NCBI RefSeq assembly: GCF_024585165.1
Contig: NZ_CP029008.1
Coordinates: forward strand, 620,001 to 684,000
Direction: 5' to 3'
Source of the DNA: Bradyrhizobium sp. WBOS07
GTDB lineage: Bacteria > Pseudomonadota > Alphaproteobacteria > Rhizobiales > Xanthobacteraceae
DNA: 64,000 bases
The position numbers and the translations under genes are program-made. A model generated the notes under the pieces. That model ran no database searches and had not been told where the DNA came from. It was given only the letters and a program-made list of their open reading frames with translations. This document shows, piece by piece, positions 1 through 64,000 of this stretch. Positions within the stretch are counted from its first letter, which is position 1; each line of letters starts with the position of its first letter.

Positions 1-27
1 CGGCGCGCTTTGCACATGGAGACGAAC

Positions 28-387
28 ATGTACGACCACATCGGACTTCGCGTTGCCGACCTCGACGCCGCGACGCGCTTCTACACCGCGGTGCTGGCGC
101 CGCTCGGCTACGTGCTGTGCTCCAGCGGCGACGGCTATGCCGGCTTCGGGCCGAAGGACGCGCCGGCGCTGTGGCTGCACCTGAACAAGGGCCGCAAGGC
201 TGACGGCGCGCACATCGCGTTTCGCGCCGGCAGCCATGACGCGGTCAAGGCGTTCCACAGCGAAGGGCTGAAGAGCGGCGGCCGCGACAATGGCGGCGCC
301 GGACCGCGCAAGGATTACAGCCCGACCTATTACGCGGCCTTCCTGATCGATCCTGATGGCAACAATGTCGAGGCGGTTTGTAGCTAA
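28..387 (+). CDS. VOC (glyoxalase-fold) family protein
   Basis: 119 aa, one vicinal-oxygen-chelate domain. The N-terminal YDHIGLRVADL strand carries His4, and the C-terminal DPDGNNVEAV strand carries Glu115. These are the usual metal-ligand positions of single-domain VOC proteins. An in-frame ATG lies six codons upstream at 10, but the ATG at 28 has a GGAGA ribosome site just ahead and starts at the conserved strand. The substrate cannot be told from sequence; relatives include glyoxalases, fosfomycin-resistance enzymes and dioxygenases. It is followed by a palindromic repeat. Confidence 0.85.
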   Translation: MYDHIGLRVADLDAATRFYTAVLAPLGYVLCSSGDGYAGFGPKDAPALWLHLNKGRKADGAHIAFRAGSHDAVKAFHSEGLKSGGRDNGGAGPRKDYSPTYYAAFLIDPDGNNVEAVCS

Positions 388-406
388 GCGCTCCAACCGC
401 CGGCTC

Positions 407-494
407 CGTCATTGCGAGGAGCTCTTGCGACGAAGCAATCCAGACTGTCTCCGCGGAAACATCGCTGGATTGCTTCGCTGCGCTCGCAATGACG
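407..494. repeat. Interspersed palindromic repeat, family 1 (copy a)
   Basis: Imperfect inverted repeat. The left arm begins CGTCATTGCGAGGAGC and the right arm ends GCGCTCGCAATGACG. A second copy with nearly the same arms but a different centre is at 14594-14681. It lies between two genes and could fold as a hairpin in RNA. Confidence 0.85.
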
Positions 495-534
495 GCATGT
501 GTGGCAACCTCCTGACAACATCAAGGGGAGCTTC

Positions 535-936
535 ATGGCCTCCATCCACAACGATATCCCCCTACCCGCCGCGGCGAACGACGTCTGGGACGCGGTGCGC
601 GATTTCGGCGCGCTGCATGAACGGCTGGTGCCCGGCTTCGTCACCGCCTGCACGCTCGACGGCGATGCGCGCATCGTCACCTTCGCCAACGGTTCGGTGG
701 CACGCGAGGTGCTGGTCGATTGCGACGATGCGCGCCGGCGTCTCGTCTACGCCATCAGCAACGAACGGCTGAAGCACTACAGCGCCGCGGTGCAGGTGAT
801 CGCCGACGGCGAGCGGAGATGTCGCCTGGTGTGGACCATCGACATGCTGCCGAACGAGCTTGCAGCTTACGTCCAGGAACAGACCAAAGACGCCGTCATC
901 GCCCTGCACAAGGCGTTTCCGGCTGCCGCGGCCTGA
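535..936 (+). CDS. SRPBCC family protein
   Basis: 133 aa, START/Bet v1-like fold of the polyketide cyclase/dehydrase type. The opening pattern (short beta strand, then AANDVWDAVRDFGAL helix) and the C-terminal amphipathic helix (YVQEQTKDAVIALHKAF) are typical. The ATG at 535 is chosen over one at 499 because AAGGGGAG sits 5-12 nt ahead of it. The ligand is unknown. It follows a palindromic repeat and appears to be a single gene. Confidence 0.85.
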   Translation: MASIHNDIPLPAAANDVWDAVRDFGALHERLVPGFVTACTLDGDARIVTFANGSVAREVLVDCDDARRRLVYAISNERLKHYSAAVQVIADGERRCRLVWTIDMLPNELAAYVQEQTKDAVIALHKAFPAAAA

Positions 937-1048
937 CCGCACTCTGTGAGTTTTCGCACAGAGCTCCGCCCTCGCCGGCCGTAACCATCGCGGCGTGCGT
1001 CCGGTTGGCTCCGCTGTCCCGGCGGGCTGCGCACGCGAGGAGCATGCC

Positions 1049-1528
1049 ATGAGAGGTGCGGACAAGGTGATCTGCCAGGCGGCCGCCGTGCTGCTGCTGT
1101 TTTCCGCCGCAAGCACGCCGGCGAAGGCGCAGTTCGCCGGATTCGGCGGAGGCGGTGCCGGCGGCGAGGACATGATGACCCAGATGGCGCCGATGCTGGA
1201 GATGATGAAGGCGAAGATGGGCAAGCGCCGCTTCGCCATGATGATGCAGACCATGGGCCCGATGATGAGCCGCATGATGGAGAACGGCGGCGGCGGACTT
1301 GGTGGCATGATGGGCGGCGGCGGCTTCGGCGCGCCGAATTACGGCGGTTACGCGCCGGTGGGCGGAAGCGGCTATGTGCCGACCGGGCTCGGCGGCATGG
1401 GCGGCGGCGACATCATGGGCATGCTCGGCGGCGCCGGTGGCGGCGACATGATGGCGATGATCCCGCAATTGATGCGGCTCGCCAATACCGGCGGCGGCAG
1501 TGGCCATCGCCGCCATAAGCATCGCTAG
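1049..1528 (+). CDS. Secreted Met/Gly-rich protein of unknown function
   Basis: 159 aa. Residues 1-27 form a signal peptide (hydrophobic AAAVLLLFSAAS, AKA cleavage motif). The mature part is low complexity: Met-rich helical stretches (MMTQMAPMLEMMKAKM, MMMQTMGPMMSRMM) followed by Gly/Met loops, ending in a basic His-containing tail (GHRRHKHR). The start at 1049 has GAGGAG upstream; earlier in-frame codons lack a signal sequence. Met/His-rich periplasmic proteins sometimes bind copper, but nothing nearby confirms that. It converges on the MATE gene with a 4-nt overlap of stop regions. Confidence 0.7.
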   Translation: MRGADKVICQAAAVLLLFSAASTPAKAQFAGFGGGGAGGEDMMTQMAPMLEMMKAKMGKRRFAMMMQTMGPMMSRMMENGGGGLGGMMGGGGFGAPNYGGYAPVGGSGYVPTGLGGMGGGDIMGMLGGAGGGDMMAMIPQLMRLANTGGGSGHRRHKHR

Positions 1529-2961
1529 TCGGACGCACCCGACAGCGCTGGCCTGATCGCAGGCTTGCTGCCGCGCGGTCCCCAGCGCGTCAGCACGACG
1601 CTGGAGGATGAGAGCAGGCCGAGCACGACCATCGAGCTCGCGGCCAGCCAGAAAAAGCTCTGCGCGGTGGCCTCATGGGTCGACAGCCACCAGCCGACGG
1701 CCGAGATGTAGACCAGCCGCGCCGTCTGCGCCAGCACCGGCCCGATCACCTTGGCCGCGCCCTGCGAGGAGAAGTACATCACCGTGGCGATGCCGAAAAA
1801 GGCGTAGAACGGTCCGACCGTCGAGAGATATTGATGGCTCGCCGCGCGCACTTCCGCGCTGTCGGTGAAGATGTCGATCCAGAGGTCGGGGAACATCGCA
1901 ACGACGCAGGCCGGTGCGCCGACGGCGACGAAGGCAGCCGCACTGGCGATCCAGGCGATGCGCCGGGCGCGCGCGATGTTGCCTGCGCCGATCGCCATCC
2001 CGACCATCGGCACGCAGGCGATGCCGAACGAGAACGCGATCGAGGTCAGCAGGAATTCGAGCCGCGCACCGATGCCGTAGCCGGCGAGGATCGTGGTGCC
2101 GAACTGCGCCAGCATGTGCGTGAAGATCGAGATCGTCAGCACCGATTGCAGCGGCGAGAAGCAGGCGATGGCGCCGACCTTGAGGATGTCGAAAAACATC
2201 GCCCATTGGATGCGCAGGCCGCGCAGCTTCGGTGTGACGCGCGCGCGGCCGGAGAACAGGTACCAGCCCATGATGCAGATGTTCATGGAATAGGCGATCA
2301 GCGCACCGGCCGCGACGCCGTGCATGCCGAACTGCGGCACCGGCCCGAGCCCGAGGCCGAGCGTGCCGCCGAGCACGATCTGCCAGGCCGCGGAGTTGAT
2401 GATCAGGAACGAGGGCAGCTTCATGTTGCCGGTGCCGCGCAGCACGCCGGCCATGGTGTTGAGCAGCCAGGGCAGCACGGCGCCGCCGAAAAACACCTGC
2501 GTGTAGGCGACCGCATGGGTCAGCACATCGCCGCGGCCGCCGAGCATCTCCAGCACTTTCGGGCCGAAGATCAGCATGCCCAGCATGAAGACGAGGCCGA
2601 AGCAGATGCCGATCAGCATCGCATGCGCGGCGAGCGTGCCGGCGCGCTCGCGATCGCCGGCACCGAGCGCGCGTGCGATGGCGGACGCCACCGCACCGCC
2701 CATGGCGCCGCCCGACATCGTCATGGTCAGGATGATGGCCGGGAACACCAGCGCCATCGCCGCCAGCGCCTCGACGCCGAGCCGGCCGATATAGGAGGTT
2801 TCCGCGATCACCGTGCAGGTGCCGGCCGACAGCGCGATCGCGTTGGGCCAGGCAAGGCCGAGCAGCGTGCGCAAGATCGGCCCGTCTACAAGCGCGCTTC
2901 GCACCGGCGGCGGCAGCGGACGCTCTTGCTCATCGACCGGGATCTCGGCGATGTCGGACAT
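1525..2961 (-). CDS. MATE family efflux transporter
   Basis: 478 aa inner-membrane protein with about twelve hydrophobic segments in two related halves, the NorM/DinF organisation. An LAWPNAIALSAG segment opens helix 1, as is usual in MATE exporters, which expel cationic or organic compounds using Na+ or H+ gradients. The start at 2961 (MSDIAEIP) is preceded by GGAGAGG; an in-frame ATG 13 codons upstream is less well placed. Substrate unknown. No partner gene or dedicated regulator is adjacent. Confidence 0.9.
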   Translation of the reverse strand: MSDIAEIPVDEQERPLPPPVRSALVDGPILRTLLGLAWPNAIALSAGTCTVIAETSYIGRLGVEALAAMALVFPAIILTMTMSGGAMGGAVASAIARALGAGDRERAGTLAAHAMLIGICFGLVFMLGMLIFGPKVLEMLGGRGDVLTHAVAYTQVFFGGAVLPWLLNTMAGVLRGTGNMKLPSFLIINSAAWQIVLGGTLGLGLGPVPQFGMHGVAAGALIAYSMNICIMGWYLFSGRARVTPKLRGLRIQWAMFFDILKVGAIACFSPLQSVLTISIFTHMLAQFGTTILAGYGIGARLEFLLTSIAFSFGIACVPMVGMAIGAGNIARARRIAWIASAAAFVAVGAPACVVAMFPDLWIDIFTDSAEVRAASHQYLSTVGPFYAFFGIATVMYFSSQGAAKVIGPVLAQTARLVYISAVGWWLSTHEATAQSFFWLAASSMVVLGLLSSSSVVLTRWGPRGSKPAIRPALSGASD

Positions 2962-3155
2962 GTCCTCTCCGGGCTCGGGGCGCCCTTTGCGGCGCGGCAA
3001 TGCTTGGGTATGGCAATCAATTTGTTCGCGCGGGGCGCGCCGGGCGGCTTGTTAGCACGGCCATGGCCGATTCCTCCTGCGCCGGATGCAGGCGTGCCCT
3101 GCGGCAGCGCATTTCGATGGATCGTTTTTCTCCCTCTCCCCGGCGGCAGCGTGGC

Positions 3156-4208
3156 CTACCCGATCGTCCAGACCAGCGGCGGGCGGCCGCCCGCGGCGGG
3201 GCGCAGATGGACGGCGATATGCCGCCCGCAGCCTGCGGCGAGGCCTTCGAACAGTCCCTCCAGCACTCTGGCGCAAGCGGGATGATAGTCGGCAATGTCG
3301 TCCATCAACTTCCAGCTCTGCTGGCGGATTTCGGAGCTGCCTTCAGACGTCGTACTCTCAGCCGCATCATCCTGCGCGGCAAGCAGCGCGTTCAGGAACG
3401 CGGCGAATTCACCTGCCCCGCCGCGGCTCATCGCCAGCGCGGCTGCGACGTCATCGAAATATTGCATCCCGATCAGCTTGCCCGTGAGGCGCAGCAGGTA
3501 GCCGGCATCTTCAGGACCGAACAGCTGCACCATGACAGGCGCCGCGGTGCGCACATATTCCATCGCGTAATTGCGATAGGCTTTTTCCAGACGCGGTTTT
3601 GGCCAGCTCGCCACGGGAAGCGCCGGCGCGGTCTTCGCATCGAACAGCGGCGCTTCGAGGTGGCGCGCGAACACCAGCCGCTGGTCCGGCTCGAGCGGAT
3701 GATCGTATTGGTGATAGTAGCCTTCCAGCCCGTCCTGGCCGTCGACGCTCTGCTTGGTGCAGACGAAGCCGAGCCTGAGATCGCCGAGGGCTGCGCCATT
3801 GTTGGCGTGCCAGCCGCGCAGCATCGCGCGCGAGACCTCGCCCGGCACGCCGCAGATCGCGGTGCCCTTCCAGATCCAGCGCGGCGGCGGATAGCGGATC
3901 CAGGCCTTGGCGTCGCTCTCGTACATGTACTCGACATGCACGCCGCCGATCCAGTTGGAGAGATAGTGATATTGCGCGGCCGCCACCGCCGGCGGCAGAT
4001 GATCGATCCCGAGCTTCTTCAGGCCCGGCAGGAAGCGCTCCTGCTGTTGGCGGCGAAACACGCGGAAAACGAACTCGGCAGCGTCGGCGGTGCCGCGCCG
4101 CGTCACGACGGTGAGGATGAGCCCGGTGAAAAAAGCGTGATAGAGGTCGGCGACCGCGCGCCAGCGCTTCCATTGGGCTTCCTGCGCGGCGTCTACAGCG
4201 GCGGCCAT
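3156..4208 (-). CDS. Conserved-looking protein of unknown function
   Basis: 350 aa, soluble, rich in Trp, Tyr and His (YHYLSNWIGG, YYHQYDHP). I do not recognise a domain. The composition is that of a folded cytoplasmic enzyme: no signal peptide, no membrane segment, no repeats. The reading frame has normal alphaproteobacterial codon bias and no competing frame of equal quality. It sits alone between the MATE and PAS genes, both on the same strand, with gaps of about 190 and 100 bp, so it could be read with the PAS gene upstream. Confidence 0.7.
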   Translation of the reverse strand: MAAAVDAAQEAQWKRWRAVADLYHAFFTGLILTVVTRRGTADAAEFVFRVFRRQQQERFLPGLKKLGIDHLPPAVAAAQYHYLSNWIGGVHVEYMYESDAKAWIRYPPPRWIWKGTAICGVPGEVSRAMLRGWHANNGAALGDLRLGFVCTKQSVDGQDGLEGYYHQYDHPLEPDQRLVFARHLEAPLFDAKTAPALPVASWPKPRLEKAYRNYAMEYVRTAAPVMVQLFGPEDAGYLLRLTGKLIGMQYFDDVAAALAMSRGGAGEFAAFLNALLAAQDDAAESTTSEGSSEIRQQSWKLMDDIADYHPACARVLEGLFEGLAAGCGRHIAVHLRPAAGGRPPLVWTIG

Positions 4209-4312
4209 GTTCGCTCCCGATCGTTGTTTCGATCGAGTGTGTCACCGCACCCCGCGGCAGGCAACATCACGCCCGTGCAGAGCGCCCTGCGCGATTGCCC
4301 GTCAATTCCGCA

Positions 4313-4729
4313 TCACGAAGTTTGCGGCGGCGCCTTGGCCGCGCGCTCACGCTCGACCCGTTCGGTGACATCGCGCGCCATCGCCACGGATCCGAGGACG
4401 TTGCCGGCGGAATCCCGCACCAGGGCGAACGTCATCTCGATGTGGAGCTTGCGTCCGCTCTTGTGCAGCGCGCGGGTCAGCGTCGGCTTGCCCGCAAGCT
4501 TCATGCTGCCGCTGGCGAGCGCGGCCTCGAAGCCCTTCCAGTGCGCGGCGCGCAAATGCTCGGGAATGATCAGGTCGAGATTCTGGCCGAGCGCTTCCGC
4601 AGCGGAGAAGCCGAACAGGGCCGCCGCGGCACCGTTCCAGCGCATGATCGTTCCCGAGCGATCCGAATAGATCAGCGCATCCGCGACGCCTTCGGCGATC
4701 CTTGCATCGAGTTCGGATGGATTGGTCAT
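4313..4729 (-). CDS. Stand-alone PAS domain protein
   Basis: 138 aa, essentially one PAS domain: SDRSGTIMRWNGAAAALFGF opens the PAS core and MARDVTERVERERA is the PAC-type exit helix. There is no kinase, GGDEF or HTH output domain. The start at 4729 has GAGGTGA in front; an upstream ATG at 4789 lies inside a palindromic repeat. Single-domain PAS proteins usually sense a small ligand or redox state and act by binding a partner; the partner is unknown here. The 5' leader overlaps repeat family 2. Confidence 0.85.
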   Translation of the reverse strand: MTNPSELDARIAEGVADALIYSDRSGTIMRWNGAAAALFGFSAAEALGQNLDLIIPEHLRAAHWKGFEAALASGSMKLAGKPTLTRALHKSGRKLHIEMTFALVRDSAGNVLGSVAMARDVTERVERERAAKAPPQTS

Positions 4730-4740
4730 GTGGTCACCTC

Positions 4741-4824
4741 GTAGCCCGGATGAAGCGCAGCGTAGTCCGGGATCGTGCCACAAGTGCAACCGCCCCGGAT
4801 TTCGCTTCGCTCCATCCGGGCTAC
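4741..4824. repeat. Interspersed palindromic repeat, family 2 (copy a)
   Basis: Inverted repeat with outer arms GTAGCCCGGATG and CATCCGGGCTAC. Related copies are at 12121-12209 and 47657-47758. It lies between the PAS gene and the dCTP deaminase gene. Confidence 0.9.
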
Positions 4825-4833
4825 AGGATCGGG

Positions 4834-5970
4834 CTACACCCGAAAATGCTTCGATAGTTTGAGGCCCTGGGCCTGGTAGTTGGAACCGATACGCTGGCCG
4901 TACATCGCATCAGGACGGGCCAGCATCTTCTCGTAGACGAGACGGCCGACGATCTGGCCGTGCTCGAGGATGAACGGCACTTCGCGCGAGCGCACCTCCA
5001 GCACGGCGCGCGCGCCCTGTCCGCCGGCGCCGGCATAGCCGAAGCCGGGATCGAAGAATCCGGCGTAATGCACCCGAAACTCGCCGACCAGGGGATCGAA
5101 CGGCACCATCTCCGCGGCGTAGTCGGGCGGCACCTGCACGGCTTCCTTGGAGGCGAGGATGTAGAACTCGCCGGGATCGAGGATCAGGCTGCCGTCGGGA
5201 CGGGCCGACATCGGCTCCCAGAAATCCTCCACCGCGTAGCCGGAGCGGCGATCGACGTCGACGACGCCGGTGTGGCGCTTGGCGCGATAACCGACGAAGC
5301 CGCCCGCTTTCTCGCCGGACAGGTCGACTGAGACGGCAACGCCGCCGGAGAGATCGGCATCGTCGACATCGACCAGACGCTCGGCGGCGTGCAAGCCGTC
5401 GAGCTCGTCGGCGTTGAGGATGGCATCACCGGTGCGAAAGCGCACCTGGCTGAGGCGCGAGCCCTCGCGCACCAGCACCGGGAACGTCTTCGGGCTGATC
5501 TCGGCATAGAGCGGACCGTGATAGCCGGCGCCGATCATGTCGAAGCGGCGGGTGCCGTCGGCAATCACGCGGGTGAAGACGTCGAGCCGGCCGGTGGAGC
5601 TCTTGGGATTCGCGGCGGCGACGATCTCCGGCGGCAGCGCGAGGCTTTCCAGCAGCGGCACGATGTAGACGCAGTTGGTCTCCAGCACCGCGCCGTCGGC
5701 GAGGCTGAACTCGTGCAGCTTCAACTCGTCGATGCGCTCGGCCACGGTGGCGCCGGGGCCCGGCAGGAAGCTGGCGCGGACGCGATAGGCGATGTCGCCG
5801 AGACGCAGATCGAGGCTGGCCGGCTGGATCTGGCTCTCGACGAAGTCGTAGGCGGGCCGGATGAGCCCCGCCTCCGCCATCGCCGCGATCATGCGGTCGG
5901 GCAGGATACCATTGGCGTCGGGCGCGACCGTGAACGTCAACCGGGGGTCCTCATCAGGGGTCAGATGCAT
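4834..5970 (-). CDS. dcd: dCTP deaminase, two-domain alphaproteobacterial form
   Basis: 378 aa. It deaminates dCTP to dUTP, feeding thymidylate synthesis. The N-terminal half has the Dcd signature (IQPASLDLRLGDIAYRVRAS) and the NPKSSTGRLDVFTRV nucleotide-binding segment with the catalytic Ser/Arg region. The C-terminal half repeats a dUTPase-like fold (DPLVGEFRVHYAGFFDPGFG). This is about twice the E. coli enzyme (193 aa), as known in rhizobia. It is divergent from metZ across 235 bp. The ATG at 5970 gives a 22-residue lead before GILPDRMIAAM; a shorter start is possible. Confidence 0.9.
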   Translation of the reverse strand: MHLTPDEDPRLTFTVAPDANGILPDRMIAAMAEAGLIRPAYDFVESQIQPASLDLRLGDIAYRVRASFLPGPGATVAERIDELKLHEFSLADGAVLETNCVYIVPLLESLALPPEIVAAANPKSSTGRLDVFTRVIADGTRRFDMIGAGYHGPLYAEISPKTFPVLVREGSRLSQVRFRTGDAILNADELDGLHAAERLVDVDDADLSGGVAVSVDLSGEKAGGFVGYRAKRHTGVVDVDRRSGYAVEDFWEPMSARPDGSLILDPGEFYILASKEAVQVPPDYAAEMVPFDPLVGEFRVHYAGFFDPGFGYAGAGGQGARAVLEVRSREVPFILEHGQIVGRLVYEKMLARPDAMYGQRIGSNYQAQGLKLSKHFRV

Positions 5971-6018
5971 CCGGACATGCCGGAAATACAGGTCTTTTAC
6001 GGCTATCCGATGGACGCC

Positions 6019-6047
6019 TTGACGGAAAGGGCATTGCCGAATATGAG
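6019..6047 (+). promoter_or_regulatory. Predicted sigma-70 type promoter of metZ
   Basis: TTGACG at 6019-6024, a 17-nt spacer, then TATGAG at 6042-6047. Transcription would start near 6054, just ahead of the SAM-II aptamer, which is the expected geometry for a riboswitch leader. Confidence 0.6.
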
Positions 6048-6056
6048 CATCACTTA

Positions 6057-6112
6057 TCCCGTGGTGATTTGAGCCGGCCGGCTTGCAGCCACGTTAAATA
6101 AGTCGCTAAACA
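6057..6112 (+). ncRNA. SAM-II riboswitch aptamer
   Basis: The stretch 6061-6110 contains the conserved blocks of the SAM-II (metA-type) aptamer in order: GTGGTGATTTG, GGCTTGCAGCCAC, then TTAAATAAGTCGCTAAA. GTGG/CCAC form the base of P1, and the A-rich segment plus GCTAAA form the pseudoknot that binds S-adenosylmethionine. SAM-II is known from alphaproteobacteria upstream of methionine biosynthesis genes; here it precedes metZ by about 95 nt. Confidence 0.95.
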
Positions 6113-6165
6113 GGCCGGGGACCTCTGTGATCCCGGCCCGTGGAGATATCCAGGCCGGTTTTTTT
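6113..6165 (+). terminator. Terminator hairpin with competing upstream stem (attenuator)
   Basis: CCGGCC (6133-6138) can pair with GGCCGG (6153-6158), with TGGA (6141-6144) pairing TCCA (6149-6152) inside, followed by seven Ts (6159-6165): an intrinsic terminator. The same CCCGGCC (6132-6138) can instead pair with GGCCGGG at 6113-6119, directly after the aptamer. The two folds exclude each other, as expected for transcription attenuation. The coupling to SAM is inferred. Confidence 0.7.
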
Positions 6166-6205
6166 GTGACCGCTTTCGACGAGGCGGTCATGTCGGAGGT
6201 ACCCT

Positions 6206-7393
6206 ATGTCGAAGTCGACCGCCAACTACCGCCCCGAAACCCGCCTGGTTCATTCCGGCACCCTGCGCTCGCAATATGGCGAGACCTCGGAGGCGCTGTT
6301 CCTGACCCAGGGCTATGTCTACGACAGCGCCGAGCAATGCGAGGCGCGGTTCAAGGGCGAGGACCCCGGCTTCATCTATTCGCGCTATTCCAATCCCACC
6401 ATCGCGATGTTCGAGCGCCGCATGATCGAGCTCGAAGGCGCCGAGGCCGCCCGCTCGGCGGCAACAGGCATGGCCGCGGTGACGACCGCGATCCTGGCGC
6501 CGCTCAAGGCCGGCGATCACGTCGTTGCCTCCCGCGCGCTGTTCGGCTCGTGCCTCTACGTCGTGCAGGACCTGTTGCCGCGCTACGGCATCGAGACCAC
6601 GCTGGTCGACGGGCTCGATCTCGACCAATGGCAGCGCGCGCTGCGGCCCAACACCAAGACGTTCTTCCTGGAGAGCCCGACCAACCCGACACTCGACGTG
6701 CTCGACATTCCCGGGATCGCCGAGATCGCGCACAAGGGCGGTGCGCGGCTCGTCGTCGACAACGTGTTCGCAACCCCGATCTGGCAGAGCCCGCTCGCGC
6801 TCGGGGCCGACGTCGTGGTCTATTCCGCGACCAAGCACATCGACGGCCAGGGCCGCTGCCTCGGCGGCATCATCCTGTCCTCGGAAGCCTTCATCGCCGA
6901 GCACATCCACAATTTCATGCGCCAGACCGGGCCGTCGATCTCGCCGTTCAACGCCTGGGTCCTGCTCAAGGGCTTGGAGACGCTGGGCGTGCGGGTGCGC
7001 GCGCAGACCGAGACCGCTTCGCGCATCGCCGAGGTGCTGGCGAGCCACCCGAAGATTTCGCGGCTGGTCTATCCCGGCCGCGCCGATCATCCGCAGGCCG
7101 CACTGGTGAAAAAGCAGATGCGCGGCGGCTCGACCCTGGTCGGCTTCGAGGTCAAGGGCGGCAAGGCAGCCGCGTTCCGCGTGCTCAACGCGCTGAAGCT
7201 TGCGAGGATCTCAAACAATCTCGGCGATGCCAAGAGCCTCGTCACGCATCCGGCGACCACGACGCATCAGCGCCTGAAGCCGGAAGACCGCGCCGCGCTC
7301 GGCATCGGCGAAGGCTTCATTCGCTTCTCGGCAGGGCTCGAGCATGCCGACGATCTGATCGAGGACCTGACCGCGGCGCTGGAGAAGGCGTGA
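6206..7393 (+). CDS. metZ: O-succinylhomoserine sulfhydrylase
   Basis: 395 aa PLP enzyme of the Cys/Met metabolism family. It makes homocysteine from O-succinylhomoserine and sulfide, bypassing cystathionine. The PLP lysine is Lys210 in SATKHIDGQ. The SRYSNPT and ESPTNP motifs are the phosphate-binding and substrate-side segments. GGAGG at 6195-6199 precedes the start. Expression should fall when SAM is high, through the SAM-II leader. Length and motifs fit MetZ better than cystathionine gamma-synthase; O-acetylhomoserine use cannot be excluded. Confidence 0.93.
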   Translation: MSKSTANYRPETRLVHSGTLRSQYGETSEALFLTQGYVYDSAEQCEARFKGEDPGFIYSRYSNPTIAMFERRMIELEGAEAARSAATGMAAVTTAILAPLKAGDHVVASRALFGSCLYVVQDLLPRYGIETTLVDGLDLDQWQRALRPNTKTFFLESPTNPTLDVLDIPGIAEIAHKGGARLVVDNVFATPIWQSPLALGADVVVYSATKHIDGQGRCLGGIILSSEAFIAEHIHNFMRQTGPSISPFNAWVLLKGLETLGVRVRAQTETASRIAEVLASHPKISRLVYPGRADHPQAALVKKQMRGGSTLVGFEVKGGKAAAFRVLNALKLARISNNLGDAKSLVTHPATTTHQRLKPEDRAALGIGEGFIRFSAGLEHADDLIEDLTAALEKA

Positions 7394-7408
7394 AGCGAGG
7401 CGAGGTCT

Positions 7409-7501
7409 CGTAGGGTGGATTAGCCGAAGGCGTAATCCACCTCTTCTGCATCCGCGGAGACAGACAGTGGTGGGTTACGGCTTCGCCTAACCCACCCTAC
7501 G
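7409..7501. repeat. Interspersed palindromic repeat, family 3
   Basis: Inverted repeat with arms CGTAGGGTGG and CCACCCTACG, lying between metZ and the convergent SGNH gene. A shortened relative occurs at 47613-47645. It may act as a bidirectional terminator or mRNA stabiliser; that is inference. Confidence 0.85.
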
Positions 7502-7508
7502 CACCCTC

Positions 7509-8501
7509 TCACATCGGCCGGTACGTCCGCACGTCGGCCGGCACGTTCACCCCGAGCTTGATCTGGCCGACCGAGCGGATGATGTCGTCGCCGAGCAGCT
7601 GGGCGAAGCAGGCATAGCCCCAATCGTTCATGTGCAGGCCGTCGGCGATCACGAAGCCCTCAACCGGAATGGCCTGCTTCTCGTGCCAGTCACGCATCAC
7701 CTCGAAGCGCGGGAAGATTCCGACGTGACGGAGCTCGGCGACCTTGCTGAGCAGCTTCACCATCTTGCCGGCGCTCTCGGCGCGCTGGTTGACGGCCGGC
7801 GAATATTGCGGATCGACCAGCACGATGTCGGCGCCGCCCGCGGCCTGGATACGGCTGATGCCGTCCTCCACCATCTTGGCGGTTTCGCCGGGATCGAGAT
7901 TGCGCAGCACGGCGTTGGTGCCGACCTGCCAGATCACGAGATCCGGATGCATGTCGATCACCTGCGTCTGAAGGCGCTTCATCATCTCGGGCGCGTCCTC
8001 GCCGCCGACACCGGCATTGATGACGCTGATGTCGGCGGTCGGATAGTGCCGGCGCAGCTGAGCGGCGAGACGATTGGGGTAATTGAACTCCGGCGAGCTC
8101 GCGCCGAATCCTTGAGTCGAGGACGAGCCGAACGCGACGATGACGACGGGCAGCCCGGCGACGAGCTTGCCCGCGACGTGCGGCAGCGAGCCCATCGCCT
8201 TCGAACCGCCCTTCGGCGGCTGGCAGGGCACGCGGTTGAAGATGTCGCTGGCAGATTTGGCGGCCTGCTTCACCTTGTCGATGGCGCGCGCCGTGATGCC
8301 GCGCTGCTCGGGCGAGGTCGCGGCGACGGCGGTCTGGGAGGGCGAGGCGGGAGCGATTTCAGCCGACTGCGCGGGGGCGGGTGTCGCCTGGACGGCCGGC
8401 GTCTGGGCATGCGATTGCGGGGCCGGCAGCAGCGACAGCAGCACTGCGGCTGCAGGCGCGGCCAGCCATGCCGTCAGGCAAAAAGGGCGGAGAGAACTCA
8501 T
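7509..8501 (-). CDS. Secreted SGNH/GDSL-type esterase or acyltransferase
   Basis: 330 aa. Signal peptide 1-32 (cleavage after SHA). Ala/Pro/Thr-rich linker to about 65, then an SGNH domain: block I FGSSSTQG with Ser126, block II NAGVGGED with Gly165-167, block III VGTNAVL with Asn196, and block V ADGLHMND with Asp287/His290. All four catalytic positions are present. It is the last gene of a three-gene unit with a second SGNH-like gene and opgC upstream, which suggests handling of acyl groups on a periplasmic glycan. Substrate unknown. Confidence 0.85.
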   Translation of the reverse strand: MSSLRPFCLTAWLAAPAAAVLLSLLPAPQSHAQTPAVQATPAPAQSAEIAPASPSQTAVAATSPEQRGITARAIDKVKQAAKSASDIFNRVPCQPPKGGSKAMGSLPHVAGKLVAGLPVVIVAFGSSSTQGFGASSPEFNYPNRLAAQLRRHYPTADISVINAGVGGEDAPEMMKRLQTQVIDMHPDLVIWQVGTNAVLRNLDPGETAKMVEDGISRIQAAGGADIVLVDPQYSPAVNQRAESAGKMVKLLSKVAELRHVGIFPRFEVMRDWHEKQAIPVEGFVIADGLHMNDWGYACFAQLLGDDIIRSVGQIKLGVNVPADVRTYRPM

Positions 8502-8513
8502 TAACGCTAGACC

Positions 8514-9296
8514 TCAATTTTGCTGCTGGGCCGGCTCCCCACGGGCTGCGTCGATCACGAACTGTGCCAACGCCCGGCCAAGGCAATCATGGACCTGTTT
8601 CGCCAGCTCGGGCCCGCGGGACGGGCTGAACAGGTCGAACTGACCCTGGTCATTCCACTGCCGCATGATCGCGAAGCGATCGAACAGCGGAATGTCGTGC
8701 TCCTGCGCCACCACCCGCATGTTGTCGAGGTAAGGCGGCGCCGAGATCATGGTCTCCGTACGCGGGCTGTATTGCAAGTTCATCAAGACGACGTCAGCCC
8801 CTGCATTTTGCAGCGCAACAACCCCCTCGGTCACCGCGCTACGAAATTCGTCGGGATCGATGGATCGGATAGCATCCACGGTCCCGGTCTGCCAGATCAC
8901 CAAAGTAGGCGCTTTTGCTTCCATCAGCTTAACGAAGGTGGACGCGGTCTCCTCTGCCGTCTTCTTGCTCTGTATTTCTACGGAGACGTGCACCACCTCG
9001 GACGCGGGCAGCTTCTCCTTGAGGATCGCCTCCATTCGCGCCGGATAGGAGCTGCTCTCCGAGGATGGAATCGTGGTCGAGCGGCTGCCGATGACCAGGA
9101 TGTCGAGCGGCTTGCCGGCCTTGAGCGCATCGGCGACCTTTGTCAGCCGGCTTTCGCTGGTGAGCAGATAGGACGGCAGATCACAGGCTGCGGGCGCATT
9201 ATTGGTGGCGGCAGGCACAGCATCGCCCGCGCGCGCCAGGGGCGCGGCGAGGCTACCGCATAGCAGGATCAGGCTCAGGAGAACCTTCGCCTTCAT
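8514..9296 (-). CDS. SGNH-fold protein with degenerate active site
   Basis: 260 aa, signal peptide 1-23. It aligns by eye to the next gene: ILVIGSRSTT (Ser71) replaces block I, LVIWQTGTVDAIR matches LVIWQVGTNAVLR but Val140 replaces the block III Asn, the block II glycines are gone (VSVEIQSKKT), and the Asp-x-x-His of block V is replaced by FSPSRGPEL. So at most the Ser remains, and this is probably a non-catalytic or altered partner. Its ATG overlaps the opgC stop (TGATG), implying translational coupling. Confidence 0.8.
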   Translation of the reverse strand: MKAKVLLSLILLCGSLAAPLARAGDAVPAATNNAPAACDLPSYLLTSESRLTKVADALKAGKPLDILVIGSRSTTIPSSESSSYPARMEAILKEKLPASEVVHVSVEIQSKKTAEETASTFVKLMEAKAPTLVIWQTGTVDAIRSIDPDEFRSAVTEGVVALQNAGADVVLMNLQYSPRTETMISAPPYLDNMRVVAQEHDIPLFDRFAIMRQWNDQGQFDLFSPSRGPELAKQVHDCLGRALAQFVIDAARGEPAQQQN

Positions 9297-10546
9297 CAGC
9301 CCCCTCCCGCCAGATCGGCGTTGCCGACGGCGTTCTTGGTCTTCGTACCGCTCTTGTCAGCCACGCGCTTGTACCACGAAATCACCCAGGCTACGCCCCA
9401 CATGATCAGCACCCCGGAGAGACTAATTAGCGCATGCATGGCCGCGCCGCCGGAGACTTCGGCGAGGATAAAATGGCCAGCAAAGGCCAGGAAGACGCCG
9501 AGGCAGAAGATCTCGAGGGAATGCTGCCCGCATAGAATCAATGGTCGCAGCCAGCGCGATTTCAAGCCCGGCCAGTCCCGGGGCAGGAAGCGCACGGTGA
9601 GCGCCGCCAGCGCCAGGAAATGCGTGAAGCGCAGCACGTCCAGATCGGTCTTGTTGATTGGATACATCCATTGCTCGACCAGCTTCGGCATGAACTGGGA
9701 GAGCTGCGGCACGTACCAGGTCAGCGTCACGTAGAACGACGCGATGAGATAGGCGATCGCCAGCCACATCGTGACCCGTGACGACAGAATGCGCGACATG
9801 CGGCGCGCCCCTCCAAGCGCGCACCATGCACCGAACACGAACAGCAATTGCCAGGCGAAGGGGTTGAAGGCCCAGAAGCCGTTCGGATACGCCGACAGAT
9901 ACAGATCATACTCCCAGGTCACCGCGTAGAGCACGACCGAGAGGGCGAGCGTGACGTCGGGCCGCCATTTCATCGACCACAGGATCAAGGGCAGCGCCAG
10001 CATCAGCACGATATAGAGCGGCAGCACGTCCATGTTAACGGGACGGAAGCGGAGCAGCAGCGCCTGCACGATGGTGACGTCGGGCTGCTTGAGGAAATCC
10101 ATGATCCCCATCTCTTCGGTGTAGAGCGGGTTCTCGAAGCTGGTCGCGACGTAGGAGATCTCGGCGAGGAAGATCGTGAACAGGAAGACGTGGGCGACGT
10201 AGATCTGCCAGACCCGGCGCAGGATGCGCGCGGTGGCGATGACGACGCCGCTCTCCAGCATCGCCCTGCCGTAGACGAAGGCGGCGGTGTAGCCGGAGAT
10301 GAAGATGAAGATCTCGGTGGCGTCGCTGAAGCCGTAATTGCGGATCGTGAACCAGGTCAGCACACTGGGCGGCAGATGGTCGATGAAGATCAGCCACAGC
10401 GCGAGCCCGCGGAACAGGTCGAGCCGGAGCTCGCGTTCGCCGATGGCGGGCAGCGTGATGGCCGGCGCCCTCGCGCGCGGCTTCGCCCCCTCGGATGCGG
10501 CAGTTCCCGTGATCGTCGATCCCGTCACTTGGTCGGCAATGGTCAT
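9296..10546 (-). CDS. opgC: OpgC-type membrane acyltransferase
   Basis: 416 aa with about ten membrane helices. LRLDLFRGLALWLIFIDHLP is the OpgC/acyltransferase-3-like first helix with the conserved His, followed by the SDATEIFIFISGY segment typical of OpgC. OpgC proteins transfer succinyl groups to osmoregulated periplasmic glucans; in bradyrhizobia these are cyclic beta-glucans. The start at 10546 (MTIADQV) is preferred; an in-frame ATG 23 codons upstream is also open. It is first in a coupled operon with two SGNH proteins, which could complete or edit the acylation outside the membrane. Confidence 0.85.
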   Translation of the reverse strand: MTIADQVTGSTITGTAASEGAKPRARAPAITLPAIGERELRLDLFRGLALWLIFIDHLPPSVLTWFTIRNYGFSDATEIFIFISGYTAAFVYGRAMLESGVVIATARILRRVWQIYVAHVFLFTIFLAEISYVATSFENPLYTEEMGIMDFLKQPDVTIVQALLLRFRPVNMDVLPLYIVLMLALPLILWSMKWRPDVTLALSVVLYAVTWEYDLYLSAYPNGFWAFNPFAWQLLFVFGAWCALGGARRMSRILSSRVTMWLAIAYLIASFYVTLTWYVPQLSQFMPKLVEQWMYPINKTDLDVLRFTHFLALAALTVRFLPRDWPGLKSRWLRPLILCGQHSLEIFCLGVFLAFAGHFILAEVSGGAAMHALISLSGVLIMWGVAWVISWYKRVADKSGTKTKNAVGNADLAGGG

Positions 10547-10748
10547 CGGGGCGCAAAAACCTTCCGCAAATCGCGGCGTGTCAAGGAGTGTACCGGTCCG
10601 GTCGTCGCCCCACAAAGCGGCCGGGTGCCATGGGGGTTTGCCGGTGCCTTCCCTGGGGTGTCATTCCCTTCGAATTCTGGCGGGACGATGTCGCCAAAGC
10701 CGTCCGCGGCGTTTGGTTCCGGAGCCGGATTTCGCTATGGTAGCAGCC

Positions 10749-11141
10749 ATGTACCGCGCCGTGACCCGCCACATCGAAGTGACCGTCGAGCCGAACTTTG
10801 TTCCGGAGCAGTCGTCGGCCGATCGCTCCCGCTACTTCTGGTCCTACACCATCGTCATCACCAATTCGGGTGAGGAGACCGTGCAGCTCAAGACGCGGCA
10901 CTGGATCATCACCGACGCCTCCGGCCGCCAGCAGGAGGTGAAGGGCGAGGGCGTGGTCGGCGAGCAGCCGATCCTGGCCCCCGGCGAGCGCTTCGAATAC
11001 ACCTCGGGGGTCCCGCTCTCGACCGCCTCCGGCTTCATGACCGGTCGCTACCAGATGGTCAGCGAAAGCGGCGAGCGCTTCGAGATCGACGTGCCGGCGT
11101 TCTCGCTGGACAGCCCGGACAGCAAGCGCGTGTTGAATTAG
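10749..11141 (+). CDS. apaG: ApaG protein (DUF525)
   Basis: 130 aa. It covers the whole ApaG domain: YFWSYTIVITNSGEETVQL and TRHWIITDASGRQQEVKGEG are hallmark strands of this fibronectin-III-like fold, followed by GVVGEQPILAPGERFEYTSG. Biochemical role poorly known; E. coli apaG lies with ksgA/apaH. Two ATGs compete (10737 and 10749); the second matches the usual MYRAVTR start. Single gene, divergent from opgC. Confidence 0.93.
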   Translation: MYRAVTRHIEVTVEPNFVPEQSSADRSRYFWSYTIVITNSGEETVQLKTRHWIITDASGRQQEVKGEGVVGEQPILAPGERFEYTSGVPLSTASGFMTGRYQMVSESGERFEIDVPAFSLDSPDSKRVLN

Positions 11142-11310
11142 GAGCCCGCCGTGTCCCGGACAAGCCGCAACGCGCAAGCGTTGCGGCGCAGAGCCGGGAC
11201 CCAGGCGACACGGCACGATGCGGCGCCATGGGCCCCGGCTCTGCAGCGCACCGCACCGGACGATGCTTCGCATCGCCGGGGACGCTGCGCTCGCAATGAC
11301 GGAGTATGAG
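11142..11310. repeat. Interspersed repeat, family 4 (copy a)
   Basis: Contains GCAGAGCCGGGACCCAG and GGGCCCCGGCTCTGCAGC as inverted arms, then CCGGACGATGCTTCGCATCG. The same blocks recur in the same order at 40474-40604. Confidence 0.8.
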
Positions 11311-11335
11311 GCGAGAGCTGGTTCTCCAATGACGC

Positions 11336-11440
11336 TGTCATTCCCCGCGAAGGCGGGGAATCCAGTACGCCGCGGCTTCTCGGATTGATCTCTGGCGTCT
11401 CTGGAATACTGGATCGCCCGCTTTCGCGGGCGATGACAGC
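11336..11440. repeat. Interspersed palindromic repeat, family 5
   Basis: Two nested hairpins: CCCCGCGAAGGCGGGG near the left end and GCCCGCTTTCGCGGGC near the right, with outer TGTCAT/ATGACA arms. No gene lies within it. Confidence 0.75.
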
Positions 11441-11444
11441 GCGT

Positions 11445-12110
11445 GTTTGGCGACGGGCATGCCTTTTCGGCCTCGCGGCGCAAATTCGCCCGAGCTTTGC
11501 TTGCGTCTCCACCCTCTAAATCCAAGAGGGCACAGGGAAGGCCGGGTGCTGACAACGCACCCGCGGTCCGCTGCGCAAAATGCACACGCAGAAGAACCGC
11601 ACAGCAGCATACAGGTGGTGCCGATCACTCGGCCTTCCCTGCGCGATGGTCGGACGGCTTATGCCGTGCTCTCCCGGGAGCCGAACTTTCCTTCTGGCCT
11701 CCCTCGCCCCGCGAATTGGATGATGCAGTCCGCCCGGTTGGGCTCGCTCGCACCTCCGCGGAAGCTTGACCGTAGCAACGACGGCCAGGACCACACGGTT
11801 TTGCCGTACGCACGGCCCGCCATGTCGCCGCAGTATTTCCAACACTGTCGACGGAGCCGGAAACTTACAGACGAGACAAAGCCTAGCAGCGCCGTTCGTC
11901 GCACGCGGGGTTCAGGCTCACAGGGACTACCCGCCCTGCCCGTCCCATCTCGTGCCGACGCTGCCGCGTCCACCGCAAGCCCGGCTCGCGATCAAGACGA
12001 CCTCGAGATCGCCCCTCCTGGTTGAGCCGGGATGGACGACACATACGTCATTTCCGAATTTCGGTAAAGTGGAATATTTTTGACGAGCGGGATTGACAGA
12101 GGGCGACACA
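11445..12110. repeat. Gene-free block, probably a long interspersed repeat
   Basis: No convincing coding frame; open frames on both strands are short, Arg/Ser-rich and mutually exclusive. CAGGGAAGGCCG at 11533-11544 is the exact inverse of CGGCCTTCCCTG at 11630-11641, a 12-bp stem with an 85-nt loop. From memory, closely similar text recurs between genes in Bradyrhizobium genomes, which I could not verify. With its neighbours it makes about 1.07 kb without a gene between apaG and the TonB-like gene. Confidence 0.55.
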
Positions 12111-12120
12111 GGCACGGTGC

Positions 12121-12209
12121 GTAGCCCTGATGGAGCGCAGCGCAATCCGGGACGGTGCGAGATGCCGGGCGGGCGGCCCCGGATTACGCTTTCGCTCCAT
12201 CCGGGCTAC
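12121..12209. repeat. Interspersed palindromic repeat, family 2 (copy b)
   Basis: GTAGCCCTGATGGAGCGCAG on the left, CTCCATCCGGGCTAC on the right; compare 4741-4824 and 47657-47758. It touches the 3' end of the TonB-like gene. Confidence 0.9.
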
Positions 12210-12214
12210 AAAAG

Positions 12215-13105
12215 CTAGCTGCCCAGATCCCGCGGGCTGAACGGCAGGTCGAGCACCTTCCATTCCTCGTACAGATTGGCGGGCAGCATCTTGTAAGGTT
12301 GACAGTTCTGAAGCGCGCTCGTTGCGGACTTCACGAGAGCGACCCCTTTTGCCGAGGGCGGGGCTTCGAGCAGGATCGGCTCGCGCGCCAGCGTGCCGTC
12401 GGTCGCGAACACCGTGCGCAGCTTGATGTGAACGTTGTCGGTCGGCGCAAGCCCGGCCGGCAATTTGGCACAGCTGCGCAAATGGCTGCGAAGCGCGGCA
12501 ATGACCTCGGCCGGAAGCTTCGCGGCGATCGAGTCCGTGGCGCCGCCGCCATCGTCCTTGGGGCCGTCTTTCGACAGCGGCAGCGGCAATTCAGGCGGCA
12601 GCCCCAGCATGACGCCGTACCTGACGGTGACGTCAGGCTGCGGCGCCTGATAGGCCGGCGGCGGCGCGGCCTGTGGCTGTGGCGGCGGCATTGGCTGGGC
12701 CTGCGGCTGCGCGTTGGCCTCGCGCGGCTTCGGCGAAGGCTGTTGCTGCGGTTGCTGCGGTTGCTGCTGCGCCGGCCGTTGCGGTTCGGGCGTCGGCGAT
12801 GCGGCCGGCTGCGGGGGCGCAGGCTTCGACGCCTCGGGGGCCTTGTCGGTGACATCCAGCTTCGGCAGCTTCAGATCGGAAAGCGGCTCCGGGGTCTTCT
12901 GCTTGACCTCTTCCTTGACGTTCTCGTCCGCTCTGGCCTCCTCCTGCTTCACCTCCTCGGGCGTGACGATGTCCACCGTGACGGTTTCGGGCGGCGTCGC
13001 GCGGAACGGATGGACTTCGCTGATCAGAATGATCAGCGCCACCAGCGTCAGATGGGCGATCGCCGACGCAGCAACGTCCGTCCGTATGATTGTCCGCAGT
13101 TCCAT
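12215..13105 (-). CDS. TonB/TolA-like periplasmic protein
   Basis: 296 aa. One N-terminal membrane anchor (about 14-31, SAIAHLTLVALIILI), an acidic/Lys segment, then a long Pro/Gln/Ala linker (about 90-160) that would span the periplasm, and a folded C-terminal domain from about 185 with two Cys (SCAKLP, NCQPYK), resembling TonB/TolA C-terminal domains. Such proteins transmit inner-membrane energy to outer-membrane partners. No exbB/exbD, tolQ/tolR or receptor gene is nearby, so the complex it serves is unknown. Confidence 0.75.
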   Translation of the reverse strand: MELRTIIRTDVAASAIAHLTLVALIILISEVHPFRATPPETVTVDIVTPEEVKQEEARADENVKEEVKQKTPEPLSDLKLPKLDVTDKAPEASKPAPPQPAASPTPEPQRPAQQQPQQPQQQPSPKPREANAQPQAQPMPPPQPQAAPPPAYQAPQPDVTVRYGVMLGLPPELPLPLSKDGPKDDGGGATDSIAAKLPAEVIAALRSHLRSCAKLPAGLAPTDNVHIKLRTVFATDGTLAREPILLEAPPSAKGVALVKSATSALQNCQPYKMLPANLYEEWKVLDLPFSPRDLGS

Positions 13106-13154
13106 CGCCAGATCTTGGATTGCCGCCCTGCTGTTAGCATACCGCGGTCTCCCC

Positions 13155-13973
13155 TCAATCCCATTTCGGGGCGAAGCCGAAGTCGGTCAGGCGGCCCTTC
13201 GGGCTGGCGAGCGCGGCGATCTGGCTCATCTCGTCGTCCGACAGTTCGAAATCGAAGATCTCGATGTTTTCGGACAGGCGCTCGATGCGCGAGGTGCGCG
13301 GGATCGCAGCGACATTCTGTTGCACCAGCCAGCGCAGGCAGACCTGCGCCGGCGTCTTGTGGTGGGCGCGCCCGATCTCGGCCAGCGTCTGGTCGGTCTT
13401 GATGCGCCCCTTGGCGATCGGGCTGTAGGCGACCAGGGCAAGGCCATGCTGGTCGCAGGCCGCCCTCACCTTCGCCTGGTCGAGATAAGGGTGGAATTCG
13501 ACCTGGTTGCAGACGAGCGGCTCGGGCGAGGCCGCCACAGCCTGTTCGATCAGCGCCACCGTGAAATTGGAGACGCCGATGTGGCGGGTCAGGCCCATCG
13601 TCTTCGCATGCGACAGCGCGCCGAGCGTCTCTGCCAGCGGCACGTGCGAATTGGGCCAGTGCAGCAGCAACAGATCGACGGAGGGAAGCCGCAAGCGCGC
13701 CAGGCTCTCCTTGACCGAGCGCTCGAGATCGTGAGGCGCGAAATGGTTGGTCCAGACCTTGGTGGTGAGGAAGACGTCGTCGCGCCGCACGCCCGAGGCG
13801 CGCAGGCCGTCGCCGATCTCCCGTTCATTGTCATAGACCTGCGCGGTGTCGATGTGGCGATAGCCGAGCCGCAACGCCTGCTCGACCACGCGCGCGGCAA
13901 GCCTTCCACTCAGCTCCCAGGTCCCGAGCCCGATTGCCGGGATTCGTGCGCCATTGGCCTCGACGAACAGCAT
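13155..13973 (-). CDS. Aldo/keto reductase
   Basis: 272 aa, complete AKR barrel. The catalytic tetrad is Asp42 and Tyr47 (DTAQVYDNE), Lys72 (TTKVW) and His105 (LHWP). The NADPH-binding end has IPRTSRIERLSENI. It resembles bacterial 2,5-diketo-gluconate or methylglyoxal reductases and would reduce aldehydes or ketones with NADPH. It follows the TonB-like gene on the same strand after a gap of about 50 bp, without evident functional link. Confidence 0.92.
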   Translation of the reverse strand: MLFVEANGARIPAIGLGTWELSGRLAARVVEQALRLGYRHIDTAQVYDNEREIGDGLRASGVRRDDVFLTTKVWTNHFAPHDLERSVKESLARLRLPSVDLLLLHWPNSHVPLAETLGALSHAKTMGLTRHIGVSNFTVALIEQAVAASPEPLVCNQVEFHPYLDQAKVRAACDQHGLALVAYSPIAKGRIKTDQTLAEIGRAHHKTPAQVCLRWLVQQNVAAIPRTSRIERLSENIEIFDFELSDDEMSQIAALASPKGRLTDFGFAPKWD

Positions 13974-14135
13974 GAGGATTCCTCTTCAGTTGCGGCAGCC
14001 CCAAACGCCATCAGAGGCCATTATGGACCCGGCCCAGGACGCTGCCAACGGAAGCCGTGGCAGTTCGGCGGGATATTTGGCGCAACACTAACGGGAGGTT
14101 CGCGTCAACGCTGGTCGGTCCGTCAGGCCGTCACG

Positions 14136-14447
14136 TCAGGCTTTGGCAAGCGCCTGAAATACCGTTTCCGGGGCGTGCGCGATCACCGCGAGCAGCGCGC
14201 GGGCCGGCCCCCGCGGAGCCCGCTTGCCCTGCTCCCAGTTGCGGATGGTCTCGACGGGAACGCCGAGCTTGGCGGCGAACTCCATCTGGGTCAGGCAGGC
14301 GCGGCGGCGCAAATCGCGCACCGCGAGCGAAGAGGTGTCGGCGGGCGCGGCTGGGGTCGTGGGCTCGACCGCAGACGGCTGGACCGGAAATTCCTGTCCG
14401 TCCCGCAACTCGACGACCCGTCCGTCCGCCTTCAGCCGCAACCGCAT
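14136..14447 (-). CDS. Helix-turn-helix (Xre/NadS-like) regulator
   Basis: 103 aa. An N-terminal beta segment (RLRLKADGRVVELRDGQEF) and a Pro/Ala linker lead to an Xre-type HTH (about 48-100: RRRACLTQMEFAAKLGVPVE, then IRNWEQGKRAPRGPARALL). The WEQGKRAP signature is typical of NadS-type antitoxin-like regulators. No toxin gene sits beside it, so it is either an orphan antitoxin-like regulator or a plain repressor. Confidence 0.85.
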   Translation of the reverse strand: MRLRLKADGRVVELRDGQEFPVQPSAVEPTTPAAPADTSSLAVRDLRRRACLTQMEFAAKLGVPVETIRNWEQGKRAPRGPARALLAVIAHAPETVFQALAKA

Positions 14448-14509
14448 GTCCAGTCCCCCAAGCGCCGGCGATGATGCGGCAGGTCGCTTAAGTTCGGATT
14501 AAAGATGAT

Positions 14510-14562
14510 GGCGCGCCCCGGACGCTGCGCAGCAGCGCTAAGCGCCGCAGCGCGGCCGGGAC
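14510..14562. repeat. Short inverted repeat related to the GC-rich repeat families
   Basis: GCGCCCCGGACGCTGCGC and a matching GCAGCGCGGCCGGGAC flank a short loop. It precedes repeat family 1 copy b in the same intergenic gap. Confidence 0.55.
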
Positions 14563-14593
14563 ACAAGAGTGAGGGCACCCGCGCTGCCTACTC

Positions 14594-14681
14594 CGTCATT
14601 GCGAGGAGCTCTTGCGACGAAGCAATCCAGACTGCCCCCGCGGGAGAGACTCTGGATTGCTTCGCTGCGCTCGCAATGACG
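14594..14681. repeat. Interspersed palindromic repeat, family 1 (copy b)
   Basis: Second copy of the 407-494 element: the outer CGTCATTGCGAGGAGCTCTT arm and the GCTGCGCTCGCAATGACG arm are identical; the centres differ. Confidence 0.9.
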
Positions 14682-14708
14682 TGGAGAGAGCGGGGCTCAA
14701 ACCGCCCC

Positions 14709-16130
14709 CTATCTCAACCCGAACCAGAGCGTTGCGATGCCGAGGAAGGAGAAGAAGCCGACGACGTCGGTCACCGTGGTGACGAAGGTGCCGGAGGCCA
14801 CCGCCGGATCGGCCCTGACACGTTCGAGCGCCATCGGGATCAGGATGCCGCCGAGCGCGCCGGCGATGAGGTTGCAGACCATCGCAAGGCCGATGACGAT
14901 GCCAAGGCCCGGAAGCTTGAACCAGGCCACCGCGGCGATGCCCGTGATCACCGCGAAGGCGAGGCCGTTGACGAGGCCGACGAGGGCCTCGCGCATCACC
15001 ACGCGCCAGGCATTGGAGGCGCCGAGCTCGCGCGTCGCCAGCGCGCGCACCGCCACCGTCATGGTCTGGGTGGCGGCATTGCCGCCCTGGCTCGCCACGA
15101 TCGGTGCCAGCACGGCGAGCGCCACCATCTTCTCGAGCTGGCCCTCGAACAGGCCGAGCACGGAGGACGCCAGGAACGCGGTGGCAAGATTGACCAGCAG
15201 CCAGTTGAAACGGGCGCGGGCGATGGTGAGGAACGTGTCCGACAGCTCTTCGTCGCTGGTGACGCCGCCGAGCGCCTTGAGGTCCTCGTCGGCCTCCTCC
15301 TCGATGACGTCGACGACGTCGTCGACGGTGATGACGCCGACCAGGCGATCCTGGGTGTCGAGCACGGGGGCTGCGACCAGATTGTACTTGCCGAACATGC
15401 GCGCAACCTCTTCCTGGTCCTCCAGGACGGAGACGCGGCGGCGATCCTCGTCGGTCAGCTCGGTCAGCGCGATCGGCCGGCGCGCCCGCAACAGCACGTC
15501 GAGGGGGACTGCGCCCTGCCAATGCTGGTCCTTGTCGACGACATAGATCTCGTAGAAGCGGTCGGGCAGATCAGGCGTCTCGCGCATGTAGTCGATCGCC
15601 TGGCCCACGGTGAAATCCTGGGGCACCGCGATGAACTCGGTCTGCATGCGGCGGCCGGCGGAGTTCTCCGGATAGAGCAGGCTGCGCTCGAGCGCGACGC
15701 GCTCCTTCAGCGGCAGCTTCTCGAGGATCTCCTCCTGGTCCGCGGCATCGAGGGTTTCCAGCAGCTCGACCGCGTCGTCGGATTCGAGCTCGCGGACGCC
15801 CTCGGCAACCGTCTCCGGCGGCAGCTCGTCCAGGATCTCCTCGCGGACGGCCTCGTCGACCTCGTTCAGCGCGGAGAAGTCGAAGTCGGCCCCGGTGAGC
15901 TCGACCAGGCGGACACGGTCGTCGGGCTCCAGGGCGCCGATCAGATCGCCGAGATCGGCCTCGTGCAGCTCGGCGACGCAGGCGCGCAGCGATGCGCTGT
16001 CGCCGGCCTCGATGGCCCGGGCAATCTCTTCGACGAATTCGTGCCTGATATCGCCATCTTCATTGCGCATCGGCACGTGGTCGAGTACCGAATCCGCAGC
16101 GGGCGGGGCAACGTCCATATGTTCATCCAT
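14709..16130 (-). CDS. mgtE: Magnesium transporter MgtE
   Basis: 473 aa. An N-terminal acidic superhelical domain (about 25-150), a CBS pair (about 155-285, with the YNLVAAPVLDTQDRLVGVIT core) and five C-terminal membrane helices (about 305-473) including the pore signature APIVASQGGNAATQTMTV. It is a Mg2+ channel gated by cytoplasmic Mg2+ through the CBS and N domains. The start at 16130 (MDEHMDV) is taken rather than a start 30 codons upstream, which would overlap the divergent deacetylase gene. Confidence 0.93.
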   Translation of the reverse strand: MDEHMDVAPPAADSVLDHVPMRNEDGDIRHEFVEEIARAIEAGDSASLRACVAELHEADLGDLIGALEPDDRVRLVELTGADFDFSALNEVDEAVREEILDELPPETVAEGVRELESDDAVELLETLDAADQEEILEKLPLKERVALERSLLYPENSAGRRMQTEFIAVPQDFTVGQAIDYMRETPDLPDRFYEIYVVDKDQHWQGAVPLDVLLRARRPIALTELTDEDRRRVSVLEDQEEVARMFGKYNLVAAPVLDTQDRLVGVITVDDVVDVIEEEADEDLKALGGVTSDEELSDTFLTIARARFNWLLVNLATAFLASSVLGLFEGQLEKMVALAVLAPIVASQGGNAATQTMTVAVRALATRELGASNAWRVVMREALVGLVNGLAFAVITGIAAVAWFKLPGLGIVIGLAMVCNLIAGALGGILIPMALERVRADPAVASGTFVTTVTDVVGFFSFLGIATLWFGLR

Positions 16131-16213
16131 GGCGCGCCTCGCCGGTTGACAGGTTGGAACCAGTGGTCTGAGCTGATGGTTCAGGCAATACCCACAAGGC
16201 AACTGCGAGCGCA

Positions 16214-17020
16214 ATGACAAAGATGCTTCGACTGAGGTGGACTTCGATGTCGCTCGGCGCGGCCGTTGCGGCGCTCGCCGGCATCGCTGCGGCTGATGCC
16301 GCCGAGTGCCCGCGCAAGGACGCGCTCGGCACCTCCCGCGTGCTGAGCGTCGATGCCAGGACGACGCCGCGCGTGGGCCTGAAGAGCTTTCCGAAGACGC
16401 TGCAGCTGGCCGATCGCGAGGTCGTGCTGACCTTCGACGACGGACCGTTCCCGCCGACGACGTCGAAAGTGCTGGCGGCCCTGGCGCAGGAGTGCGTGCG
16501 CGCGACCTTCTTCCTGATCGGCCAGCATGCCGCCGAATATCCCGACATGGTCAAGCGCATCGCCCGCGAGGGCCACACCGTCGGCCATCACTCCTTCTCG
16601 CATCCATTTATGGGGCGTATTCCGTTCGAGAAGGCCGTGGCTGACATCGACCGGGGCATCGCCGCAGACGAAATGGCGCTGCGCGGAGTTTCGACGACCA
16701 CACCTTCGACGCCGTTCTTCCGCTTTCCCTATTTCGAGTCGACCCAGGCACAGCTCGACCTGCTTCAGTCGCGCGGGATCGTTGTGTTCGGGGCCGATCT
16801 GTGGGCCAGCGACTGGGAGGAGATGACGCCGGAGCAGCAATTGAAGCTCGTCACCGAACGTCTCGCCGCGAGCGGCAAGGGCATCATCCTGTTCCATGAC
16901 AACAAGACACGCACGGCCGCAATGATGCCGGCCTTCCTGCGATATCTGCGCGAGAACGGCTACCGGATCGTGCATATCGTACCATCGGGCACGCCACAGA
17001 AGAGCGCCGATGCGCGCTGA
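16214..17020 (+). CDS. Secreted polysaccharide deacetylase (CE4)
   Basis: 268 aa. Signal peptide about 1-30. NodB-homology domain with motif 1 TFDDGP at 73-78 (catalytic base and metal Asp), motif 2 HTVGHHSFSH at 121-130 (metal His) and motif 3 FFRFPYFE. It removes acetyl groups from N-acetylated glycans, either peptidoglycan or an exopolysaccharide. It shares an unusual N-terminal stretch (CP..DALGTSR) with the next gene, so the two are tandem paralogues about 180 bp apart. Confidence 0.9.
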   Translation: MTKMLRLRWTSMSLGAAVAALAGIAAADAAECPRKDALGTSRVLSVDARTTPRVGLKSFPKTLQLADREVVLTFDDGPFPPTTSKVLAALAQECVRATFFLIGQHAAEYPDMVKRIAREGHTVGHHSFSHPFMGRIPFEKAVADIDRGIAADEMALRGVSTTTPSTPFFRFPYFESTQAQLDLLQSRGIVVFGADLWASDWEEMTPEQQLKLVTERLAASGKGIILFHDNKTRTAAMMPAFLRYLRENGYRIVHIVPSGTPQKSADAR

Positions 17021-17199
17021 TGCCGGAATGTCACGCTGGCGCAAAATGGGGTGATTTGGGTCCTATTAACACTCTGTTCATGCTACCCCCTGAAAATGGA
17101 TGAGGACGTCGCCATGGGAAGGGTTCTTCGCGCCTGAACCGTTTCCTGCCGTCTCCGACCTACTATGGCGGCCATCGCGGATGAGGGCAGACGGGGTTC

Positions 17200-18501
17200 A
17201 TGATCGGAAGTAGCGTTGTTGTGCGGACGCGATCGTGGATCGTCCTTTGCCTCAGTGGTTTTCTCGGTGGTTTCCTTGGCTGTTCGGCCGTCGGATCGCC
17301 GGCGCTCGCAGCCGACTGTCCGGGCCATCCGGACGCGCTCGGGACCTCCCGCACCCTCGTGGTCGATCCGCGCGAACATCCGCGCATCGGCACCATGCAG
17401 TACCGCGAGACGCTGCCGCTGAAGGACCACGAGGTCGTCCTCACCTTCGACGACGGTCCCCTGCCGAAATATTCCAACCAGGTGCTCAAGATCCTGGCCG
17501 ACGAGTGCATCAAGGCGACCTTCTTCATCGTCGGTCAGCAGGCCAAGGCGAACCCCGATGGCGTGCGCAAGCTGATCGCGGCGGGCCATACTGTCGGCAC
17601 CCACAGCATGGACCATCCGCTGACGTTCGACCGGATGCCAAACGAGAAGTTCGAGCCGGAGATCAACGGCGGCATCGAGTGGACCTCGGCCGCGATGACC
17701 GATCCGTCCCAGCTCGCCCCGTTCTTCCGCATCCCCGGCCTGATGCGCGCCGACGGCGTCGAGAATTACCTGATCTCGCGCGGCATCCAGATCTGGAGCG
17801 CCGACTTCCCGGCCGACGACTGGCGCCATGTCTCGTCCGACCGCGTCTATCAGCTCGCGATGCAGCGGCTGGAGGCCAAGGGCAAGGGCATCCTGCTGCT
17901 GCACGACATCCAGGCCCGCACCGTGGCGGCGCTGCCGAAGATCATCCGCGACCTCAAGGCGCGCGGCTATCGCATCGTGCACGTGGTGCCGGCGACTGCC
18001 GAGCGGCCCGCAACGCCGACCCAGGCGGTGGAGTGGCTGCTGCATCCGCCGACCGAGACCGTGCCGATCGCCCGCTGGCCGGCTGTCCCGCACTTCGTGT
18101 TCGCCGAGACCAGGACGCTTCCGGCGCCCTCGCTCGCCGACCTCAACGCTCAGACCGAGCATCAGCCGCTGCTGCCGCGCCGGACCAAGGGACAGATCGA
18201 TATCGCATCCACCCTGCCCGTGCCCGGCCGTGCACTCTTCGCGATTCCGGAAGGCTCGGTCGAGGTGCTGCTGTCGACGACATTGTCGCGGCGTGCCGCG
18301 ACGCGGCTGGCAATGGCGGCCCAGACGCCGCATGCGGCCAGGGGCAAGGTTGCAAAAGACAAGGTCGCAAAGGGCAAGGCCGCCAAGCCCCAGGCTCGGC
18401 ACACCGCGCATGCGGCACCGGCCGACCCGAACCATGCCGCCCAGGTCAAGAGCGCCACGCCGCGCCCGACCCGCGTCGCCAGCCTGAAGAAGCGCGCCTG
18501 A
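17200..18501 (+). CDS. Secreted polysaccharide deacetylase with basic C-terminal tail
   Basis: 433 aa. Signal peptide or anchor about 1-38, CE4 domain with TFDDGP at 82-87, THSMDHP (His135, His139) and FFRIPGLM in place of the FRFPY motif of the preceding paralogue. From about residue 270 it continues into a 160-residue extension ending in a Lys/Ala-rich tail (AKGKAAKPQ, SLKKRA) that could bind anionic glycan or peptidoglycan. The changed motif 3 may alter specificity. Confidence 0.88.
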   Translation: MIGSSVVVRTRSWIVLCLSGFLGGFLGCSAVGSPALAADCPGHPDALGTSRTLVVDPREHPRIGTMQYRETLPLKDHEVVLTFDDGPLPKYSNQVLKILADECIKATFFIVGQQAKANPDGVRKLIAAGHTVGTHSMDHPLTFDRMPNEKFEPEINGGIEWTSAAMTDPSQLAPFFRIPGLMRADGVENYLISRGIQIWSADFPADDWRHVSSDRVYQLAMQRLEAKGKGILLLHDIQARTVAALPKIIRDLKARGYRIVHVVPATAERPATPTQAVEWLLHPPTETVPIARWPAVPHFVFAETRTLPAPSLADLNAQTEHQPLLPRRTKGQIDIASTLPVPGRALFAIPEGSVEVLLSTTLSRRAATRLAMAAQTPHAARGKVAKDKVAKGKAAKPQARHTAHAAPADPNHAAQVKSATPRPTRVASLKKRA

Positions 18502-18504
18502 GCT

Positions 18505-18879
18505 CTACGGCCGCAGGATGGCGGCGACGCAGAGCAGCACGATCAGCGCCAGGAAGAACAGGTCCATGTAGGACTTGAGCTCGCCGTCGCGCCGCAGCCG
18601 GGCCACGTCGGTGACGACCTGCCTGCGCGTGTTCGTCCCTCCGGAGCCGTCGTTGATCGGGCCTTGAAGGCGCCGTGTCTCGGCTTCCAGTCTCTCGATC
18701 TTCTGGAAGAAGTAAAACGCGCGCAGCGTCGATGCCCCGCGCATGGCGGCATAAACCAGCACCAGGATCGCCAGTGTCGCCCGGTTCGGATATTTCTCCA
18801 TGAAGTTCAGGCTGAAATAGACCACCGCCATGAAGGCAAAATTGGTGAGGAAGCGGTAGACGAAGCTGAGAATGCCCAT
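18505..18879 (-). CDS. Small membrane protein of unknown function
   Basis: 124 aa. Two N-terminal membrane helices (about 4-24 FVYRFLTNFAFMAVVYFSLNF and 33-52) then a basic/acidic cytoplasmic loop (FFQKIERLEAETRRL) and a C-terminal helix (YMDLFFLALIVLLCVAAI). The start at 18879 (MGILSFVY) is placed directly before the first helix. No recognised domain. It converges on the deacetylase gene with a 3-nt gap. Confidence 0.7.
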   Translation of the reverse strand: MGILSFVYRFLTNFAFMAVVYFSLNFMEKYPNRATLAILVLVYAAMRGASTLRAFYFFQKIERLEAETRRLQGPINDGSGGTNTRRQVVTDVARLRRDGELKSYMDLFFLALIVLLCVAAILRP

Positions 18880-19165
18880 GCTGGCTCGAACCTTGGGGAG
18901 TGCAAGCAAATCGTGCTGCAAATTCGGGATCGGGGACCCAGACCGGAACGGCCAGCCTGGATGCGGTAGCGCCCCGTCTACGCCAAGTTCGTTTCAACAA
19001 GAATACTGTCGCCCCGCACCTCGCCGCCTTTTAGCCTGCCCCGGACATAAGGCAAGCCGGAGCAAGGCCGAGGCGTAGCCCCGCAGGACAGCCGCAGCGG
19101 CTCGATGGCGATTTGGCGGAAGTCGCGATAGACTGGGCTGGCGCTGCCACATCCGGGGTCTGCCG

Positions 19166-19423
19166 ATGTCGAAGAAGGGAATCACCGGCCACGACGACTG
19201 GGTTCTGACCGAGGCCCTCGCGACCGCCCTGGTCGCGCTGGAGCAGCTCGAGCCAAAGCACCAGCCGAACGCCCACATGGACGACATCCGCAAGATGCTC
19301 TCGAGCGGCAAGGAGCCGGCGGCGGTGAGCCTGCACCTTGCCCAGGCCAAATGCCGCCTGTTTCCCGAGCTCGATCCGCTGGAGATCTACCGGGAATACG
19401 GCATCGGCGACGAATACGGCTAA
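19166..19423 (+). CDS. Small conserved-looking protein, function unknown
   Basis: 85 aa, helical. TEALATALVALEQLEPKHQP and DDIRKMLSSG form amphipathic helices; the C-terminus is acidic (DPLEIYREYGIGDEYG). No signal or membrane segment. The start has no strong ribosome site. It converges with the next small gene after a 9-nt gap. I do not recognise the family. Confidence 0.65.
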   Translation: MSKKGITGHDDWVLTEALATALVALEQLEPKHQPNAHMDDIRKMLSSGKEPAAVSLHLAQAKCRLFPELDPLEIYREYGIGDEYG

Positions 19424-19432
19424 CGCGGCGGC

Positions 19433-19621
19433 TTAAGGGCCGCCCGCAACCGATCCCGCTATCGCCATGACCAGCGCGCCGAGATCGATCCTGCCGTTGA
19501 CGGTCAGCTCTTCAGAGCCTTTCGCGTCTTTGGCGCCCGCGATCGTCAGCGCCTGCGGCCGGTTGGCGGCCTGCCGTTGCAGCTCGCCGATGATGGCGTC
19601 CTTGAGCTTCTCTTCCAGCAT
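19433..19621 (-). CDS. Small protein of unknown function
   Basis: 62 aa. The ATG at 19621 is chosen: AAGGA lies about 9 nt upstream, whereas the longer frame needs a TTG at 19657. Helix MLEEKLKDAIIGELQRQA, then a short beta-like part (ELTVNGRIDLGALVMAIAGSV) ending in a hydrophobic stretch. It is read just downstream of the flavoprotein operon on the same strand. Confidence 0.6.
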   Translation of the reverse strand: MLEEKLKDAIIGELQRQAANRPQALTIAGAKDAKGSEELTVNGRIDLGALVMAIAGSVAGGP

Positions 19622-19681
19622 GAGCTTTCGTCCTTCGCGCGCGATCCTCTCACTCAAGGCAAAGCCGCGCCCTTCGTTCCC

Positions 19682-20581
19682 TCACGCAAGCCGCCGCGGC
19701 AAGCTTTGATGGATGTTGCAGGCGGCGACCGCGGCGTGGCCGAACGCGACCGAGATCTGGTGCAGATCGGTGACGACATCGCCGATGCCGTAGAGCCCGC
19801 GGACGGAGGTGCGCTGGTGGTCATCGACCTTCAGACAGCCTTCCTCGACATGCGCGGCGCCGAGCGCCACCGCGAGCTGCGAGCGCACCTCGGCCCCCAT
19901 CGCAGGATAGATCGTGTCGAATTGCAGCGTCCGGCCGTCGGCGAAGACGGCCGCGATGCCCTCGCCGCTCCGCCGCAGATGCAGGTCGGGCGCGGCCACG
20001 ACCTCGACGCCGGCATCCAGCAGCTCAGCGGTTGCGCCCTGCTCGTCATCGCCTGCGGTTGCGAGCAGCGTCACGTCGCGCGAATAGCCGCGCAGGAACA
20101 GCGCCTTGCTAGCGGCCCGCTGAAGCGGACCGACGATGCCGATGCGGCGGCCGGTCGCCTCGTAGGCGTCGCAGACCGGACAATAGCGCAGCACCCCGTC
20201 CGCGACCGCAGCACGCCATTCCCGGAATGGCGGATGCGTGTCGACGATGCCGCTGGCAAGAATGACGGTGGCGGCGGCGCGCGTTTCGCCGTTCCAGCTC
20301 GCCTCAAAACCATGATCAAGCCGCCGCAACGCCGTGACCTCGGCCGCCACGCGCGTGACCGCGAGTTCGTCCAGCTGCGCCGACATCCTCTCGATCAGCT
20401 CCGCGCCTGACAGGCCGTGGACGAAGCCCGGAACGTTGTGGCTGCGCGGGATCAGCGCGGCCCGGCTCGCGCCGGCATCGACGACGCAGACGTTGCGGCG
20501 GAAGCGCGCCAGATAGATTGCGGCCATCAATCCGGCGGGGCCGCCGCCGACGATCAGGCAATCGAACTGCGCCGGCTTCAT
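19682..20581 (-). CDS. NAD(P)/FAD-dependent oxidoreductase, thioredoxin-reductase-like
   Basis: 299 aa. FAD-binding GGGPAG near the N-terminus (IVGGGPAGLMAAIYLARF), a CPVCDAYE motif where thioredoxin reductases carry CATC, and YGIGDVV at the C-terminal FAD contact. The NADPH-binding segment is weak (GIVGPLQRAASKA), so cofactor preference is uncertain. The ATG overlaps the stop of the upstream flavodoxin-like gene by 4 nt, so the two flavoproteins are co-translated and may pass electrons between them. Confidence 0.88.
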   Translation of the reverse strand: MKPAQFDCLIVGGGPAGLMAAIYLARFRRNVCVVDAGASRAALIPRSHNVPGFVHGLSGAELIERMSAQLDELAVTRVAAEVTALRRLDHGFEASWNGETRAAATVILASGIVDTHPPFREWRAAVADGVLRYCPVCDAYEATGRRIGIVGPLQRAASKALFLRGYSRDVTLLATAGDDEQGATAELLDAGVEVVAAPDLHLRRSGEGIAAVFADGRTLQFDTIYPAMGAEVRSQLAVALGAAHVEEGCLKVDDHQRTSVRGLYGIGDVVTDLHQISVAFGHAAVAACNIHQSLPRRLA

Positions 20582-21654
20582 TTGGGGTTCGGATCCGCAA
20601 GACCCTCGCCTGGATCCTGAAGGTGCCCGCTCCTTGCCAGCCGGACGGCGTTGCCGAGCGCCTGCGCCGCGTTGCGCACCTCCTGCTGGAATTCCTGGTC
20701 TTCATCGAGCTCGTGGTGCGAGGTGGCGTATGGCTCCATGTAGCCGACATAACCGTCTAGCTCGGCGAAGCGTCCCGCCGAGATCAGCTGCATATCGGTC
20801 AGCCAGTCCGACAGGACGCGGCGCACATTCTCAGCACCGACGGCATCGCCGTGCACGACGATGCCGAAATGACGGCCGGCGAGATGGCGCGGATAGGGCC
20901 ACCCCTTGAGCTCGATCGCCTTGGCCTCGTCGGCCTTCTTGCCATGCGTCGAGGTCGGATCGGGATTGCCGCCGTCGGCGCAGACCATGCGGTCCATCAT
21001 CGCCTTGAGGCCGGATGGCACGTGATACCAGTTCACCGGCGTCACGATCAGGATGCCGTGAGCGGCGACCCACAGCGGATAGATCTCGTTCATCCAATCG
21101 TGGGTCTGCCCCAGCGAATAATTCGGATAGCAGCTGCACGGCCAGTGGCAGAGCGGCATCGCGGTGCTGACGCAGGATTTGCAGGGATGGATCGTCTTGC
21201 CGAACTCCGAGGTGAGGCGCGACAGATCGAGGATGTCGACGGCAAACCCCATCCCGGTGAAGACAGGCTCGGTCAGCTTGACCAGCCGCCAGGTCTTGGA
21301 CATCTCGCCGGGACAGGTGTGCTCGCTGCGCGCCGAACCGTTGATGACGAGGATGCGCGGCGTCTCGTCCGCGCCGTCGTGCCGTCGCTGCGCTTCCAGG
21401 ATTTTTGCGCGCGTATCGAGCCAGTCGACGGCGATATCGTAGTCGGGATCGGAGAAGCCCGGGCCCGCCTTCCGCGTCAGCGGCGCCTTGCGGGAATCGC
21501 TGTAGGCGTCCCAGGCCGCCGCGGTGACGGCATCGAGCTCGCGCCCGAGCGGCGCAAAGACGGGATCGACGAACTGCGCCTTGTAGCGCCGCTCGAACTC
21601 ATCGCGCGACAGCTTGACGGGCGGCATCCCCTTGCGAATTTCGGCGTCGCTCAT
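20578..21654 (-). CDS. NADPH-dependent FMN reductase / flavodoxin-fold protein
   Basis: 358 aa. The flavodoxin-like core starts near residue 115 (RILVINGSARSEHTCPG is the FMN phosphate loop) and includes VTPVNWYHVPSGLKAMMDRM. A 110-residue N-terminal extension is unusual. A Cys-rich insert (HPCKSCVSTAMPLCHWPCSC) could hold a metal or disulfides. The start at 21654 (MSDAEIRKG) has GGAG upstream. First gene of a coupled pair with the FAD oxidoreductase. Confidence 0.85.
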   Translation of the reverse strand: MSDAEIRKGMPPVKLSRDEFERRYKAQFVDPVFAPLGRELDAVTAAAWDAYSDSRKAPLTRKAGPGFSDPDYDIAVDWLDTRAKILEAQRRHDGADETPRILVINGSARSEHTCPGEMSKTWRLVKLTEPVFTGMGFAVDILDLSRLTSEFGKTIHPCKSCVSTAMPLCHWPCSCYPNYSLGQTHDWMNEIYPLWVAAHGILIVTPVNWYHVPSGLKAMMDRMVCADGGNPDPTSTHGKKADEAKAIELKGWPYPRHLAGRHFGIVVHGDAVGAENVRRVLSDWLTDMQLISAGRFAELDGYVGYMEPYATSHHELDEDQEFQQEVRNAAQALGNAVRLARSGHLQDPGEGLADPNPK

Positions 21655-21714
21655 GCGTGCTCCGGCAAAGTCGGCTGTCCGACCAACCCGGCGCACTGCG
21701 CGCGGTTCCTTCCG

Positions 21715-21915
21715 CTACTGCCGAACGATGTCCCGTGGCGCATCGAACTTGGCGATGCGCCGGTCCAGCCGCCACAGCTCGATGCGATGCACCAGCACGA
21801 GCGCGGCGGCCTGGCGCTTGGCCTGCTCGTCGTCGTCGCAGACGAGATTGATGCAGCCGAACACGTGCCCGTCCGGATCGATCTGGAAGGCGCGATAATG
21901 CTTGAGGCTGCCCAC
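21715..21915 (-). CDS. Small protein of unknown function (GTG start)
   Basis: 66 aa. Starts with GTG at 21915, which overlaps the TAG stop of the upstream small gene (TAGTG), so it is probably translationally coupled. A compact beta-like opening (YRAFQIDPDGHVFGCINLVC), then DDDEQAKRQAAALV and a basic C-terminal helix. It looks like a small single-domain protein; no known family recognised. Confidence 0.65.
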   Translation of the reverse strand: MGSLKHYRAFQIDPDGHVFGCINLVCDDDEQAKRQAAALVLVHRIELWRLDRRIAKFDAPRDIVRQ

Positions 21916-22124
21916 TAGGGTGGTCCTCGTCTTGGCGAGACCGGTGCACTCAGCCAGTCCGTCAGGTTCGAGGTGATCTCGTTCTGCTTGGCGCGTCGCA
22001 GCAGCATCTCGCGCTCCCTACCGGGTGGCAGGCTGCACGCGCGCTCGCGGGCGCTTTCGGCGAAGGCGGCGAGCCGCTCCTGAAGCGATTGGGTCTGTTT
22101 CCTGCGGTTACGTTTGGCGGTCAT
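21915..22124 (-). CDS. Small helical protein, paralogue of the gene at 22808-23008
   Basis: 69 aa. Basic N-terminus (TAKRNRRKQ), then a long helix (SLQERLAAFAESARERACSL) and the PPGREREMLLRRAKQNE motif. The protein encoded at 22808-23008 shares the pattern LxxRLAxxAExxRExAxSLPPGxxRxxxLRxAxQxE, followed by a Trp-Leu near the C-terminus. Function unknown; the pair flanks a small basic-protein gene. Confidence 0.7.
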   Translation of the reverse strand: MTAKRNRRKQTQSLQERLAAFAESARERACSLPPGREREMLLRRAKQNEITSNLTDWLSAPVSPRRGPP

Positions 22125-22314
22125 TGGACTTTCACGCTGGATCTGGATTGAAGAAGCCGGCCCCGGCGGGAGGTTGGGCGCCGGGGCCCAAGTCGTTGGC
22201 GGTGACGTGCGTCAGCTTCCGCTGCGACTTGCGGTTCCGGCATTTCCATAAGTTAACGCTGCACGATTTTGCAGAAGCGAGAGGGCAAACGTTCTCGCAC
22301 GCTCAGCCTGCGCC

Positions 22315-22340
22315 GGAACCGAAATGCTGATTCGTATGTT
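22315..22340 (+). promoter_or_regulatory. Possible EcfG-type (general stress) promoter
   Basis: GGAAC at 22315-22319, 17-nt spacer, TGTT at 22337-22340; the EcfG consensus in Rhizobiales is GGAAC-N16/17-cGTT. It lies 27 nt before the ATG at 22367. One position differs from the consensus. Confidence 0.4.
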
Positions 22341-22366
22341 CAAGGATGACCTGAAGGAGGATCATC

Positions 22367-22651
22367 ATGGCGAAAGCAGCATGGAAGCGGCCGGGCTCAC
22401 CGATCGGCCGCAAGGGACCGCGCAAGGCCAATCCCGCCTACAAGCGCCGCGCGCGGCAGCCCTGGACGCCCGCGGACGTGAGCAAGTTGAAGCAGCTTGC
22501 GAAAGGCAACACGCCCACCGGCGTGATGAGCATCAAGCTTCAGCGCCCGGTCGCAGCCATTCGCAGCAAGGCGCAACGCGAAGGCATCTCGCTGCGGCCC
22601 GCCAACCGCTCGCCCTACAACCGCCGAACCAAAGCAGCGAAGCGGCGTTGA
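22367..22651 (+). CDS. Small basic protein with homeodomain-like helix motif
   Basis: 94 aa, very basic (pI well above 10 by composition). WTPADVSKLKQLAKGNTPTG followed by VMSIKLQRPVAAIRSKAQRE resembles a GcrA/Myb-type trihelical DNA-binding unit, with basic Arg/Lys tails on both sides. AAGGAGG precedes the ATG. It probably binds nucleic acid. The possible EcfG promoter suggests stress induction. Confidence 0.7.
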   Translation: MAKAAWKRPGSPIGRKGPRKANPAYKRRARQPWTPADVSKLKQLAKGNTPTGVMSIKLQRPVAAIRSKAQREGISLRPANRSPYNRRTKAAKRR

Positions 22652-22807
22652 CGATCCGCACCGCCGGGTGACAACCGGACGCAATGGGGAACGATGGACG
22701 TGGCGCTCATTTTTCCGGTTTCTGCCCACGACATCAGCGCATCGGTACGCGCCGACATCTAACCCGTTCCCGGCGGTGCAGCCTGACAGCTGCGCGCGCT
22801 GCACCGT

Positions 22808-23008
22808 TCAGTTCGGCGGCTGCAGGCCCGGCGACCTCAGCCATTCGCTCATTTGCGACCCCGTCTCCGCCTGGCGCGCCTTGCGCAGCATCTCGTCGCG
22901 GGCTGCGCCGGGCGGAAGCGAGTTGGCTTCCTCGCGCAGTCGCTCCGCTTCGGCGGCGAGCCGCGTTTCCAAAGTCTCAGCATGCTTGAACCGATGTCGC
23001 GTCGTCAT
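22808..23008 (-). CDS. Small helical protein, paralogue of the gene at 21915-22124
   Basis: 66 aa. TLETRLAAEAERLREEANSL, then PPGAARDEMLRKARQAE and SEWLRSP near the C-terminus; see the paralogue for the shared pattern. No signal or membrane segment. Such short Arg/Glu-rich helical proteins may oligomerise; function unknown. Confidence 0.7.
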   Translation of the reverse strand: MTTRHRFKHAETLETRLAAEAERLREEANSLPPGAARDEMLRKARQAETGSQMSEWLRSPGLQPPN

Positions 23009-23323
23009 CAGGCGTTCTCCCTGATCATGGTCGGAGCGCGCCGTTGCCTCCCTACCGATTGAGATGATCGCGCACAGGCGATGCCTCTACAACGTTCCAG
23101 AGCCGGAACGGTTGCGAGGGGGCCTCGACCGCTGGAAATCGCAACATGAGTAAAATTAGCCAGTGGCTCATTCTGCCAATCAGAAGGTCGTGGCGCACGG
23201 TTCCTGTAGCCATATCCCAGGAGCGGCTTGACCCGGCTGAAGGTCAAGGTGACGCACATGCCGCCGAGGGTTGAATGACCGATCGGGTCCGACCGCGGCC
23301 GCCCCACGAGGCCTCGTCGCAGT
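23009..23323. other. Intergenic region without a supported gene
   Basis: About 315 bp. CGTTCC-agagcc-GGAACG forms a short inverted repeat near 23090-23108. The open frame on the minus strand here lacks a recognisable protein pattern and is not called. Confidence 0.5.
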
Positions 23324-24067
23324 TCAGCGCCGGTAGAGCTGCAGATAGCCCGGCGAGAACAGCGCCGCATCCTTGAGCGCGGCGAGATCGTTGATGGTCA
23401 GAATGCGATCGCGCAGCACGATCAGGCCCGACGCGCGCAGATCCTGGACGGTGCGGTTCAGATGGACCACCGACAAACCCGTCGCGTCGGCGAGATCCGT
23501 TTGCGTCACCGGCATGATGCAGGAATTTCCCTCGATCATTCCGACGGGACGCAGCCGCTCGAAGATCTCGCAGAACAGATGCGCCACGCGCTCCAAGGCC
23601 GTGCGCCTTCCAAGATTGACGGCCCATTCGCGCTGGATCGCGTTGTTGACCAGCGTCTCGCACCAGAACGCCTCCGCGAGCGAGCGGTCGCCGGCCAGAA
23701 GGCCCTCGAAACGGGCGCGCTTGATCTCGGCGTAGACCACCGGCGTCAGCGTCGCGATGGAATGGTCCATCACCGGAAGCAGGTACGCATGGGCGTCACA
23801 GCTTTCGCCGGGAAAAGCAAAATTGACGATCTGGCGCCGCCCGTCCACGAGCGTCTTGTAGCGGCAGAGCCAGCCCGACAGCAGGATACGGACGCTGTCA
23901 ACGGGATCCCCCTCCGCGAGAAGGTCCTCACCCGAGCCGGCGCGTTGCAACCCCTCGAGCATCGCATAGTCGAGCGAAGCGCGGGCCTCCGCCGACAACG
24001 GCCTCAGCGCGCTCAGCCGGCGAATGGCCGGCTCCACCACGCTGCGATCGGACGTCGACAACGGCAT
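23324..24067 (-). CDS. Crp/Fnr family transcription regulator
   Basis: 247 aa. Cyclic-nucleotide-binding-like beta barrel (about 40-130, with ILLSGWLCRYKTLVDGRRQI and AFPGESC) and a winged helix near the C-terminus (TQTDLADATGLSVVHLNRTV). No N-terminal Cys cluster, so it is not Fnr-like. Its ATG overlaps the kinase gene stop (TGATG), so kinase and regulator are made together. This pairing resembles other rhizobial HWE-kinase/Crp pairs, but the signal is unknown. Confidence 0.88.
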   Translation of the reverse strand: MPLSTSDRSVVEPAIRRLSALRPLSAEARASLDYAMLEGLQRAGSGEDLLAEGDPVDSVRILLSGWLCRYKTLVDGRRQIVNFAFPGESCDAHAYLLPVMDHSIATLTPVVYAEIKRARFEGLLAGDRSLAEAFWCETLVNNAIQREWAVNLGRRTALERVAHLFCEIFERLRPVGMIEGNSCIMPVTQTDLADATGLSVVHLNRTVQDLRASGLIVLRDRILTINDLAALKDAALFSPGYLQLYRR

Positions 24068-25839
24068 CAGCCATCCACCACCGGAGTGTGGAACGTGCGC
24101 TTGCTGAGGGGAATGGCGATGGAGCATTCCAATCCCGCAGGATCGAATGCCAAGGCGGTGTGCCCCTTGAGCTCGAATGCCAGCGTACGCTCCAGAAGCT
24201 CGGTCCCAAAACCCTTTCGCGGCGGCGGCTCGACCTGCGGCCCGCCGCGCTCGCGCCATTCGAACAGCAGCACGGCAGGATCCCTGCCCTTCTCGAGGCG
24301 CCAGGTGATCTCGACACGTCCGTCGGGCCGGCTCAGGGCACCGTACTTCAGCGCGTTGGTCGCCAACTCGTGGATCGCGAGCGCAAACGTCTCGGCGGCC
24401 TTGGCCTGGAAGCGCACCCTGGGGCCGGACACCCGCATCTGCTCGCCTTCGCGGGCGTTATAGGCGAGCAGCTCCTCGACCACGAGAAACTCAAGGTCGA
24501 CACCGCCCTCGGGATCGCGGGTCACCAGCGCCTGGGTGCGGGCGAATGCGTTGAGCCGGCCGTCGAGATGGGAGGCGTATTCCTCTACCGTTGAGCTCGT
24601 CTCCGCGGAGCGGCGGGCGATCGAGCGCACCACACCGAGCGTGTTGCGGACACGATGTTGGAGCTCGGCCAGCAGCAGACGCTGGCGCCCCTCGGCGCGG
24701 GTGACCGCGGTGACGTCGATGAAAGTGATGACCACGCCGGCGATCAGATCGTCGGTGCTGCGGTAAGGCAGGATGCGCACGATGTAGCGCGTGCCGCTGT
24801 CCGTCGCGCTCAGTTCGCGCTCCACGCTCGTGAGCGTGCGCAGCACACGGCGGACGTCCTCATACAGCTCCTCGATCGGCACGTGGGCCTTGATCTGGGC
24901 GATCGGGCGGCCCGTATCGGCCTCGACGAGGTGCAGGATCTGCGTGATCGCTGGCGTGAAGTTCATCACGCGCAGATCGCTGTCGAGAAACAAGGTGGCG
25001 ATCTGCGTGCTCTCGATGAAGTTCTTGAGGTCGCTGCTGGTGCGCGTCAATTCCCGGACACGATGCGCCAGCTCGCCGCTGACCGTCGTCAATTCCTCGG
25101 TGACCGACTGCAACTCTCCGCGCGAGGTTTCAAGCTCCTCATTGACCGACTGAAGCTCCTTGTTGAGCGAGTCAAATCGCGCGTTGGAGGGTTTTCGCTC
25201 CAGGCGCCGCAGATGGCGGGCATAGACCTTGATGTACGCGGGGATCTCCTCCGGCGGCAGCACGAAATCGGCGATGGAAGCCGGCGCGTTGCCGTCGGCA
25301 AGGTGTGCGGCTTGCTCCGGGCTCGCGACTCCTTCAGCAATGGCGAGACCACCATGATCCTTCAGGGTCGCAGTGCCCAGCGTGCCGTCACCGCCGGTGC
25401 CGCCAAGGAGGACGCCGACGGACTGCTCGGCGCGTTCCTCCGCGAGCGACACCAGGAAGCTGTCGATGATGGCGCGCTCGCCCGGCGACTGCCCGGCCTT
25501 TCGAACCGCGAACCGGCCGTTTCGAATGGTGGTGATCATCGCCGGCGGACACAGATAGATCGTGCCTCCCTCGATGGCGTGGCCATCGGCGATCTCGGCG
25601 ACCTTGCCGCAGCTGGAATCGCGCACGGCCTCGCGCACCTCGTCGAAGGCCCGGTGATGCTGAAGCGTCAGCACGACGGTCAGATCGGTACCGACCGTCA
25701 GCTTGGCGAAAAAGCGCGCGATGCTGCCCAGCGAACCCGGCGAGGCGCCCACGCCGACGATCAGCGGGCCTTTCGTCCGACGCTCTCCACCAACGGGCTG
25801 GTCGCCGACTTCATGCATGGCGCTGGCAGCTTTCTTCAC
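24067..25839 (-). CDS. CheB-PAS-HWE hybrid sensor histidine kinase
   Basis: 590 aa. Residues 25-200 form a CheB-methylesterase-like domain keeping Ser33 (GASPGS), His61 (LQHH) and Asp151 (GGTGGDG). A coiled coil (about 222-275, SLNKELQSVNEELETSRGEL), a PAS domain (about 275-380) and an HWE/HisKA_2 kinase (phospho-acceptor His395 in AELQHRVRNT; ATP lid with HELATNALKYGALS) follow. Full-size relatives also have CheR between CheB and PAS; it is absent here. Probably cytoplasmic. It is coupled to the Crp gene and divergent from a response regulator gene. Confidence 0.88.
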   Translation of the reverse strand: MKKAASAMHEVGDQPVGGERRTKGPLIVGVGASPGSLGSIARFFAKLTVGTDLTVVLTLQHHRAFDEVREAVRDSSCGKVAEIADGHAIEGGTIYLCPPAMITTIRNGRFAVRKAGQSPGERAIIDSFLVSLAEERAEQSVGVLLGGTGGDGTLGTATLKDHGGLAIAEGVASPEQAAHLADGNAPASIADFVLPPEEIPAYIKVYARHLRRLERKPSNARFDSLNKELQSVNEELETSRGELQSVTEELTTVSGELAHRVRELTRTSSDLKNFIESTQIATLFLDSDLRVMNFTPAITQILHLVEADTGRPIAQIKAHVPIEELYEDVRRVLRTLTSVERELSATDSGTRYIVRILPYRSTDDLIAGVVITFIDVTAVTRAEGRQRLLLAELQHRVRNTLGVVRSIARRSAETSSTVEEYASHLDGRLNAFARTQALVTRDPEGGVDLEFLVVEELLAYNAREGEQMRVSGPRVRFQAKAAETFALAIHELATNALKYGALSRPDGRVEITWRLEKGRDPAVLLFEWRERGGPQVEPPPRKGFGTELLERTLAFELKGHTALAFDPAGLECSIAIPLSKRTFHTPVVDG

Positions 25840-26162
25840 TGACCGGGGCCAACGGGCACGCGGCCCTGCAAATCGCAGGAATTGATATTATCCCAACAGA
25901 TCAAAGAGAAAAACGTCCAGACCGTGATTCGATTTCCGAACCAGCCTCTTCCGGCGAGGCGGCATCAAGGAGCGGTTCGGTCGCATCTTCGCTCTCAACG
26001 CGTAGGTCAGGCGGCTGATGGCTGCCCCGGTTTGGGCTGGGTGGCACAGGCCGAGCCTGCCGATGATGCCAATATCGCGGTGGCTCATGGAACCTGCCTT
26101 CGGTTGCATCGTTCTCCGAAGCGCCTCGGGCCCGATCTGCCCGAGGCGGCGCCAGAGGGATC
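25840..26162. other. Divergent regulatory region between kinase and response regulator genes
   Basis: About 320 bp. Short open frames here are not convincing. It holds the EcfG-like promoter at 26089-26113 reading toward the response regulator. Confidence 0.6.
26089..26113 (+). promoter_or_regulatory. EcfG-type general-stress promoter
   Basis: GGAAC at 26089-26093, exactly 16 nt, then CGTT at 26110-26113: a full match to the Rhizobiales EcfG consensus. It lies 50 nt before the response regulator ATG. Confidence 0.65.
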
Positions 26163-26642
26163 ATGTCGGTATCGCTCAAGCCCACGCCGTCTCATCAAGC
26201 CACGGTGCTGATGGGTCGCCGCATCCTCGTGGTCGAGGACGAATATTTTCTCGCCGATGACATCGCCAACGCGCTGCGCAAGCTTGGCGCGGAGATCGCC
26301 GGTCCCGTCGGCCACATCGACGATGCGGTCGAGATGCTGCACGATGGCGGCGCTCTCGACGCGGCGGTCCTCGACGTCAACATCCGCGCCCAGCCGATCT
26401 TTCCGATCGCCCGTGAGCTCAGGGCACGGCAGGTGCCCTTCGTGTTCACCACAGGCTACGAGAGGCTCAGCATCGAAACGGAATTCCGGGACGTACCGCT
26501 CTGGGAGAAGCCGATCAACATCGTCGCCATGGCCCAGAACCTTGCGGGCCTCGTCCGCGGTCAACCGCATAATTCCCCGCAGCCTCGCCACCGATCAGAA
26601 CAGGTGCACGAAAGCAAACCAGGCGGTGACGGCCAGGCATAG
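26163..26642 (+). CDS. Single-domain response regulator
   Basis: 159 aa. CheY-like receiver with acidic pocket Glu25/Asp26 (VVEDEY), phospho-acceptor Asp71 (AVLDVNI), Thr96 (FTTGYE) and Lys116 (WEKPI). No output domain; a short hydrophilic tail follows residue 130. Receivers with this FTTGYE/WEKPI pattern commonly pair with HWE kinases in rhizobia. It is divergent from the CheB-PAS-HWE kinase gene and likely its partner or a phosphate sink in stress signalling. Confidence 0.9.
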   Translation: MSVSLKPTPSHQATVLMGRRILVVEDEYFLADDIANALRKLGAEIAGPVGHIDDAVEMLHDGGALDAAVLDVNIRAQPIFPIARELRARQVPFVFTTGYERLSIETEFRDVPLWEKPINIVAMAQNLAGLVRGQPHNSPQPRHRSEQVHESKPGGDGQA

Positions 26643-26675
26643 GATAACCGCGGCGTAAGGTAGCGCGACGCGCAA
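26595..26675 (-). CDS. Possible 26-aa membrane peptide (TTG start)
   Basis: Frame starting at TTG 26675 with GAGGGAG ahead of it, giving RVALPYAAVILCLAVTAWFA and a short end: one hydrophobic helix. It lies directly after another small membrane peptide gene on the same strand but overlaps the 3' end of the response regulator gene on the other strand. Weak call. Confidence 0.3.
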   Translation of the reverse strand: MRVALPYAAVILCLAVTAWFAFVHLF

Positions 26676-26694
26676 GACGGCCAGCTCCCTCGAG

Positions 26695-26784
26695 TCAGCT
26701 CATTATCATCCAGACGATTGCCGCCATCATGACAAGAAAGCCCGTGACGGCAGTCGCGATAAAGGCCTGTTCGATACGGTCCAT
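26695..26784 (-). CDS. 29-aa single-helix membrane peptide
   Basis: ATG at 26784, stop at 26695. MDRIEQ, then one membrane helix (FIATAVTGFLVMMAAIVWMI). Polar start and clean hydrophobic helix in a GC-rich region argue for coding. Function unknown; it may be co-transcribed with the peptide frame at 26595-26675. Confidence 0.5.
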   Translation of the reverse strand: MDRIEQAFIATAVTGFLVMMAAIVWMIMS

Positions 26785-26921
26785 CGCCACCACAGCCCCT
26801 TTCCAGCTCGGGAAATGTGACCGGTTCGGAACCGCCGCGCATTAGGCTATGTGAATCGGTGTCTCCCTTAGCGTCAGGCCGCACATTCTGGGCGAGCAAT
26901 TCGGGCCACGATATCTCCACA

Positions 26922-27046
26922 CCGTCATGGCCGGGCCTGTCTCGGCCATCCACGCCTCGCCCGCAGCACGAAGAACGTGGATGCCCGGGCCTTCGCCGCG
27001 CCGAAGCGGCTTCGGCCGCGCAGGCGGGACAAGCCCGGGCATGACG
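26922..27046. repeat. Interspersed palindromic repeat, family 6
   Basis: Outer arms CGTCATGGCCGGGC and GCCCGGGCATGACG; inner arms CGTGGATGCCCGGG and related text. It overlaps no gene and lies between the small membrane peptide and the SDR gene. Confidence 0.75.
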
Positions 27047-27080
27047 ATCTCGCGTGTCCGCAGATTGCAATGGAGTCTCG

Positions 27081-27863
27081 TCACGATTTCGCCGTGCCTG
27101 GCTCGGCCATCTTGCGATGCTGCTTGGCCAAAATCTCGTTCGGCGTGACGTTGGCGATCGTGGTCTGGAGCTTGTTCTTCAGCCCGGTGACGATGTCGGC
27201 CTCGCCGCGCAGCATCGCATCGAAACCGGCCTTGGCGACGTCGTAGGCGCCGTCCTTCGTCTCGCTGCCGACCTTTGTGTCCATCATGCCGGCGCGGCGG
27301 AAGAACTCGGTGTCGGTGGCGCCCGGCATCAGGCAGGTGACGGTGACGCCGCTGTCGCGCAGCTCCTCGCGCAGCGCGAACGAGAACGAGTCCAGAAACG
27401 CCTTGCTGCCATTGTAGGCGGCCTGGAAGCTGCCCGGCGTGAAGCCGGCGATCGAGCCGGTGATCAGGATGCGCCCGGCGTTGCGGCGGAGCATCTCGTT
27501 GCCGACGCGGTGGATCAGGTACAGCGTGCCGGTGATGTTGGTGTCGATCAGGTGCTTCACCCTGGCGAAGTCCTGGTCAAGGAAGGCCTTGCCGAGGCCG
27601 ATCCCGGCATTGGCGAGCAGCGCATCGATCGGCCGGTCGCCGACCGCGGCGCAGAGCTTGTCGACGCCTTCGGTGGTGGACAGGTCGGCCTGGACCGACT
27701 CGACGTTGACGCCAAGTCGGCGCAGATCGACGGCGACGCGGTCGATCTGCGGTTCATCGGCGGCGATGACGAGATTGAATCCGTCCTGGGCGCAACAGCG
27801 CGCGAGTTCCAAGCCGATACCGGTGGAGGCGCCGGTGACGACGGCGAGTTGGTTGGCGGGCAT
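27081..27863 (-). CDS. Short-chain dehydrogenase/reductase
   Basis: 260 aa classical SDR. TGASTGIG nucleotide-binding motif near the N-terminus, NAG in the central strand, then the Ser-Tyr-Lys set (GSIAGF, YNGSK). C-terminal segment with GLKNKLQTTIANVTP. It oxidises or reduces an unknown alcohol/ketone using NAD(P). The start at 27863 (MPANQLAVVTG) is chosen over one 13 codons upstream. It is divergent from the zinc alcohol dehydrogenase. Confidence 0.9.
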   Translation of the reverse strand: MPANQLAVVTGASTGIGLELARCCAQDGFNLVIAADEPQIDRVAVDLRRLGVNVESVQADLSTTEGVDKLCAAVGDRPIDALLANAGIGLGKAFLDQDFARVKHLIDTNITGTLYLIHRVGNEMLRRNAGRILITGSIAGFTPGSFQAAYNGSKAFLDSFSFALREELRDSGVTVTCLMPGATDTEFFRRAGMMDTKVGSETKDGAYDVAKAGFDAMLRGEADIVTGLKNKLQTTIANVTPNEILAKQHRKMAEPGTAKS

Positions 27864-28015
27864 GGCATATGTCCTTGAGTGGGGATGATGACGCCCAATC
27901 ACGCCGCCGCCATCTCGTTCCTATCGGGTGCGCTTGCGAAGAAATGCACAACGCCTAGCAACCATCGTTCATTCCTCGACTTAAGTGCCAACTGGTTCAG
28001 CCGAGAGGACGGAAG

Positions 28016-29191
28016 ATGAAGGCGCTGGTTTGGCACGGCAAGGAGGACATTCGCTGCGACACGGTCACTGACCCCGAGATCCAGGACCCGCGCGACGCCA
28101 TCATCAAGGTCACGAGCTGCGCCATCTGCGGTTCCGACCTGCACCTGTTCCACAATTTCATTCCGGGCATGCTGCCCGGCGACATCATGGGCCACGAGAC
28201 CATGGGCGAAGTGGTCGAGGTCGGCTCCGGCGTCGACGGCAAGCTGAAGAAGGGCGACCGGATCGTGGTGCCCTTCACCATCATTTGCGGCGAATGCGAT
28301 CAGTGCAAGCGCGGCAATTTTTCCGTCTGCGAGACCACCAACCGCAAACGTCATCTCGCCGACAAGGTGTTCGGACACGCCACCGCCGGCCTGTTCGGCT
28401 ACACCCACCTGACCGGCGGCTATCCCGGCGGCCAAGCCGAATATCTGCGCGTGCCGTATGCCGACGCCACCCACATCAAGGTGCCCGCGGGCATTCCCGA
28501 CGAGCAATTGCTATTCCTCAGCGACATCTTCCCGACCGGCTGGCAGGCCGCGGTGCAATGCGACATCGAGCCGACCGACACGGTCGCGATCTGGGGCTGC
28601 GGTCCGGTCGGACAGATGGCGATCCGCAGCGCCATCCTGCTCGGCGCCAACCAGGTGATCGCGATCGACTGCCTGCCCGAGCGGCTCAGCATGGCGGAGG
28701 CCGGCGGCGCCACCACGATCAATTTCGAGACCGAGAGCGTGGTGGAGCGGCTCCAGGAGCTGACCGACGGCAAGGGCCCGGAAAAATGCATCGATTGCGT
28801 CGGCATGGAATCGCATGTGATGGCATCGCTGCCCGACACCCTGCTCGACCGCGCCAAGCAGATGGTGACGGCGGAAAGCGACCGGCCCCACGTGCTGCGC
28901 GAGATGATCTATGTCTGCCGTCCCGGCGGCATCATCTCGGTGCCGGGCGTGTACAGCGGCCTGTCCGACATGCTGCCGATGGGCGCGTTCATGAACAAGG
29001 GGCTGACGATGCGCACCGGCCAGACCCACGTCAATCGCTGGACCGACGATCTGCTGCGCCGCATCGAGGACGGCGAGATCGACCCGTCCTTCGTCATCAC
29101 CCACACCGTCCCGCTCGAACAGGGACCGGAGATGTACCAGGTGTTTCGCGACAAGCGCGATTCCTGCGTCAAGGTCGTGCTGAAGCCCTGA
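28016..29191 (+). CDS. Zinc-dependent alcohol dehydrogenase (FDH-like MDR)
   Basis: 391 aa. Catalytic zinc ligands Cys38 (CAICGSDLH) and His60-Glu61 (GHE); structural zinc Cys91, 94, 97 and 105. Rossmann motif GCGPVG about 195. Length and insertions match glutathione-independent formaldehyde dehydrogenase-like MDR proteins. It is followed after 12 nt by a small membrane protein gene, so the two form an operon. Confidence 0.92.
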
Positions 29192-29203
29192 AGGAGCCAG
29201 ATC

Positions 29204-29773
29204 ATGTTTCATTTCTCCAACATCGTGCGCACCAAGGGCGACCCGAAGATCATTGAGGGTGGGCCGAGCCTGAAGCAGCCGATGGACCAGCTCGCCCGCG
29301 CGCTCGGCTGGTTCAGCATTGGCCTCGGGGTCGTCGAATTGTTCGCGCCGCGGCGCGTCACGGAGACGCTGGGCATGGAAGGCCATGAGACGCTGGTGCG
29401 GTCCTTCGGCGTCCGCGAGATCATGGCCGGGATCATGACGCTGTCGGTCGAGAAGAACGCCGGCCTGTGGGCCCGCGTCGGCGGCGACGGCCTCGATGCC
29501 GCGGCGCTGCTGTCGGGGCTGACGCCTGATAATCCCAAGAAGGGCAACATCGCGCTGGCGCTGCTGATGGTCGGCGGCATTGCCATGCTGGATTACCGTA
29601 CCGCGCAGGCGACCAAGCCGCGCCGGCCGGCGCGCGATGCGCGGCGCAAGCTCTATCCGAGCCGCAGCGGTTTCCCCAGGGGCATCGACAGCGTCCGAAC
29701 CGCGGCAAGGCAGATCGCAGCCCAGGCCGGGCAGAACCAAGTGAAGCAAGCTGATGAGCGCCCCGTTCCCTGA
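29204..29773 (+). CDS. Membrane protein related to the N-terminus of cyclase/dehydrase-type proteins
   Basis: 189 aa. Short hydrophobic helices (ARALGWFSIGLGVVELFAP, IALALLMVGGIAMLDY) with GVREIMAGIMTLSVEKNAGL and WARVGGDGLDAAAL between. The C-terminal 55 residues are basic and probably cytosolic. Similar N-terminal modules occur in rhizobial proteins annotated as cyclase/dehydrase, but the SRPBCC part is missing here. A ribosome site (AAGGAGC) lies between it and the dehydrogenase gene. Confidence 0.65.
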   Translation: MFHFSNIVRTKGDPKIIEGGPSLKQPMDQLARALGWFSIGLGVVELFAPRRVTETLGMEGHETLVRSFGVREIMAGIMTLSVEKNAGLWARVGGDGLDAAALLSGLTPDNPKKGNIALALLMVGGIAMLDYRTAQATKPRRPARDARRKLYPSRSGFPRGIDSVRTAARQIAAQAGQNQVKQADERPVP

Positions 29774-30034
29774 CCAATCTGCGTGGGAATCCCCCGTCAT
29801 CTACGAGATGCACTGATCTCCTTCCAGGACTCCAACGGCGACGGTCTTGCTCCGCGGCAATGAAGGCGTGATCATCGCAATCGAGGCGCGGTGACCGCAG
29901 GAACCATCGGCGCGCCAGCGCGTCTGATCAACGCCTCCGACATCCCCCCTGCGGAGGCGGACTGCGCGAACCGCGGCCCCGGCGCTCGCCGCCTCAGGCG
30001 CCGGGGCCTGCGGCACCAAGCCAGGCGGCAGGCC

Positions 30035-30070
30035 AAGGGAGAGGCGTCAAGGGAGAGGCGTCAAGGGAGG
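30035..30070 (+). repeat. Tandem 14-nt repeat carrying ribosome sites
   Basis: AAGGGAGAGGCGTC at 30035-30048 is repeated exactly at 30049-30062, and a third partial copy (AAGGGAGG) serves as the ribosome site for the CsbD ATG at 30075. Confidence 0.8.
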
Positions 30071-30074
30071 CAGC

Positions 30075-30254
30075 ATGGGCAAGACGAAGGGTCTTCAACA
30101 GCGGATCGTCGGCAAGACCAGGCAGGCCGTCGGCGAGATCATCGGCGACCAGGATCTCCACGATGACGGCAAGGCGCAGGCCGAGCGCGGCCGCGACGAG
30201 CAGGACCAGCCGAGCGAGCTCAATCCGCTGAAGAAGCTCAAGCAGCTGACGTGA
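30075..30254 (+). CDS. CsbD-family small stress protein
   Basis: 59 aa, hydrophilic. GKTKGLQQRIVGKTRQAVGE is the CsbD opening, and GDQDLHDDGKAQAERGRDEQ the second half. CsbD-like proteins accumulate under general stress; molecular role unclear. Its stop TGA overlaps the GTG of the next gene (GTGA), implying coupling. A near-match to an EcfG promoter (GGAAC-N16-CGTC at 29900-29924) lies upstream but is one base off. Confidence 0.75.
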   Translation: MGKTKGLQQRIVGKTRQAVGEIIGDQDLHDDGKAQAERGRDEQDQPSELNPLKKLKQLT

Positions 30255-31423
30255 ACGCGCAGCCGCGACCAACGCTCTCCGACACGGCACGGTACGCCGG
30301 CGGAGGCGCGTCGCGGCTCGCACGGCAACGACGCTCGCGCTGGATCGCCGCCGCCGAGCTCGGCCTGATCAGCAGCACGTTCTCGACCCTCGTCAGCCAA
30401 TTGTTCGCCGCTCGTATCGGCCGCGACGCCGCGGTCGATTGGATGACGGTCGCCGCCATTCCCGCGCGGGACTGGGCGCTCAGTGCAGAGCCATCGTGGA
30501 GCGCGATCCTCGCCGGCATCGCCTTTCATCAATGGGCGGACTTTTCCTGGGCGCTGGTGTTCTTCGGCGTGCTCGGGCGCTGGACCGCGGACTTGCGGCC
30601 GCGAACGATCCTGCTGCTCGCGCTGCCGTGGGCGGTGTTCTCCTCGAGCCTGGAATGGTTCGTGCTGGTGCCGCTGTTTCCGTTCTGGCAGCCGCTGTTC
30701 ACGCTGCAACAACCCTACTGGATCGGGCTGCTGGTCCATGGCGCCTCTGCCGTGATGTATCCCCTGTTCGCGCGGCTGCGCTGGGCGCGCGGCCATGCGC
30801 CGGCGCGCGACATCCGCTTCACCAATGCCTGGGCGACCGGCGCGGTTGCCGTGATCGTGCTGCTCGGCGCGGTCGCATGGTTCGGCAGCCACGGCTACGA
30901 GCCGGCATGGATGGGCCGCGACAGGGATGCGGACCAGGCCTATATCCGTCACATGACCGCGCATCACGCCCAGGGCGTCGAGCTGGCGCGGATCGGCGCA
31001 GAGCGCGCCCAGGACCCGCATCTGCGCAAGCTCGCGATGCTGATGGTCGCGAGCCAGGCCGGCGAGATCAGGATCTTCGAGAACTGGTGGCTGAGCTGGT
31101 TCGACACCGAGATGCCCGATTGCAGCACGGAGGAACGCGCTGCCATGCCCGGCTACCTGGCGCCGGCCGAGATGCGAGCGGTCAAGGCCGCGCCGTCCGA
31201 CCAGTTCGACCCGGTCTTCATCGAGGCCATGAGCAGGCATCATTCCGGCGCGGTCAGGATGGCCGACCGGATGTGGCAGAGCCGCGGCGATCTACGGCTG
31301 CGCATCATGGCGCATGCCATTCGCCACGGGCAGCAGGGCGAGATCGCGCTGATGCGGGACGTGGACGGCGTTGCAGCCGTCGCCACGGCATTCCGCAACA
31401 TGTTCGGCGACAACGTCAATTGA
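30251..31423 (+). CDS. Membrane protein with C-terminal DUF305 domain
   Basis: 390 aa, GTG start overlapping the CsbD stop. The N-terminal half has about five membrane helices (IAAAELGLISSTFSTLVSQL; WALVFFGVLGRW; ILLLALPWAVFSSS; WIGLLVHGASAVMYPLF; AVAVIVLLGAVAWF). The C-terminal half is a DUF305 domain with two His motifs (YIRHMTAHHAQGVELA and AMSRHHSGAVRMA). DUF305 is ferritin-like and often found with copper or stress genes; the fused membrane part is less usual. Confidence 0.85.
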   Translation: MNAQPRPTLSDTARYAGGGASRLARQRRSRWIAAAELGLISSTFSTLVSQLFAARIGRDAAVDWMTVAAIPARDWALSAEPSWSAILAGIAFHQWADFSWALVFFGVLGRWTADLRPRTILLLALPWAVFSSSLEWFVLVPLFPFWQPLFTLQQPYWIGLLVHGASAVMYPLFARLRWARGHAPARDIRFTNAWATGAVAVIVLLGAVAWFGSHGYEPAWMGRDRDADQAYIRHMTAHHAQGVELARIGAERAQDPHLRKLAMLMVASQAGEIRIFENWWLSWFDTEMPDCSTEERAAMPGYLAPAEMRAVKAAPSDQFDPVFIEAMSRHHSGAVRMADRMWQSRGDLRLRIMAHAIRHGQQGEIALMRDVDGVAAVATAFRNMFGDNVN

Positions 31424-31434
31424 GCACGCAGCAG

Positions 31435-32043
31435 CTACTCGCGCCAGAACTCGGTCAGCTCCTCCGCGGTCACCAGGTCGACCTGGCCGTGGAAGCGGGT
31501 GCGGTACATCGTCATCAGCGCGTCGTGCCCGACGTCGGAGGAGCTGCACAGCGCGTCCTCGACGATCACGACCCTGAAGCCGAAATCGACGGCGCTGAGG
31601 ACGGTCGAAAGCACGCAGACATCGGTCTCGGCGCCCGAGATCACGACCGTGCCGACCTTCTTGTCGACCAGCCGGCCCGCAAGGCCGGGATTGCTGAAGG
31701 CGGAATAGGCCGGCTTGTCGATCATGGCAGCCGGCGGCACGAACTTGCTCAAGGCTGGCACGAGCTCGAGCGCCGATGGCGGAAGATGCTTGCGGGTCGC
31801 CTGGTGCCAGCGGCGAAAATAGGTCTGCCATTGCCCGGCACGATCTTCCGGATCCTGCGGCGTGATGAAGCGGGTGAAGATCGTTCTGGCCTGATAACGC
31901 GCAACGATGGAGGCGATCGTCGGCAGCACGCGCTCCATCCAGGGCGTCGCCCACAGACCTCCGGGCGCGAAGATGTTCTGCATGTCGATGCAGAGGTGAA
32001 CGGCGTTCCTGATCTCGGCAACATCCGACGCGCTGTCTCTCAT
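31435..32043 (-). CDS. Isochorismatase-like cysteine hydrolase
   Basis: 202 aa. Catalytic Asp in CIDMQN, Lys in DKPAYSAF and Cys in ETDVCV, the triad of the isochorismatase/nicotinamidase family. The start at 32043 (MRDSASDV) is used; the longer frame lacks a ribosome site. Substrate unknown; relatives hydrolyse nicotinamide, carbamoyl-sarcosine, N-formylmaleamate or isochorismate. It converges on the DUF305 gene. Confidence 0.9.
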   Translation of the reverse strand: MRDSASDVAEIRNAVHLCIDMQNIFAPGGLWATPWMERVLPTIASIVARYQARTIFTRFITPQDPEDRAGQWQTYFRRWHQATRKHLPPSALELVPALSKFVPPAAMIDKPAYSAFSNPGLAGRLVDKKVGTVVISGAETDVCVLSTVLSAVDFGFRVVIVEDALCSSSDVGHDALMTMYRTRFHGQVDLVTAEELTEFWRE

Positions 32044-32199
32044 GGTCTTCCACCGGCGAATGCATGACCGCGGCACGTCCGCGGCGGGCTTACCGACAGA
32101 AAATGCGGCTGCGGCGGCCATCGTTCCGCATCGGTGCGGCCGCTGATCCGGCAGATGAGGCCTCGCCCCGAGGCCGGGGGGTCCTTGAGGTTCGCGGGC

Positions 32200-32889
32200 T
32201 CAGGCCAGCCCGCGCTGCACCGCCGGACGCGCGAGGCCGCGCTCGAGCCAGGCGCCGACCGATTTGAACTCTGTGAACCCGACGAGATCGCCGGCGTCAT
32301 AGAAGCCGATGAGATTGCGCACCCAGCCGAGCATGGAGATGTCGGCAATGGTGTAGTCGTCATCCATGAACCATTGCCGGCCGGAAAGATGCGTCTCCAT
32401 CACGCCGAGCAGGCGCCTGGCCTCAGCGACGTAGCGGTCCCGGGGCCGCTTGTCCTCGAAATCCTTGCCGGCGAATTTGTGGAAGAAGCCGAGCTGGCCG
32501 AACATCGGCCCGACGCCGCCCATCTGAAAATGCAGCCACTGGATGGTCTGGTAGCGGCGGGCGGGATCCTCAGGCAGGAGCTTGCCGGTCTTCTCCGCGA
32601 GGTATTGCAGGATCGCCCCGGACTCGAACAGCGGCAGCGGCCTGCCGCCCGGACCATTGGGATCGAGGATCGCAGGGATCTTGCCGTTCGGATTGAGCGA
32701 GAGGAATTCAGGCGTCTTCTGATCGTCCTTGCCGAAATCGACCCGATGCGCCTCGTAGGGAAGTCCGATCTCCTCCAGCATGATCGAGACCTTGACGCCG
32801 TTCGGCGTCGGCAGGGAGTAGAGTTGAAGCAGCTCGGGACGCCTGGCCGGCCAACGCCTGGTGATGGGAAAAGCGGATAGATCGGACAT
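32200..32889 (-). CDS. Glutathione S-transferase, YghU/nu-class-like
   Basis: 229 aa. Thioredoxin-like N-terminal domain (LLQLYSLPTPNGVKVSIMLE; LNPNGKIPAILD) with FESGAILQYLAEKTG in the glutathione-binding loop, then an all-helical C-terminal domain (WLHFQMGGVGPMFGQLGFFH). The short lead before the first strand matches YghU-type disulfide-bond reductases. The start at 32889 is supported by loss of a conserved pattern in the longer frame. Confidence 0.9.
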   Translation of the reverse strand: MSDLSAFPITRRWPARRPELLQLYSLPTPNGVKVSIMLEEIGLPYEAHRVDFGKDDQKTPEFLSLNPNGKIPAILDPNGPGGRPLPLFESGAILQYLAEKTGKLLPEDPARRYQTIQWLHFQMGGVGPMFGQLGFFHKFAGKDFEDKRPRDRYVAEARRLLGVMETHLSGRQWFMDDDYTIADISMLGWVRNLIGFYDAGDLVGFTEFKSVGAWLERGLARPAVQRGLA

Positions 32890-33003
32890 CGGCACTCCGG
32901 CTCCTCGTGTGAGATGCCGCAGTCTAGGCGAGCGGACGAACGACGCAAGGTCGGCCAATCGTCTGGAAGATGGCGGAGAACAGCCGCACTGTGCTTGAAG
33001 CGA

Positions 33004-33150
33004 CTAAGGCGGCAGCGTTGCCATCCTGACGATCGGGGTCATGGTTTCATGCTGCAGTCGATACTGGATGAACCAATCTCCTGTGATCAGCAGCGCGGCC
33101 GTGAAGGCAGCCGCGAGCGTCGCGGTCGCCCATTGGCAGACGTCGTACAT
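33004..33150 (-). CDS. 48-aa single-helix membrane protein
   Basis: ATG at 33150, stop at 33004. MYDVCQWA, then one hydrophobic helix (TATLAAAFTAALLITGDWFI) and a short polar tail. GAGGGA lies upstream of the ATG. The competing plus-strand frame here has no recognisable pattern. Function unknown. Confidence 0.5.
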   Translation of the reverse strand: MYDVCQWATATLAAAFTAALLITGDWFIQYRLQHETMTPIVRMATLPP

Positions 33151-33302
33151 GGCCTTTGTCCCTCAACTCCTTCGGCTAAACGCCAAGCTCACGCGCCGTG
33201 TTCCGAGGTCGCAGGAAAATTTTGCCAGTTTTTCCCGATTTCACAGACGAGACATTGCTTTGTTTTGTGGGACCATCGAGCAGCCCTGCGCGTTGTGAGG
33301 GG

Positions 33303-33515
33303 ATGAACATCGAGAAGCGTGCCCTGCTCGACCACGCGCAACGCTGTCGCAGCGTCGCGGACGATCTCGCCCATCGCGAAGCCGCGCGGCGGCTACGAGC
33401 AATGGCCGATGTCTACGAGGCGCGAGCAGCAGGATTGGACGACGAGGACGGCTCCCCGGAGCCCGACCGTCACGAGCGCAGCCGCCTTGCCGATACAGGC
33501 GATCGGCAAAATTGA
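33303..33515 (+). CDS. Small helical protein of unknown function
   Basis: 70 aa. NIEKRALLDHAQRCRSVADD and LAHREAARRLRAMADVYEAR form a helix pair, followed by an acidic/disordered tail. This helix pattern resembles many short bradyrhizobial proteins. It converges on the DUF429 gene with a 5-nt gap. Confidence 0.6.
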   Translation: MNIEKRALLDHAQRCRSVADDLAHREAARRLRAMADVYEARAAGLDDEDGSPEPDRHERSRLADTGDRQN

Positions 33516-33520
33516 TCGGT

Positions 33521-34222
33521 TCAATAATTGATCTCCATCCGCAAGCCGCGCGGATCGAGGTCCTCGCTACCCACACGCTGGGTGCTGTCGCGCGCTGCGA
33601 CCGCGCAGGCACAGGCATCAATGAGATCGTCGCGACCGATGCCGGTGCCATGGCGAAGCGTCAGCCATCTCTCCAGCTTGGTGAAGCCGCGGTCTCTCAG
33701 CAGCGCAACGCGCTGCTCGCGGCCTCTTGGCGACGTCTTCGGCGCGAGCCGCACGCGCCCTGCCAGATTCCAGAACACCAATTCCGGATGCGCCTCGCCG
33801 ATCGTCGCCTGCCGTGCCGGCGTCATGACCTCGTCGACCTCCCTGATCTTGTCCCTGATATTCCAGAGCTGCGCCGACACGCCCCTGCCTTTGCCCTCGT
33901 GCGCCCAATAATGCCGATTGGCCGCCGCCATGTCCGGGAACGTCCAGAGGTCGCGGCGCGCGCCGAGAAACACGGCGGGGCCAATCAGCTCGCGGGCGCG
34001 CAGATCGCAAGCGCGATAGCCACTCGGATCCAGTCCGATCGGCATGTCGATCATCGCGCGCGCATGCGGCAGCGCGAGCAGGCGCGTCAGGCGAGGTGAA
34101 TAATCAAAGCCGTGATCGCCGCGCGCGTCGATCCAGGCCGCGACCCAGCCGAAGCGAAAACCATCGAGGCCGAGATAGTTCGGCACGTCATGAATCCGTG
34201 TCTTGTCGTCGCCGTCCTGCAA
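33521..34222 (-). CDS. DUF429 protein, predicted RNase H-like nuclease
   Basis: 233 aa. YLGLDGFRFGWVAAWID opens the RNase-H-like beta sheet with a conserved Asp; AMIDMPIGLD is the second acidic strand; AHPELVFWNLAG and DLIDACACAVAA complete the DUF429 pattern. Members are predicted nucleases of unknown substrate. Its promoter region is divergent from the structured transcript at 34276, which precedes the Y-RNA/Ro cluster; a functional link is possible but unproven. Confidence 0.8.
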   Translation of the reverse strand: MQDGDDKTRIHDVPNYLGLDGFRFGWVAAWIDARGDHGFDYSPRLTRLLALPHARAMIDMPIGLDPSGYRACDLRARELIGPAVFLGARRDLWTFPDMAAANRHYWAHEGKGRGVSAQLWNIRDKIREVDEVMTPARQATIGEAHPELVFWNLAGRVRLAPKTSPRGREQRVALLRDRGFTKLERWLTLRHGTGIGRDDLIDACACAVAARDSTQRVGSEDLDPRGLRMEINY

Positions 34223-34240
34223 TTTTCACACGCACCTCGC

Positions 34241-34269
34241 TTGACATCCGCAAGTCGCGGGCGTATGTC
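34241..34269 (+). promoter_or_regulatory. Strong sigma-70 type promoter
   Basis: TTGACA at 34241-34246, exactly 17 nt, TATGTC at 34264-34269. Start expected near 34276, leading into the hairpin-rich unit ending at 34475. Confidence 0.65.
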
Positions 34270-34307
34270 CCGCGCCCTCGCAAGCACTTCCGCTTGCGAC
34301 AAACACC

Positions 34308-34412
34308 ATGAACCGAGCGATGCTGAACCGCTACGAAAGAATTGTCCGCATGCCGAATAGCCCAAAGCTATTCGATGTCGCATGCCCGGCTCATGGGAGC
34401 GATCTTGCCTGA
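34308..34412 (+). CDS. 34-aa small ORF inside the structured transcript
   Basis: ATG 34308 to TGA 34410-34412, reading MNRAMLNRYERIVRMPNSPK and then LFDVACPAHGSDLA. Balanced composition for so GC-rich a region, but no clear ribosome site in front. Its 3' end overlaps the third hairpin, just before the terminator. Confidence 0.4.
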   Translation: MNRAMLNRYERIVRMPNSPKLFDVACPAHGSDLA

Positions 34413-34441
34413 CCGCAAGATCGATCGTCCGCTTCTCACGG

Positions 34442-34475
34442 ACCCTCCCGAGCCAGCCGCTCCGGAGGGTTTTTT
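34442..34475 (+). terminator. Intrinsic terminator
   Basis: ACCCTCC (34442-34448) pairs with GGAGGGT (34464-34470), followed by TTTTTT. Strong stem plus T-run on the plus strand. Confidence 0.85.
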
Positions 34476-34711
34476 ATTGCCCGCCGCGCGGCCCAACCGA
34501 ACAATCCGGCAATCGCCGGAACGAGAGACCCGGATCTCGGGGCTCGCGCTGGAGAGGCGCGTGCCCAAGCGCGCGGGGCCTGCCGGAGGGAACGAGGCGA
34601 TGAGCCGGACACCGATGGCAGAGCGAACCCAGAGGTTCGCAACATGCGGCGCGTCGACAGCGCCGCGATAGAATTTTTGTACGTACTACAGCCGATGCGC
34701 AAGCACCGGCC

Positions 34712-34836
34712 TGGCGGTGGTGAAGATGTCTGTTACTTCGTGGTAAAGGCGCGAAAGCGCCGAGCAGGTTCGAGCCCTGCGCGCCGAAAGGCGGTTCGCC
34801 CGCAAGGGCAGCAACAGCATCGATCGTTCCCCGCCA
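34712..34836 (+). ncRNA. Y-RNA-like gene, unit A (partial tRNA mimic)
   Basis: About 125 nt. Ends TGGCGG (34712-34717) and CCGCCA (34831-34836) pair to form the closing stem. Next to it is the Ro-side motif GTGGTGAAGA....CTGTTACTTCG shared by all three units. A GGCGC-GAAA-GCGCC hairpin, a T-arm-like hairpin GCAGG-TTCGAGC-CCTGC (34764-34780), a CGCC-GAAA-GGCG hairpin and GCCC-GCAA-GGGC follow. No D-arm-like part. Placed directly upstream of the Ro gene, as bacterial Y RNA genes are. Confidence 0.7.
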
Positions 34837-34844
34837 ATCCCATC

Positions 34845-35002
34845 ACGGTCCGTGGTGAAGATTTCTGTTACTTCGCCTGCAACGCGAGAGGTCGCGGGTT
34901 CGAATCCCGCCCGGTGTCCCATGCACCGGTAGCTCAGAGGATAGAGCGCTTTCCGGCGAGCTTCGCTCGTCGGGTCACAGCAATCGCCTGTTCCCGGATC
35001 GT
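34845..35002 (+). ncRNA. Y-RNA-like gene, unit B (tRNA mimic with T-arm before D-arm)
   Basis: About 158 nt. ACGGTCCG (34845-34852) pairs with CGGATCGT (34995-35002). Ro-side motif GTGGTGAAGA...CTGTTACTTCG, then T-arm GCGGG-TTCGAAT-CCCGC (34894-34910), acceptor-like strand CCGGTGT (34911-34917), a CCA-containing loop, partner strand GCACCGG (34923-34929), TA, and D-arm GCTC-AGAGGATA-GAGC (34932-34947). A stable GGCGAGC/GCTCGTC hairpin follows. This is a tRNA mimic lacking an anticodon arm. Confidence 0.8.
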
Positions 35003-35017
35003 GTCCCCCTAACCACC

Positions 35018-35152
35018 GCCGGTGGTGAAGAGCGCTGTTAATTCGGATCGCAATGTCGAAGGTTCGAATCCTTCCGGACGAAAGTCCGTAGCTCAGCGGT
35101 AGAGCATGTGACTTGCCCGCAAGGGCAGTACAGCCTCGCCTGTTCCCCGGCA
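35018..35152 (+). ncRNA. Y-RNA-like gene, unit C (tRNA mimic, tetraloop-capped acceptor)
   Basis: About 135 nt. GCCGG (35018-35022) pairs with CCGGC (35148-35152). Ro-side motif GTGGTGAAGA....CTGTTAATTCG, T-arm GAAGG-TTCGAAT-CCTTC (35058-35074), acceptor-like CGGAC-GAAA-GTCCG (35075-35088), TA, D-arm GCTC-AGCGGTA-GAGC (35091-35105), then GCCC-GCAA-GGGC. It ends about 40 nt before the Ro protein ATG, so it may share its transcript. Confidence 0.8.
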
Positions 35153-35190
35153 CCCGTTTCCATCCCCCATCAACTCAAGAGGAGGCCATC

Positions 35191-36516
35191 ATGGTCAGGC
35201 TCAACAAGATCGGTCGCGCCTTCACGCGAGAGGGCGCGCGCGCGGTGCGCTTCACGCCCGAGATGGAGCTGAAGCGCGCGCTGATGAACTGCCTCCTGTG
35301 GGAGGACCAGTTCTACGAGGACGGCGTCGCGATCGCCGATCGCATCAAGGCGCTCGTGCCCAAGGTCGCGCCCGCCAAGGTCGCGCAGCTCGCGATCGAG
35401 GCACGCGAGGTGATGAAGCTGCGGCACGCACCGCTGCTGGTCATCCGCGAGATGGCGCGGAACGAGAAGCACCGCGCCCTCGTCGCGGACACGCTTCACA
35501 AGGTGATCCAGCGCCCCGAGGAGATGACGGAGCTGCTCGCGATCTACTGGGCGGATGCGCTGGGCCCTCAGCAGCAGCGCAAGCGTCAGCCGGTTTCGGC
35601 ACAGGTCAAGAAGGGCCTTGCCCACGCGCTGACCAAGTTCGACGCCTATCAGCTTGCCAAGTGGGACCGCGACGGCGCGGTGCGGATCAGGGACGTGCTG
35701 TTCCTGGTCCACGCCAAGCCTAGGGATGCCGAGCAGGAGAAGGTGTGGAAGCAGCTCGTCGACGGCGAGCTCGCTTCTCCCGACACCTGGGAGGTTTCGC
35801 TCTCGGCCGGCAAGAGCAAGCGCGAGACCTTCGAGCGGCTGATCGCCGAGCGCAAACTCGGCGGCCTGGCGCTGCTGCGCAATCTGCGGCTGATGCAGAA
35901 CGCGCAGGTCCCGCGCGAGACCATCGCAGGCGCGATCGAGGCGATGCGGACGGATCGCATCCTGCCCTATCGCTTCATCACGGCGGCGCGCTATGCGCCG
36001 GACCTCGAGCCCGAGCTCGAGGCTGCGATGCTCAAGTCGGTCAAGGACCATGTGCGGCTTCCGGGCCGGACGCGGCTCCTGATCGACGTGTCGGGCTCGA
36101 TGTTCGCAACCCTCTCCGCGCAGTCGGAAATGACGCGTGCGGAGGCGGCTTGCGGCCTTGCCATCCTCGCGCGCGAGATCTGCGACGAGGTCGAGATCTT
36201 CACCTTCAGCAATGAGGTGGTGAAGGTCCCGCCCCGCCGCGGCTTCGCGCTCAGGGACGCGATCATCAACTCGCAGCCGCATGGCGGAACCTATCTCGGC
36301 AAGGCCGTGACGGAGATCGACCGCAAGGGCGATCGCCTCATCGTCTTCACCGACGAGCAGAGCCACGACCAGGTGCCCGAGCCCAAGGCACGCGGCACCA
36401 TGGTGAACGTGGCCTCGTATCAGCACGGTGTCGGTCACGGCGCCTGGACCCGCGTCAACGGCTTCTCCGAGGCCGTGGTCGCGTGGATCGCGGCGTCGGA
36501 AACGGCGTTGAACTGA
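35191..36516 (+). CDS. rsr: TROVE domain protein, bacterial Ro60 (Rsr)
   Basis: 441 aa. Residues 1 to about 285 form the TROVE HEAT-repeat ring (LKRALMNCLLWEDQFYEDGV; LLRNLRLMQN). Residues 294-441 form a vWFA domain with a MIDAS motif (Asp299-x-Ser301-x-Ser303 in LLIDVSGSM) and FTDEQS. Ro60 binds Y RNAs and misfolded RNA; bacterial Rsr partners PNPase through Y RNA in Deinococcus. GAGGAGG precedes the ATG; an earlier in-frame ATG (35113) lies inside Y-RNA unit C. It is flanked by three Y-RNA-like genes and rtcB. Confidence 0.95.
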   Translation: MVRLNKIGRAFTREGARAVRFTPEMELKRALMNCLLWEDQFYEDGVAIADRIKALVPKVAPAKVAQLAIEAREVMKLRHAPLLVIREMARNEKHRALVADTLHKVIQRPEEMTELLAIYWADALGPQQQRKRQPVSAQVKKGLAHALTKFDAYQLAKWDRDGAVRIRDVLFLVHAKPRDAEQEKVWKQLVDGELASPDTWEVSLSAGKSKRETFERLIAERKLGGLALLRNLRLMQNAQVPRETIAGAIEAMRTDRILPYRFITAARYAPDLEPELEAAMLKSVKDHVRLPGRTRLLIDVSGSMFATLSAQSEMTRAEAACGLAILAREICDEVEIFTFSNEVVKVPPRRGFALRDAIINSQPHGGTYLGKAVTEIDRKGDRLIVFTDEQSHDQVPEPKARGTMVNVASYQHGVGHGAWTRVNGFSEAVVAWIAASETALN

Positions 36517-36527
36517 TGCGCAACGAC

Positions 36528-36562
36528 AGCGGCCCCGGACGCAAGACGCGCCCGGGGCCTTG
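36528..36562 (+). promoter_or_regulatory. Strong GC hairpin between rsr and rtcB
   Basis: GGCCCCGG and CCCGGGGCC form an 8-9 bp stem; only a weak T-run follows (TTGCGAAATTCTT). It may protect or partly terminate the rsr mRNA, setting the rsr/rtcB ratio. Confidence 0.5.
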
Positions 36563-36627
36563 CGAAATTCTTAAATGATCCACCCGGTCCGGTTAGGGTG
36601 CGGGTGGAATGACAAGGACCTACGACT

Positions 36628-37968
36628 ATGCGACGACCCGATCCCTACATGGAACGCGCCCGCGAACTCTGCCTCGCCGCCGGCGTCGATCCCGACTCGC
36701 GTGTCGGCGAAGGACGCGGCCAGCCGGCTTGGTGCCTGTACAAGGACGCCGCCCGCAAGGAGCATCTGGCCCGCGAGGCCAATGCAACCGCGAGCTCGAT
36801 CGCCGAGTTCCGGATGCAGGACGCCCGCTTCCAGAATGCGCCGCTGAAGGTGTTCGGCCCGCACGAGGACGCGACGATCGCGCAGATGCGCAACTGCATG
36901 GCGGTCGGCAACGTCGTCTCCGGCGTGATCTGCGCCGACGGCCATCTCGGCTATGCGCAGCCGGTCGGCGGCGTCATCGCCTATGAGAAGCAGATCAGCA
37001 TCTCCGGCGTCGGCTTCGACATCGGTTGCGGCAACATGGCGGCCCGGCTCGACACGCGCTTCGACGACATCGCAAGCCGCGTGCCCACGATCATTCGCGA
37101 CGTCGCCAGGACGATTTCGTTCGGCGTCGGCCGCGCCAACGCCGAGCGGGCCGAGCACGACCTGTTCGACGACGGCGATGCCTGGCGCGAGAGCGACATG
37201 GAGTCCTACCGCAACAAGGCGGTGAGCCAGCTCGGCACGGTCGGCTCGGGCAACCATTATGTCGACCTCATGCGCGACGAGGACGGTTTCGTCTGGATCG
37301 GCGTCCACTTCGGCAGCCGCGGTCTCGGACACACCTCCGCGACGCGCTACCTCAAGGCCGCCGGCGGCAAGGACGGCATGAACGTCCCGCCCGCCGTGGT
37401 CGACGAGGACAGCGAGCTCGGCCGCCGCTACATCGCGGCGATGCAGCTCGCCGGGCGTTATGCCTATGCGGGCCGCGAGTGGGTCGTCGAGCGCGTCCGC
37501 CAGATCATCGGCGGCAGCGTCACCGAGAGCGTGCACAACCACCACAACTATGCCTGGCGTGAGACCCACGCGGGCCGCGATCTGTGGGTGGTGCGCAAGG
37601 GCGCGACGCCGGCGTTTCCCGGCCAGAAGGGATTCGTCGGCGGCTCGATGGGCGACGACGCCGTCATCCTCGAAGGCGTCGACAGCCCGGAAGCCAAGGC
37701 CTCGCTCTACTCGACCGTGCATGGCGCCGGCCGCCTGTTCGGACGACGGGAGGCGAAGCGGCGCTTCTCGCGTGAACAGATGGACCGGTGGCTCAACGAG
37801 CGCGGCGTCACCCTGATCGGTGCCGACCTCGACGAGAGCCCGATGGCCTATCGCCGCCTGCCCGACGTGCTGGCGCAGCACGCCGGCACGGTGAAGGTGC
37901 TGCACACCTTACGGCCGTTCGCCGTCGCCATGGCCGGCGAAGGCGAATTCGATCCGTGGAAGGACTGA
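36628..37968 (+). CDS. rtcB: RNA ligase RtcB
   Basis: 446 aa. GTP-dependent RNA ligase joining 2',3'-cyclic phosphate or 3'-phosphate to 5'-OH ends. Metal and GMP sites are intact: Asp104/His106 (ADGHLGY), Cys134 (FDIGCGN), Asn209-His210 (GSGNH), His227, the HNHHN cluster about 303-306 and the guanylated His365 (VHGAGR). It lies 111 bp after rsr on the same strand. In Salmonella rsr, Y RNAs and rtcBA form an RNA-repair operon under RtcR; here no rtcA or rtcR is seen. Confidence 0.96.
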   Translation: MRRPDPYMERARELCLAAGVDPDSRVGEGRGQPAWCLYKDAARKEHLAREANATASSIAEFRMQDARFQNAPLKVFGPHEDATIAQMRNCMAVGNVVSGVICADGHLGYAQPVGGVIAYEKQISISGVGFDIGCGNMAARLDTRFDDIASRVPTIIRDVARTISFGVGRANAERAEHDLFDDGDAWRESDMESYRNKAVSQLGTVGSGNHYVDLMRDEDGFVWIGVHFGSRGLGHTSATRYLKAAGGKDGMNVPPAVVDEDSELGRRYIAAMQLAGRYAYAGREWVVERVRQIIGGSVTESVHNHHNYAWRETHAGRDLWVVRKGATPAFPGQKGFVGGSMGDDAVILEGVDSPEAKASLYSTVHGAGRLFGRREAKRRFSREQMDRWLNERGVTLIGADLDESPMAYRRLPDVLAQHAGTVKVLHTLRPFAVAMAGEGEFDPWKD

Positions 37969-37977
37969 CGCGAAACC

Positions 37978-38006
37978 GCGGGCGGGAGGTGATGCCTCCC
38001 GCCCGC
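37978..38006 (+). terminator. Terminator-like hairpin after rtcB
   Basis: GCGGGCGGGAGG (37978-37989) pairs perfectly with CCTCCCGCCCGC (37995-38006), loop TGATG, followed by TTCGCTTCGGTTTT. It can serve rtcB and the convergent hydrolase gene. Confidence 0.75.
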
Positions 38007-38043
38007 TTCGCTTCGGTTTTGGAAAGCGGGACCGCCGGCCGCG

Positions 38044-39228
38044 TCAGCCTCCGGCGGCCTGATAGGCCAGGCGCTTGAACTCGAAGAAGAACGGATTCCA
38101 GAAGCCCATATAGCGCTGGGTCATCAGCACGCCGGCGGTGTTGGCCTCAGGGCAGATCCACCAATGGGTCCCGGCAAGGCCGCCCCACTGGAACTCACCG
38201 GTCGAGTTCGGCGGATCGAACGGCGTCGGCGCGAAGGTGACGGCGCCGCCGAGGCCGAACCCCTTGCCGGGCATCGGGCCGAGAGTGGCGAAGCGGATGG
38301 TCTGCCCTGCGGGCAGCTGGTTCGACATCATCTGCCGCAGCGTCTCCGGCTTCAGCAGAGCATCCGAACCCGGCAGCAGCGCGCGGACCAGCGCGAGCAT
38401 GTCCGGCAGGGTCGAGACCAGACCGCCGCCGCCCGAGAGCCGCGGGAACGGCCGCCGATAGGCTTGCGGAAACGGCAGGTTGTCGGCGCGCGTCAGGCCC
38501 GGCTTCATGGGATCGAACACGTCGGCGCCATTGTAGAGCGCGACCAGCCTGCCCTGCTGCGCCTCGGGCACGTGGAATCCGGTGTCGGTCATGCCGAGGA
38601 CATCGAAGATGCGCGACTTGAGGAAGGCATCGAGAGATTGACCCGAGACCACCTCCACGACGCGGCCGAGCACGTCGGTGGCAACCGAGTATTCCCAGGC
38701 CGTGCCGGGATGATAGGACAGCGGCAGATCGGCCAGCTTGTCGATCAAATCGGAGAGCGGCGTCAGCGGATTGAGCACGCGCGCCTCGTTGTAGCCTTTG
38801 AACAGCACCGTGCCGGGATCGAAGATGCCGTAGCTGAGCCCCGCGGTGTGGGTCAGGAGCTGGCGGATCGTGATCGGGCTCCTTGCGGGCTCGACATCGG
38901 CAAGGCTCGAAGCGTCGTGCTTGAGCACCTTGCGATGGCCGAGCTGCGGCAGGAAGGTCTCGATCGGATCATCGAGCCCGATGCGGCCTTCCTCGACCAG
39001 GAGCATGATCGCGCAGGTGACGAAGATCTTGGTGTTGGAGAACGCGCGGAAGATATGATCGGGCCGCAGCGCGGTGCTCGCCTCGCGGTCGGCAAAGCCG
39101 ACGCATTGCTGGTCGACCACCTCGCGCCCGCGCAGCACGGCCCAGGACGCGCCCGGAATGATCTCCTGATCGACGTAGCGCTGCATCGCCGTCCGCGCGG
39201 CGGAAAAATCTGTCGTCCTGGCGTCCAT
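38044..39228 (-). CDS. Serine hydrolase, beta-lactamase/penicillin-binding-protein fold
   Basis: 394 aa. SxxK nucleophile Ser64-x-x-Lys67 (AFSNTKIF), YSVA as the Tyr motif, and a GLGGAV/HWW region near the C-terminus. No signal peptide, so probably cytoplasmic. EstB/class C type esterase or transesterase more likely than a true beta-lactamase. Its neighbours give no substrate hint. A similar but distinct serine hydrolase is encoded at 49341-50597. Confidence 0.88.
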   Translation of the reverse strand: MDARTTDFSAARTAMQRYVDQEIIPGASWAVLRGREVVDQQCVGFADREASTALRPDHIFRAFSNTKIFVTCAIMLLVEEGRIGLDDPIETFLPQLGHRKVLKHDASSLADVEPARSPITIRQLLTHTAGLSYGIFDPGTVLFKGYNEARVLNPLTPLSDLIDKLADLPLSYHPGTAWEYSVATDVLGRVVEVVSGQSLDAFLKSRIFDVLGMTDTGFHVPEAQQGRLVALYNGADVFDPMKPGLTRADNLPFPQAYRRPFPRLSGGGGLVSTLPDMLALVRALLPGSDALLKPETLRQMMSNQLPAGQTIRFATLGPMPGKGFGLGGAVTFAPTPFDPPNSTGEFQWGGLAGTHWWICPEANTAGVLMTQRYMGFWNPFFFEFKRLAYQAAGG

Positions 39229-39290
39229 GCGTCTCCCCGAATTTGTGGTTGGGACGGGTATAGCGAAAATTCGAGGGAAATGAAGGGTGC

Positions 39291-39983
39291 TTATTCTTCT
39301 CTCATGAACGCCGTCACGTACAGCCGACGCCGGATCCGCATGCCCTGCCGCTGGTACAGCGCAATCGCGGAGGTATTGCTTGAAAACACGTGTAGGAACG
39401 GAATCTCGCCGCGCGCCTCGATCCGCCGCGCGACCGCAGCCAGCAACGCCTGCGCATAGCCGCGCCCGCGATAATCGGGATGGACGCAGACGGCCGTCAT
39501 CTCGACGAACTTGCCCGGCTTCATCCGCTCGCCCGTCATCGCGACCAGCTCGCCGCCGGCGCGAATGCCGAGGAACGTGCCGAGTTCGTGGGTGCGCAGC
39601 GCGAACGGCCCGGGCTTGGTCAGCTCCGTCAGTGCCATCATCGCCGGCACGTCGGCCGCTCCCAGCGTGACGATCTCGGCATCGCGCAGCGGGCTGTCGG
39701 CGGGCGAGCCGATCATCTGCTCGCCCGTATCAGCGAGCACCACCTTGAAGCCGCCGGGAACTTCGACCGGCTCCGGCGTGAACAGCGCGGCGACCTGCGT
39801 GCCCGACAGGAGATCGCGGAGCGCGGCAAAGCTCGCCGCAGACATGTCGACCATGTCGGCGAACGGCGTCATGTCGACGGGATAGCGCCGCGCGAGCGGG
39901 CCACCCTCGGCCAGATGCTTCTGGCTCGTCGTCAGCGCGCTCCAGATCGGACGATCGAGCAGCACCTTATCGCTGTCGGACAC
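39291..39983 (-). CDS. GNAT family N-acetyltransferase
   Basis: 230 aa, GTG start at 39983 with AAGGA upstream. The N-terminal 110 residues are a non-GNAT lead (SALTTSQKHLAEGGPLARRY; VEVPGGFKVVLADTG); the C-terminal half is a GNAT domain with the acetyl-CoA loop VHPDYRGRGYAQALL and SSNTSAIALYQRQGM. The lead resembles bi-domain FR47-like acetyltransferases. The GTG lies 5 nt after the stop of the Lin0512-family gene. Confidence 0.85.
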   Translation of the reverse strand: MSDSDKVLLDRPIWSALTTSQKHLAEGGPLARRYPVDMTPFADMVDMSAASFAALRDLLSGTQVAALFTPEPVEVPGGFKVVLADTGEQMIGSPADSPLRDAEIVTLGAADVPAMMALTELTKPGPFALRTHELGTFLGIRAGGELVAMTGERMKPGKFVEMTAVCVHPDYRGRGYAQALLAAVARRIEARGEIPFLHVFSSNTSAIALYQRQGMRIRRRLYVTAFMREE

Positions 39984-39987
39984 CGGT

Positions 39988-40335
39988 CTAATCCTTGTCG
40001 AAGCTGACGATGACAGCGGCATTGGCGATGAGGATGGGGTCGTTGGCCACTTCCGCGGCCGAGGGGATCTCCAGCCCACCCTTGACCGCGGTAACGGTCA
40101 CGGTGCCGTAAGGAAGCTCCCTGGCCACGGCCTCCTTGTCCACCGCTTCAGGGTTGGGCACGCCGATCGTGACATCGACGAACATGTCGTTCGCGGTCTT
40201 GCCGATCATCCGGAAGAATCCGAGGCTGGAATGCCGGATGGCATCCGACACCGCCCGCTTCGCCGCCTTGGTGGCGTCCCTGCCGTGGACGTCGACGCCC
40301 ATGCCCATCTCGGTGACACAACGAACGCGGGTCAT
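39988..40335 (-). CDS. Lin0512 family protein
   Basis: 115 aa. RVRCVTEMGMGVDVHGRDAT and KAAKRAVSDAIRHSSLGFFR match the compact alpha/beta Lin0512 family; the GVPNPEAVDKEAVARELPYG segment follows. Function uncharacterised. ATG 40335 chosen; upstream frame runs into a repeat. It is followed 5 nt later by the GNAT gene, so the two are one operon. Confidence 0.8.
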   Translation of the reverse strand: MTRVRCVTEMGMGVDVHGRDATKAAKRAVSDAIRHSSLGFFRMIGKTANDMFVDVTIGVPNPEAVDKEAVARELPYGTVTVTAVKGGLEIPSAAEVANDPILIANAAVIVSFDKD

Positions 40336-40473
40336 TTGATATTCCTGTGGTTGGTGTGGTGATTGCGAGTGTCGGCGATCGGGGCGCGCGAGACAAGTGT
40401 TGCCGCTTCTCCCGTGTAACGGACGCGCTGCAACGCTCAAAAGCGCGTTCACGCGCGTCTTCGACGCGCTATG

Positions 40474-40604
40474 GCGTTGCTGCGCAGAGCCGGGACCCAG
40501 GAAGCCACAGAGTTCGCTGATGCATGGGCCCCGGCTCTGCAGCGCAGCGCTGACCGGACGATGCTTCGCATCGCCGGGGGAGCGCTGCGCTGCGTCCGGG
40601 GCAA
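40474..40604. repeat. Interspersed repeat, family 4 (copy b)
   Basis: GCAGAGCCGGGACCCAG, GGGCCCCGGCTCTGCAGCGC and CCGGACGATGCTTCGCATCG occur in the same order as in 11142-11310. Confidence 0.85.
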
Positions 40605-40617
40605 GAGGCCGCTGTCG

Positions 40618-42282
40618 TCACCCCTTCGCCTTCTCGTGCGCGCGCAGCTCATCGACCAGCACCCGCACATTCTCCGAATAGTCGATCGGGACCACGACCA
40701 GGTGCACGCCACCCTGCTTGAAAGCGGCGTCGAGCGTCGGGCCAAAACTGTCAATGCTCTCGATGCGATGGCCCTTCGCCCCGTAAGCCCTCGCGTAAAG
40801 CGCAAAGTCGGGGTTGCCGAAGGTCATGCCGTAATCGGCGAAGTGATCGACGGCCTGCTTCCAGCGGATCATGCCGTAGGCGTTGTCCTCCAGCACCAGC
40901 ACGACGAGATTGAGCTTGAGGCGGACGGCGGTCTCCATTTCCTGGCTGTTCATCATGAAGCCGCCGTCGCCTGCGACCGCGAGCACGCGGCGATCGGGAT
41001 AGAGCATCGCGGCCATCATCGCCGACGGCAAGCCGGCCCCCATGGTCGCCAGGGCATTGTCGAGCAGCAGCGTGTTGGCGAGACGGGTGCGGTAGTTGCG
41101 TGCGAACCAGATCTTGTACATGCCGTTGTCGAGCGCGACGATGCCGTTCTCGGGCATCACCTGGCGGATGTCGTGCACGATGCGCTGCGGCGTCGGCGGC
41201 CAGCGCGCCTCGATGGCGCGATCGGCGATGTGCCCCAGGATCTCTTCACGCAACGGCAGCAGCGCGGCGGCCTGCGGCAGCTTGCCTTCGAGCCGGTCGG
41301 CAAGCAGCTCCAGGCTCGGGCCGACATCGCCGATCACCTCGGCGTCCGGAAAATAAACCTGCTCGACGCTGGCCGAGGTGTAGCTGACGTGAATGACCTT
41401 CGGCCCCGACGGGCCCATGATGAAGGGCGGCTTCTCGATCGGGTCGTGACCGATCGCGACAATCAAATCGGCGGCGTCGATGGCATCATGCACGTAGTCG
41501 CGCTCCGACAGCGCGGCGGTGCCCATGTAGAGATTGGTGCCGCCGGGCACGGTGCCCTTACCCATCTGCGTCGTGAAGAACGGAATGCCGGTGCGCCGGA
41601 CGAAGCTCGCGATGCCGTGGGTCGAGCGCGGCCGGCTGGTGGCCGCGCCCATCATCACCAGCGGGCGCTTCGCGGCCAAGATCATCTCGGCCGCACGGTC
41701 GAGCGCGGCGCGATGGGCGACCGGAATCTCGATCGGGTGCACGGGAATCACGGGCACGGCAGGCACCTCGTCGCCGGCGATGTCCTCGGGCAGCTCGAGA
41801 TGCACCGGTCCGGGCCGCTCCTCCATCGCGACGCGAAAAGCGTCCCGCACCACGGTCGGAATGCTGGAGGCGCTGACGATCTGCCGCGACAGCTTGGTCA
41901 GCGGCTTCATGGTCGCGACCACGTCCACGATCTGAAAGCGCGCCTGCCGGCTGCTCATGATCGGCTTCTGGCCGGTGATCAGGATCATCGGCATCGCGCC
42001 GAGATACGCATAGGCCGCCCCGGTGGACAGGTTGAGCGCACCCGGGCCGAGCGTCGACAGACAGACGCCGGGCTTGCCGGTCAGCCGGCCATAGGTGGCG
42101 GCCATGAACGCGGCGGCCTGCTCGTGGCGGGTCAGGACCAACTCGATTCTGGAGGTGCGGAGCGATTCCACCAGATCGAGATTCTCCTCGCCGGGAACGC
42201 CGAAGATGCGATCGACGCCTTCATTCTCCAGCGCGGCGACAAACAGGTCCGATCCTTTCGCCTTGCGTTCCTGCCCGCTCAT
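40618..42282 (-). CDS. TPP-dependent acetolactate-synthase-like enzyme
   Basis: 554 aa. Three domains of the POX/ALS family: PYR domain with the proton-relay Glu (TRHEQAAAFMA), central FAD-type domain, and PP domain with the GDG-N motif (AVAGDGGFMMN, VLEDNAYG). Start 42282 (MSGQERKAKG). Without a small regulatory subunit nearby, it is more likely an acetolactate synthase paralogue or related decarboxylase than the biosynthetic IlvB. It is divergent from the MarR-GNAT gene, whose 28-bp operator lies about 180 bp away. Confidence 0.85.
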   Translation of the reverse strand: MSGQERKAKGSDLFVAALENEGVDRIFGVPGEENLDLVESLRTSRIELVLTRHEQAAAFMAATYGRLTGKPGVCLSTLGPGALNLSTGAAYAYLGAMPMILITGQKPIMSSRQARFQIVDVVATMKPLTKLSRQIVSASSIPTVVRDAFRVAMEERPGPVHLELPEDIAGDEVPAVPVIPVHPIEIPVAHRAALDRAAEMILAAKRPLVMMGAATSRPRSTHGIASFVRRTGIPFFTTQMGKGTVPGGTNLYMGTAALSERDYVHDAIDAADLIVAIGHDPIEKPPFIMGPSGPKVIHVSYTSASVEQVYFPDAEVIGDVGPSLELLADRLEGKLPQAAALLPLREEILGHIADRAIEARWPPTPQRIVHDIRQVMPENGIVALDNGMYKIWFARNYRTRLANTLLLDNALATMGAGLPSAMMAAMLYPDRRVLAVAGDGGFMMNSQEMETAVRLKLNLVVLVLEDNAYGMIRWKQAVDHFADYGMTFGNPDFALYARAYGAKGHRIESIDSFGPTLDAAFKQGGVHLVVVPIDYSENVRVLVDELRAHEKAKG

Positions 42283-42454
42283 GCCGCCTCCCGTGCTCGC
42301 TCCCGTGTTCCACGGCAGTCCGCGCATCGTAGCGGCTCGCGGCTTCGGCACAACTCACAAAGAAAGGCGCGGCCGCATCAACCTCGTCATTGCGACCGCA
42401 AGGCGACGGTACGGAGCAGCGGCTTTCCTCCATGTTCCATCGCGATCGTCGCGA

Positions 42455-42482
42455 TTGACAGACCATGATGTCTGACTATAGT
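42455..42482 (+). promoter_or_regulatory. Promoter of the MarR-GNAT gene
   Basis: TTGACA (42455-42460), 16-nt spacer, TATAGT (42477-42482). The start would fall at about 42489-42491, i.e. at the ATG, so the mRNA is probably leaderless. Confidence 0.7.
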
Positions 42483-42492
42483 CAGACATCAT
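42465..42492. promoter_or_regulatory. 28-bp perfect palindromic operator
   Basis: ATGATGTCTGACTA and its exact complement TAGTCAGACATCAT, centre between 42478 and 42479. It covers the -10 element and reaches the ATG of the MarR-GNAT gene, the expected place for autorepression. Confidence 0.8.
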
Positions 42493-43363
42493 GCTAGACC
42501 CGATCTCGCGCGTTCGCCGCTTCAACCGCGCCGTCACCTCGGCGGTCGGCGCGCTCGACACCTCCTTCCTGGGCCGCGGCCGGCCGCTCGGCGCGGCGCG
42601 CGTGCTCAACGCGATCGGGCATGGGCGTACGGACGTGGCCGAGATCCGCGACTATCTCGGTCTCGATTCCGGATTGATGAGCCGCCTGCTGCGCAGCCTC
42701 GAGGACGAAGGGCTGGTCGAGACCGAAGCTCATGAGGACGATGCGCGGCGGCGCGTCGCGACCTTGACCCGCTCGGGCCGGCGCGAGTTCGCGGCCTATG
42801 AGGCGCTGTCGAACGCGCAGGCCGAAGGTTTCCTGGCGCAGCATTCGCAACGCGAGGCGCTGCTGGCGGCGATGGACCTCGTCGCCTCCACCCTGACGCG
42901 CGAGCGCATCGCGCTGGACGAGATGGATCCGCGATCCGAGGAAGCTCGCCACTGCCTCGGCGAGTATTATGCCGAGCTCGGCCGCCGCTTCAAACACGGC
43001 TTTGACGTCTCGCAGTCGCGCGACCCCGACGCCAAGGACATGCGCCGACCGCGTGGCACCTTCATCGTCGCGATGTCGGACACGCTGCCGATCGGCTGCG
43101 TGGGCCTGAAGGGAACCGATCACGGCTATGCCGAGATCAAGCGGCTGTGGGTCGCGCCCGCCGCACGCGGATTGCGGCTCGGCCGGCGGCTGATGGAGGC
43201 GGTCGAGGATGCCGCGCGCGAGCTCGGCATCGCGTTGCTGCGGCTCGACACCAATAGCGCGCTGCCCGAGGCCGGCCAGCTCTATCGCAGCACGGGCTGG
43301 CGCGAGATCCCCCGCTTCAACGACGATCCCTATCCCGACCTGTTCTTCGAAAAGCGGCTCTGA
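42491..43363 (+). CDS. MarR-GNAT fusion regulator/acetyltransferase
   Basis: 290 aa. Residues 1 to about 140 form a MarR-type winged helix (DVAEIRDYLGLDSGLMSRLL; LRSLEDEGLVETEAHEDDAR). Residues 150-290 form a GNAT domain with RLWVAPAARGLRLGRRLMEA as the acetyl-CoA loop and YRSTGWREIPRF. MarR-GNAT fusions are common in Actinobacteria and Proteobacteria; the acetylated substrate is unknown. The start is fixed by the palindrome and -10 box immediately upstream. Confidence 0.9.
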   Translation: MLDPISRVRRFNRAVTSAVGALDTSFLGRGRPLGAARVLNAIGHGRTDVAEIRDYLGLDSGLMSRLLRSLEDEGLVETEAHEDDARRRVATLTRSGRREFAAYEALSNAQAEGFLAQHSQREALLAAMDLVASTLTRERIALDEMDPRSEEARHCLGEYYAELGRRFKHGFDVSQSRDPDAKDMRRPRGTFIVAMSDTLPIGCVGLKGTDHGYAEIKRLWVAPAARGLRLGRRLMEAVEDAARELGIALLRLDTNSALPEAGQLYRSTGWREIPRFNDDPYPDLFFEKRL

Positions 43364-43418
43364 GCTGGACCGGTCGCGATGTCTGGGCGTTAGGGTCGAG
43401 GCCGCACGGAGCTTCGAT

Positions 43419-43805
43419 ATGACACGAGACGACCTCGCCGAGACTTACCGGGCCTATATCGCCTGCCTGAACCGGCAGGACTGGCCCTCGCTCGGCCGGT
43501 TCGTGCATGACGATGTCGTTCACAACGGCCGGCCGCTCGGCCTGTCCGGCTATCGCGCGATGCTGGAGCGGGACTTTCGCGAGATTCCGGATTTGCGTTT
43601 TGACATCGCGCTGCTGATGTCGGACCCGCCGAGGATCGCGGCGCGGCTGCAGTTCGACTGCACACCGGTCGGGACGTTCCTGGGACTTGCCGTCAATGGC
43701 CGGCGCGTCTCTTTCTGCGAGAATGTGTTCTACGAATTCGGCAATGACCGGATCCAGCAGGTCTGGTCGGTGATCGACAAGGCCGCGATCGAGGCGCAGC
43801 TCTGA
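43419..43805 (+). CDS. SnoaL-like ester cyclase family protein
   Basis: 128 aa. Single NTF2-like domain: RAYIACLNRQDWPSLGRFVH, then GRPLGLSGYRAML and a final strand pair (VSFCENVFYEFGNDRIQQVW). SnoaL-like proteins cyclise polyketide esters or act as small hydrolases; most bacterial ones are uncharacterised. Start 43419 (MTRDDLAE) is taken; longer frames overlap the preceding gene in another frame. Confidence 0.85.
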   Translation: MTRDDLAETYRAYIACLNRQDWPSLGRFVHDDVVHNGRPLGLSGYRAMLERDFREIPDLRFDIALLMSDPPRIAARLQFDCTPVGTFLGLAVNGRRVSFCENVFYEFGNDRIQQVWSVIDKAAIEAQL

Positions 43806-43827
43806 CGCTGCGCCTCGACACCTAAGC

Positions 43828-45048
43828 TCACGCCGCCGCCGGCGCCGCCTGCCCTTGCGGCTTTGCGAACGGCCTGAACGTCATCGCCATCAGGAAGGCA
43901 CCGAGGCCCATCGCCCAGGATGCGATGTAGAGCCAAGCGTAGCTGGAGAACGCGTCATAGATCAGGCCGCCGGCGAGCGGGCCGGTCGCCATGCCGAGGC
44001 TGCCGGCCATCGCCGTGCCGCCGATCACCGTGCCCATCATCCGAAGCGGAAAGTTCTCGCGGATGAGCACGGCATAGAGCGGCATGGTGCCGGCATAGAT
44101 GAAGCCGAAGATGGCGCCGACGGCATAGAACGTCGTGAGCTGGTTCGCGAACACATAGGCGAGCGCGCCGAATGCCTGCAGCAGCAGGCCCGACACCAGC
44201 ACGCGCTTGGCGCCGAAGCGGTCGCCCATCAGGCCGAAGGCGATGCGGCCGCCGAGGCCGGCGAACCCCTCGATGCTGTAGATCGTCACCGCCGCGATCA
44301 GCGGGATGCCGCAGCTCACGGCGTAGCTGACGGTGTGGATGATCGGGCCGGAATGGGTGGCGCAGCAGAAGAAATTGGTCGCGAGCAGGACCATGAATTG
44401 CGGCGAGCGCAGCGCCTCGCCCACCGACATCTCGTTTTGTCCGGCGGCTTCGCCGGCGGGCGCGGCCGGGCCTTGCGCGAGCGCCGGCGGACGGCGCACC
44501 AGGAACGAGACCGGGATCATGATGGCGCCGACCACCAGCGCCACGATCTGCATCGAGGTCCGCCAGTCGTGGCCGGAGATGAGCCAGGCCGCGAACGGCG
44601 ACATCGTCATCGGCGCCATGCCCATGCCGGCCGAGACCAGCGACACCGCGAGGCTGCGATTTGTGTCGAACCAGCCGGTGACAGCCGCCATCATCGGCGC
44701 GAAGATCGCCGCGCAGGCCGCGCCGGTCAGAAGGCCGAACACGATCTGGAACACCAGAAGCGAGGTCGCCTGGCTCGCGGCGAACAGGCTGAGCGTCAGC
44801 ACGGTCGATCCCGTCAGCACCACCGGCAGCGGACCGAACCGGTCCGACAGCGTGCCCCAGGCCATGCTGGTAAAGGCCATCGCCAGAAAGCCGATCGTCA
44901 TCGCGCTGGAGATGCCGGTCACCGACCAGCCGGTGTCCTTGGCGATCGGCTGCAGGAACACCGGCAGCGAAAACATGCCGCCGATCGCGACGCAGCCGAG
45001 CAGGCCGCCGGCCGCGACGATCACCCAGCGATAGGGGGATTGGGTCAT
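43828..45048 (-). CDS. MFS transporter (OFA-like)
   Basis: 406 aa, twelve membrane helices. DRFGPLPVV and DRFGAKRVL between helices 2-3 and 8-9 are the repeated MFS loop signature. The pattern matches oxalate/formate antiporter-like or monocarboxylate transporters. Start 45048 (MTQSPYRW) begins directly before helix 1; the longer frame to 45285 has no ribosome site. Divergent from the cupin gene. Confidence 0.9.
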   Translation of the reverse strand: MTQSPYRWVIVAAGGLLGCVAIGGMFSLPVFLQPIAKDTGWSVTGISSAMTIGFLAMAFTSMAWGTLSDRFGPLPVVLTGSTVLTLSLFAASQATSLLVFQIVFGLLTGAACAAIFAPMMAAVTGWFDTNRSLAVSLVSAGMGMAPMTMSPFAAWLISGHDWRTSMQIVALVVGAIMIPVSFLVRRPPALAQGPAAPAGEAAGQNEMSVGEALRSPQFMVLLATNFFCCATHSGPIIHTVSYAVSCGIPLIAAVTIYSIEGFAGLGGRIAFGLMGDRFGAKRVLVSGLLLQAFGALAYVFANQLTTFYAVGAIFGFIYAGTMPLYAVLIRENFPLRMMGTVIGGTAMAGSLGMATGPLAGGLIYDAFSSYAWLYIASWAMGLGAFLMAMTFRPFAKPQGQAAPAAA

Positions 45049-45310
45049 TTGGGTCTCCCGTGAGATCTGTCTGGGGAGAAGACGAATGGGAACCACCTCG
45101 GCCGACAATGGAACGACATTTTTGCCGAGGCCTTTGTCATCCGCCAATAGAAATGTCGAAAAACAACCCCATGCACAGTACGCTGCCTCAACGGGATCAA
45201 GGACTTGCGAGCCCTGTGCTTTGCGAAACCCAGGGAGCGATTTGACGTGCCGGGCAAAACAGCGCGACGCGCTATTTCCAATCACCCGCTACGGAGACCA
45301 GAAAATATCC

Positions 45311-45772
45311 ATGCCAAAGATCGACATCGCCACGGTGCCGGCCCGCAAGGGATCCGGCTACCCCGCCCCCTTCGATGCACCTTGCGCCGAACGTATCCGC
45401 AAGCGTCTCGGCGATGCCGGCGGCCTCGGGGATTTCGGGGTCAACCTGATGCGCCTGCCGCCCGGCGGCTGGTCGAGCCAGCGGCACTGGCATTCGCATG
45501 AGGACGAGTTCGTCTACATCCTCGAAGGCGAGGTGACGCTGATCGAGGATGGCGGCGAAACCGTGCTGCGCGCGGGCGATTGCGCGGCCTTCCCCAAGGC
45601 GAGCGGCAACGGCCATCATATGATCAACAGGTCGAATGCGACGGCGGTCTATCTCGAAATCGGCTCGCGCTCGCAGGAAGATCTCATCACCTGCTCCGAC
45701 ATCGACATGATGAGCCCGGCCTCGGACGGCCGCTTCCTGCACAAGGACGGCACGCCGTATCCAGACAAGTGA
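45311..45772 (+). CDS. Cupin domain protein
   Basis: 153 aa. Cupin motif 1 HWHSHEDEFVYILEGEVTL (His, His, Glu ligands) and motif 2 GDCAAFPKASGNGHHMIN with a His. Single-domain cupin, likely metal-binding; relatives bind sugars or act as small isomerases/dioxygenases. It opens divergently to the MFS gene with 260 bp between and may be linked in use. Confidence 0.88.
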   Translation: MPKIDIATVPARKGSGYPAPFDAPCAERIRKRLGDAGGLGDFGVNLMRLPPGGWSSQRHWHSHEDEFVYILEGEVTLIEDGGETVLRAGDCAAFPKASGNGHHMINRSNATAVYLEIGSRSQEDLITCSDIDMMSPASDGRFLHKDGTPYPDK

Positions 45773-45789
45773 ACGTCCGCAATAAAACC

Positions 45790-46368
45790 TCAGAGGGCTG
45801 CGCCACGGCGCCCCGTGCTGACGGTGAGCCAGACCGCCGAGACGAGGAAGTAGAGCGCGCCGACCGCGGCATAGCCCGCGACGTTCGCGATCGACGGGAT
45901 TGCTGGCATGGCGGCCTGAAAGATGAAGAAGCCGCCGGCGAGCGCCGACTGGCCACCGCTGAGCACCATGGCCCATTGCGCGCCGAAACGCTTCCAGCGG
46001 CGCACGGCCGTGCCGAGCTGGAGCAATCCGGCCAGGATCGCCCAGGCCCCGAAGATTCCGAGCACCCAGTTCATGCTCACCTGCAAGGCCAGGATGACCG
46101 CGATGGTGGTCGCCAGACTGACCAGCACGTTCAGGCCTTGCGTGCGGTTCTGGTTCAAGCCGCCGCTTCGAAGCGCGTCGAAATAGTTGGCGGCGGCGTC
46201 CCAGGCCGGATAGGCGACGAGCAACGCCGCTGCGATCGCCGCGGACGTTGGCGCGATCACGAAGGCCGCAATGACCCAGGCGACGGAAAACGCGGCACGC
46301 AGGAAGTAGTATTGCTTCAGCCATTGCGCCTGGTCGGCCGCTTCCAAAGCGATCTCACGATTCTTCAT
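45790..46368 (-). CDS. DUF308-like small membrane protein, TetR-linked
   Basis: 192 aa. Six or so hydrophobic segments (YYFLRAAFSVAWVIAAFVIA; AAALLVAYPAWDAAANYFDA; LVSLATTIAVILALQVSMNW; FGAWAILAGLLQLGTAV) in the HdeD/DUF308 pattern. The start at 46368 has AAGGAG upstream. A TetR operator-like site (46380-46396) sits 12 nt before the ATG, so it is the probable target of the TetR regulator whose gene follows upstream on the same strand. Confidence 0.8.
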   Translation of the reverse strand: MKNREIALEAADQAQWLKQYYFLRAAFSVAWVIAAFVIAPTSAAIAAALLVAYPAWDAAANYFDALRSGGLNQNRTQGLNVLVSLATTIAVILALQVSMNWVLGIFGAWAILAGLLQLGTAVRRWKRFGAQWAMVLSGGQSALAGGFFIFQAAMPAIPSIANVAGYAAVGALYFLVSAVWLTVSTGRRGAAL

Positions 46369-46379
46369 ATCCTTCTCCT

Positions 46380-46396
46380 TACCTACTAGTTGGTAG
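46380..46396 (-). promoter_or_regulatory. TetR operator-like site, copy 1
   Basis: On the minus strand CTACC-AACT-AGTAGGTA; the same CTACC-N4-AGTAGGTA pattern is found at 47050-47066. Confidence 0.65.
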
Positions 46397-46455
46397 TTTT
46401 TGAACGACGCGAAACGCCGATCCGCCCTGAGCAGCATAGGCTTGTGTCGACCTCG

Positions 46456-47040
46456 TCAGTGCCTGGTGGAAAGCCGGTCCAGCAGCGGCCGGATGATGGT
46501 TCCGAACATCTTCGGATCGCCATAAGCGCGCGCCGACAGCATCGCGCCGTGAACGGTCGCCATGAATCCCTCCGCCTCGACCCGCGCTGTGCCGGAGAGA
46601 TGGAGCCGGCCCTGCCGCTTGCCGCGCTCCATCACCGCAGCCAGCCAGGACGAGAGGGCGCGGAAATGCGCACGGACTTCGAGCGCCACCTCCTCAGGCA
46701 GGATCGGAAGCTCGCTGGCCAGGAGCGCACAGACGCAGAAGGGAGCCGTCGCGTCCTTGATGCACGCCTCCCAATACCCAGCGTAGTTTCTGAGCTGCTC
46801 GGCGGGATCAGCGACGTTGCGTTCCAGCGCCGACAGTCCCGCCTGGGCCTCCTCGCGATAGCGCGACACGAGGGTGCGGACCAGATCGACCTTGCTGGCG
46901 AAATGGTGATGGATGCTGGGTTTGCGGATGCCGACGACATCGGCGATGTCGGCGTAACTGAAGCCGTTATAGCCACCCGCGATGATCAGCGTGCGCGCGC
47001 AGGCAAGAATGTCGTCGGCGGTCGAGGAAGTAGGGGTCAT
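46456..47040 (-). CDS. TetR/AcrR family repressor
   Basis: 194 aa. N-terminal HTH with FSYADIADVVGIRKPSIHHH and FASKVDLVRTLVSRY, typical of TetR. The C-terminal ligand domain resembles the YcdC/TetR_C group (ATAPFCVCALLASELPILPE). It lies downstream of one operator copy and upstream of another, so it probably represses itself and the DUF308-like gene. Inducer unknown. Confidence 0.9.
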   Translation of the reverse strand: MTPTSSTADDILACARTLIIAGGYNGFSYADIADVVGIRKPSIHHHFASKVDLVRTLVSRYREEAQAGLSALERNVADPAEQLRNYAGYWEACIKDATAPFCVCALLASELPILPEEVALEVRAHFRALSSWLAAVMERGKRQGRLHLSGTARVEAEGFMATVHGAMLSARAYGDPKMFGTIIRPLLDRLSTRH

Positions 47041-47049
47041 GACGTCTAG

Positions 47050-47066
47050 CTACCTTCCAGTAGGTA
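47050..47066 (+). promoter_or_regulatory. TetR operator-like site, copy 2
   Basis: CTACC-TTCC-AGTAGGTA, 10 nt ahead of the TetR gene start and about 54 nt ahead of the peptide-deformylase-like gene. Same core as copy 1. Confidence 0.7.
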
Positions 47067-47119
47067 GATCGTCAACCTCGGATGCTTCAATGATCCGTGA
47101 GCGAGTGGTAGGAGCCTAC

Positions 47120-47617
47120 ATGACCATCCGACCGATCGTGCGTTATCCCGACCGCCGGCTCGCGCTGCCTGCCCGCCCCGTCACCACTTTCGACGACGAG
47201 CTGCGCGCGCTCGCACATGATTTGCTCGAAACCATGCGCGCCGCGCCCGGCATCGGCATCACCGCGCCGCATATTGGCGTCCCCTTGCGGCTCGTCGTGC
47301 TCGAGCTCGGCGACAGCGAGGGCCCGCAGACCTACGTCAATCCGGTCATCGAATGGGCCTCACCCGAGATGATCCTGCACCGCGAGGGCAGCGTCTCGAT
47401 GCCCGGCGTCAACGACGAGGTGCAGCGCCACGCGCGGGTTCGGATCAGCTATCAGGATCTCGACGGCAACTCTCGAACCGAGGACTCCGAGGGCTTGCGC
47501 GCCGTGTGCCATCAGCACGAGATCGACCAGCTCGACGGCATGTTCTGGATTCAGCGGCTGTCGCGGCTGAAGCGGGAGCGGCTGGTGAAGAAGTTCGAGA
47601 AGATGGGGCGATCGTAG
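47120..47617 (+). CDS. Degenerate peptide deformylase homologue
   Basis: 165 aa, clear Pdf fold: motif 1 GIGITAPHIG (44-53), motif 2 EGSVSMP (89-95) and motif 3 QHEIDQLDG (132-140). Canonical Pdf has GxGLAAxQ, EGCLS and QHExDH. Here the catalytic Gln is His51, the metal Cys is Ser91 and the second metal His is Gln137; only His133 and Glu134 remain. It is thus unlikely to deformylate N-formyl-Met by the usual mechanism. GGAG precedes the ATG. Confidence 0.85.
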   Translation: MTIRPIVRYPDRRLALPARPVTTFDDELRALAHDLLETMRAAPGIGITAPHIGVPLRLVVLELGDSEGPQTYVNPVIEWASPEMILHREGSVSMPGVNDEVQRHARVRISYQDLDGNSRTEDSEGLRAVCHQHEIDQLDGMFWIQRLSRLKRERLVKKFEKMGRS

Positions 47618-47645
47618 GGCGGATGAGCGGAGCGTAATCCGCCGA
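47613..47645. repeat. Truncated copy of repeat family 3
   Basis: GTAGGGCGGATGAGCGGAGC then GTAATCCGCC forms a short inverted repeat; the deformylase-like stop codon lies at its left edge. Compare 7409-7501. Confidence 0.6.
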
Positions 47646-47656
47646 TGTGAATTCCC

Positions 47657-47758
47657 GTAGCCCGGATGGAGCGCAGCGCAATCCGGGACAGACCAACCGG
47701 TTCGCGCAACTGCCTGCTTGGGACCACCCCGGATTACGCTGCGCTCCATCCGGGCTAC
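47657..47758. repeat. Interspersed palindromic repeat, family 2 (copy c)
   Basis: GTAGCCCGGATGGAGCGCAG on the left, GCGCTCCATCCGGGCTAC on the right. Third copy in the window. Confidence 0.9.
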
Positions 47759-47763
47759 GGCTC

Positions 47764-48126
47764 TCACGCCCTCTTCCCGCTCCGCTTGGTGATCGGCGCG
47801 TTGCGGCGCTCGCGTTTGCCGCGCGCGATCTCGGTCGCCAGCGCATCGAGCTTCGGCTCCCAGAAGTTCCGGAACTGATCGATCCACGCATCCACCGCGC
47901 GCAGCCCGGCAATGTCGACCGAGTAGAGGCGCCTTTGCGCCTCGGCGCGAACGATCGCAAAGCCGCTTTCGCGCAGCACCTTGAGGTGCTGCGAGACGGC
48001 CGCCTGGGTGATGCCGAACTCGGCGCCGATCACTGCGACGACCTCGCCGGACGCCATTTCGTTCTGGCCGAGCAGCTCGAGGATGCGGCGGCGCACGGGA
48101 TCGGCGAGGACCTCGAAGACGTGCAT
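47764..48126 (-). CDS. ArsR family repressor
   Basis: 120 aa. Winged HTH: ADPVRRRILELLGQNEMASG, then FGITQAAVSQHLKVLRESGF and RRLYSVDIAGLRAV. No Cys-based metal-binding motif, so not a classical metal sensor. Its ATG overlaps the stop of the SRPBCC gene (TGATG), so the two are coupled; ArsR/AHSA1 pairs are a common bacterial arrangement in which the regulator controls its own pair. Confidence 0.88.
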   Translation of the reverse strand: MHVFEVLADPVRRRILELLGQNEMASGEVVAVIGAEFGITQAAVSQHLKVLRESGFAIVRAEAQRRLYSVDIAGLRAVDAWIDQFRNFWEPKLDALATEIARGKRERRNAPITKRSGKRA

Positions 48127-48788
48127 CAGCTTCCCGTGCCGGGATGGGCGATGTCCGGCGGCATCTCGCCGCGATAGAACGCGATGGTGCGGTCCGAGCG
48201 CTGCTTCGCATCGTCCGGATCGACACCGCTTGCGACATGCGCCGCACGCCAGGCCTCGCCGCTGGTCGTCATGAAGTCCTTGCCCTCCGGCGAGCCCATC
48301 CACGCCTCCGCCGTCTCATGATCGACCGATGCCCCGGTCACAAGATATCGCTCCAGCCCCGCGAGCGCGAGATCCCAGCCGACCCCGACCGCACCCGGGC
48401 CAAACTGATTCCAATGATCCTCGATGATCGCGGTGTGCTCAAGCGTCAAACGCGCCTGCTGCCGCTCCGCCGCCAGCCTGACGTCGATCCAGCTCGTCGC
48501 GCCGCCGAACTCCCATGACGCGGCGAAATGGGTCGGCGGCGTACAGGACGTGATGGTGCCGCCAGCATTGCCCTTGACCTGATAGCGTCCGCCGAGCCGG
48601 AGGTCGCCCTCGACCGGCGCGAACCAGCGCGGAATGCGCTCCTTGCTCGTCACGGCGTCCCAGAGATCGTCGACGCTGGTGTCGTAAAGCCGCGTCAGGG
48701 TCACGACGCTCGCCGGTCTCCCATCCTTGTCGAAATTCTTCACTGAACGTGTCACGAGCCCGAGGACCCTGGCGACGTCGATCTCCAT
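48126..48788 (-). CDS. SRPBCC (AHSA1-like) protein
   Basis: 220 aa. AHSA1/START fold: TRLYDTSVDDLWDAVTSKER, IPRWFAPVEGDLRLGGRYQV and EHTAIIEDHWNQFGPGAVGV are its hallmark strands and helix. A longer C-terminal part (DHETAEAWMGSPEGKDFMTT) is present. Coupled upstream of the ArsR gene. Ligand unknown. Confidence 0.88.
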   Translation of the reverse strand: MEIDVARVLGLVTRSVKNFDKDGRPASVVTLTRLYDTSVDDLWDAVTSKERIPRWFAPVEGDLRLGGRYQVKGNAGGTITSCTPPTHFAASWEFGGATSWIDVRLAAERQQARLTLEHTAIIEDHWNQFGPGAVGVGWDLALAGLERYLVTGASVDHETAEAWMGSPEGKDFMTTSGEAWRAAHVASGVDPDDAKQRSDRTIAFYRGEMPPDIAHPGTGS

Positions 48789-48970
48789 CTGCGCTTCTCC
48801 GTCTCGCTTCCTGCGAGGCAGGGAATATCAATCAGCACTAATATAAGTCAATCCTTATATTCCGAGACCCGCTGCGTCAAACCGCCTCGCGAGCCGACGC
48901 GAAACCAAACAACCTGCCCGGGCGTCTATCGATGCCCTCTCCACCAAACCCTCTGCAACGGACGGAACTC

Positions 48971-49321
48971 ATGAAAGTTCGCAAATTCGCCATCACCGAT
49001 GCCTCGCTCGAACGCTCGCCGGGACAGGACGGCGATATCTTCGCCGGCAATGTGATCGACCAGCGTCACGGCGGGCCGATCACGATCGGCTACGGCCGCT
49101 ACGCCCCGAACCAGAGCCTCGACGAGACGCTCGCGGTCGACGATGTCATGCTCGTCCTGGAAGGAAAGCTCTCGGTTGCGAGCAATGGCAACACCGTCAC
49201 CGCCGGTCCCGGCGAGATCGTCTACATGCCGAAGGGCGAGAAGGTCACTATCCGCTCGCACGAGCAAGGCGCCCTCACCGCCTACGTCACCTACCCGCAT
49301 TGGCAGGAGGCGCGTGAGTGA
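48971..49321 (+). CDS. Cupin-fold protein, EutQ-like
   Basis: 116 aa. Beta-rich domain: GGPITIGYGRYAPNQSLDET, DVMLVLEGKLSVASNGNTVT, AGPGEIVYMPKGEKVTIRS. Pattern of EutQ/DUF861 type cupins; most His ligands of a classical cupin are absent. Start 48971 (MKVRKFAI) is preferred; an upstream ATG lacks a ribosome site. Divergent from the SRPBCC/ArsR pair. Confidence 0.82.
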   Translation: MKVRKFAITDASLERSPGQDGDIFAGNVIDQRHGGPITIGYGRYAPNQSLDETLAVDDVMLVLEGKLSVASNGNTVTAGPGEIVYMPKGEKVTIRSHEQGALTAYVTYPHWQEARE

Positions 49322-49340
49322 GGCGCGAGCGCGCGACGCC

Positions 49341-50597
49341 CTACCCGCCCGCCATCAGCGCCTTCGCCAGCGCCATGTAGGCCGGCAGCGTCACCGGATC
49401 GTTGGCGGCGTTACCGGCCATCGGATGCGAGGCGTAGCGCGCGATCACCATCTCGGCCTTGGGATCGATGTAGATGCCCTGGCCGTAGACGCCGCGCGCC
49501 ATGTAGGCGCCGTGCGCGTTGTGCGTGACCCACCACTGGTTGCGATAGGACGCGCCGGGCAGCGTGGTGTAGCCGGCCGGCTTGAACTTATCAGGATCGC
49601 CGCCGCGCGCGATGTCCTCGACCACTTGCGACGGCACGATCTGGCGGCCGTTGAAGCGGCCGTGATTGCGCATGGTCTCGCCGAAGCGGGCGAGATCGCG
49701 CAGCGTCGTGGAGAGACCGCCGCCGCCGCTCTCGGTGCCGATGCGGTCGACGTGATAATGCGCGTCCTCCTCCGCGCCCATCGGCTGCCAGATCCGCTCG
49801 GACAAGAGCTCGGACAGCGTCAGGCCGCTGACGCGCCGGATGATCCACGCCAGCACGTCGGTGTTGACGGTCTTGTAGGCGAAGGCCTTGCCGTGCTCGC
49901 CCTGCTTCTTCTGCGCGATCAGGAAATCGAAAATGGTGGTCGGGCCGTCATAGTCCGGCGGGATCGGCGCCATGCCGTTGGCGCGCCGAAGGGCCCACAC
50001 GTCCGAGTTCTTGTCGGTGTAGATTTCGGTGTAGGCGAGCCCCGTGGTCATATCCATGACCTCGTGCACACGCGCATCGCCGAACCCGCTGGCCTTCAGC
50101 TCCGGCACATAGTCCGTCACGAGCGCCTGCGGATCGATCCTGCCCTCGGCGGCCAGAATGCCGGCGAGCACGCCGGTGAACGACTTCGTCACGGACATTC
50201 CGATATGCGGCTTGTGCGGCTTCAAGGCGCCGAAATAGCGCTCATAGATCAGCCTGCCCCGGTGCAGCACGGCGATGCCGTCGGTATACGTCTCCTCCAG
50301 CATTTTTGCGAAGGTCATGGGCCGCCCGTCCATCGTGATGGAAGGCACCGCGCCGATATCGTGATCTTCGCGTGGCAACACCGATGCAGGTCCTGCCCCG
50401 CGCCAGACATTCACGGTGGGCACCAGCTGGCGGATGTTGCTCCAGGCCCAGCGCAATTCGGGGAAGCTGCGGAATGAGCCGTCCTGGAAGGTGATGGTGC
50501 GGTCGGGGGACGGCGGAAAGCCCCGCATCCAGCCGAGGGCTTCGGGATCGGTCTCAGCGGCAGCGGGCTGCTGGCTGGCGGCAGTCGCGACGGACAT
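49341..50597 (-). CDS. Serine hydrolase, beta-lactamase fold
   Basis: 418 aa. SxxK nucleophile in GMSVTKSFTG, Tyr motif about YKTVNTDV, and GVYGQGIYIDP near the C-terminus. No clear signal peptide. It resembles 6-aminohexanoate-dimer hydrolase (NylB)/EstB type enzymes rather than beta-lactamases. The start at 50597 (MSVATAAS) has GGAGCC upstream. Different subfamily from the enzyme at 38044-39228. Confidence 0.88.
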   Translation of the reverse strand: MSVATAASQQPAAAETDPEALGWMRGFPPSPDRTITFQDGSFRSFPELRWAWSNIRQLVPTVNVWRGAGPASVLPREDHDIGAVPSITMDGRPMTFAKMLEETYTDGIAVLHRGRLIYERYFGALKPHKPHIGMSVTKSFTGVLAGILAAEGRIDPQALVTDYVPELKASGFGDARVHEVMDMTTGLAYTEIYTDKNSDVWALRRANGMAPIPPDYDGPTTIFDFLIAQKKQGEHGKAFAYKTVNTDVLAWIIRRVSGLTLSELLSERIWQPMGAEEDAHYHVDRIGTESGGGGLSTTLRDLARFGETMRNHGRFNGRQIVPSQVVEDIARGGDPDKFKPAGYTTLPGASYRNQWWVTHNAHGAYMARGVYGQGIYIDPKAEMVIARYASHPMAGNAANDPVTLPAYMALAKALMAGG

Positions 50598-50797
50598 GAA
50601 GCGGGCTCCTTGAAGACGACGCGGATGTCGTATCACGGGAGCACAGGCCGGGGCATCCGACGTTTATGCCGGGTAGCTACGCATAGTCGGGATGACGTGG
50701 CCAATCACTGGCCAAGCGTGCACGCGAGCGCCTCGCGGCGCCGCGCTATGCCGAAAGAGGAGCGACAGCCCTGCCGATCCTGCGCGCTCCGGACGCC

Positions 50798-50917
50798 TCA
50801 TCCCGTCCTGAGCAACCACCGGATCGGCAATGCGATCACGAGAAGCGTCGTGACACCTGCGGCCCACAGCGTCACGAACCATAGCAGTTGCCTCCAGGTC
50901 CGGGATGCGCGCTGCAT
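50798..50917 (-). CDS. 39-aa DUF2474 small subunit of a bd-type oxidase
   Basis: Single membrane helix (LWFVTLWAAGVTTLLVIALP) with a basic N-terminus and short Arg-containing tail, as in DUF2474/CydX-like oxidase small subunits. The ATG overlaps the cioB stop (TGATG). Such peptides stabilise the haem site of bd oxidases. Easily missed because of its size. Confidence 0.75.
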   Translation of the reverse strand: MQRASRTWRQLLWFVTLWAAGVTTLLVIALPIRWLLRTG

Positions 50918-51927
50918 CAGTGATAGCCCTCGCCGTGACGGACCTTGCCGCGGAAGATCCAGTAGACGTAGCCCGTGTAGACAAGGATCACCGGCACCAG
51001 CACCGCTGCGCCGACGAGCAGGAACAACTGGCTGCTGGGATGCGTGGCCGCCTGCCAGATCGTGACGGAAGGCGGCACGATCATCGGCCACATGCTGATC
51101 CCCAGCCCGGCATAGGACAACAGGAAAAAGCCCAGCGCGCACAGGAACGGCATCCCGTCCTCACCCTTTGCGAGCGCGCGGTGAAAGCGCCATGCCAGCA
51201 GAGCCAGAAGGACCGGCACAGGCGCTGCGTAAAGCATGTTGGGCAGCGTCAGCCATCGCTCGCGAAAGGCCGCGCTTTGGATGACCATCATCAAGGATAT
51301 GACGGCGATGAAGCCGAGCGTCGCAAAGCCGAGAACGCGTGCATAGTTGCGGCAGCGTGCCTGAAGGGCGCCGTCCGTCTTCCAGATCAGCCAGCACGCG
51401 CCGAGCAGGCCGTAACCGACAACCAGGGCAACTCCGGTCAGCACCGAGAAAGGAGTGAGCCAATCCCACCAACCGCCGGCGTAGGCACGCCCCTCCACGC
51501 GAATGCCCTGCACGATGGCGCCGAGGCAGACGCCTTGCAGGAAGGCCGCGGCAAAGCTGCCCCACGAGAATGCGCGGTCCCACCAGGTCTCACCGGCGGA
51601 TGTCCGCGCCCGAAACCGCATCTCGAAGGCGACGCCGCGAAACACCAAGGCGAGCAGCATCAGAATGAGCGGCATGTAAAGCGCGGGAAAGATCGTGGCG
51701 TAGGCCAGCGGAAACACCGCGAACAATCCGCCGCCGCCCAGCACGAGCCAGGTTTCGTTGCCGTCCCAGACCGGCGCCACGGAATTGACCATGACGTCGC
51801 GCTCGGCTCTTGCCGCCTCGGCCGGAAACAGGATGCCGACGCCAAGGTCGAAGCCGTCCATCACCACGTAGAGCAACACGGCCGTGGCGATCAACAGCGC
51901 CCAAATCAGTGTGAGGTCGATGCTCAT
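50917..51927 (-). CDS. cioB: Cyanide-insensitive quinol oxidase subunit II
   Basis: 336 aa, eight or nine membrane helices. LTLIWALLIATAVLLYVVMD opens the CydB pattern; GLLGACWLIWKTDGALQ and VTIWQAATHPSSQL are conserved. It is the structural partner of CioA in the bd-type quinol oxidase. Its start overlaps the cioA stop by 4 nt. Co-transcribed with cioA and the DUF2474 peptide. Confidence 0.9.
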   Translation of the reverse strand: MSIDLTLIWALLIATAVLLYVVMDGFDLGVGILFPAEAARAERDVMVNSVAPVWDGNETWLVLGGGGLFAVFPLAYATIFPALYMPLILMLLALVFRGVAFEMRFRARTSAGETWWDRAFSWGSFAAAFLQGVCLGAIVQGIRVEGRAYAGGWWDWLTPFSVLTGVALVVGYGLLGACWLIWKTDGALQARCRNYARVLGFATLGFIAVISLMMVIQSAAFRERWLTLPNMLYAAPVPVLLALLAWRFHRALAKGEDGMPFLCALGFFLLSYAGLGISMWPMIVPPSVTIWQAATHPSSQLFLLVGAAVLVPVILVYTGYVYWIFRGKVRHGEGYH

Positions 51928-53366
51928 GGCCTGATCCCCGCCTGCCTTGGTTCTGCTCCGTGCGTCTCGCGATTGACAAGCCCTGGCGCCGGCGTGATGC
52001 CGGCCGTGCGCACCGGCTGACCTTGCGGCGGTCCGTGCTCGCCGGCTTCAGGCGCCTGGCGGAAGAGGTGAAACAGATACGCGATGCCGGCGCCGAACAC
52101 GACGAAATACACCACGACGAATGCAGCGAGCGACGCGGCCACCGCCGGCGCGGCGATCGGCGCGACGCTATCGGCCGTCCGCAGCAATCCATAAACCGTG
52201 AAAGGCTGTCGGCCAGCCTCTGTCACGGTCCATCCGGCGGTCACCGCGACGAGCCCGGACGGTCCCATCGCCACCGCAAAGCGGTGCAGCCATGGCGAGT
52301 CATAGAGATTGTCGCGCCAACGCAGGATGAGCGAGGCCACGCCCAGCGCGATCATCAGCATGCCCAGACCGACCATGATGCGGAACGCCCAGAACACGAG
52401 CGGAATATTGGTGGGCCAAGTGTCCTTCGGAAACGCCTTCAGCCCCTTGACCTCTCCATCGAGGCTGTGCGTGAGGTAGAGACTCGCGAAGCCGGGAATG
52501 GCAATCTGGCCGCGGGTCACGCCGGCATCGGCATCCGGCATGCCGAACAGGATGGAAGGCGCGCGGCGCTCGGTCTCGAAATGACCTTCCATGGCGGCGA
52601 CCTTGGTAGGCTGGTGGTGATACGAATTCACGCCGTGCAGATCCCCGATCAGGAGCTGCATCGGCGCCACGATCGCGGCCATCCACATCGCCATCGAAAA
52701 CATGATGCGGGCGCGCTCGTTCATCCTGTCCCGCAGGAGATGCCAGGCGCCGACCGCGCCCACGATCATCGCGGTCGTCAGGTAAGCCGCCGTCACCGTA
52801 TGGGCGAACCGATAGGGGAATGACGGGTTGAAGATGATCGCGAGCCAGCTCTCGGGAATGAACTGGCCGTCCGCCCCCGTGGCATGTCCCGTCGGCGTCT
52901 GCATCCAGGAATTCGCCGCCAGAATCCAGAAGGCCGAGAGCAAGGTGCCGCCCGCGACGAAACAGGTCGCGACGAAATGCAGGCGTGGGCCGACGCGGCC
53001 AAGGCCAAACAGCATCACCCCAAGGAAGCCGGCCTCGAGAAAGAATGCCGTCAGCACTTCGTAGCCAAGGAGCGGCCCGAGCACCGGCGATGTCTTGTCG
53101 GCAAACACCGACCAGTTGGTGCCGAACTGGTACGACATGACGATCCCCGACACGACGCCCATGGCGAAAGCGACAGCGAAGATCTTCAGCCAATAGCGAT
53201 AGGTATCGAGATAGGCGCCGCGGTCCGTCCACAGCCACAGGCCTTCGAGCACGGCAAGATAGCTCGCCAATCCGATGGTGAAGGCGGGAAACAGGAAGTG
53301 CCAGACTACCGTGAAGGCGAACTGGAAGCGCGCAAGATCCAACGCGCTGGGCAGTAAATCGGACAT
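51924..53366 (-). CDS. cioA: Cyanide-insensitive quinol oxidase subunit I
   Basis: 480 aa, nine membrane helices. His23 (FTVVWHFLFPAFTIG) is the haem b595 ligand position, and the haem b558 ligand region and GWTVTEAGRQPFTVYG match bd-type subunit I. The short Q-loop (EGHFETERRAPSILFG region) fits the CIO subgroup. It reduces O2 with ubiquinol under low oxygen or cyanide/stress. No cydDC nearby. First gene of the operon. Confidence 0.92.
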   Translation of the reverse strand: MSDLLPSALDLARFQFAFTVVWHFLFPAFTIGLASYLAVLEGLWLWTDRGAYLDTYRYWLKIFAVAFAMGVVSGIVMSYQFGTNWSVFADKTSPVLGPLLGYEVLTAFFLEAGFLGVMLFGLGRVGPRLHFVATCFVAGGTLLSAFWILAANSWMQTPTGHATGADGQFIPESWLAIIFNPSFPYRFAHTVTAAYLTTAMIVGAVGAWHLLRDRMNERARIMFSMAMWMAAIVAPMQLLIGDLHGVNSYHHQPTKVAAMEGHFETERRAPSILFGMPDADAGVTRGQIAIPGFASLYLTHSLDGEVKGLKAFPKDTWPTNIPLVFWAFRIMVGLGMLMIALGVASLILRWRDNLYDSPWLHRFAVAMGPSGLVAVTAGWTVTEAGRQPFTVYGLLRTADSVAPIAAPAVAASLAAFVVVYFVVFGAGIAYLFHLFRQAPEAGEHGPPQGQPVRTAGITPAPGLVNRETHGAEPRQAGIRP

Positions 53367-53431
53367 AGCTCCGCCCCCGACATCAATTGCGGCCCGCAGG
53401 TAACGCTTTCAACCTGCGCGGGTTCCAGCTG

Positions 53432-53448
53432 CCTCGATCATGTCGAGG
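53432..53448. promoter_or_regulatory. Palindrome upstream of the oxidase operon
   Basis: CCTCGA-tcatg-TCGAGG, about 65 nt before the cioA ATG. It does not match the FixK/FNR consensus TTGA-N6-TCAA. Possible operator. Confidence 0.35.
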
Positions 53449-53572
53449 GCTTCAGGCATTCTGCAGGCACTGTCCTTGAAGGGTATCGTCGGCACATGAC
53501 GGTCTCAATAGGCCTGAATGTCCTACCCTCGCACGCTCTGCAGCGGGCGAGCGCCGTGCCATGCGGCGCATA

Positions 53573-54463
53573 TCACCGTGAACGCCGCAGATGCTCGACC
53601 AGCGCGCGCAGCTTGGGCGCAAGATTGCGCCGGCTCGGATAGTAGAGATAAAAGCCGGCAAAGTAGGGACAATAGTCTTCCAGGATCGGTACGAGTTCGC
53701 CCCGGGCGAACCAGGGGCAGAAGCTTTCCTCCATGCCGAACGTGATGCCGGCGCCCGCGACGGCGAGCTTGATCATCAGCGCCATGTCGTTGGTCGTGAT
53801 CTCCGGGGCTACATCGACGCTGAACTCGCGCCCCCGCTCCGAAAATTCCCAGCGATAGGGCGCCACCTTCGGTGCGGGCCGCCAACCGATGCAACGGTGC
53901 GCGGCCAGTTCGCGCGGATGCACGGGCGTGCCGAACTTGTCGCGATAGCCCGGCGAGCAGACCGCGAGCTGCCGCTCGTCCCCCGCCACCGAAACCGCGA
54001 TCATGTCCTGCTCGATCGCTTCGCCCAGCCGCACGCCCGCGTCATAACCCTGGGCAAAGATGTCGAAGTCCTCGCCGGTCACGGTGACGTCGATCTGAAT
54101 CTCAGGATTGGCTTCGGCGAAGCTCGCCAGGAACGGTCCCGCCAGGAAGCGTTCGGCGATCGACGAGACGGCCAGCCGCAACTGCCCGCGCGGGCGACCG
54201 CCCAGACTGCCTGCCGCCTCAACGGCCGCGTGCATGTCGGCGATCGCGGGCGCCGTTTGCGCATAGAGGTGCTCGCCCGCCTCGGTCAGGCTGACGCTGC
54301 GCGTCGTCCGCCGGACAAGCGCAGTGCCCAGCGTCTCCTCGAGCCGCTGAATGGCTTGGCTGACCGCGGAACGCGTCACCCCCATCCGGTCCGCGGCAGC
54401 GCGAAAGCTGCGCTCCTCGGCCACCAGCGCGAACACAGCGAGAGCGTTGAGATCGGGCTGCAT
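53573..54463 (-). CDS. LysR family regulator
   Basis: 296 aa. N-terminal winged HTH (LNALAVFALVAEERSFRAAA; RMGVTRSAVSQAIQRLEETL) and a C-terminal periplasmic-binding-like effector domain. Divergent from an SDR gene 114 bp away, the classical LysR/target arrangement, so it likely controls the SDR/CMD operon. Confidence 0.92.
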   Translation of the reverse strand: MQPDLNALAVFALVAEERSFRAAADRMGVTRSAVSQAIQRLEETLGTALVRRTTRSVSLTEAGEHLYAQTAPAIADMHAAVEAAGSLGGRPRGQLRLAVSSIAERFLAGPFLASFAEANPEIQIDVTVTGEDFDIFAQGYDAGVRLGEAIEQDMIAVSVAGDERQLAVCSPGYRDKFGTPVHPRELAAHRCIGWRPAPKVAPYRWEFSERGREFSVDVAPEITTNDMALMIKLAVAGAGITFGMEESFCPWFARGELVPILEDYCPYFAGFYLYYPSRRNLAPKLRALVEHLRRSR

Positions 54464-54576
54464 TGGTTAGATCAACTTTCCAAGCTGTCAATGAATGGAG
54501 GACTTATCGCGACAATAGGGCGAGTTCATATTGCTCGCAATCGCAGCGGAGTGTTGCGACGGAAGGGAGACACAGC

Positions 54577-55296
54577 ATGGATAAGGTGGTCCTCGTCACC
54601 GGCGCCTCGAGCGGTATCGGTGCGGGCATTGCCCGCGAACTCGGCGCCGCCGGCGCGAAGTTGATGCTCGGCGCCCGCCGCACCGACCGGCTTGAAGCGC
54701 TTGCCGAAGAAATAAGGTTGGCGGACGGCGCGGTGCGCATCCGGCGCCTCGACGTGACCGATCGCGCCGACGTCGCGGCATTTGCCGAGGCCGCGCGCGG
54801 GGAATTCGGCCGTGTCGACGTCATCATCAACAATGCCGGCGTCATGCCGCTGTCACTCATGGCCTCGCTCAAGGTCGACGAATGGGACCGGATGGTCGAC
54901 GTCAACATCAAGGGCGTGCTCTACGGCATCGCCGCGGTGCTCCCGGAGATGACGGCGCGCGGCTCCGGCCACATCATCAACATCGCCTCGATCGGCGCGC
55001 TGAGCGTCTCGCCCACCGCCGCCGTCTATTGCGCGACCAAATATGCGGTGCGCGCGATCTCGGACGGCCTGCGGCAGGAGAACGACAAGATCCGGGTGAC
55101 CTGCATCCATCCAGGCGTGGTCGAAAGCGAGCTGGCCGACACGATCACCGACCCGGTGGCCGCCGAAGCGATGGTGACCTACCGCGCTATCGCCCTGAGG
55201 CCGGACGCGATTGCCCGCGCCGTGCGCTACGCGATCGAGCAGCCGGACGATGTCGATGTCAGCGAGATCGTCGTCCGACCGACAGCAAGCGTCTGA
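54577..55296 (+). CDS. Short-chain dehydrogenase/reductase, LysR-linked
   Basis: 239 aa. VVLVTGASSGIGAGIAREL, NNAGVMPLS, and the catalytic Ser plus Tyr-x-x-x-Lys (NIASIGALS, YCATKYAV). It uses NAD(P) on an unknown alcohol or ketone. ATG 54577 has GGAAGGGAG upstream. The CMD gene follows after 10 nt, so the two form an operon divergent from the LysR gene. Confidence 0.9.
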   Translation: MDKVVLVTGASSGIGAGIARELGAAGAKLMLGARRTDRLEALAEEIRLADGAVRIRRLDVTDRADVAAFAEAARGEFGRVDVIINNAGVMPLSLMASLKVDEWDRMVDVNIKGVLYGIAAVLPEMTARGSGHIINIASIGALSVSPTAAVYCATKYAVRAISDGLRQENDKIRVTCIHPGVVESELADTITDPVAAEAMVTYRAIALRPDAIARAVRYAIEQPDDVDVSEIVVRPTASV

Positions 55297-55306
55297 GGAG
55301 GGAGCG

Positions 55307-55771
55307 ATGGGAACCCGGCTTCGCTGCATCGCAGCCGCACTGCTCCTGCCTGTCGTGCTCCAGACGGCCGTCCATGCGCAAACCGCGGAAGAGAGGCAGG
55401 CGCGGGGCGACGCTGTCGTCCGACGGCTCAACAACGGCCAGTCGCAGCCGGTGCTCGACGGCATGCGGCAGGAGTTCCCGTTCCTCGCCGAGGCGACGCA
55501 GGGCTATGCGCTCGGCGACGTCTGGTCGCGGCCGCAGCTCGACAACCGGACACGCCAGCTCGCAACCGTCGCCGTATTCGCGGCAATGGGCGAGCCCGCC
55601 TTCCTCAAGGTTCACGCGGGCTATGCCCTGAACCTCGGCGCGAGCGAGGAGGAACTCAAGGAGATCGTCTACCTGACGACGGTCACCGCCGGCTTCCCGC
55701 GCGCGATCGCCGCTTCGCAAGCTTTGTCGGAGCTATTTGCGGAAAGGCGGGCGGCGCAGATACGGAGGTAG
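55307..55771 (+). CDS. Exported carboxymuconolactone decarboxylase-family protein
   Basis: 154 aa. Signal peptide about 1-24 (AAALLLPVVLQTAVHAQ), then a CMD-family helical domain (VFAAMGEPAFLKVHAGYALN; GASEEELKEIVYLTTVTAGF) without the AhpD Cys-x-x-Cys pair. The unusual feature is export; most CMD proteins are cytosolic. Co-transcribed with the SDR. Confidence 0.85.
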   Translation: MGTRLRCIAAALLLPVVLQTAVHAQTAEERQARGDAVVRRLNNGQSQPVLDGMRQEFPFLAEATQGYALGDVWSRPQLDNRTRQLATVAVFAAMGEPAFLKVHAGYALNLGASEEELKEIVYLTTVTAGFPRAIAASQALSELFAERRAAQIRR

Positions 55772-55913
55772 CCTCAGCTGTTCGAGGGGCGTGCGAATAC
55801 CGCGGCATCGGCAAGCGCACGTCCCGGGGCGAGCCTGCGGCGTCGCGGCTCGGCCTGATCGCATCTATCGCGTCAGATGCCGCGATAGACAACCGAATGC
55901 TGCTCCCCTCATC

Positions 55914-57221
55914 CTACGCCGACGCCGGTCTCTTCTCGCTGGGCGGCGGAGCTTCCGCGTCGGCGTCTGGATCGCGTCCCTGGCTCCTGTCGAGCAGTCG
56001 CATGACTGGCGTGACCGTCAGCCCGTGAAGCAGAATCGAGAACAGCGCGACGAGGCCAACGATCGCCCACAGCCGCTCGCCGACCGTCAGCTCCATATGG
56101 TTGAGCCCATAGGCCAGATAGTAGAACGAGCCCACACCTCGGATTCCGAAGAAGGCCAGCGTCATCTTCTCCGAGAAGCGAGCCTTGAATCCAGCCAGCG
56201 CGATCAGCCCGCCGATCGGCCGGATGATGAGCAGGATCGCCAACGCGGCCGCCACGTCCACCAAATGAAGCGGGCGGAGCAAACCGCTGACCAGCGCTCC
56301 CCCGAACAACAGCAGCAGGACCATCATGGCCAGGCGCTCCACCTGCTCGGTGATGTCGTGCATTTGCCGGTTGAATTCGTGATCGCGGTGCGATCGCCGT
56401 AGCGTCAGCGCGGTGACGAAGACGGCGAGGAAACCGTAGCAATGGATCAGCTCGGTGACACCGTAAGAAACGAATGTGGCGGCGATCGCGATGAGACCGT
56501 CTCCCGTCTTCGCCAGCTTCGTGTCGGCGGGGACGTGGAACGTGAGCCAGCCGAACAGCCGGCCGATGAGCCAGCCACCGATCAGGCCGGCGCCAATCTC
56601 CCACAGCACGTTGTGGAGCAGCCACTTCCCCGCCCATGGCTCCCCCGTCGTCGCCGCCAGGCCGAGGGCGATCGCAAGATGCACGAACGGAAAGGCGAAG
56701 CCGTCGTTCAAACCGGCCTCGGACGTGAGGCCGAAGCGAACCTCATCCTCTTCGCCGGTCTTCGGAGGCCCGACCTGAACGTCGGACGCCAGCACCGGAT
56801 CGGTCGGCGCCAGGCTTGCCGCCAACAGCAGCGCCGCGATCCAGGACAGGCCCAGCATCCACCCGCCCAAGGCCGTGATTGCCAGGATTCCGATGGGCAT
56901 CGTGATCGCCAGCAGCCGCCAGGTGACGCTCCACTTGCGCCAACTGAACGGGCGATCGAGCTTCAAGCCGGCCCCCATCAGTGCGATGATCACGACGAAC
57001 TCGGTGAAACGCTCGGTGATCTCGGGATAATCGAGCGGCAATGGCCGCAGCGTGACCGCCGGCAGCGAAAAGATCGCAGCACCGATCCCAATGCAGACGA
57101 TCGGCAGAGACAGCGGCAGCCGCTTCAGGGCGAGCGGCAGCCACGCGACGAGCGCGATCAGCAGACCCGCTCCCGTCAGGATCAGGATGTATGGTTCTGG
57201 GGCAAAGGAGGAGTCCTGCAC
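55914..57221 (-). CDS. Cation/proton antiporter (CPA1/NhaP-like)
   Basis: 435 aa, twelve or thirteen membrane helices. AASLAPTDPVLASDV and the ND motif in GLNDGFAFPFVHLAI are the ion-binding elements of CPA1 exchangers. A cytoplasmic tail of about 30 residues ends acidic/Pro-rich. Probably Na+ or K+/H+ exchange; no partner genes adjacent. Confidence 0.9.
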   Translation of the reverse strand: MQDSSFAPEPYILILTGAGLLIALVAWLPLALKRLPLSLPIVCIGIGAAIFSLPAVTLRPLPLDYPEITERFTEFVVIIALMGAGLKLDRPFSWRKWSVTWRLLAITMPIGILAITALGGWMLGLSWIAALLLAASLAPTDPVLASDVQVGPPKTGEEDEVRFGLTSEAGLNDGFAFPFVHLAIALGLAATTGEPWAGKWLLHNVLWEIGAGLIGGWLIGRLFGWLTFHVPADTKLAKTGDGLIAIAATFVSYGVTELIHCYGFLAVFVTALTLRRSHRDHEFNRQMHDITEQVERLAMMVLLLLFGGALVSGLLRPLHLVDVAAALAILLIIRPIGGLIALAGFKARFSEKMTLAFFGIRGVGSFYYLAYGLNHMELTVGERLWAIVGLVALFSILLHGLTVTPVMRLLDRSQGRDPDADAEAPPPSEKRPASA

Positions 57222-57462
57222 CGTGCTTCAACGCCGCAAAGCTGAGAACGGTTCACACGCGGACGATGATTCTGCGGGCTGTCGACACTATTAATTCGGC
57301 AATCCATGAATGACCATGGTCGAGCCAACTGCCCGGCGAAGCACTGTCATATCTTCCGGATCGACACGACGATCTCGACTCTCATCCGGCTGGCCGGCTC
57401 TACAGGGGCCAAAACCGCCCATACGGACGGCTCCAGCGTGCGGACAATCCTTGATCAACCAC

Positions 57463-57831
57463 TCAGTTCGACCCGCCAGGCACTTCGCCACGCAGGATGG
57501 TTTTCATCGCCTTGCCCTTGGCGAGTTCATCGATCAGCTTGTCGAGATAGCGGATTTCCCGCATGAGCGGTTCTTCGATGGTCTCGACGCGGACGCCGCA
57601 GATCATGCCCGTGATGAGCGAACGCGAGGCATTCATCCGAGGGGCGTGAGCGAAGAAATCTTCAAAGGAGGTTTTCTTCGCGAGTTCCTTGTCCAGTGTT
57701 TTCTGCGTGTGTCCGGTCAGCCAGCAGATGATCGCGTCGACCTCCGCCTTCGTGCGGCCCTTCTTCTCCGCCTTCGCAACATAGTGCGGATAGACGCTCG
57801 CAAAACTCATTGTGTAGATCTTGTGCGCCAT
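57463..57831 (-). CDS. DUF2200 family protein
   Basis: 122 aa. [40 protein letters not shown] and [20 protein letters not shown] match DUF2200. Small cytosolic protein of unknown function with a mostly helical pattern. Alone on its strand, with 240 bp to the antiporter and 600 bp of gene-free DNA beyond. Confidence 0.9.
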
Positions 57832-58434
57832 CCGTCCTCGAAGTGTTTGCCCCTACTCCCACTCGATTGTTCAAAGCGACCGTAAGACGCTGACTGGTAA
57901 CGACAAGTCGGCGGCGTTGGCGGCCAAATGCCGCTAACCGGTCTGTAAAAGACCAGAGCTCCTGAATCCACAGACAAATTTGCTCGCTTTGGAGCGTCGA
58001 TGGTTTCAGCAAGGATCGACGTCGATTGACTGAGCCAACTTGAGCAGGCGCGCGCTGGTCCCTGTCAGTGCCCTGCTTTGCAATACCGTCGATGTGGCGG
58101 GCCGACAAGCAACAACGCAACGCGGACGACGCCCTGGCCGTTCCTCTATAAGGCAGCAGCATTTGCAGTTGCGCGAGCTTGCCGCCCGCCCAGCGAACAT
58201 GCTGCGCGCCAGATCGGGCCCGTAGGATCGATCGCTGCAAGTCACGAGCGCAGCCGCGATGGCACGATAGGCACAGCATCTTCACCGGAGCGTACGATTC
58301 TCGAGCTGGCACGCGAGCCATAGATCAGGGAACCATATCTGTGGTGGTCGGTTGGATTGCGGTTAGGCTGGCCCTGCAGAGCAGCCCATACGCCGGCGTG
58401 AGTTAGTGCCGAGCATCCGTCGGGAGACAATCCC
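57832..58434. other. About 600 bp without a supported gene
   Basis: No frame on either strand shows protein-like composition. It may hold the promoter region of the Crp-type gene at 58435. I saw no repeat from the other families here. Confidence 0.5.
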
Positions 58435-59214
58435 ATGATGGAACACGCAGTCAACAATCTCTTGTTAGCACTGCTGCCGCCAACAGATTTTGCTTTGCTT
58501 GCGCCTCATCTGCGTAGTGTCGTGATCCAACGCGATTCCGTGCTCGTCCGATCGGGCGATCGGATCGAACATCTCTTTTTTCCGCTCACCGGCGCGATCG
58601 CCGCTATCACGGGGTTGCCGAACGGGCAGACCGTCGCCACGGCGATCATCGGGCACGAGGGGGCTGTGGGTTTGACGGCATCGTTAGGCGCGTCCGCCTC
58701 ACCTGCGACGGCGGTCGTTCGCATACCAGGGACCGCGCTGCAGATCTCTCGCGCACAATTTCTGGCAGCGCAACATCGCAGCCCTGCAATCGCATCCATG
58801 GTGCAGGTCTTCACGATGTCGTTGCTGACGCAACTCCAGCACGTAGCGGCATGCAATGCACTGCATTCCGTCGAAGCCCGCCTGGCGCGCTGGCTGCTTC
58901 ACATTAACGATCGAGCGAATGGCGGCGAACTGCTCCCGCTGACCCAGGAAACCTTGTCGGAATTGCTGGGCGTCCGCCGCACCACAGTCACACATGTCGT
59001 GAGCACAATGCGCGCATCGCAAGCACTGAAATCCAATCGGCGCGGCCAGCTCGAGATTGATCGGCCACGGCTCGAAGCGTTGGCATGCGAGTGCTACAAA
59101 GTCATGAGCTGCGAAATTGATCGAATAGTTTCACGGGGCGCGATTGGACCGGTTCATGGGACGCGGGGTGCCGTCCACTTGCCTGGCAGCCGAAGAGCCG
59201 GCACAAGCTCATAG
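58435..59214 (+). CDS. Crp/Fnr family regulator
   Basis: 259 aa. cNMP-binding-like domain (LFFPLTGAIAAITGLPNGQT; ATAIIGHEGAVGLTAS), winged HTH (TQETLSELLGVRRTTVTHVV) and a 30-residue C-terminal extension beyond the usual end. No Fe-S Cys cluster. Different subgroup from the Crp protein at 23324-24067 (this one is of the short, ligand-poor type seen in many copies in bradyrhizobia). Confidence 0.9.
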   Translation: MMEHAVNNLLLALLPPTDFALLAPHLRSVVIQRDSVLVRSGDRIEHLFFPLTGAIAAITGLPNGQTVATAIIGHEGAVGLTASLGASASPATAVVRIPGTALQISRAQFLAAQHRSPAIASMVQVFTMSLLTQLQHVAACNALHSVEARLARWLLHINDRANGGELLPLTQETLSELLGVRRTTVTHVVSTMRASQALKSNRRGQLEIDRPRLEALACECYKVMSCEIDRIVSRGAIGPVHGTRGAVHLPGSRRAGTSS

Positions 59215-59243
59215 AGCCCGTTTGCCTATAGGCATCAAGCCCC

Positions 59244-59516
59244 TCATTCATTCGCCTTGCGGCGCTCGTTACAATAACCGGCCTTATTGCGACCAAGCAG
59301 CGCGGGCACGAGCTTTGCCTCTGCGAAGCTACGACGACCGCTCGCGGTCCGGGCTGGAATACGCAACCTGCCCACCTTCCGCAGCTCGCGCTGGCGATTC
59401 TCCTCTCGACTCACCCATTCTCTGAGCTCCTCAAGCTCCGCGAGTTCGGTGACAAGCGCTTCGAGACGCTGTCGAAGCAGAGCCCGGGGATCGCCGGCTT
59501 GAACGGGGCTATTCAT
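59244..59516 (-). CDS. Small helical protein of unknown function
   Basis: 90 aa. A long acidic/Leu-rich helix (ALLRQRLEALVTELAELEEL) that may form a coiled coil, then a basic C-terminus (VGRLRIPARTASGRRSF; NKAGYCNERRKANE). Normal codon bias. No recognised family. It converges with the Crp gene after 29 nt. Confidence 0.6.
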   Translation of the reverse strand: MNSPVQAGDPRALLRQRLEALVTELAELEELREWVSREENRQRELRKVGRLRIPARTASGRRSFAEAKLVPALLGRNKAGYCNERRKANE

Positions 59517-59749
59517 GACGCGCCTCCTGATCGAGCTCTTAGAACTCGCCTACTTTCGAGAGTCGGGAAAAATATGCAATCCTCGGAAAACTGCACTAAC
59601 ATTTGTCATATTGCGCTCGTGAGGCTGCGGCGGTGCATCGAGAGGCCGCTTCGCTGTCAGTATGCTTGCGTCCGGCGCGCCGGCGCCAAGGGCCCAGCAT
59701 TGCCTCGCCGTCCAGCCGCCCACGGAGGTGCGTACCGTTGACAACGCTC

Positions 59750-60256
59750 CTACCGGCCCGTTTCGGTTACGATGGAAATCCGAGTACTAGCTCCGGGGCA
59801 GTCCGCCTTGCGCCTTTCCTCGTTCTCTTCGTCGGCGCAATCGACCCCGCCATCAGCGGTTGGAATTCCGGAACCGCCGCCGGTTGCGAAAGGCCCTTTG
59901 CCTCCACCACCGGATCCGCCGCCACCGGATCCGCCGCCGCCACCGGATGCGCCATCCTTGCGAGATGTCCCTCCGGCGCGAGACGATCCAGTAGAGGGAC
60001 CGCCCGACGCTCCGCCACCTCCCGATGACCCGCCGCTGGAACTCCCCGACCCCGCCGCGGACGGCCGATCATTATCGAAGACCGACGGCCCCCGGTCGTT
60101 CTGTGTCACTCCACGCAGTCCGCCCGAACTTGCAATGGCTCTGGAGGTCAGAGATGTGGATAGAAGAAGGGTCATTACTGGGGGTGTCACGGCCGCAAAT
60201 CTTCCGCAGGTTTTCAAAAACGCCCGCCGGTCGTCGTCTTCGGTGCCGTTCCGGGT
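59750..60256 (-). CDS. Tat-leader glycine-rich protein, copy 1 (GTG start)
   Basis: 168 aa if started at GTG 60256, which has GAGGAG 8 nt upstream and makes the N-terminus match the paralogue at 62834-63055. Twin-arginine leader DDRRAFLKTCGRFAAVTPPV then TLLLSTSLTSRAIASSGG, followed by a Gly/Ser-rich tail (about 60-140) and a short Cys-containing end (CADEENEERRKADC). Probably exported by Tat and then variable. An ATG at 60289 is an alternative start. Confidence 0.7.
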   Translation of the reverse strand, partial: TRNGTEDDDRRAFLKTCGRFAAVTPPVMTLLLSTSLTSRAIASSGGLRGVTQNDRGPSVFDNDRPSAAGSGSSSGGSSGGGGASGGPSTGSSRAGGTSRKDGASGGGGGSGGGGSGGGGKGPFATGGGSGIPTADGGVDCADEENEERRKADCPGASTRISIVTETGR

Positions 60257-60557
60257 CACGATACGCACTCCTCGATTTAAATATTTCAATCAAGGCTATT
60301 ATATATTAAATAACTTTTCAACCAGGAATTTCTTACCCCGAATGGCGCCGCCGAACGTGCGCAGTCGTACGATCGTCGGCAATTTTCGGGCTCGCCGCTT
60401 CCACTTTCCGACGCCCCCTGTCGCTCCCGCGCCATTTCGAACTGCTCTCGCAATTTAATATTGCTATTATCAATTTAATGCGATTCAATACAGATGCGAT
60501 ATTTGACTATGTTGGATCATTGCGATGCCACTGCAATTCCATCGGTCCCTGGGCGAC
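60257..60557. other. AT-rich intergenic region
   Basis: Runs such as TATATATTAAATAAC and repeated CAATTTAAT stand out from the surrounding GC-rich DNA. It holds the promoter of the Tat-leader gene and probably H-NS-type binding sites. No gene supported. Confidence 0.55.
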
Positions 60558-60776
60558 ATGGAAATCTGGAGCGCGAGCAGCGACGGCTTCTCGTTCGTCA
60601 TCAGTTTCGGAAGCCCCGGAGGTCCCGGCTTTCACGGCCGCACCGGCTACTTGGCAAGCTGGCGCCCGCTCTACAAGAACCAAGCTGCAATCAAGATTGG
60701 CGGCTCGCCGTTTCGAACGCTAGCCGAGGCCGAAGGGGCCTGCCGCACCGCAATTGGGCATCTGGCACCGCGATAA
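60558..60776 (+). CDS. Small protein of unknown function
   Basis: 72 aa. MEIWSASSDGFSFVISFGSP and GRTGYLASWRPLYKNQAAIK give a beta-rich fold ending in a helix (FRTLAEAEGACRTAIGHL). Normal composition. An ATG at 60525 is an alternative start. I recall similar short proteins from bradyrhizobia but cannot name a family. Confidence 0.6.
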   Translation: MEIWSASSDGFSFVISFGSPGGPGFHGRTGYLASWRPLYKNQAAIKIGGSPFRTLAEAEGACRTAIGHLAPR

Positions 60777-60818
60777 GCCCGCCGCTTTGCTCACGCTCCG
60801 GACCGCAAGGCACCCCCG

Positions 60819-61505
60819 TTAGTCCTCGACCGGATCCTGCTGCAACAGAGCACGAGGATTGAGCTCACCTGACGCTGCGTGCGGCTCGCTCCGCGAAATC
60901 GCCAATGCAGCGAGCAGTGTACGGTTGCTCACATCCAGCTTCTGGAAAATGTGATGGAGGTGGACCTTGATCGTCCCGTCGACAAGATTCAGCCGACGCC
61001 CAATTGCTTTATTCGATAGACCCTCCGACACGAGCCGCACGATCTGACGCTCCCGGCCCGTGAGTAGCGTCAGGGCCTGATCACCGGCGCGGCGCTCCTC
61101 GCTGGCCTGCTCGGCGCTCGGCGAGACCGCTGCTTGGTCCTGCATAGCCTCCCGCAGGGTCGCGACCAGCATCTCCGGATCCGCGTCTTTCGGAAGGACG
61201 ATGCAGGCGCCGTCCAGGGCAAGCCTTTGTAAGTCACGGTCGCCCGTGGTAACGGCGAAGAAGATGATCGGCAGGCCCGGGCGCACAGCGCTCGCGGGAG
61301 CGAGGATCTGCTGCGGACTGACGTCGGGCAGCGCAGCGTCGACAAGCGCGATGTCCGGCACAAGAGATCGGATGGCCTCGATGCAGCTCGCACCATCGCT
61401 GCAAGACGCGACGACCGTGAAATCACGGTGCATCGCAAGAACGCTCTTGATGCCTTGCAAGACGATCGGATGTCGATCCGCAATGACAATTCTGATGCGG
61501 CGCAT
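60819..61505 (-). CDS. NarL/LuxR-type response regulator
   Basis: 228 aa. Receiver with Asp10 and phospho-acceptor Asp56 (IALVDAALPD) and a Lys in IVLPKDAD; C-terminal LuxR HTH (LTGRERQIVRLVSEGLSNKA; RRLNLVDGTIKVHLHHIFQK). Start 61505 (MRRIRIVIAD). No histidine kinase adjacent. The AT-rich islands around it may place it in a horizontally gained segment. Confidence 0.9.
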   Translation of the reverse strand: MRRIRIVIADRHPIVLQGIKSVLAMHRDFTVVASCSDGASCIEAIRSLVPDIALVDAALPDVSPQQILAPASAVRPGLPIIFFAVTTGDRDLQRLALDGACIVLPKDADPEMLVATLREAMQDQAAVSPSAEQASEERRAGDQALTLLTGRERQIVRLVSEGLSNKAIGRRLNLVDGTIKVHLHHIFQKLDVSNRTLLAALAISRSEPHAASGELNPRALLQQDPVED

Positions 61506-62131
61506 GTTGCCCCTGCCTATTGCTGATAACCCCCCGTGCAGCCGTTTATTCCAACACTCTGTTCGCGAGGATAGCCAGTCCGCTCGACCGTAACGCCGCG
61601 CCGTCAAGTCTTGGCCTGCCCGGCAACATCTATGGCGCGCCACCGTAACTTGCGCAGCGAATGCGCGCAGCACCGTAAGAATGCGGTGCTTTCCGCAAAA
61701 CTTCGGCCCTTAAATCTCGAACGTAAGGACCGCGTCCTCGACAACTTAGGGCAGAATGGACCGGGAAATTCTCTCAGAAATGTCGTCGGCGCGCCGGTTG
61801 GTTGCCTGGCATTATGGTCAACACCCAATTAACTTCGTTGGCGTCGTTATTACGAATGATATATTGGGGCCTTCACGATTCAAATCTAACATTCGACGAA
61901 GTTTTAGCGAAAGCGAGGCCTTCGAAGGCCTCGCCTCTGAAAGGGAGAAAAGTAATACTATTCATCAAAACAGAGCCGGGCAAGTAATTGCGAAAATGCT
62001 ACTGCGTCTTTTCGCGGCTCGCCCCAGCACTGATGAAAGCTGCTCACCCCACGTTGGAGCTGCATTTCCTCAATTCAGCACCTTCAATGGGCGGGTCGCA
62101 GGGGCATCGTCGACAATGAGTAGGTGTTCAC
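61506..62131. other. Gene-poor region with a 22-bp palindrome
   Basis: About 620 bp. GCGAGGCCTTC and GAAGGCCTCGC form a perfect 22-bp palindrome at 61913-61934, without a T-run. Open frames here have poor composition and are not called. Lower GC than average in the 61800-62000 part. Confidence 0.5.
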
Positions 62132-62314
62132 ATGTATTCTTCGGCCGTTTTGCGTCAAACTCATCAAGCCCTGATCATTCAATTCACTGAATTGCAGAAC
62201 CTACGTAGTCGCGTCTCGATGGCCGAGCAGCGGTTGCTCGCGCCCAGGCGGCGATCCCAGAGGCGGGCGCTTGGAAGGCGATTGCGCATTCGAAGGCACG
62301 GGCCCGGCCGGTAA
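62132..62314 (+). CDS. Possible small helical protein
   Basis: 60 aa. SSAVLRQTHQALIIQFTELQ, then NLRSRVSMAEQRLLAPRRRS and a basic tail. AGGTG precedes the ATG. The N-terminal helix resembles other short bradyrhizobial proteins; the Arg-rich end is less convincing. Confidence 0.4.
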   Translation: MYSSAVLRQTHQALIIQFTELQNLRSRVSMAEQRLLAPRRRSQRRALGRRLRIRRHGPGR

Positions 62315-62433
62315 CTCCCACCGCCACCTTGAAATCGGCACGGGCGCGCGCAAGTGGATCGCGCTTGCCGGACCCCCGCTGGACCTGATAATCCCCCTCT
62401 GTTTCGGTTCGGGGGTATTGGGGGACGGCTTCC

Positions 62434-62778
62434 ATGGAGAACGACGACTGGGCGTCCATGACCACAGCCGAGTTGTGGCGACTTTACGATGAGGTCACGA
62501 CTGTTCTTGGCCGCAGGATGACCGCGGAGAAAGCCAAACTCGAAGAACGGCTTCGCAGGATTGAGGGGACGGCCGCTGCGGCCCAGAACGAGGAACGTTC
62601 TCGCCGCCCCTACCCCCCAGTGCTGCCGAAATACCAGAACCCGAAGAATCCCTCGGAAACATGGTCGGGTCGCGGTAAGCAGCCCCGATGGCTGAAGGCT
62701 CAGCTTCGAGCCGGTAAGAAGCTGCATGATCTCCTGATCGATCGCTCGTCCGCACAAAGGCGCCGCCGGACCGGTTGA
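62434..62778 (+). CDS. H-NS family nucleoid protein
   Basis: 114 aa. N-terminal oligomerisation helices (MTTAELWRLYDEVTTVLGRR; AEKAKLEERLRRIEGTAA) and the H-NS DNA-binding core (PKYQNPKNPSETWSGRGKQP then RWLKAQL). H-NS-like proteins bind AT-rich DNA and silence acquired genes; the AT-rich islands on both sides are plausible targets. Confidence 0.92.
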   Translation: MENDDWASMTTAELWRLYDEVTTVLGRRMTAEKAKLEERLRRIEGTAAAAQNEERSRRPYPPVLPKYQNPKNPSETWSGRGKQPRWLKAQLRAGKKLHDLLIDRSSAQRRRRTG

Positions 62779-62833
62779 GCCCGGCCCCGCTGCGGCAGCC
62801 TACGCAGCCGCGGCTGCCTATTGCACCGCAGAA

Positions 62834-63055
62834 TTACCGGTTGTGATCTTCTTTCCCGTTGGGGCTGCCGTCACCGCCGCCATTGCCGAAGCCATTGTTG
62901 CCCCGCACAATGCGACCGCCTGAACTGGCTATCGCAGCCGAGGTCAGCGAGGTGGAAAGCAACAGCGTCACGGCGGGAGGGGTCACGGCGGCAAACTTGC
63001 CGCAGCTCTTCAGGAATTCACGACGATCGTCGCCTTCTGCATCGAGATGAGTCAT
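62834..63055 (-). CDS. Tat-leader short protein, copy 2
   Basis: 73 aa. Leader DDRREFLKSCGKFAAVTPPA then VTLLLSTSLTSAAIASSGG, about 33 of 39 positions identical to copy 1 (59750-60256), followed by a short Gly/Asn-rich tail (GRIVRGNNGFGNGGGDGSPN). Twin-arginine pair present. AGGA precedes the ATG. Divergent from the 2OG oxygenase gene across an AT-rich gap of about 270 bp. Confidence 0.75.
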   Translation of the reverse strand: MTHLDAEGDDRREFLKSCGKFAAVTPPAVTLLLSTSLTSAAIASSGGRIVRGNNGFGNGGGDGSPNGKEDHNR

Positions 63056-63328
63056 GAGCTCGTCCTACTCCAATCCCAGCCCCATTCAAGATAGACCGCG
63101 GCTCACCAGCGGGCAAATTAAATATGATAGCTTTGATGATTTAATTTCGGCGGATCATATTTGCGCCGGGATCCAACGCAACTTCGATGACACCCTATTG
63201 CGCCCGAACTCAGATTCCGATGTATTTACTTTTGACATTTAATTTTTGAGGATTTAATATTGTATTTAATCTGAGAGGAGTCGACAGCCCGGGGATGGCG
63301 TCCCCAGGCACAGTCGGAGTCTGCGGAA
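63056..63328. promoter_or_regulatory. AT-rich island between the Tat-leader gene and the oxygenase gene
   Basis: AAATTAAAT and ATTTAATTT form a 9-bp inverted repeat around 63117-63149; further ATTTAAT runs follow to 63270. No gene. It may hold divergent promoters and H-NS sites. Confidence 0.5.
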
Positions 63329-64000
63329 TTGCATGCTGATTTCCAGCTTCACTCGCTGAGCGGCCTCTTTGCCCGCGTCGACTCTCTGCGCGACGAATAT
63401 GTAGCCGCCAAACCTTGGCCCCACATCGTCGTCAACGACGCCTTTCCCGAGCGGCTGTTGGACATGGCCGCGGCCGAATGCACCGCCCTCCAAGAGGCGC
63501 GTCTGATTACCACGAACACTGATTGCCTGGTGAAGCAGGAGATATCGGATGGATTGGGGACGGCCACCCAGCATCTGCTGAACCTGGTGGACAGTGCCCG
63601 CTTCCGAGAATTCATTTCGGCGGTCACGGGCGTTCGCGATCTTCTTTGCGATCCGACACACAAATTTGCGGGAATACATCGAACGCCTCCAGGGGGCTTC
63701 ACGAAGATTCACCGCGATTTCGAAGTTCACCCGACGACCGGGCTATTCCACCGAGTCAATTTGCTCGTCTATCTCAATCGGGATTGGCCCGAAGCTTACG
63801 GCGGCAGCCTCGAATTGTGGCCTGCGGATATGTCCGCGCTTGGATGCCGCATCTTCCCGCGGTTCAACACCATGATCCTCTGGGAGACGCACGGCGCCAC
63901 CCTCCACGGCCTTCCGGATCCGGTCACCTGCCCGCCTGATCGAATGCGCCTTTCAGTCGCATCCTATTACTACACGACGACGCGCCGCGTCGCCGCGTCG
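63329..64000 (+). CDS. 2OG-Fe(II) oxygenase, 3' part beyond window
   Basis: Open to the window end, 224 codons. Jelly-roll core with iron ligands His-x-Asp (FTKIHRDFEVH) and a distal His (LHGLPD), and the 2-oxoglutarate Arg in RMRLSVASYYY. Similar to prolyl-4-hydroxylase-like bacterial enzymes. No ATG or GTG is in frame after the stop at 63272; TTG 63329 with GGAG 9 nt upstream is the best start. Target protein or metabolite unknown. Confidence 0.85.
   Translation, partial: MHADFQLHSLSGLFARVDSLRDEYVAAKPWPHIVVNDAFPERLLDMAAAECTALQEARLITTNTDCLVKQEISDGLGTATQHLLNLVDSARFREFISAVTGVRDLLCDPTHKFAGIHRTPPGGFTKIHRDFEVHPTTGLFHRVNLLVYLNRDWPEAYGGSLELWPADMSALGCRIFPRFNTMILWETHGATLHGLPDPVTCPPDRMRLSVASYYYTTTRRVAAS

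Follow-up and report, generated by a model that had tools for sequence, protein, structure and literature searches.

A Ro60 locus of Bradyrhizobium with candidate Y RNAs that resemble permuted tRNAs and, in part, carry anticodon-type loops

The locus, its proteins and its relatives

We analysed a window of 64,000 nucleotides from Bradyrhizobium sp. WBOS07 (NZ_CP029008.1, positions 620,001-684,000), in which positions 34712-37968 almost certainly form a Ro60/Y RNA locus: three tandem Ro-handle RNAs (Y1, Y2 and Y3) are followed downstream by the gene of a TROVE/Ro60 protein and by rtcB, which is intact (Table 1). A first-pass annotation had described three such tandem units, and its observations were confirmed. 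The common 5′ motif GTGGTGAAGA...CTGTTA[C/A]TTCG and the motif GTTCCC were seen in all three units, and each unit has the complementary ends described, namely TGGCGG/CCGCCA in Y1 (34712-34717/34831-34836), ACGGTCCG/CGGATCGT in Y2 (34845-34852/34995-35002) and GCCGG/CCGGC in Y3 (35018-35022/35147-35151).

Table 1. Coordinates of the RNA units, their parts and the adjoining genes in the window
Feature	Position	Strand	Basis
Y RNA unit 1 (Y1)	34712..34836	+	sequence; handle profile; fold z -3.03
Y RNA unit 2 (Y2)	34845..35002	+	sequence; Rfam; RNAalifold; fold z -1.48 (part without closing stem)
Y2 anticodon-type arm TTCGC-CTGCAAC-GCGAG (outermost pair U-G)	34872..34888	+	RNAalifold (inner four pairs); alignments
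Y2 variable loop AGGTC, 5 nt	34889-34893	+	sequence
Y2 T arm GCGGG-TTCGAAT-CCCGC	34894..34910	+	pattern; RNAalifold
Y2 acceptor stem CCGGTGT-[C-CCA-T]-GCACCGG	34911..34929	+	pattern; RNAalifold
Y2 D arm GCTC...GAGC	34932..34947	+	pattern; RNAalifold
Y RNA unit 3 (Y3)	35018..35151	+	sequence; YrlA 36.1 bits; fold z -2.84
Y3 T arm	35058-35074	+	pattern
Ro60/TROVE protein, 441 aa	35191..36516	+	TROVE match; profile vs PDB
RtcB RNA ligase, 446 aa	36628..37968	+	RtcB match; motif alignment

The two genes that adjoin the units were also correctly named, with 50.5 bits for TROVE (Pfam cut-off 23) and 229 bits for the RtcB family. The Ro60 protein has a vWA-like domain that scored slightly below its cut-off (vWA_Ro60 25.4 bits, cut-off 27.7), and its profile searched against PDB retrieved the TROVE protein 9l5y (E 2.5e-42), RO60 9nen (7.8e-8), 1yvp (9.8e-6) and RSR 2nvo (1.6e-4). 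In RtcB, the Cys of DIGCGN and the His of GSGNH, HFGSRGLGH and STVHGAGR, the catalytic residues of RtcB, align with solved RtcB (4dwr). One TROVE match and one RtcB match were found in the WBOS07 genome, and a family search of the same genome for AAA_13 (PF13166), the family of PrrC and RloC, gave no match. RtcA and RtcR, already noted as missing, were unmatched in family searches across this genome, with an E. coli control positive for both. As in the Salmonella rsr-yrlBA-rtcBA operon described in excerpts of PMC7790460, Ro60, Y RNAs and RtcB lie together; unlike in that operon, there is no RtcA or RtcR match, the Y RNAs form an array upstream of Ro60, and Ro60 belongs to a subtype other than Salmonella Rsr (NCBIfam Rsr 19.9 bits, cut-off 900).

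The handle that the units share is more than a chance likeness. The 5′ handle pattern at 0-1 mismatch had three matches in the WBOS07 genome (6.7 Mb, one contig), all at the locus, and at three mismatches it had five more elsewhere vs. six for the reversed pattern. Trained on these same Ro60 loci, a two-block handle profile was applied to all 81 (80 related loci and the window): 287 units lie no more than 1.5 kb upstream of Ro60, another 14 lie farther upstream and none is on the reverse strand. The first-pass reading had been made to depend on covariation of the closing stems, and this was found: four closing positions are paired in 240-254 of the 255 units counted, whereas shuffling gave means of 125-205. 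Most handle pairs covary and some are invariant. The Y RNAs would be expressed and would bind Ro60, for which the sequence offers a conserved, covarying handle.

Three units are not an unusually large set, as had been supposed: at least four units lie within 1.5 kb in 54 of the 81 loci, exactly four handle units occur in 47, and the window lacks a distal unit that most near relatives carry. The annotation had also called the locus a complete variant; RtcB is indeed present here, but it is not a fixed partner, as the window's RtcB lineage lies near the array in 31/81 loci. In the flank examined, another RtcB lineage occurs in 9/81 loci, Hen1 (of Pnkp/Hen1 RNA repair, absent from the window) replaces rtcB in 4/81, and neither RtcB nor Hen1 is found in 37/81. 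RtcB is an optional neighbour of two lineages, and the three kinds of repair enzyme together accompany the array in 44/81 loci. Across the class, the handle pattern (≤1 mismatch) matched in 65 of 289 genomes, mostly as lone and scattered matches; among the matches listed, clusters of at least three occurred only in the WBOS07 genome and one other (G004). TROVE was found in 9/299 Pseudomonadota genomes, and at the other eight loci (about 1.5 kb to either side of a partial match) handle units, four in number, were seen only in a locus of the same genus (L126).

Permuted tRNA modules

Y2 consists of the Ro handle, a permuted tRNA module and an extra hairpin. Its module runs from an anticodon-type arm through the variable loop and T arm to a 7-bp acceptor with CCCA and then a D arm, and in the acceptor the 3′ strand precedes the discriminator, CCA, one T and the 5′ strand. 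The 7-nt loop CU[GCA]AC places U33 at 34878, the triplet GCA at 34879-34881 and A37 at 34882. A part of Y2 that excludes the closing stem folded only slightly better than its shuffles (17/200 as good). Y3 carries the handle, a YrlA-like permuted tRNA module with a T arm, a 5-bp acceptor (CGGAC-GAAA-GTCCG) and a D arm, and a GCAA hairpin; a search anchored on the T stem found no anticodon hairpin in it. Only 1/200 shuffles folded as well as Y3, although its minimum-energy structure pairs the T-arm letters otherwise and does not show the T arm. By pattern, both Y2 and Y3 would have T and D arms on either side of a closed acceptor.

Y1 does not show this set: besides the handle it has an extra GAAA hairpin, a T-arm-like hairpin GCAGGTTCGAGCCCTGC, a short acceptor-like GCGCC-GAAA-GGCG and a GCAA hairpin, and pattern reading of the unit found no D arm. 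Its fold (34709-34840) was equalled by 1/200 shuffles. By a rule of thumb, 19 of the 50 Bradyrhizobium-type position-2 units, window counted, are of the Y1 type. ARAGORN called a tRNA-Phe at 34711-34788, overlapping Y1, which we take to be false.

In the covariance-model search proposed with the first-pass annotation, Rfam YrlA (RF02553) matched Y2 (40.0 bits) and Y3 (36.1 bits), both under the gathering cut-off of 69, and did not match Y1. The window units resemble YrlA in lying beside a Ro60 gene and, by pattern, in joining a basal stem to T and D arms and a closed acceptor in permuted order (Y3 closely, Y2 in part). They differ in their scores and in forming a tandem array; moreover, Y2-type units have a separate anticodon-type hairpin that the YrlA Rfam consensus lacks, Y1 has no D arm, and relatives include D-loop-open and minimal forms.

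Many units are circularly permuted tRNA mimics whose permutation point varies. Acceptor strands within one unit pair perfectly over 5 pairs in 119 of 123 cases, and strands from different units of the same array pair in only 18 of 108, which shows the permuted reading to be right; on these counts we rejected another register, in which the array would consist of tRNA genes in tandem and each handle would be an intron. That register had been prompted by an Rfam tRNA match (44.9 bits) spanning two units of one related locus (L062). Where the unit has space for a 7-bp acceptor (64 units), pairing holds at every one of the seven columns in 59-64. The RNAalifold consensus of 30 orthologues, out of 46, shows the handle together with the anticodon-type hairpin, the T and D arms and the acceptor, and the pair adjoining the anticodon-type loop is CG in 10, AU in 10 and UA in 10. 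The handle is inserted in the anticodon stem (YrlA form, Y3), at the junction of D stem and anticodon stem, which leaves the anticodon arm intact (Y2), or, in relatives, in the D loop. Minimal units, with the handle and two small hairpins, make up 8/50 of position 2; in all eight the first hairpin has U33, together with R37 in a 7-nt loop in 6/8 and with C37 in 2/8.

These modules might instead be permuted tRNA genes, in which case excision of the handle and re-ligation of the module, possibly through RtcB, would give real tRNAs with a CCA end. The cloverleaf parts and CCCA of Y2 are in keeping with this, as is NCCA after a perfect 7-bp acceptor in 36/76 units (6 of those 36 outside the Bradyrhizobium type). 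ARAGORN called 69/80 re-ordered modules tRNA, but a mean of 61/80 with the anticodon segment shuffled, so we left out this non-discriminating test as evidence. Since a single body with many anticodons would probably be mischarged, and CCA, D arm or acceptor is missing in many units, we consider such genes very improbable.

Anticodon-type loops with a constant frame

The anticodon-type arms are very probably real. A search anchored on the T stem found a 7-nt loop in 62/146 units (control 7.9), of which 56 have U33 and R37 (control 0.9); Y1, whose only candidate anticodon-like loop has G32, lies outside this count. On the Ro60 tree of 46 Bradyrhizobium-type loci, U33 shows no change (kept in 46/46) and A37 one (kept in 45/46), covariation of the 31-39 pair is without exception, and positions 34, 35 and 36 show at least 10, 17 and 15 changes. 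The acceptor loop is also often changed (17 minimum changes vs. 20 for the triplet), so rate alone is no proof of diversifying selection.

This turnover might have no function of its own and reflect gene conversion, either among the units of an array or involving tRNA genes. The arrays are repetitive, and 11/35 distinct 7-mer loops equal a WBOS07 tRNA loop (shuffled triplets mean 6.8, 39/2000 reaching 11), in a comparison whose 95-loop list includes doubtful loops such as that of Y1. However, the arm has changed at positions 34-36 and 38, in the 31/39 pair and at 32 (4 changes) and not in longer tracts, and nine-mers identical to tRNA are not in excess (4/36 vs. 2.8 expected), which makes gene conversion improbable. 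The loops are not evident copies of genuine tRNA loops: the triplet ATC (10 loci) is absent among the 45 distinct tRNA loops of the WBOS07 genome, and the GCA loop of Y2 is one letter off the tRNA Cys loop.

Possible function and phage copies

What is new lies in the effector modules, and the question they address is the role of bacterial Ro60 and the tRNA likeness of Y RNAs. The locus would yield several noncoding RNAs bound by Ro60, in which a constant Ro handle (closing stem and conserved bulged helix) is joined to an exchangeable effector module. Many modules imitate a permuted tRNA, with the handle in place of one point of the chain, and the anticodon loop of Y2-type RNAs combines a free triplet with a frame that stays constant (U33, A37 and the 31-39 pair, which covaries). 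That these are tRNA mimics tethered to Ro60, of which some expose an anticodon loop, and that they are coupled to tRNA repair is nearly an even call. Triplets that change from species to species suggest bait or sensors for tRNA-cutting enzymes, and Y2-type RNAs may serve, on their tether, to decoy or sense enzymes that attach to anticodon loops or cleave them, a tentative reading of the sequences that we put somewhat short of even. As a mechanism we tentatively prefer bait for anticodon nucleases; the neighbouring enzyme (RtcB, or another RtcB or Hen1 in some relatives) may then repair or protect cut tRNA, and perhaps also the bait.

Several observations speak against bait. RtcB and Hen1 are both missing from the examined flank in 37/81 loci, Y3 has no anticodon hairpin, AAA_13 is unmatched in the WBOS07 genome, the loops do not clearly copy tRNA loops, the acceptor loop is changed often as well, and Salmonella YrlA, whose Rfam consensus lacks such an arm, is reported in excerpts of PMC7790460 as no substrate of an anticodon nuclease. 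The same excerpts list competitive inhibition of the nuclease by YrlA as one possibility, which RNAs that keep the anticodon frame and swap the triplet make directly testable.

Classical tethering is a credible competitor that we likewise put somewhat short of even: modules would mimic tRNA merely to bind a common partner such as PNPase or a tRNA-modifying enzyme, Ro60 would act in RNA decay or quality control, and the triplet would be free and unread. An Rsr-Y RNA-PNPase role and YrlA as a DusA/TruB substrate are already described (PMC8394870), the T arm, acceptor and D arm recur, and the 37/81 loci with neither RtcB nor Hen1 in the examined flank fit as well. Yet a free loop would not hold U33 and A37 so constant while positions 34-36 turn over, and minimal units retain the anticodon-type hairpin while losing the T, acceptor and D arms. 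On a wider proposal, Ro60-Y RNA arrays might present anticodon loops in a set of tethered tRNA look-alikes peculiar to every strain or phage. An arms race with toxins that cut tRNA and with defence nucleases would keep the triplets changing, with repair by RtcB or Hen1 as a backup; we regard this as less likely than not.

Similar units were found in 8 of 10 fetched phage or plasmid Ro60 loci. Two Xanthomonas phages have anticodon arms identical except for the triplet (GTT vs. TGT), as do two Caulobacter phages (TAG vs. CTG). No units were found in L155 by the generic phage pattern or in one other examination, nor in L158 by the pattern; as this pattern also missed L151 and L159, where units were seen by direct reading, the silence of L158 is weak. 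Excerpts of PMC7824862 describe jumbo-phage Ro/TROVE proteins as an RNA repair platform with a tRNA-like partner; the pairing of a phage Ro60 with tRNA-like RNA and the idea of RNA conflict are shared with our loci, and arrays, anticodon loops and triplet turnover go unmentioned in those excerpts. The same pattern in phages ties Ro60 to conflict over tRNA, and among the tRNAs annotated in phages some may well be Y RNAs.

The window locus and its relatives

The window holds a real Ro60-Y RNA-RtcB locus, of a kind already known. What is provisionally new is the array, the differing permutations of its units, the Y RNAs that bear anticodons and the turnover of their triplets; the novelty is provisional because the main Y RNA papers lie outside the literature covered, in which no title or abstract opening (open-access papers) mentions Y RNA arrays with anticodon loops. 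The three tandem units described by the first-pass annotation (Y1 to Y3), with their motifs and closing stems, are all present in the sequence, and their 5' pattern at 0-1 mismatch occurs in the 6.7 Mb genome only at this locus. Family profiles confirmed the adjoining genes as TROVE/Ro60 (50.5 bits) and rtcB (229 bits), each family being found once in the genome, and the RtcA and RtcR families had no match anywhere in it. The Rfam YrlA model matched Y2 (40.0 bits) and Y3 (36.1 bits), both below the cut-off of 69.

In a shuffle test of folding, Y1 (z -3.03) and Y3 (z -2.84) were well folded, and a partial Y2 lacking its closing stem was not exceptional (z -1.48; 17 of 200 shuffles as good). When Y3 is folded alone, its T-arm letters pair otherwise in the minimum-energy fold. 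A tRNA-Phe(aaa) called by ARAGORN at 34711-34788, overlying Y1, is likely a false call due to the Y RNA. Separately, a GC-rich stretch at 34490-34660, between the array and an upstream terminator-like hairpin, is seemingly kept by eye in two related loci (L004, L048); it matched no Rfam family and is possibly another RNA or a leader.

We scanned the Ro60 protein against genome contigs and used the best 80 of 104 relatives, from which the records closest to the window's genome may be absent. A two-block profile (5' block 24 nt, 3' block 12 nt), iteratively trained on these same loci, found 287 units in the 1.5 kb before Ro60 across 81 loci, the window among them, 14 further same-strand matches beyond 1.5 kb upstream and no units on the reverse strand of the 81 loci. 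Four units per locus was most common (47 loci), followed by three (17), one (6), five (6), two (3), six (1) and zero (1), though some contigs stop early and some units longer than 200 nt look like two fused. Of the 51 loci that we grouped as Bradyrhizobium type, among them a few more broadly named metagenome bins, four units were present in 40, three in 10 and one in a single locus. The distal unit of the four-unit relatives, usually about 170 nt long but sometimes shorter, is absent from the window, which we infer has lost it. This unit (L062:2890-3064; also L074, L038, L048, L070) has a recurrent non-tRNA stretch like CGTACCGTGGA ... GTGACGCGGG, which in some units adjoins a T-arm-like hairpin.

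A constant handle and permuted tRNA-like modules

Each unit joins a handle, the constant closing stem plus a conserved bulged helix, to an exchangeable module, which in many units is tRNA-like. The complementary ends noted at first pass do covary in related genomes: in the 255 of 287 units scoring at least 40 (32 were dropped), closing pairs -1, -2, 0 and -3 were formed in 254, 248, 251 and 240 units, compared to shuffled means of 205, 125, 167 and 201. Pairs -4 and -5 followed with 181 and 134 (shuffled 92 and 77), and pair -6 showed no excess (91 against 83). Handle pairs 11/-2 (247 against 127) and 12/-3 (164 against 98) also exceeded shuffles, while 14/-4 and 16/-6 did not among the 255 units; inner pairs, 3/9 and 9/0 for example, are nearly invariant and do not test covariation, and 7/3 is A-C in most units.

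By pattern, the 287 modules comprised T arm, acceptor and D arm in 132, T arm and acceptor in 56, T arm only in 8 and none in 91, the last class including atypical T loops. We then left the acceptor free and located the T and D arms in 96 distinct cores; among the 64 with room for seven pairs, each of the seven acceptor columns paired in 59-64, mostly with several pair types. Pairing of the T and D stems is no test here because both belonged to the search pattern. Acceptor strands formed 5/5 pairs in 119 of 123 comparisons within a unit versus 18 of 108 between units of one array, and NCCA directly followed a perfect 7-bp acceptor in 36 of 76 units (30 of Bradyrhizobium type, 6 elsewhere).

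Three permutations are distinguished by where the handle enters: at the anticodon stem in class I (the Rfam YrlA consensus and Y3), between the D stem and an intact anticodon arm in class II (Y2), and in the D loop in class III, where a small loop closes the anticodon arm. Strict detection found class III in 7 of 287 units and in 0 of 1435 shuffled; a looser, provisional rule of thumb would sort the 50 Bradyrhizobium-type position-2 units into class III (16), Y1 type (19), minimal (8) and other (7). Unit 2 of one locus (L058) combines a long variable arm with a D arm of Leu type, a pairing that we take to resemble a class II tRNA.

Anticodon-type arms and their triplets

Positions follow tRNA numbering. 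In the anticodon-loop counts, which include many orthologues and so are not independent, the best hairpin directly after the handle had a 7-nt loop in 80 of 282 hairpins (22.3 shuffled) and U33 plus R37 in 52 (1.95 shuffled). A search anchored on the T stem took in 223 of the 287 units (those with all three elements or none) and, once units without a T stem in range had dropped out, gave a 7-nt loop in 62 of 146 units (control 7.9) and U33 plus R37 in 56 (control 0.9); in the remaining units the loop was of another length or the hairpin was missing (25). A third rule, requiring U33 and R37, yielded 95 units with 35 distinct loops.

One class II module pattern, which constrains portions of the variable and T loops and of the D arm and leaves positions 31-43, acceptor stem and acceptor loop free, is shared by 46 units. 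These are last but one in 42 arrays and last in four (L048, L049, L050, L052), for which orthology is only assumed because of that position. Their triplets (34-36) are GCA, ATC, GTG, GAT, GTT, GCT, GTC, CAT, CCC and TGA. Across 20 distinct sequences, entropy at 34, 35 and 36 was 1.19, 1.68 and 1.93 bits, versus 0 at U33 and 0.29 at A37. The 46 Ro60 genes were placed on a quickly searched tree, in which 19 of 43 inner branches had weak support. On it, positions 34, 35 and 36 required at least 10, 17 and 15 changes, 33 none, 37 one and 32 four; positions 31 and 39 required ten each, 38 nine, and the four variable acceptor-loop positions 7-8 each. Run on 30 of the 46 units, RNAalifold recovered the anticodon-type hairpin unaided, its loop-adjacent pair being CG, AU or UA in 10 each and its other three pairs invariant. 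For the whole class II structure, 97.1% of cells were paired (90.4% shuffled) and 94 cells had changed on both sides (31.5 shuffled); further pair types numbered 40 versus 37.1, a value reached by 72 of 500 shuffles.

Repair-gene neighbours and mobile copies

In the mechanism that we prefer, which is hypothetical, the units would serve as bait or sensor. The window's RtcB lineage accompanies 31 of 81 loci (two about 2.1 kb from Ro60), and another lineage, 28-34% identical to it, accompanies nine, lying about 2.5 kb from Ro60 in L067 and upstream in L078. Hen1 (PF12623) directly follows Ro60 in four of 81 (L029, L048, L049, L050), at the place of rtcB in the window. The flanking DNA examined held neither RtcB lineage nor Hen1 in 37 of 81 loci; among these, L044 and L081 stop within 1 kb, and the downstream sequence of a few more is shorter than 3 kb.

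Among 50,697 phage and 72,556 plasmid records, 78 and 20, respectively, contain a Ro60 relative (E 1e-5). Handle units were visible, some by eye, in eight of ten loci inspected (nine phage, one plasmid); none was found in L155 and L158. The last units of Xanthomonas phages Olaya and 10KY502B have anticodon arms that match except for the triplet (CT[GTT]AA and CT[TGT]AA, respectively), their T stem and acceptor also differing, and one unit of the Caulobacter phages reads AT[TAG]GA in CcrPW and AT[CTG]GA in CcrColossus. Judged by sequence, three phage genes annotated as tRNAs resemble Y RNAs that bear the annotated anticodons.

Phage units with a Ro handle that carry a tRNA annotation in GenBank
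Annotation	Position	Phage
tRNA-Ser	L150:3766-3840	Gurke
tRNA-Gln	L157:2128-2195	CcrColossus
tRNA-Thr	L159:1759-1826	10KY502B

On Deinococcus gobiensis plasmid P2 (L156), a Ro60 57% identical has one YrlA-like unit upstream and an adjoining BrnT/CopG toxin-antitoxin pair.
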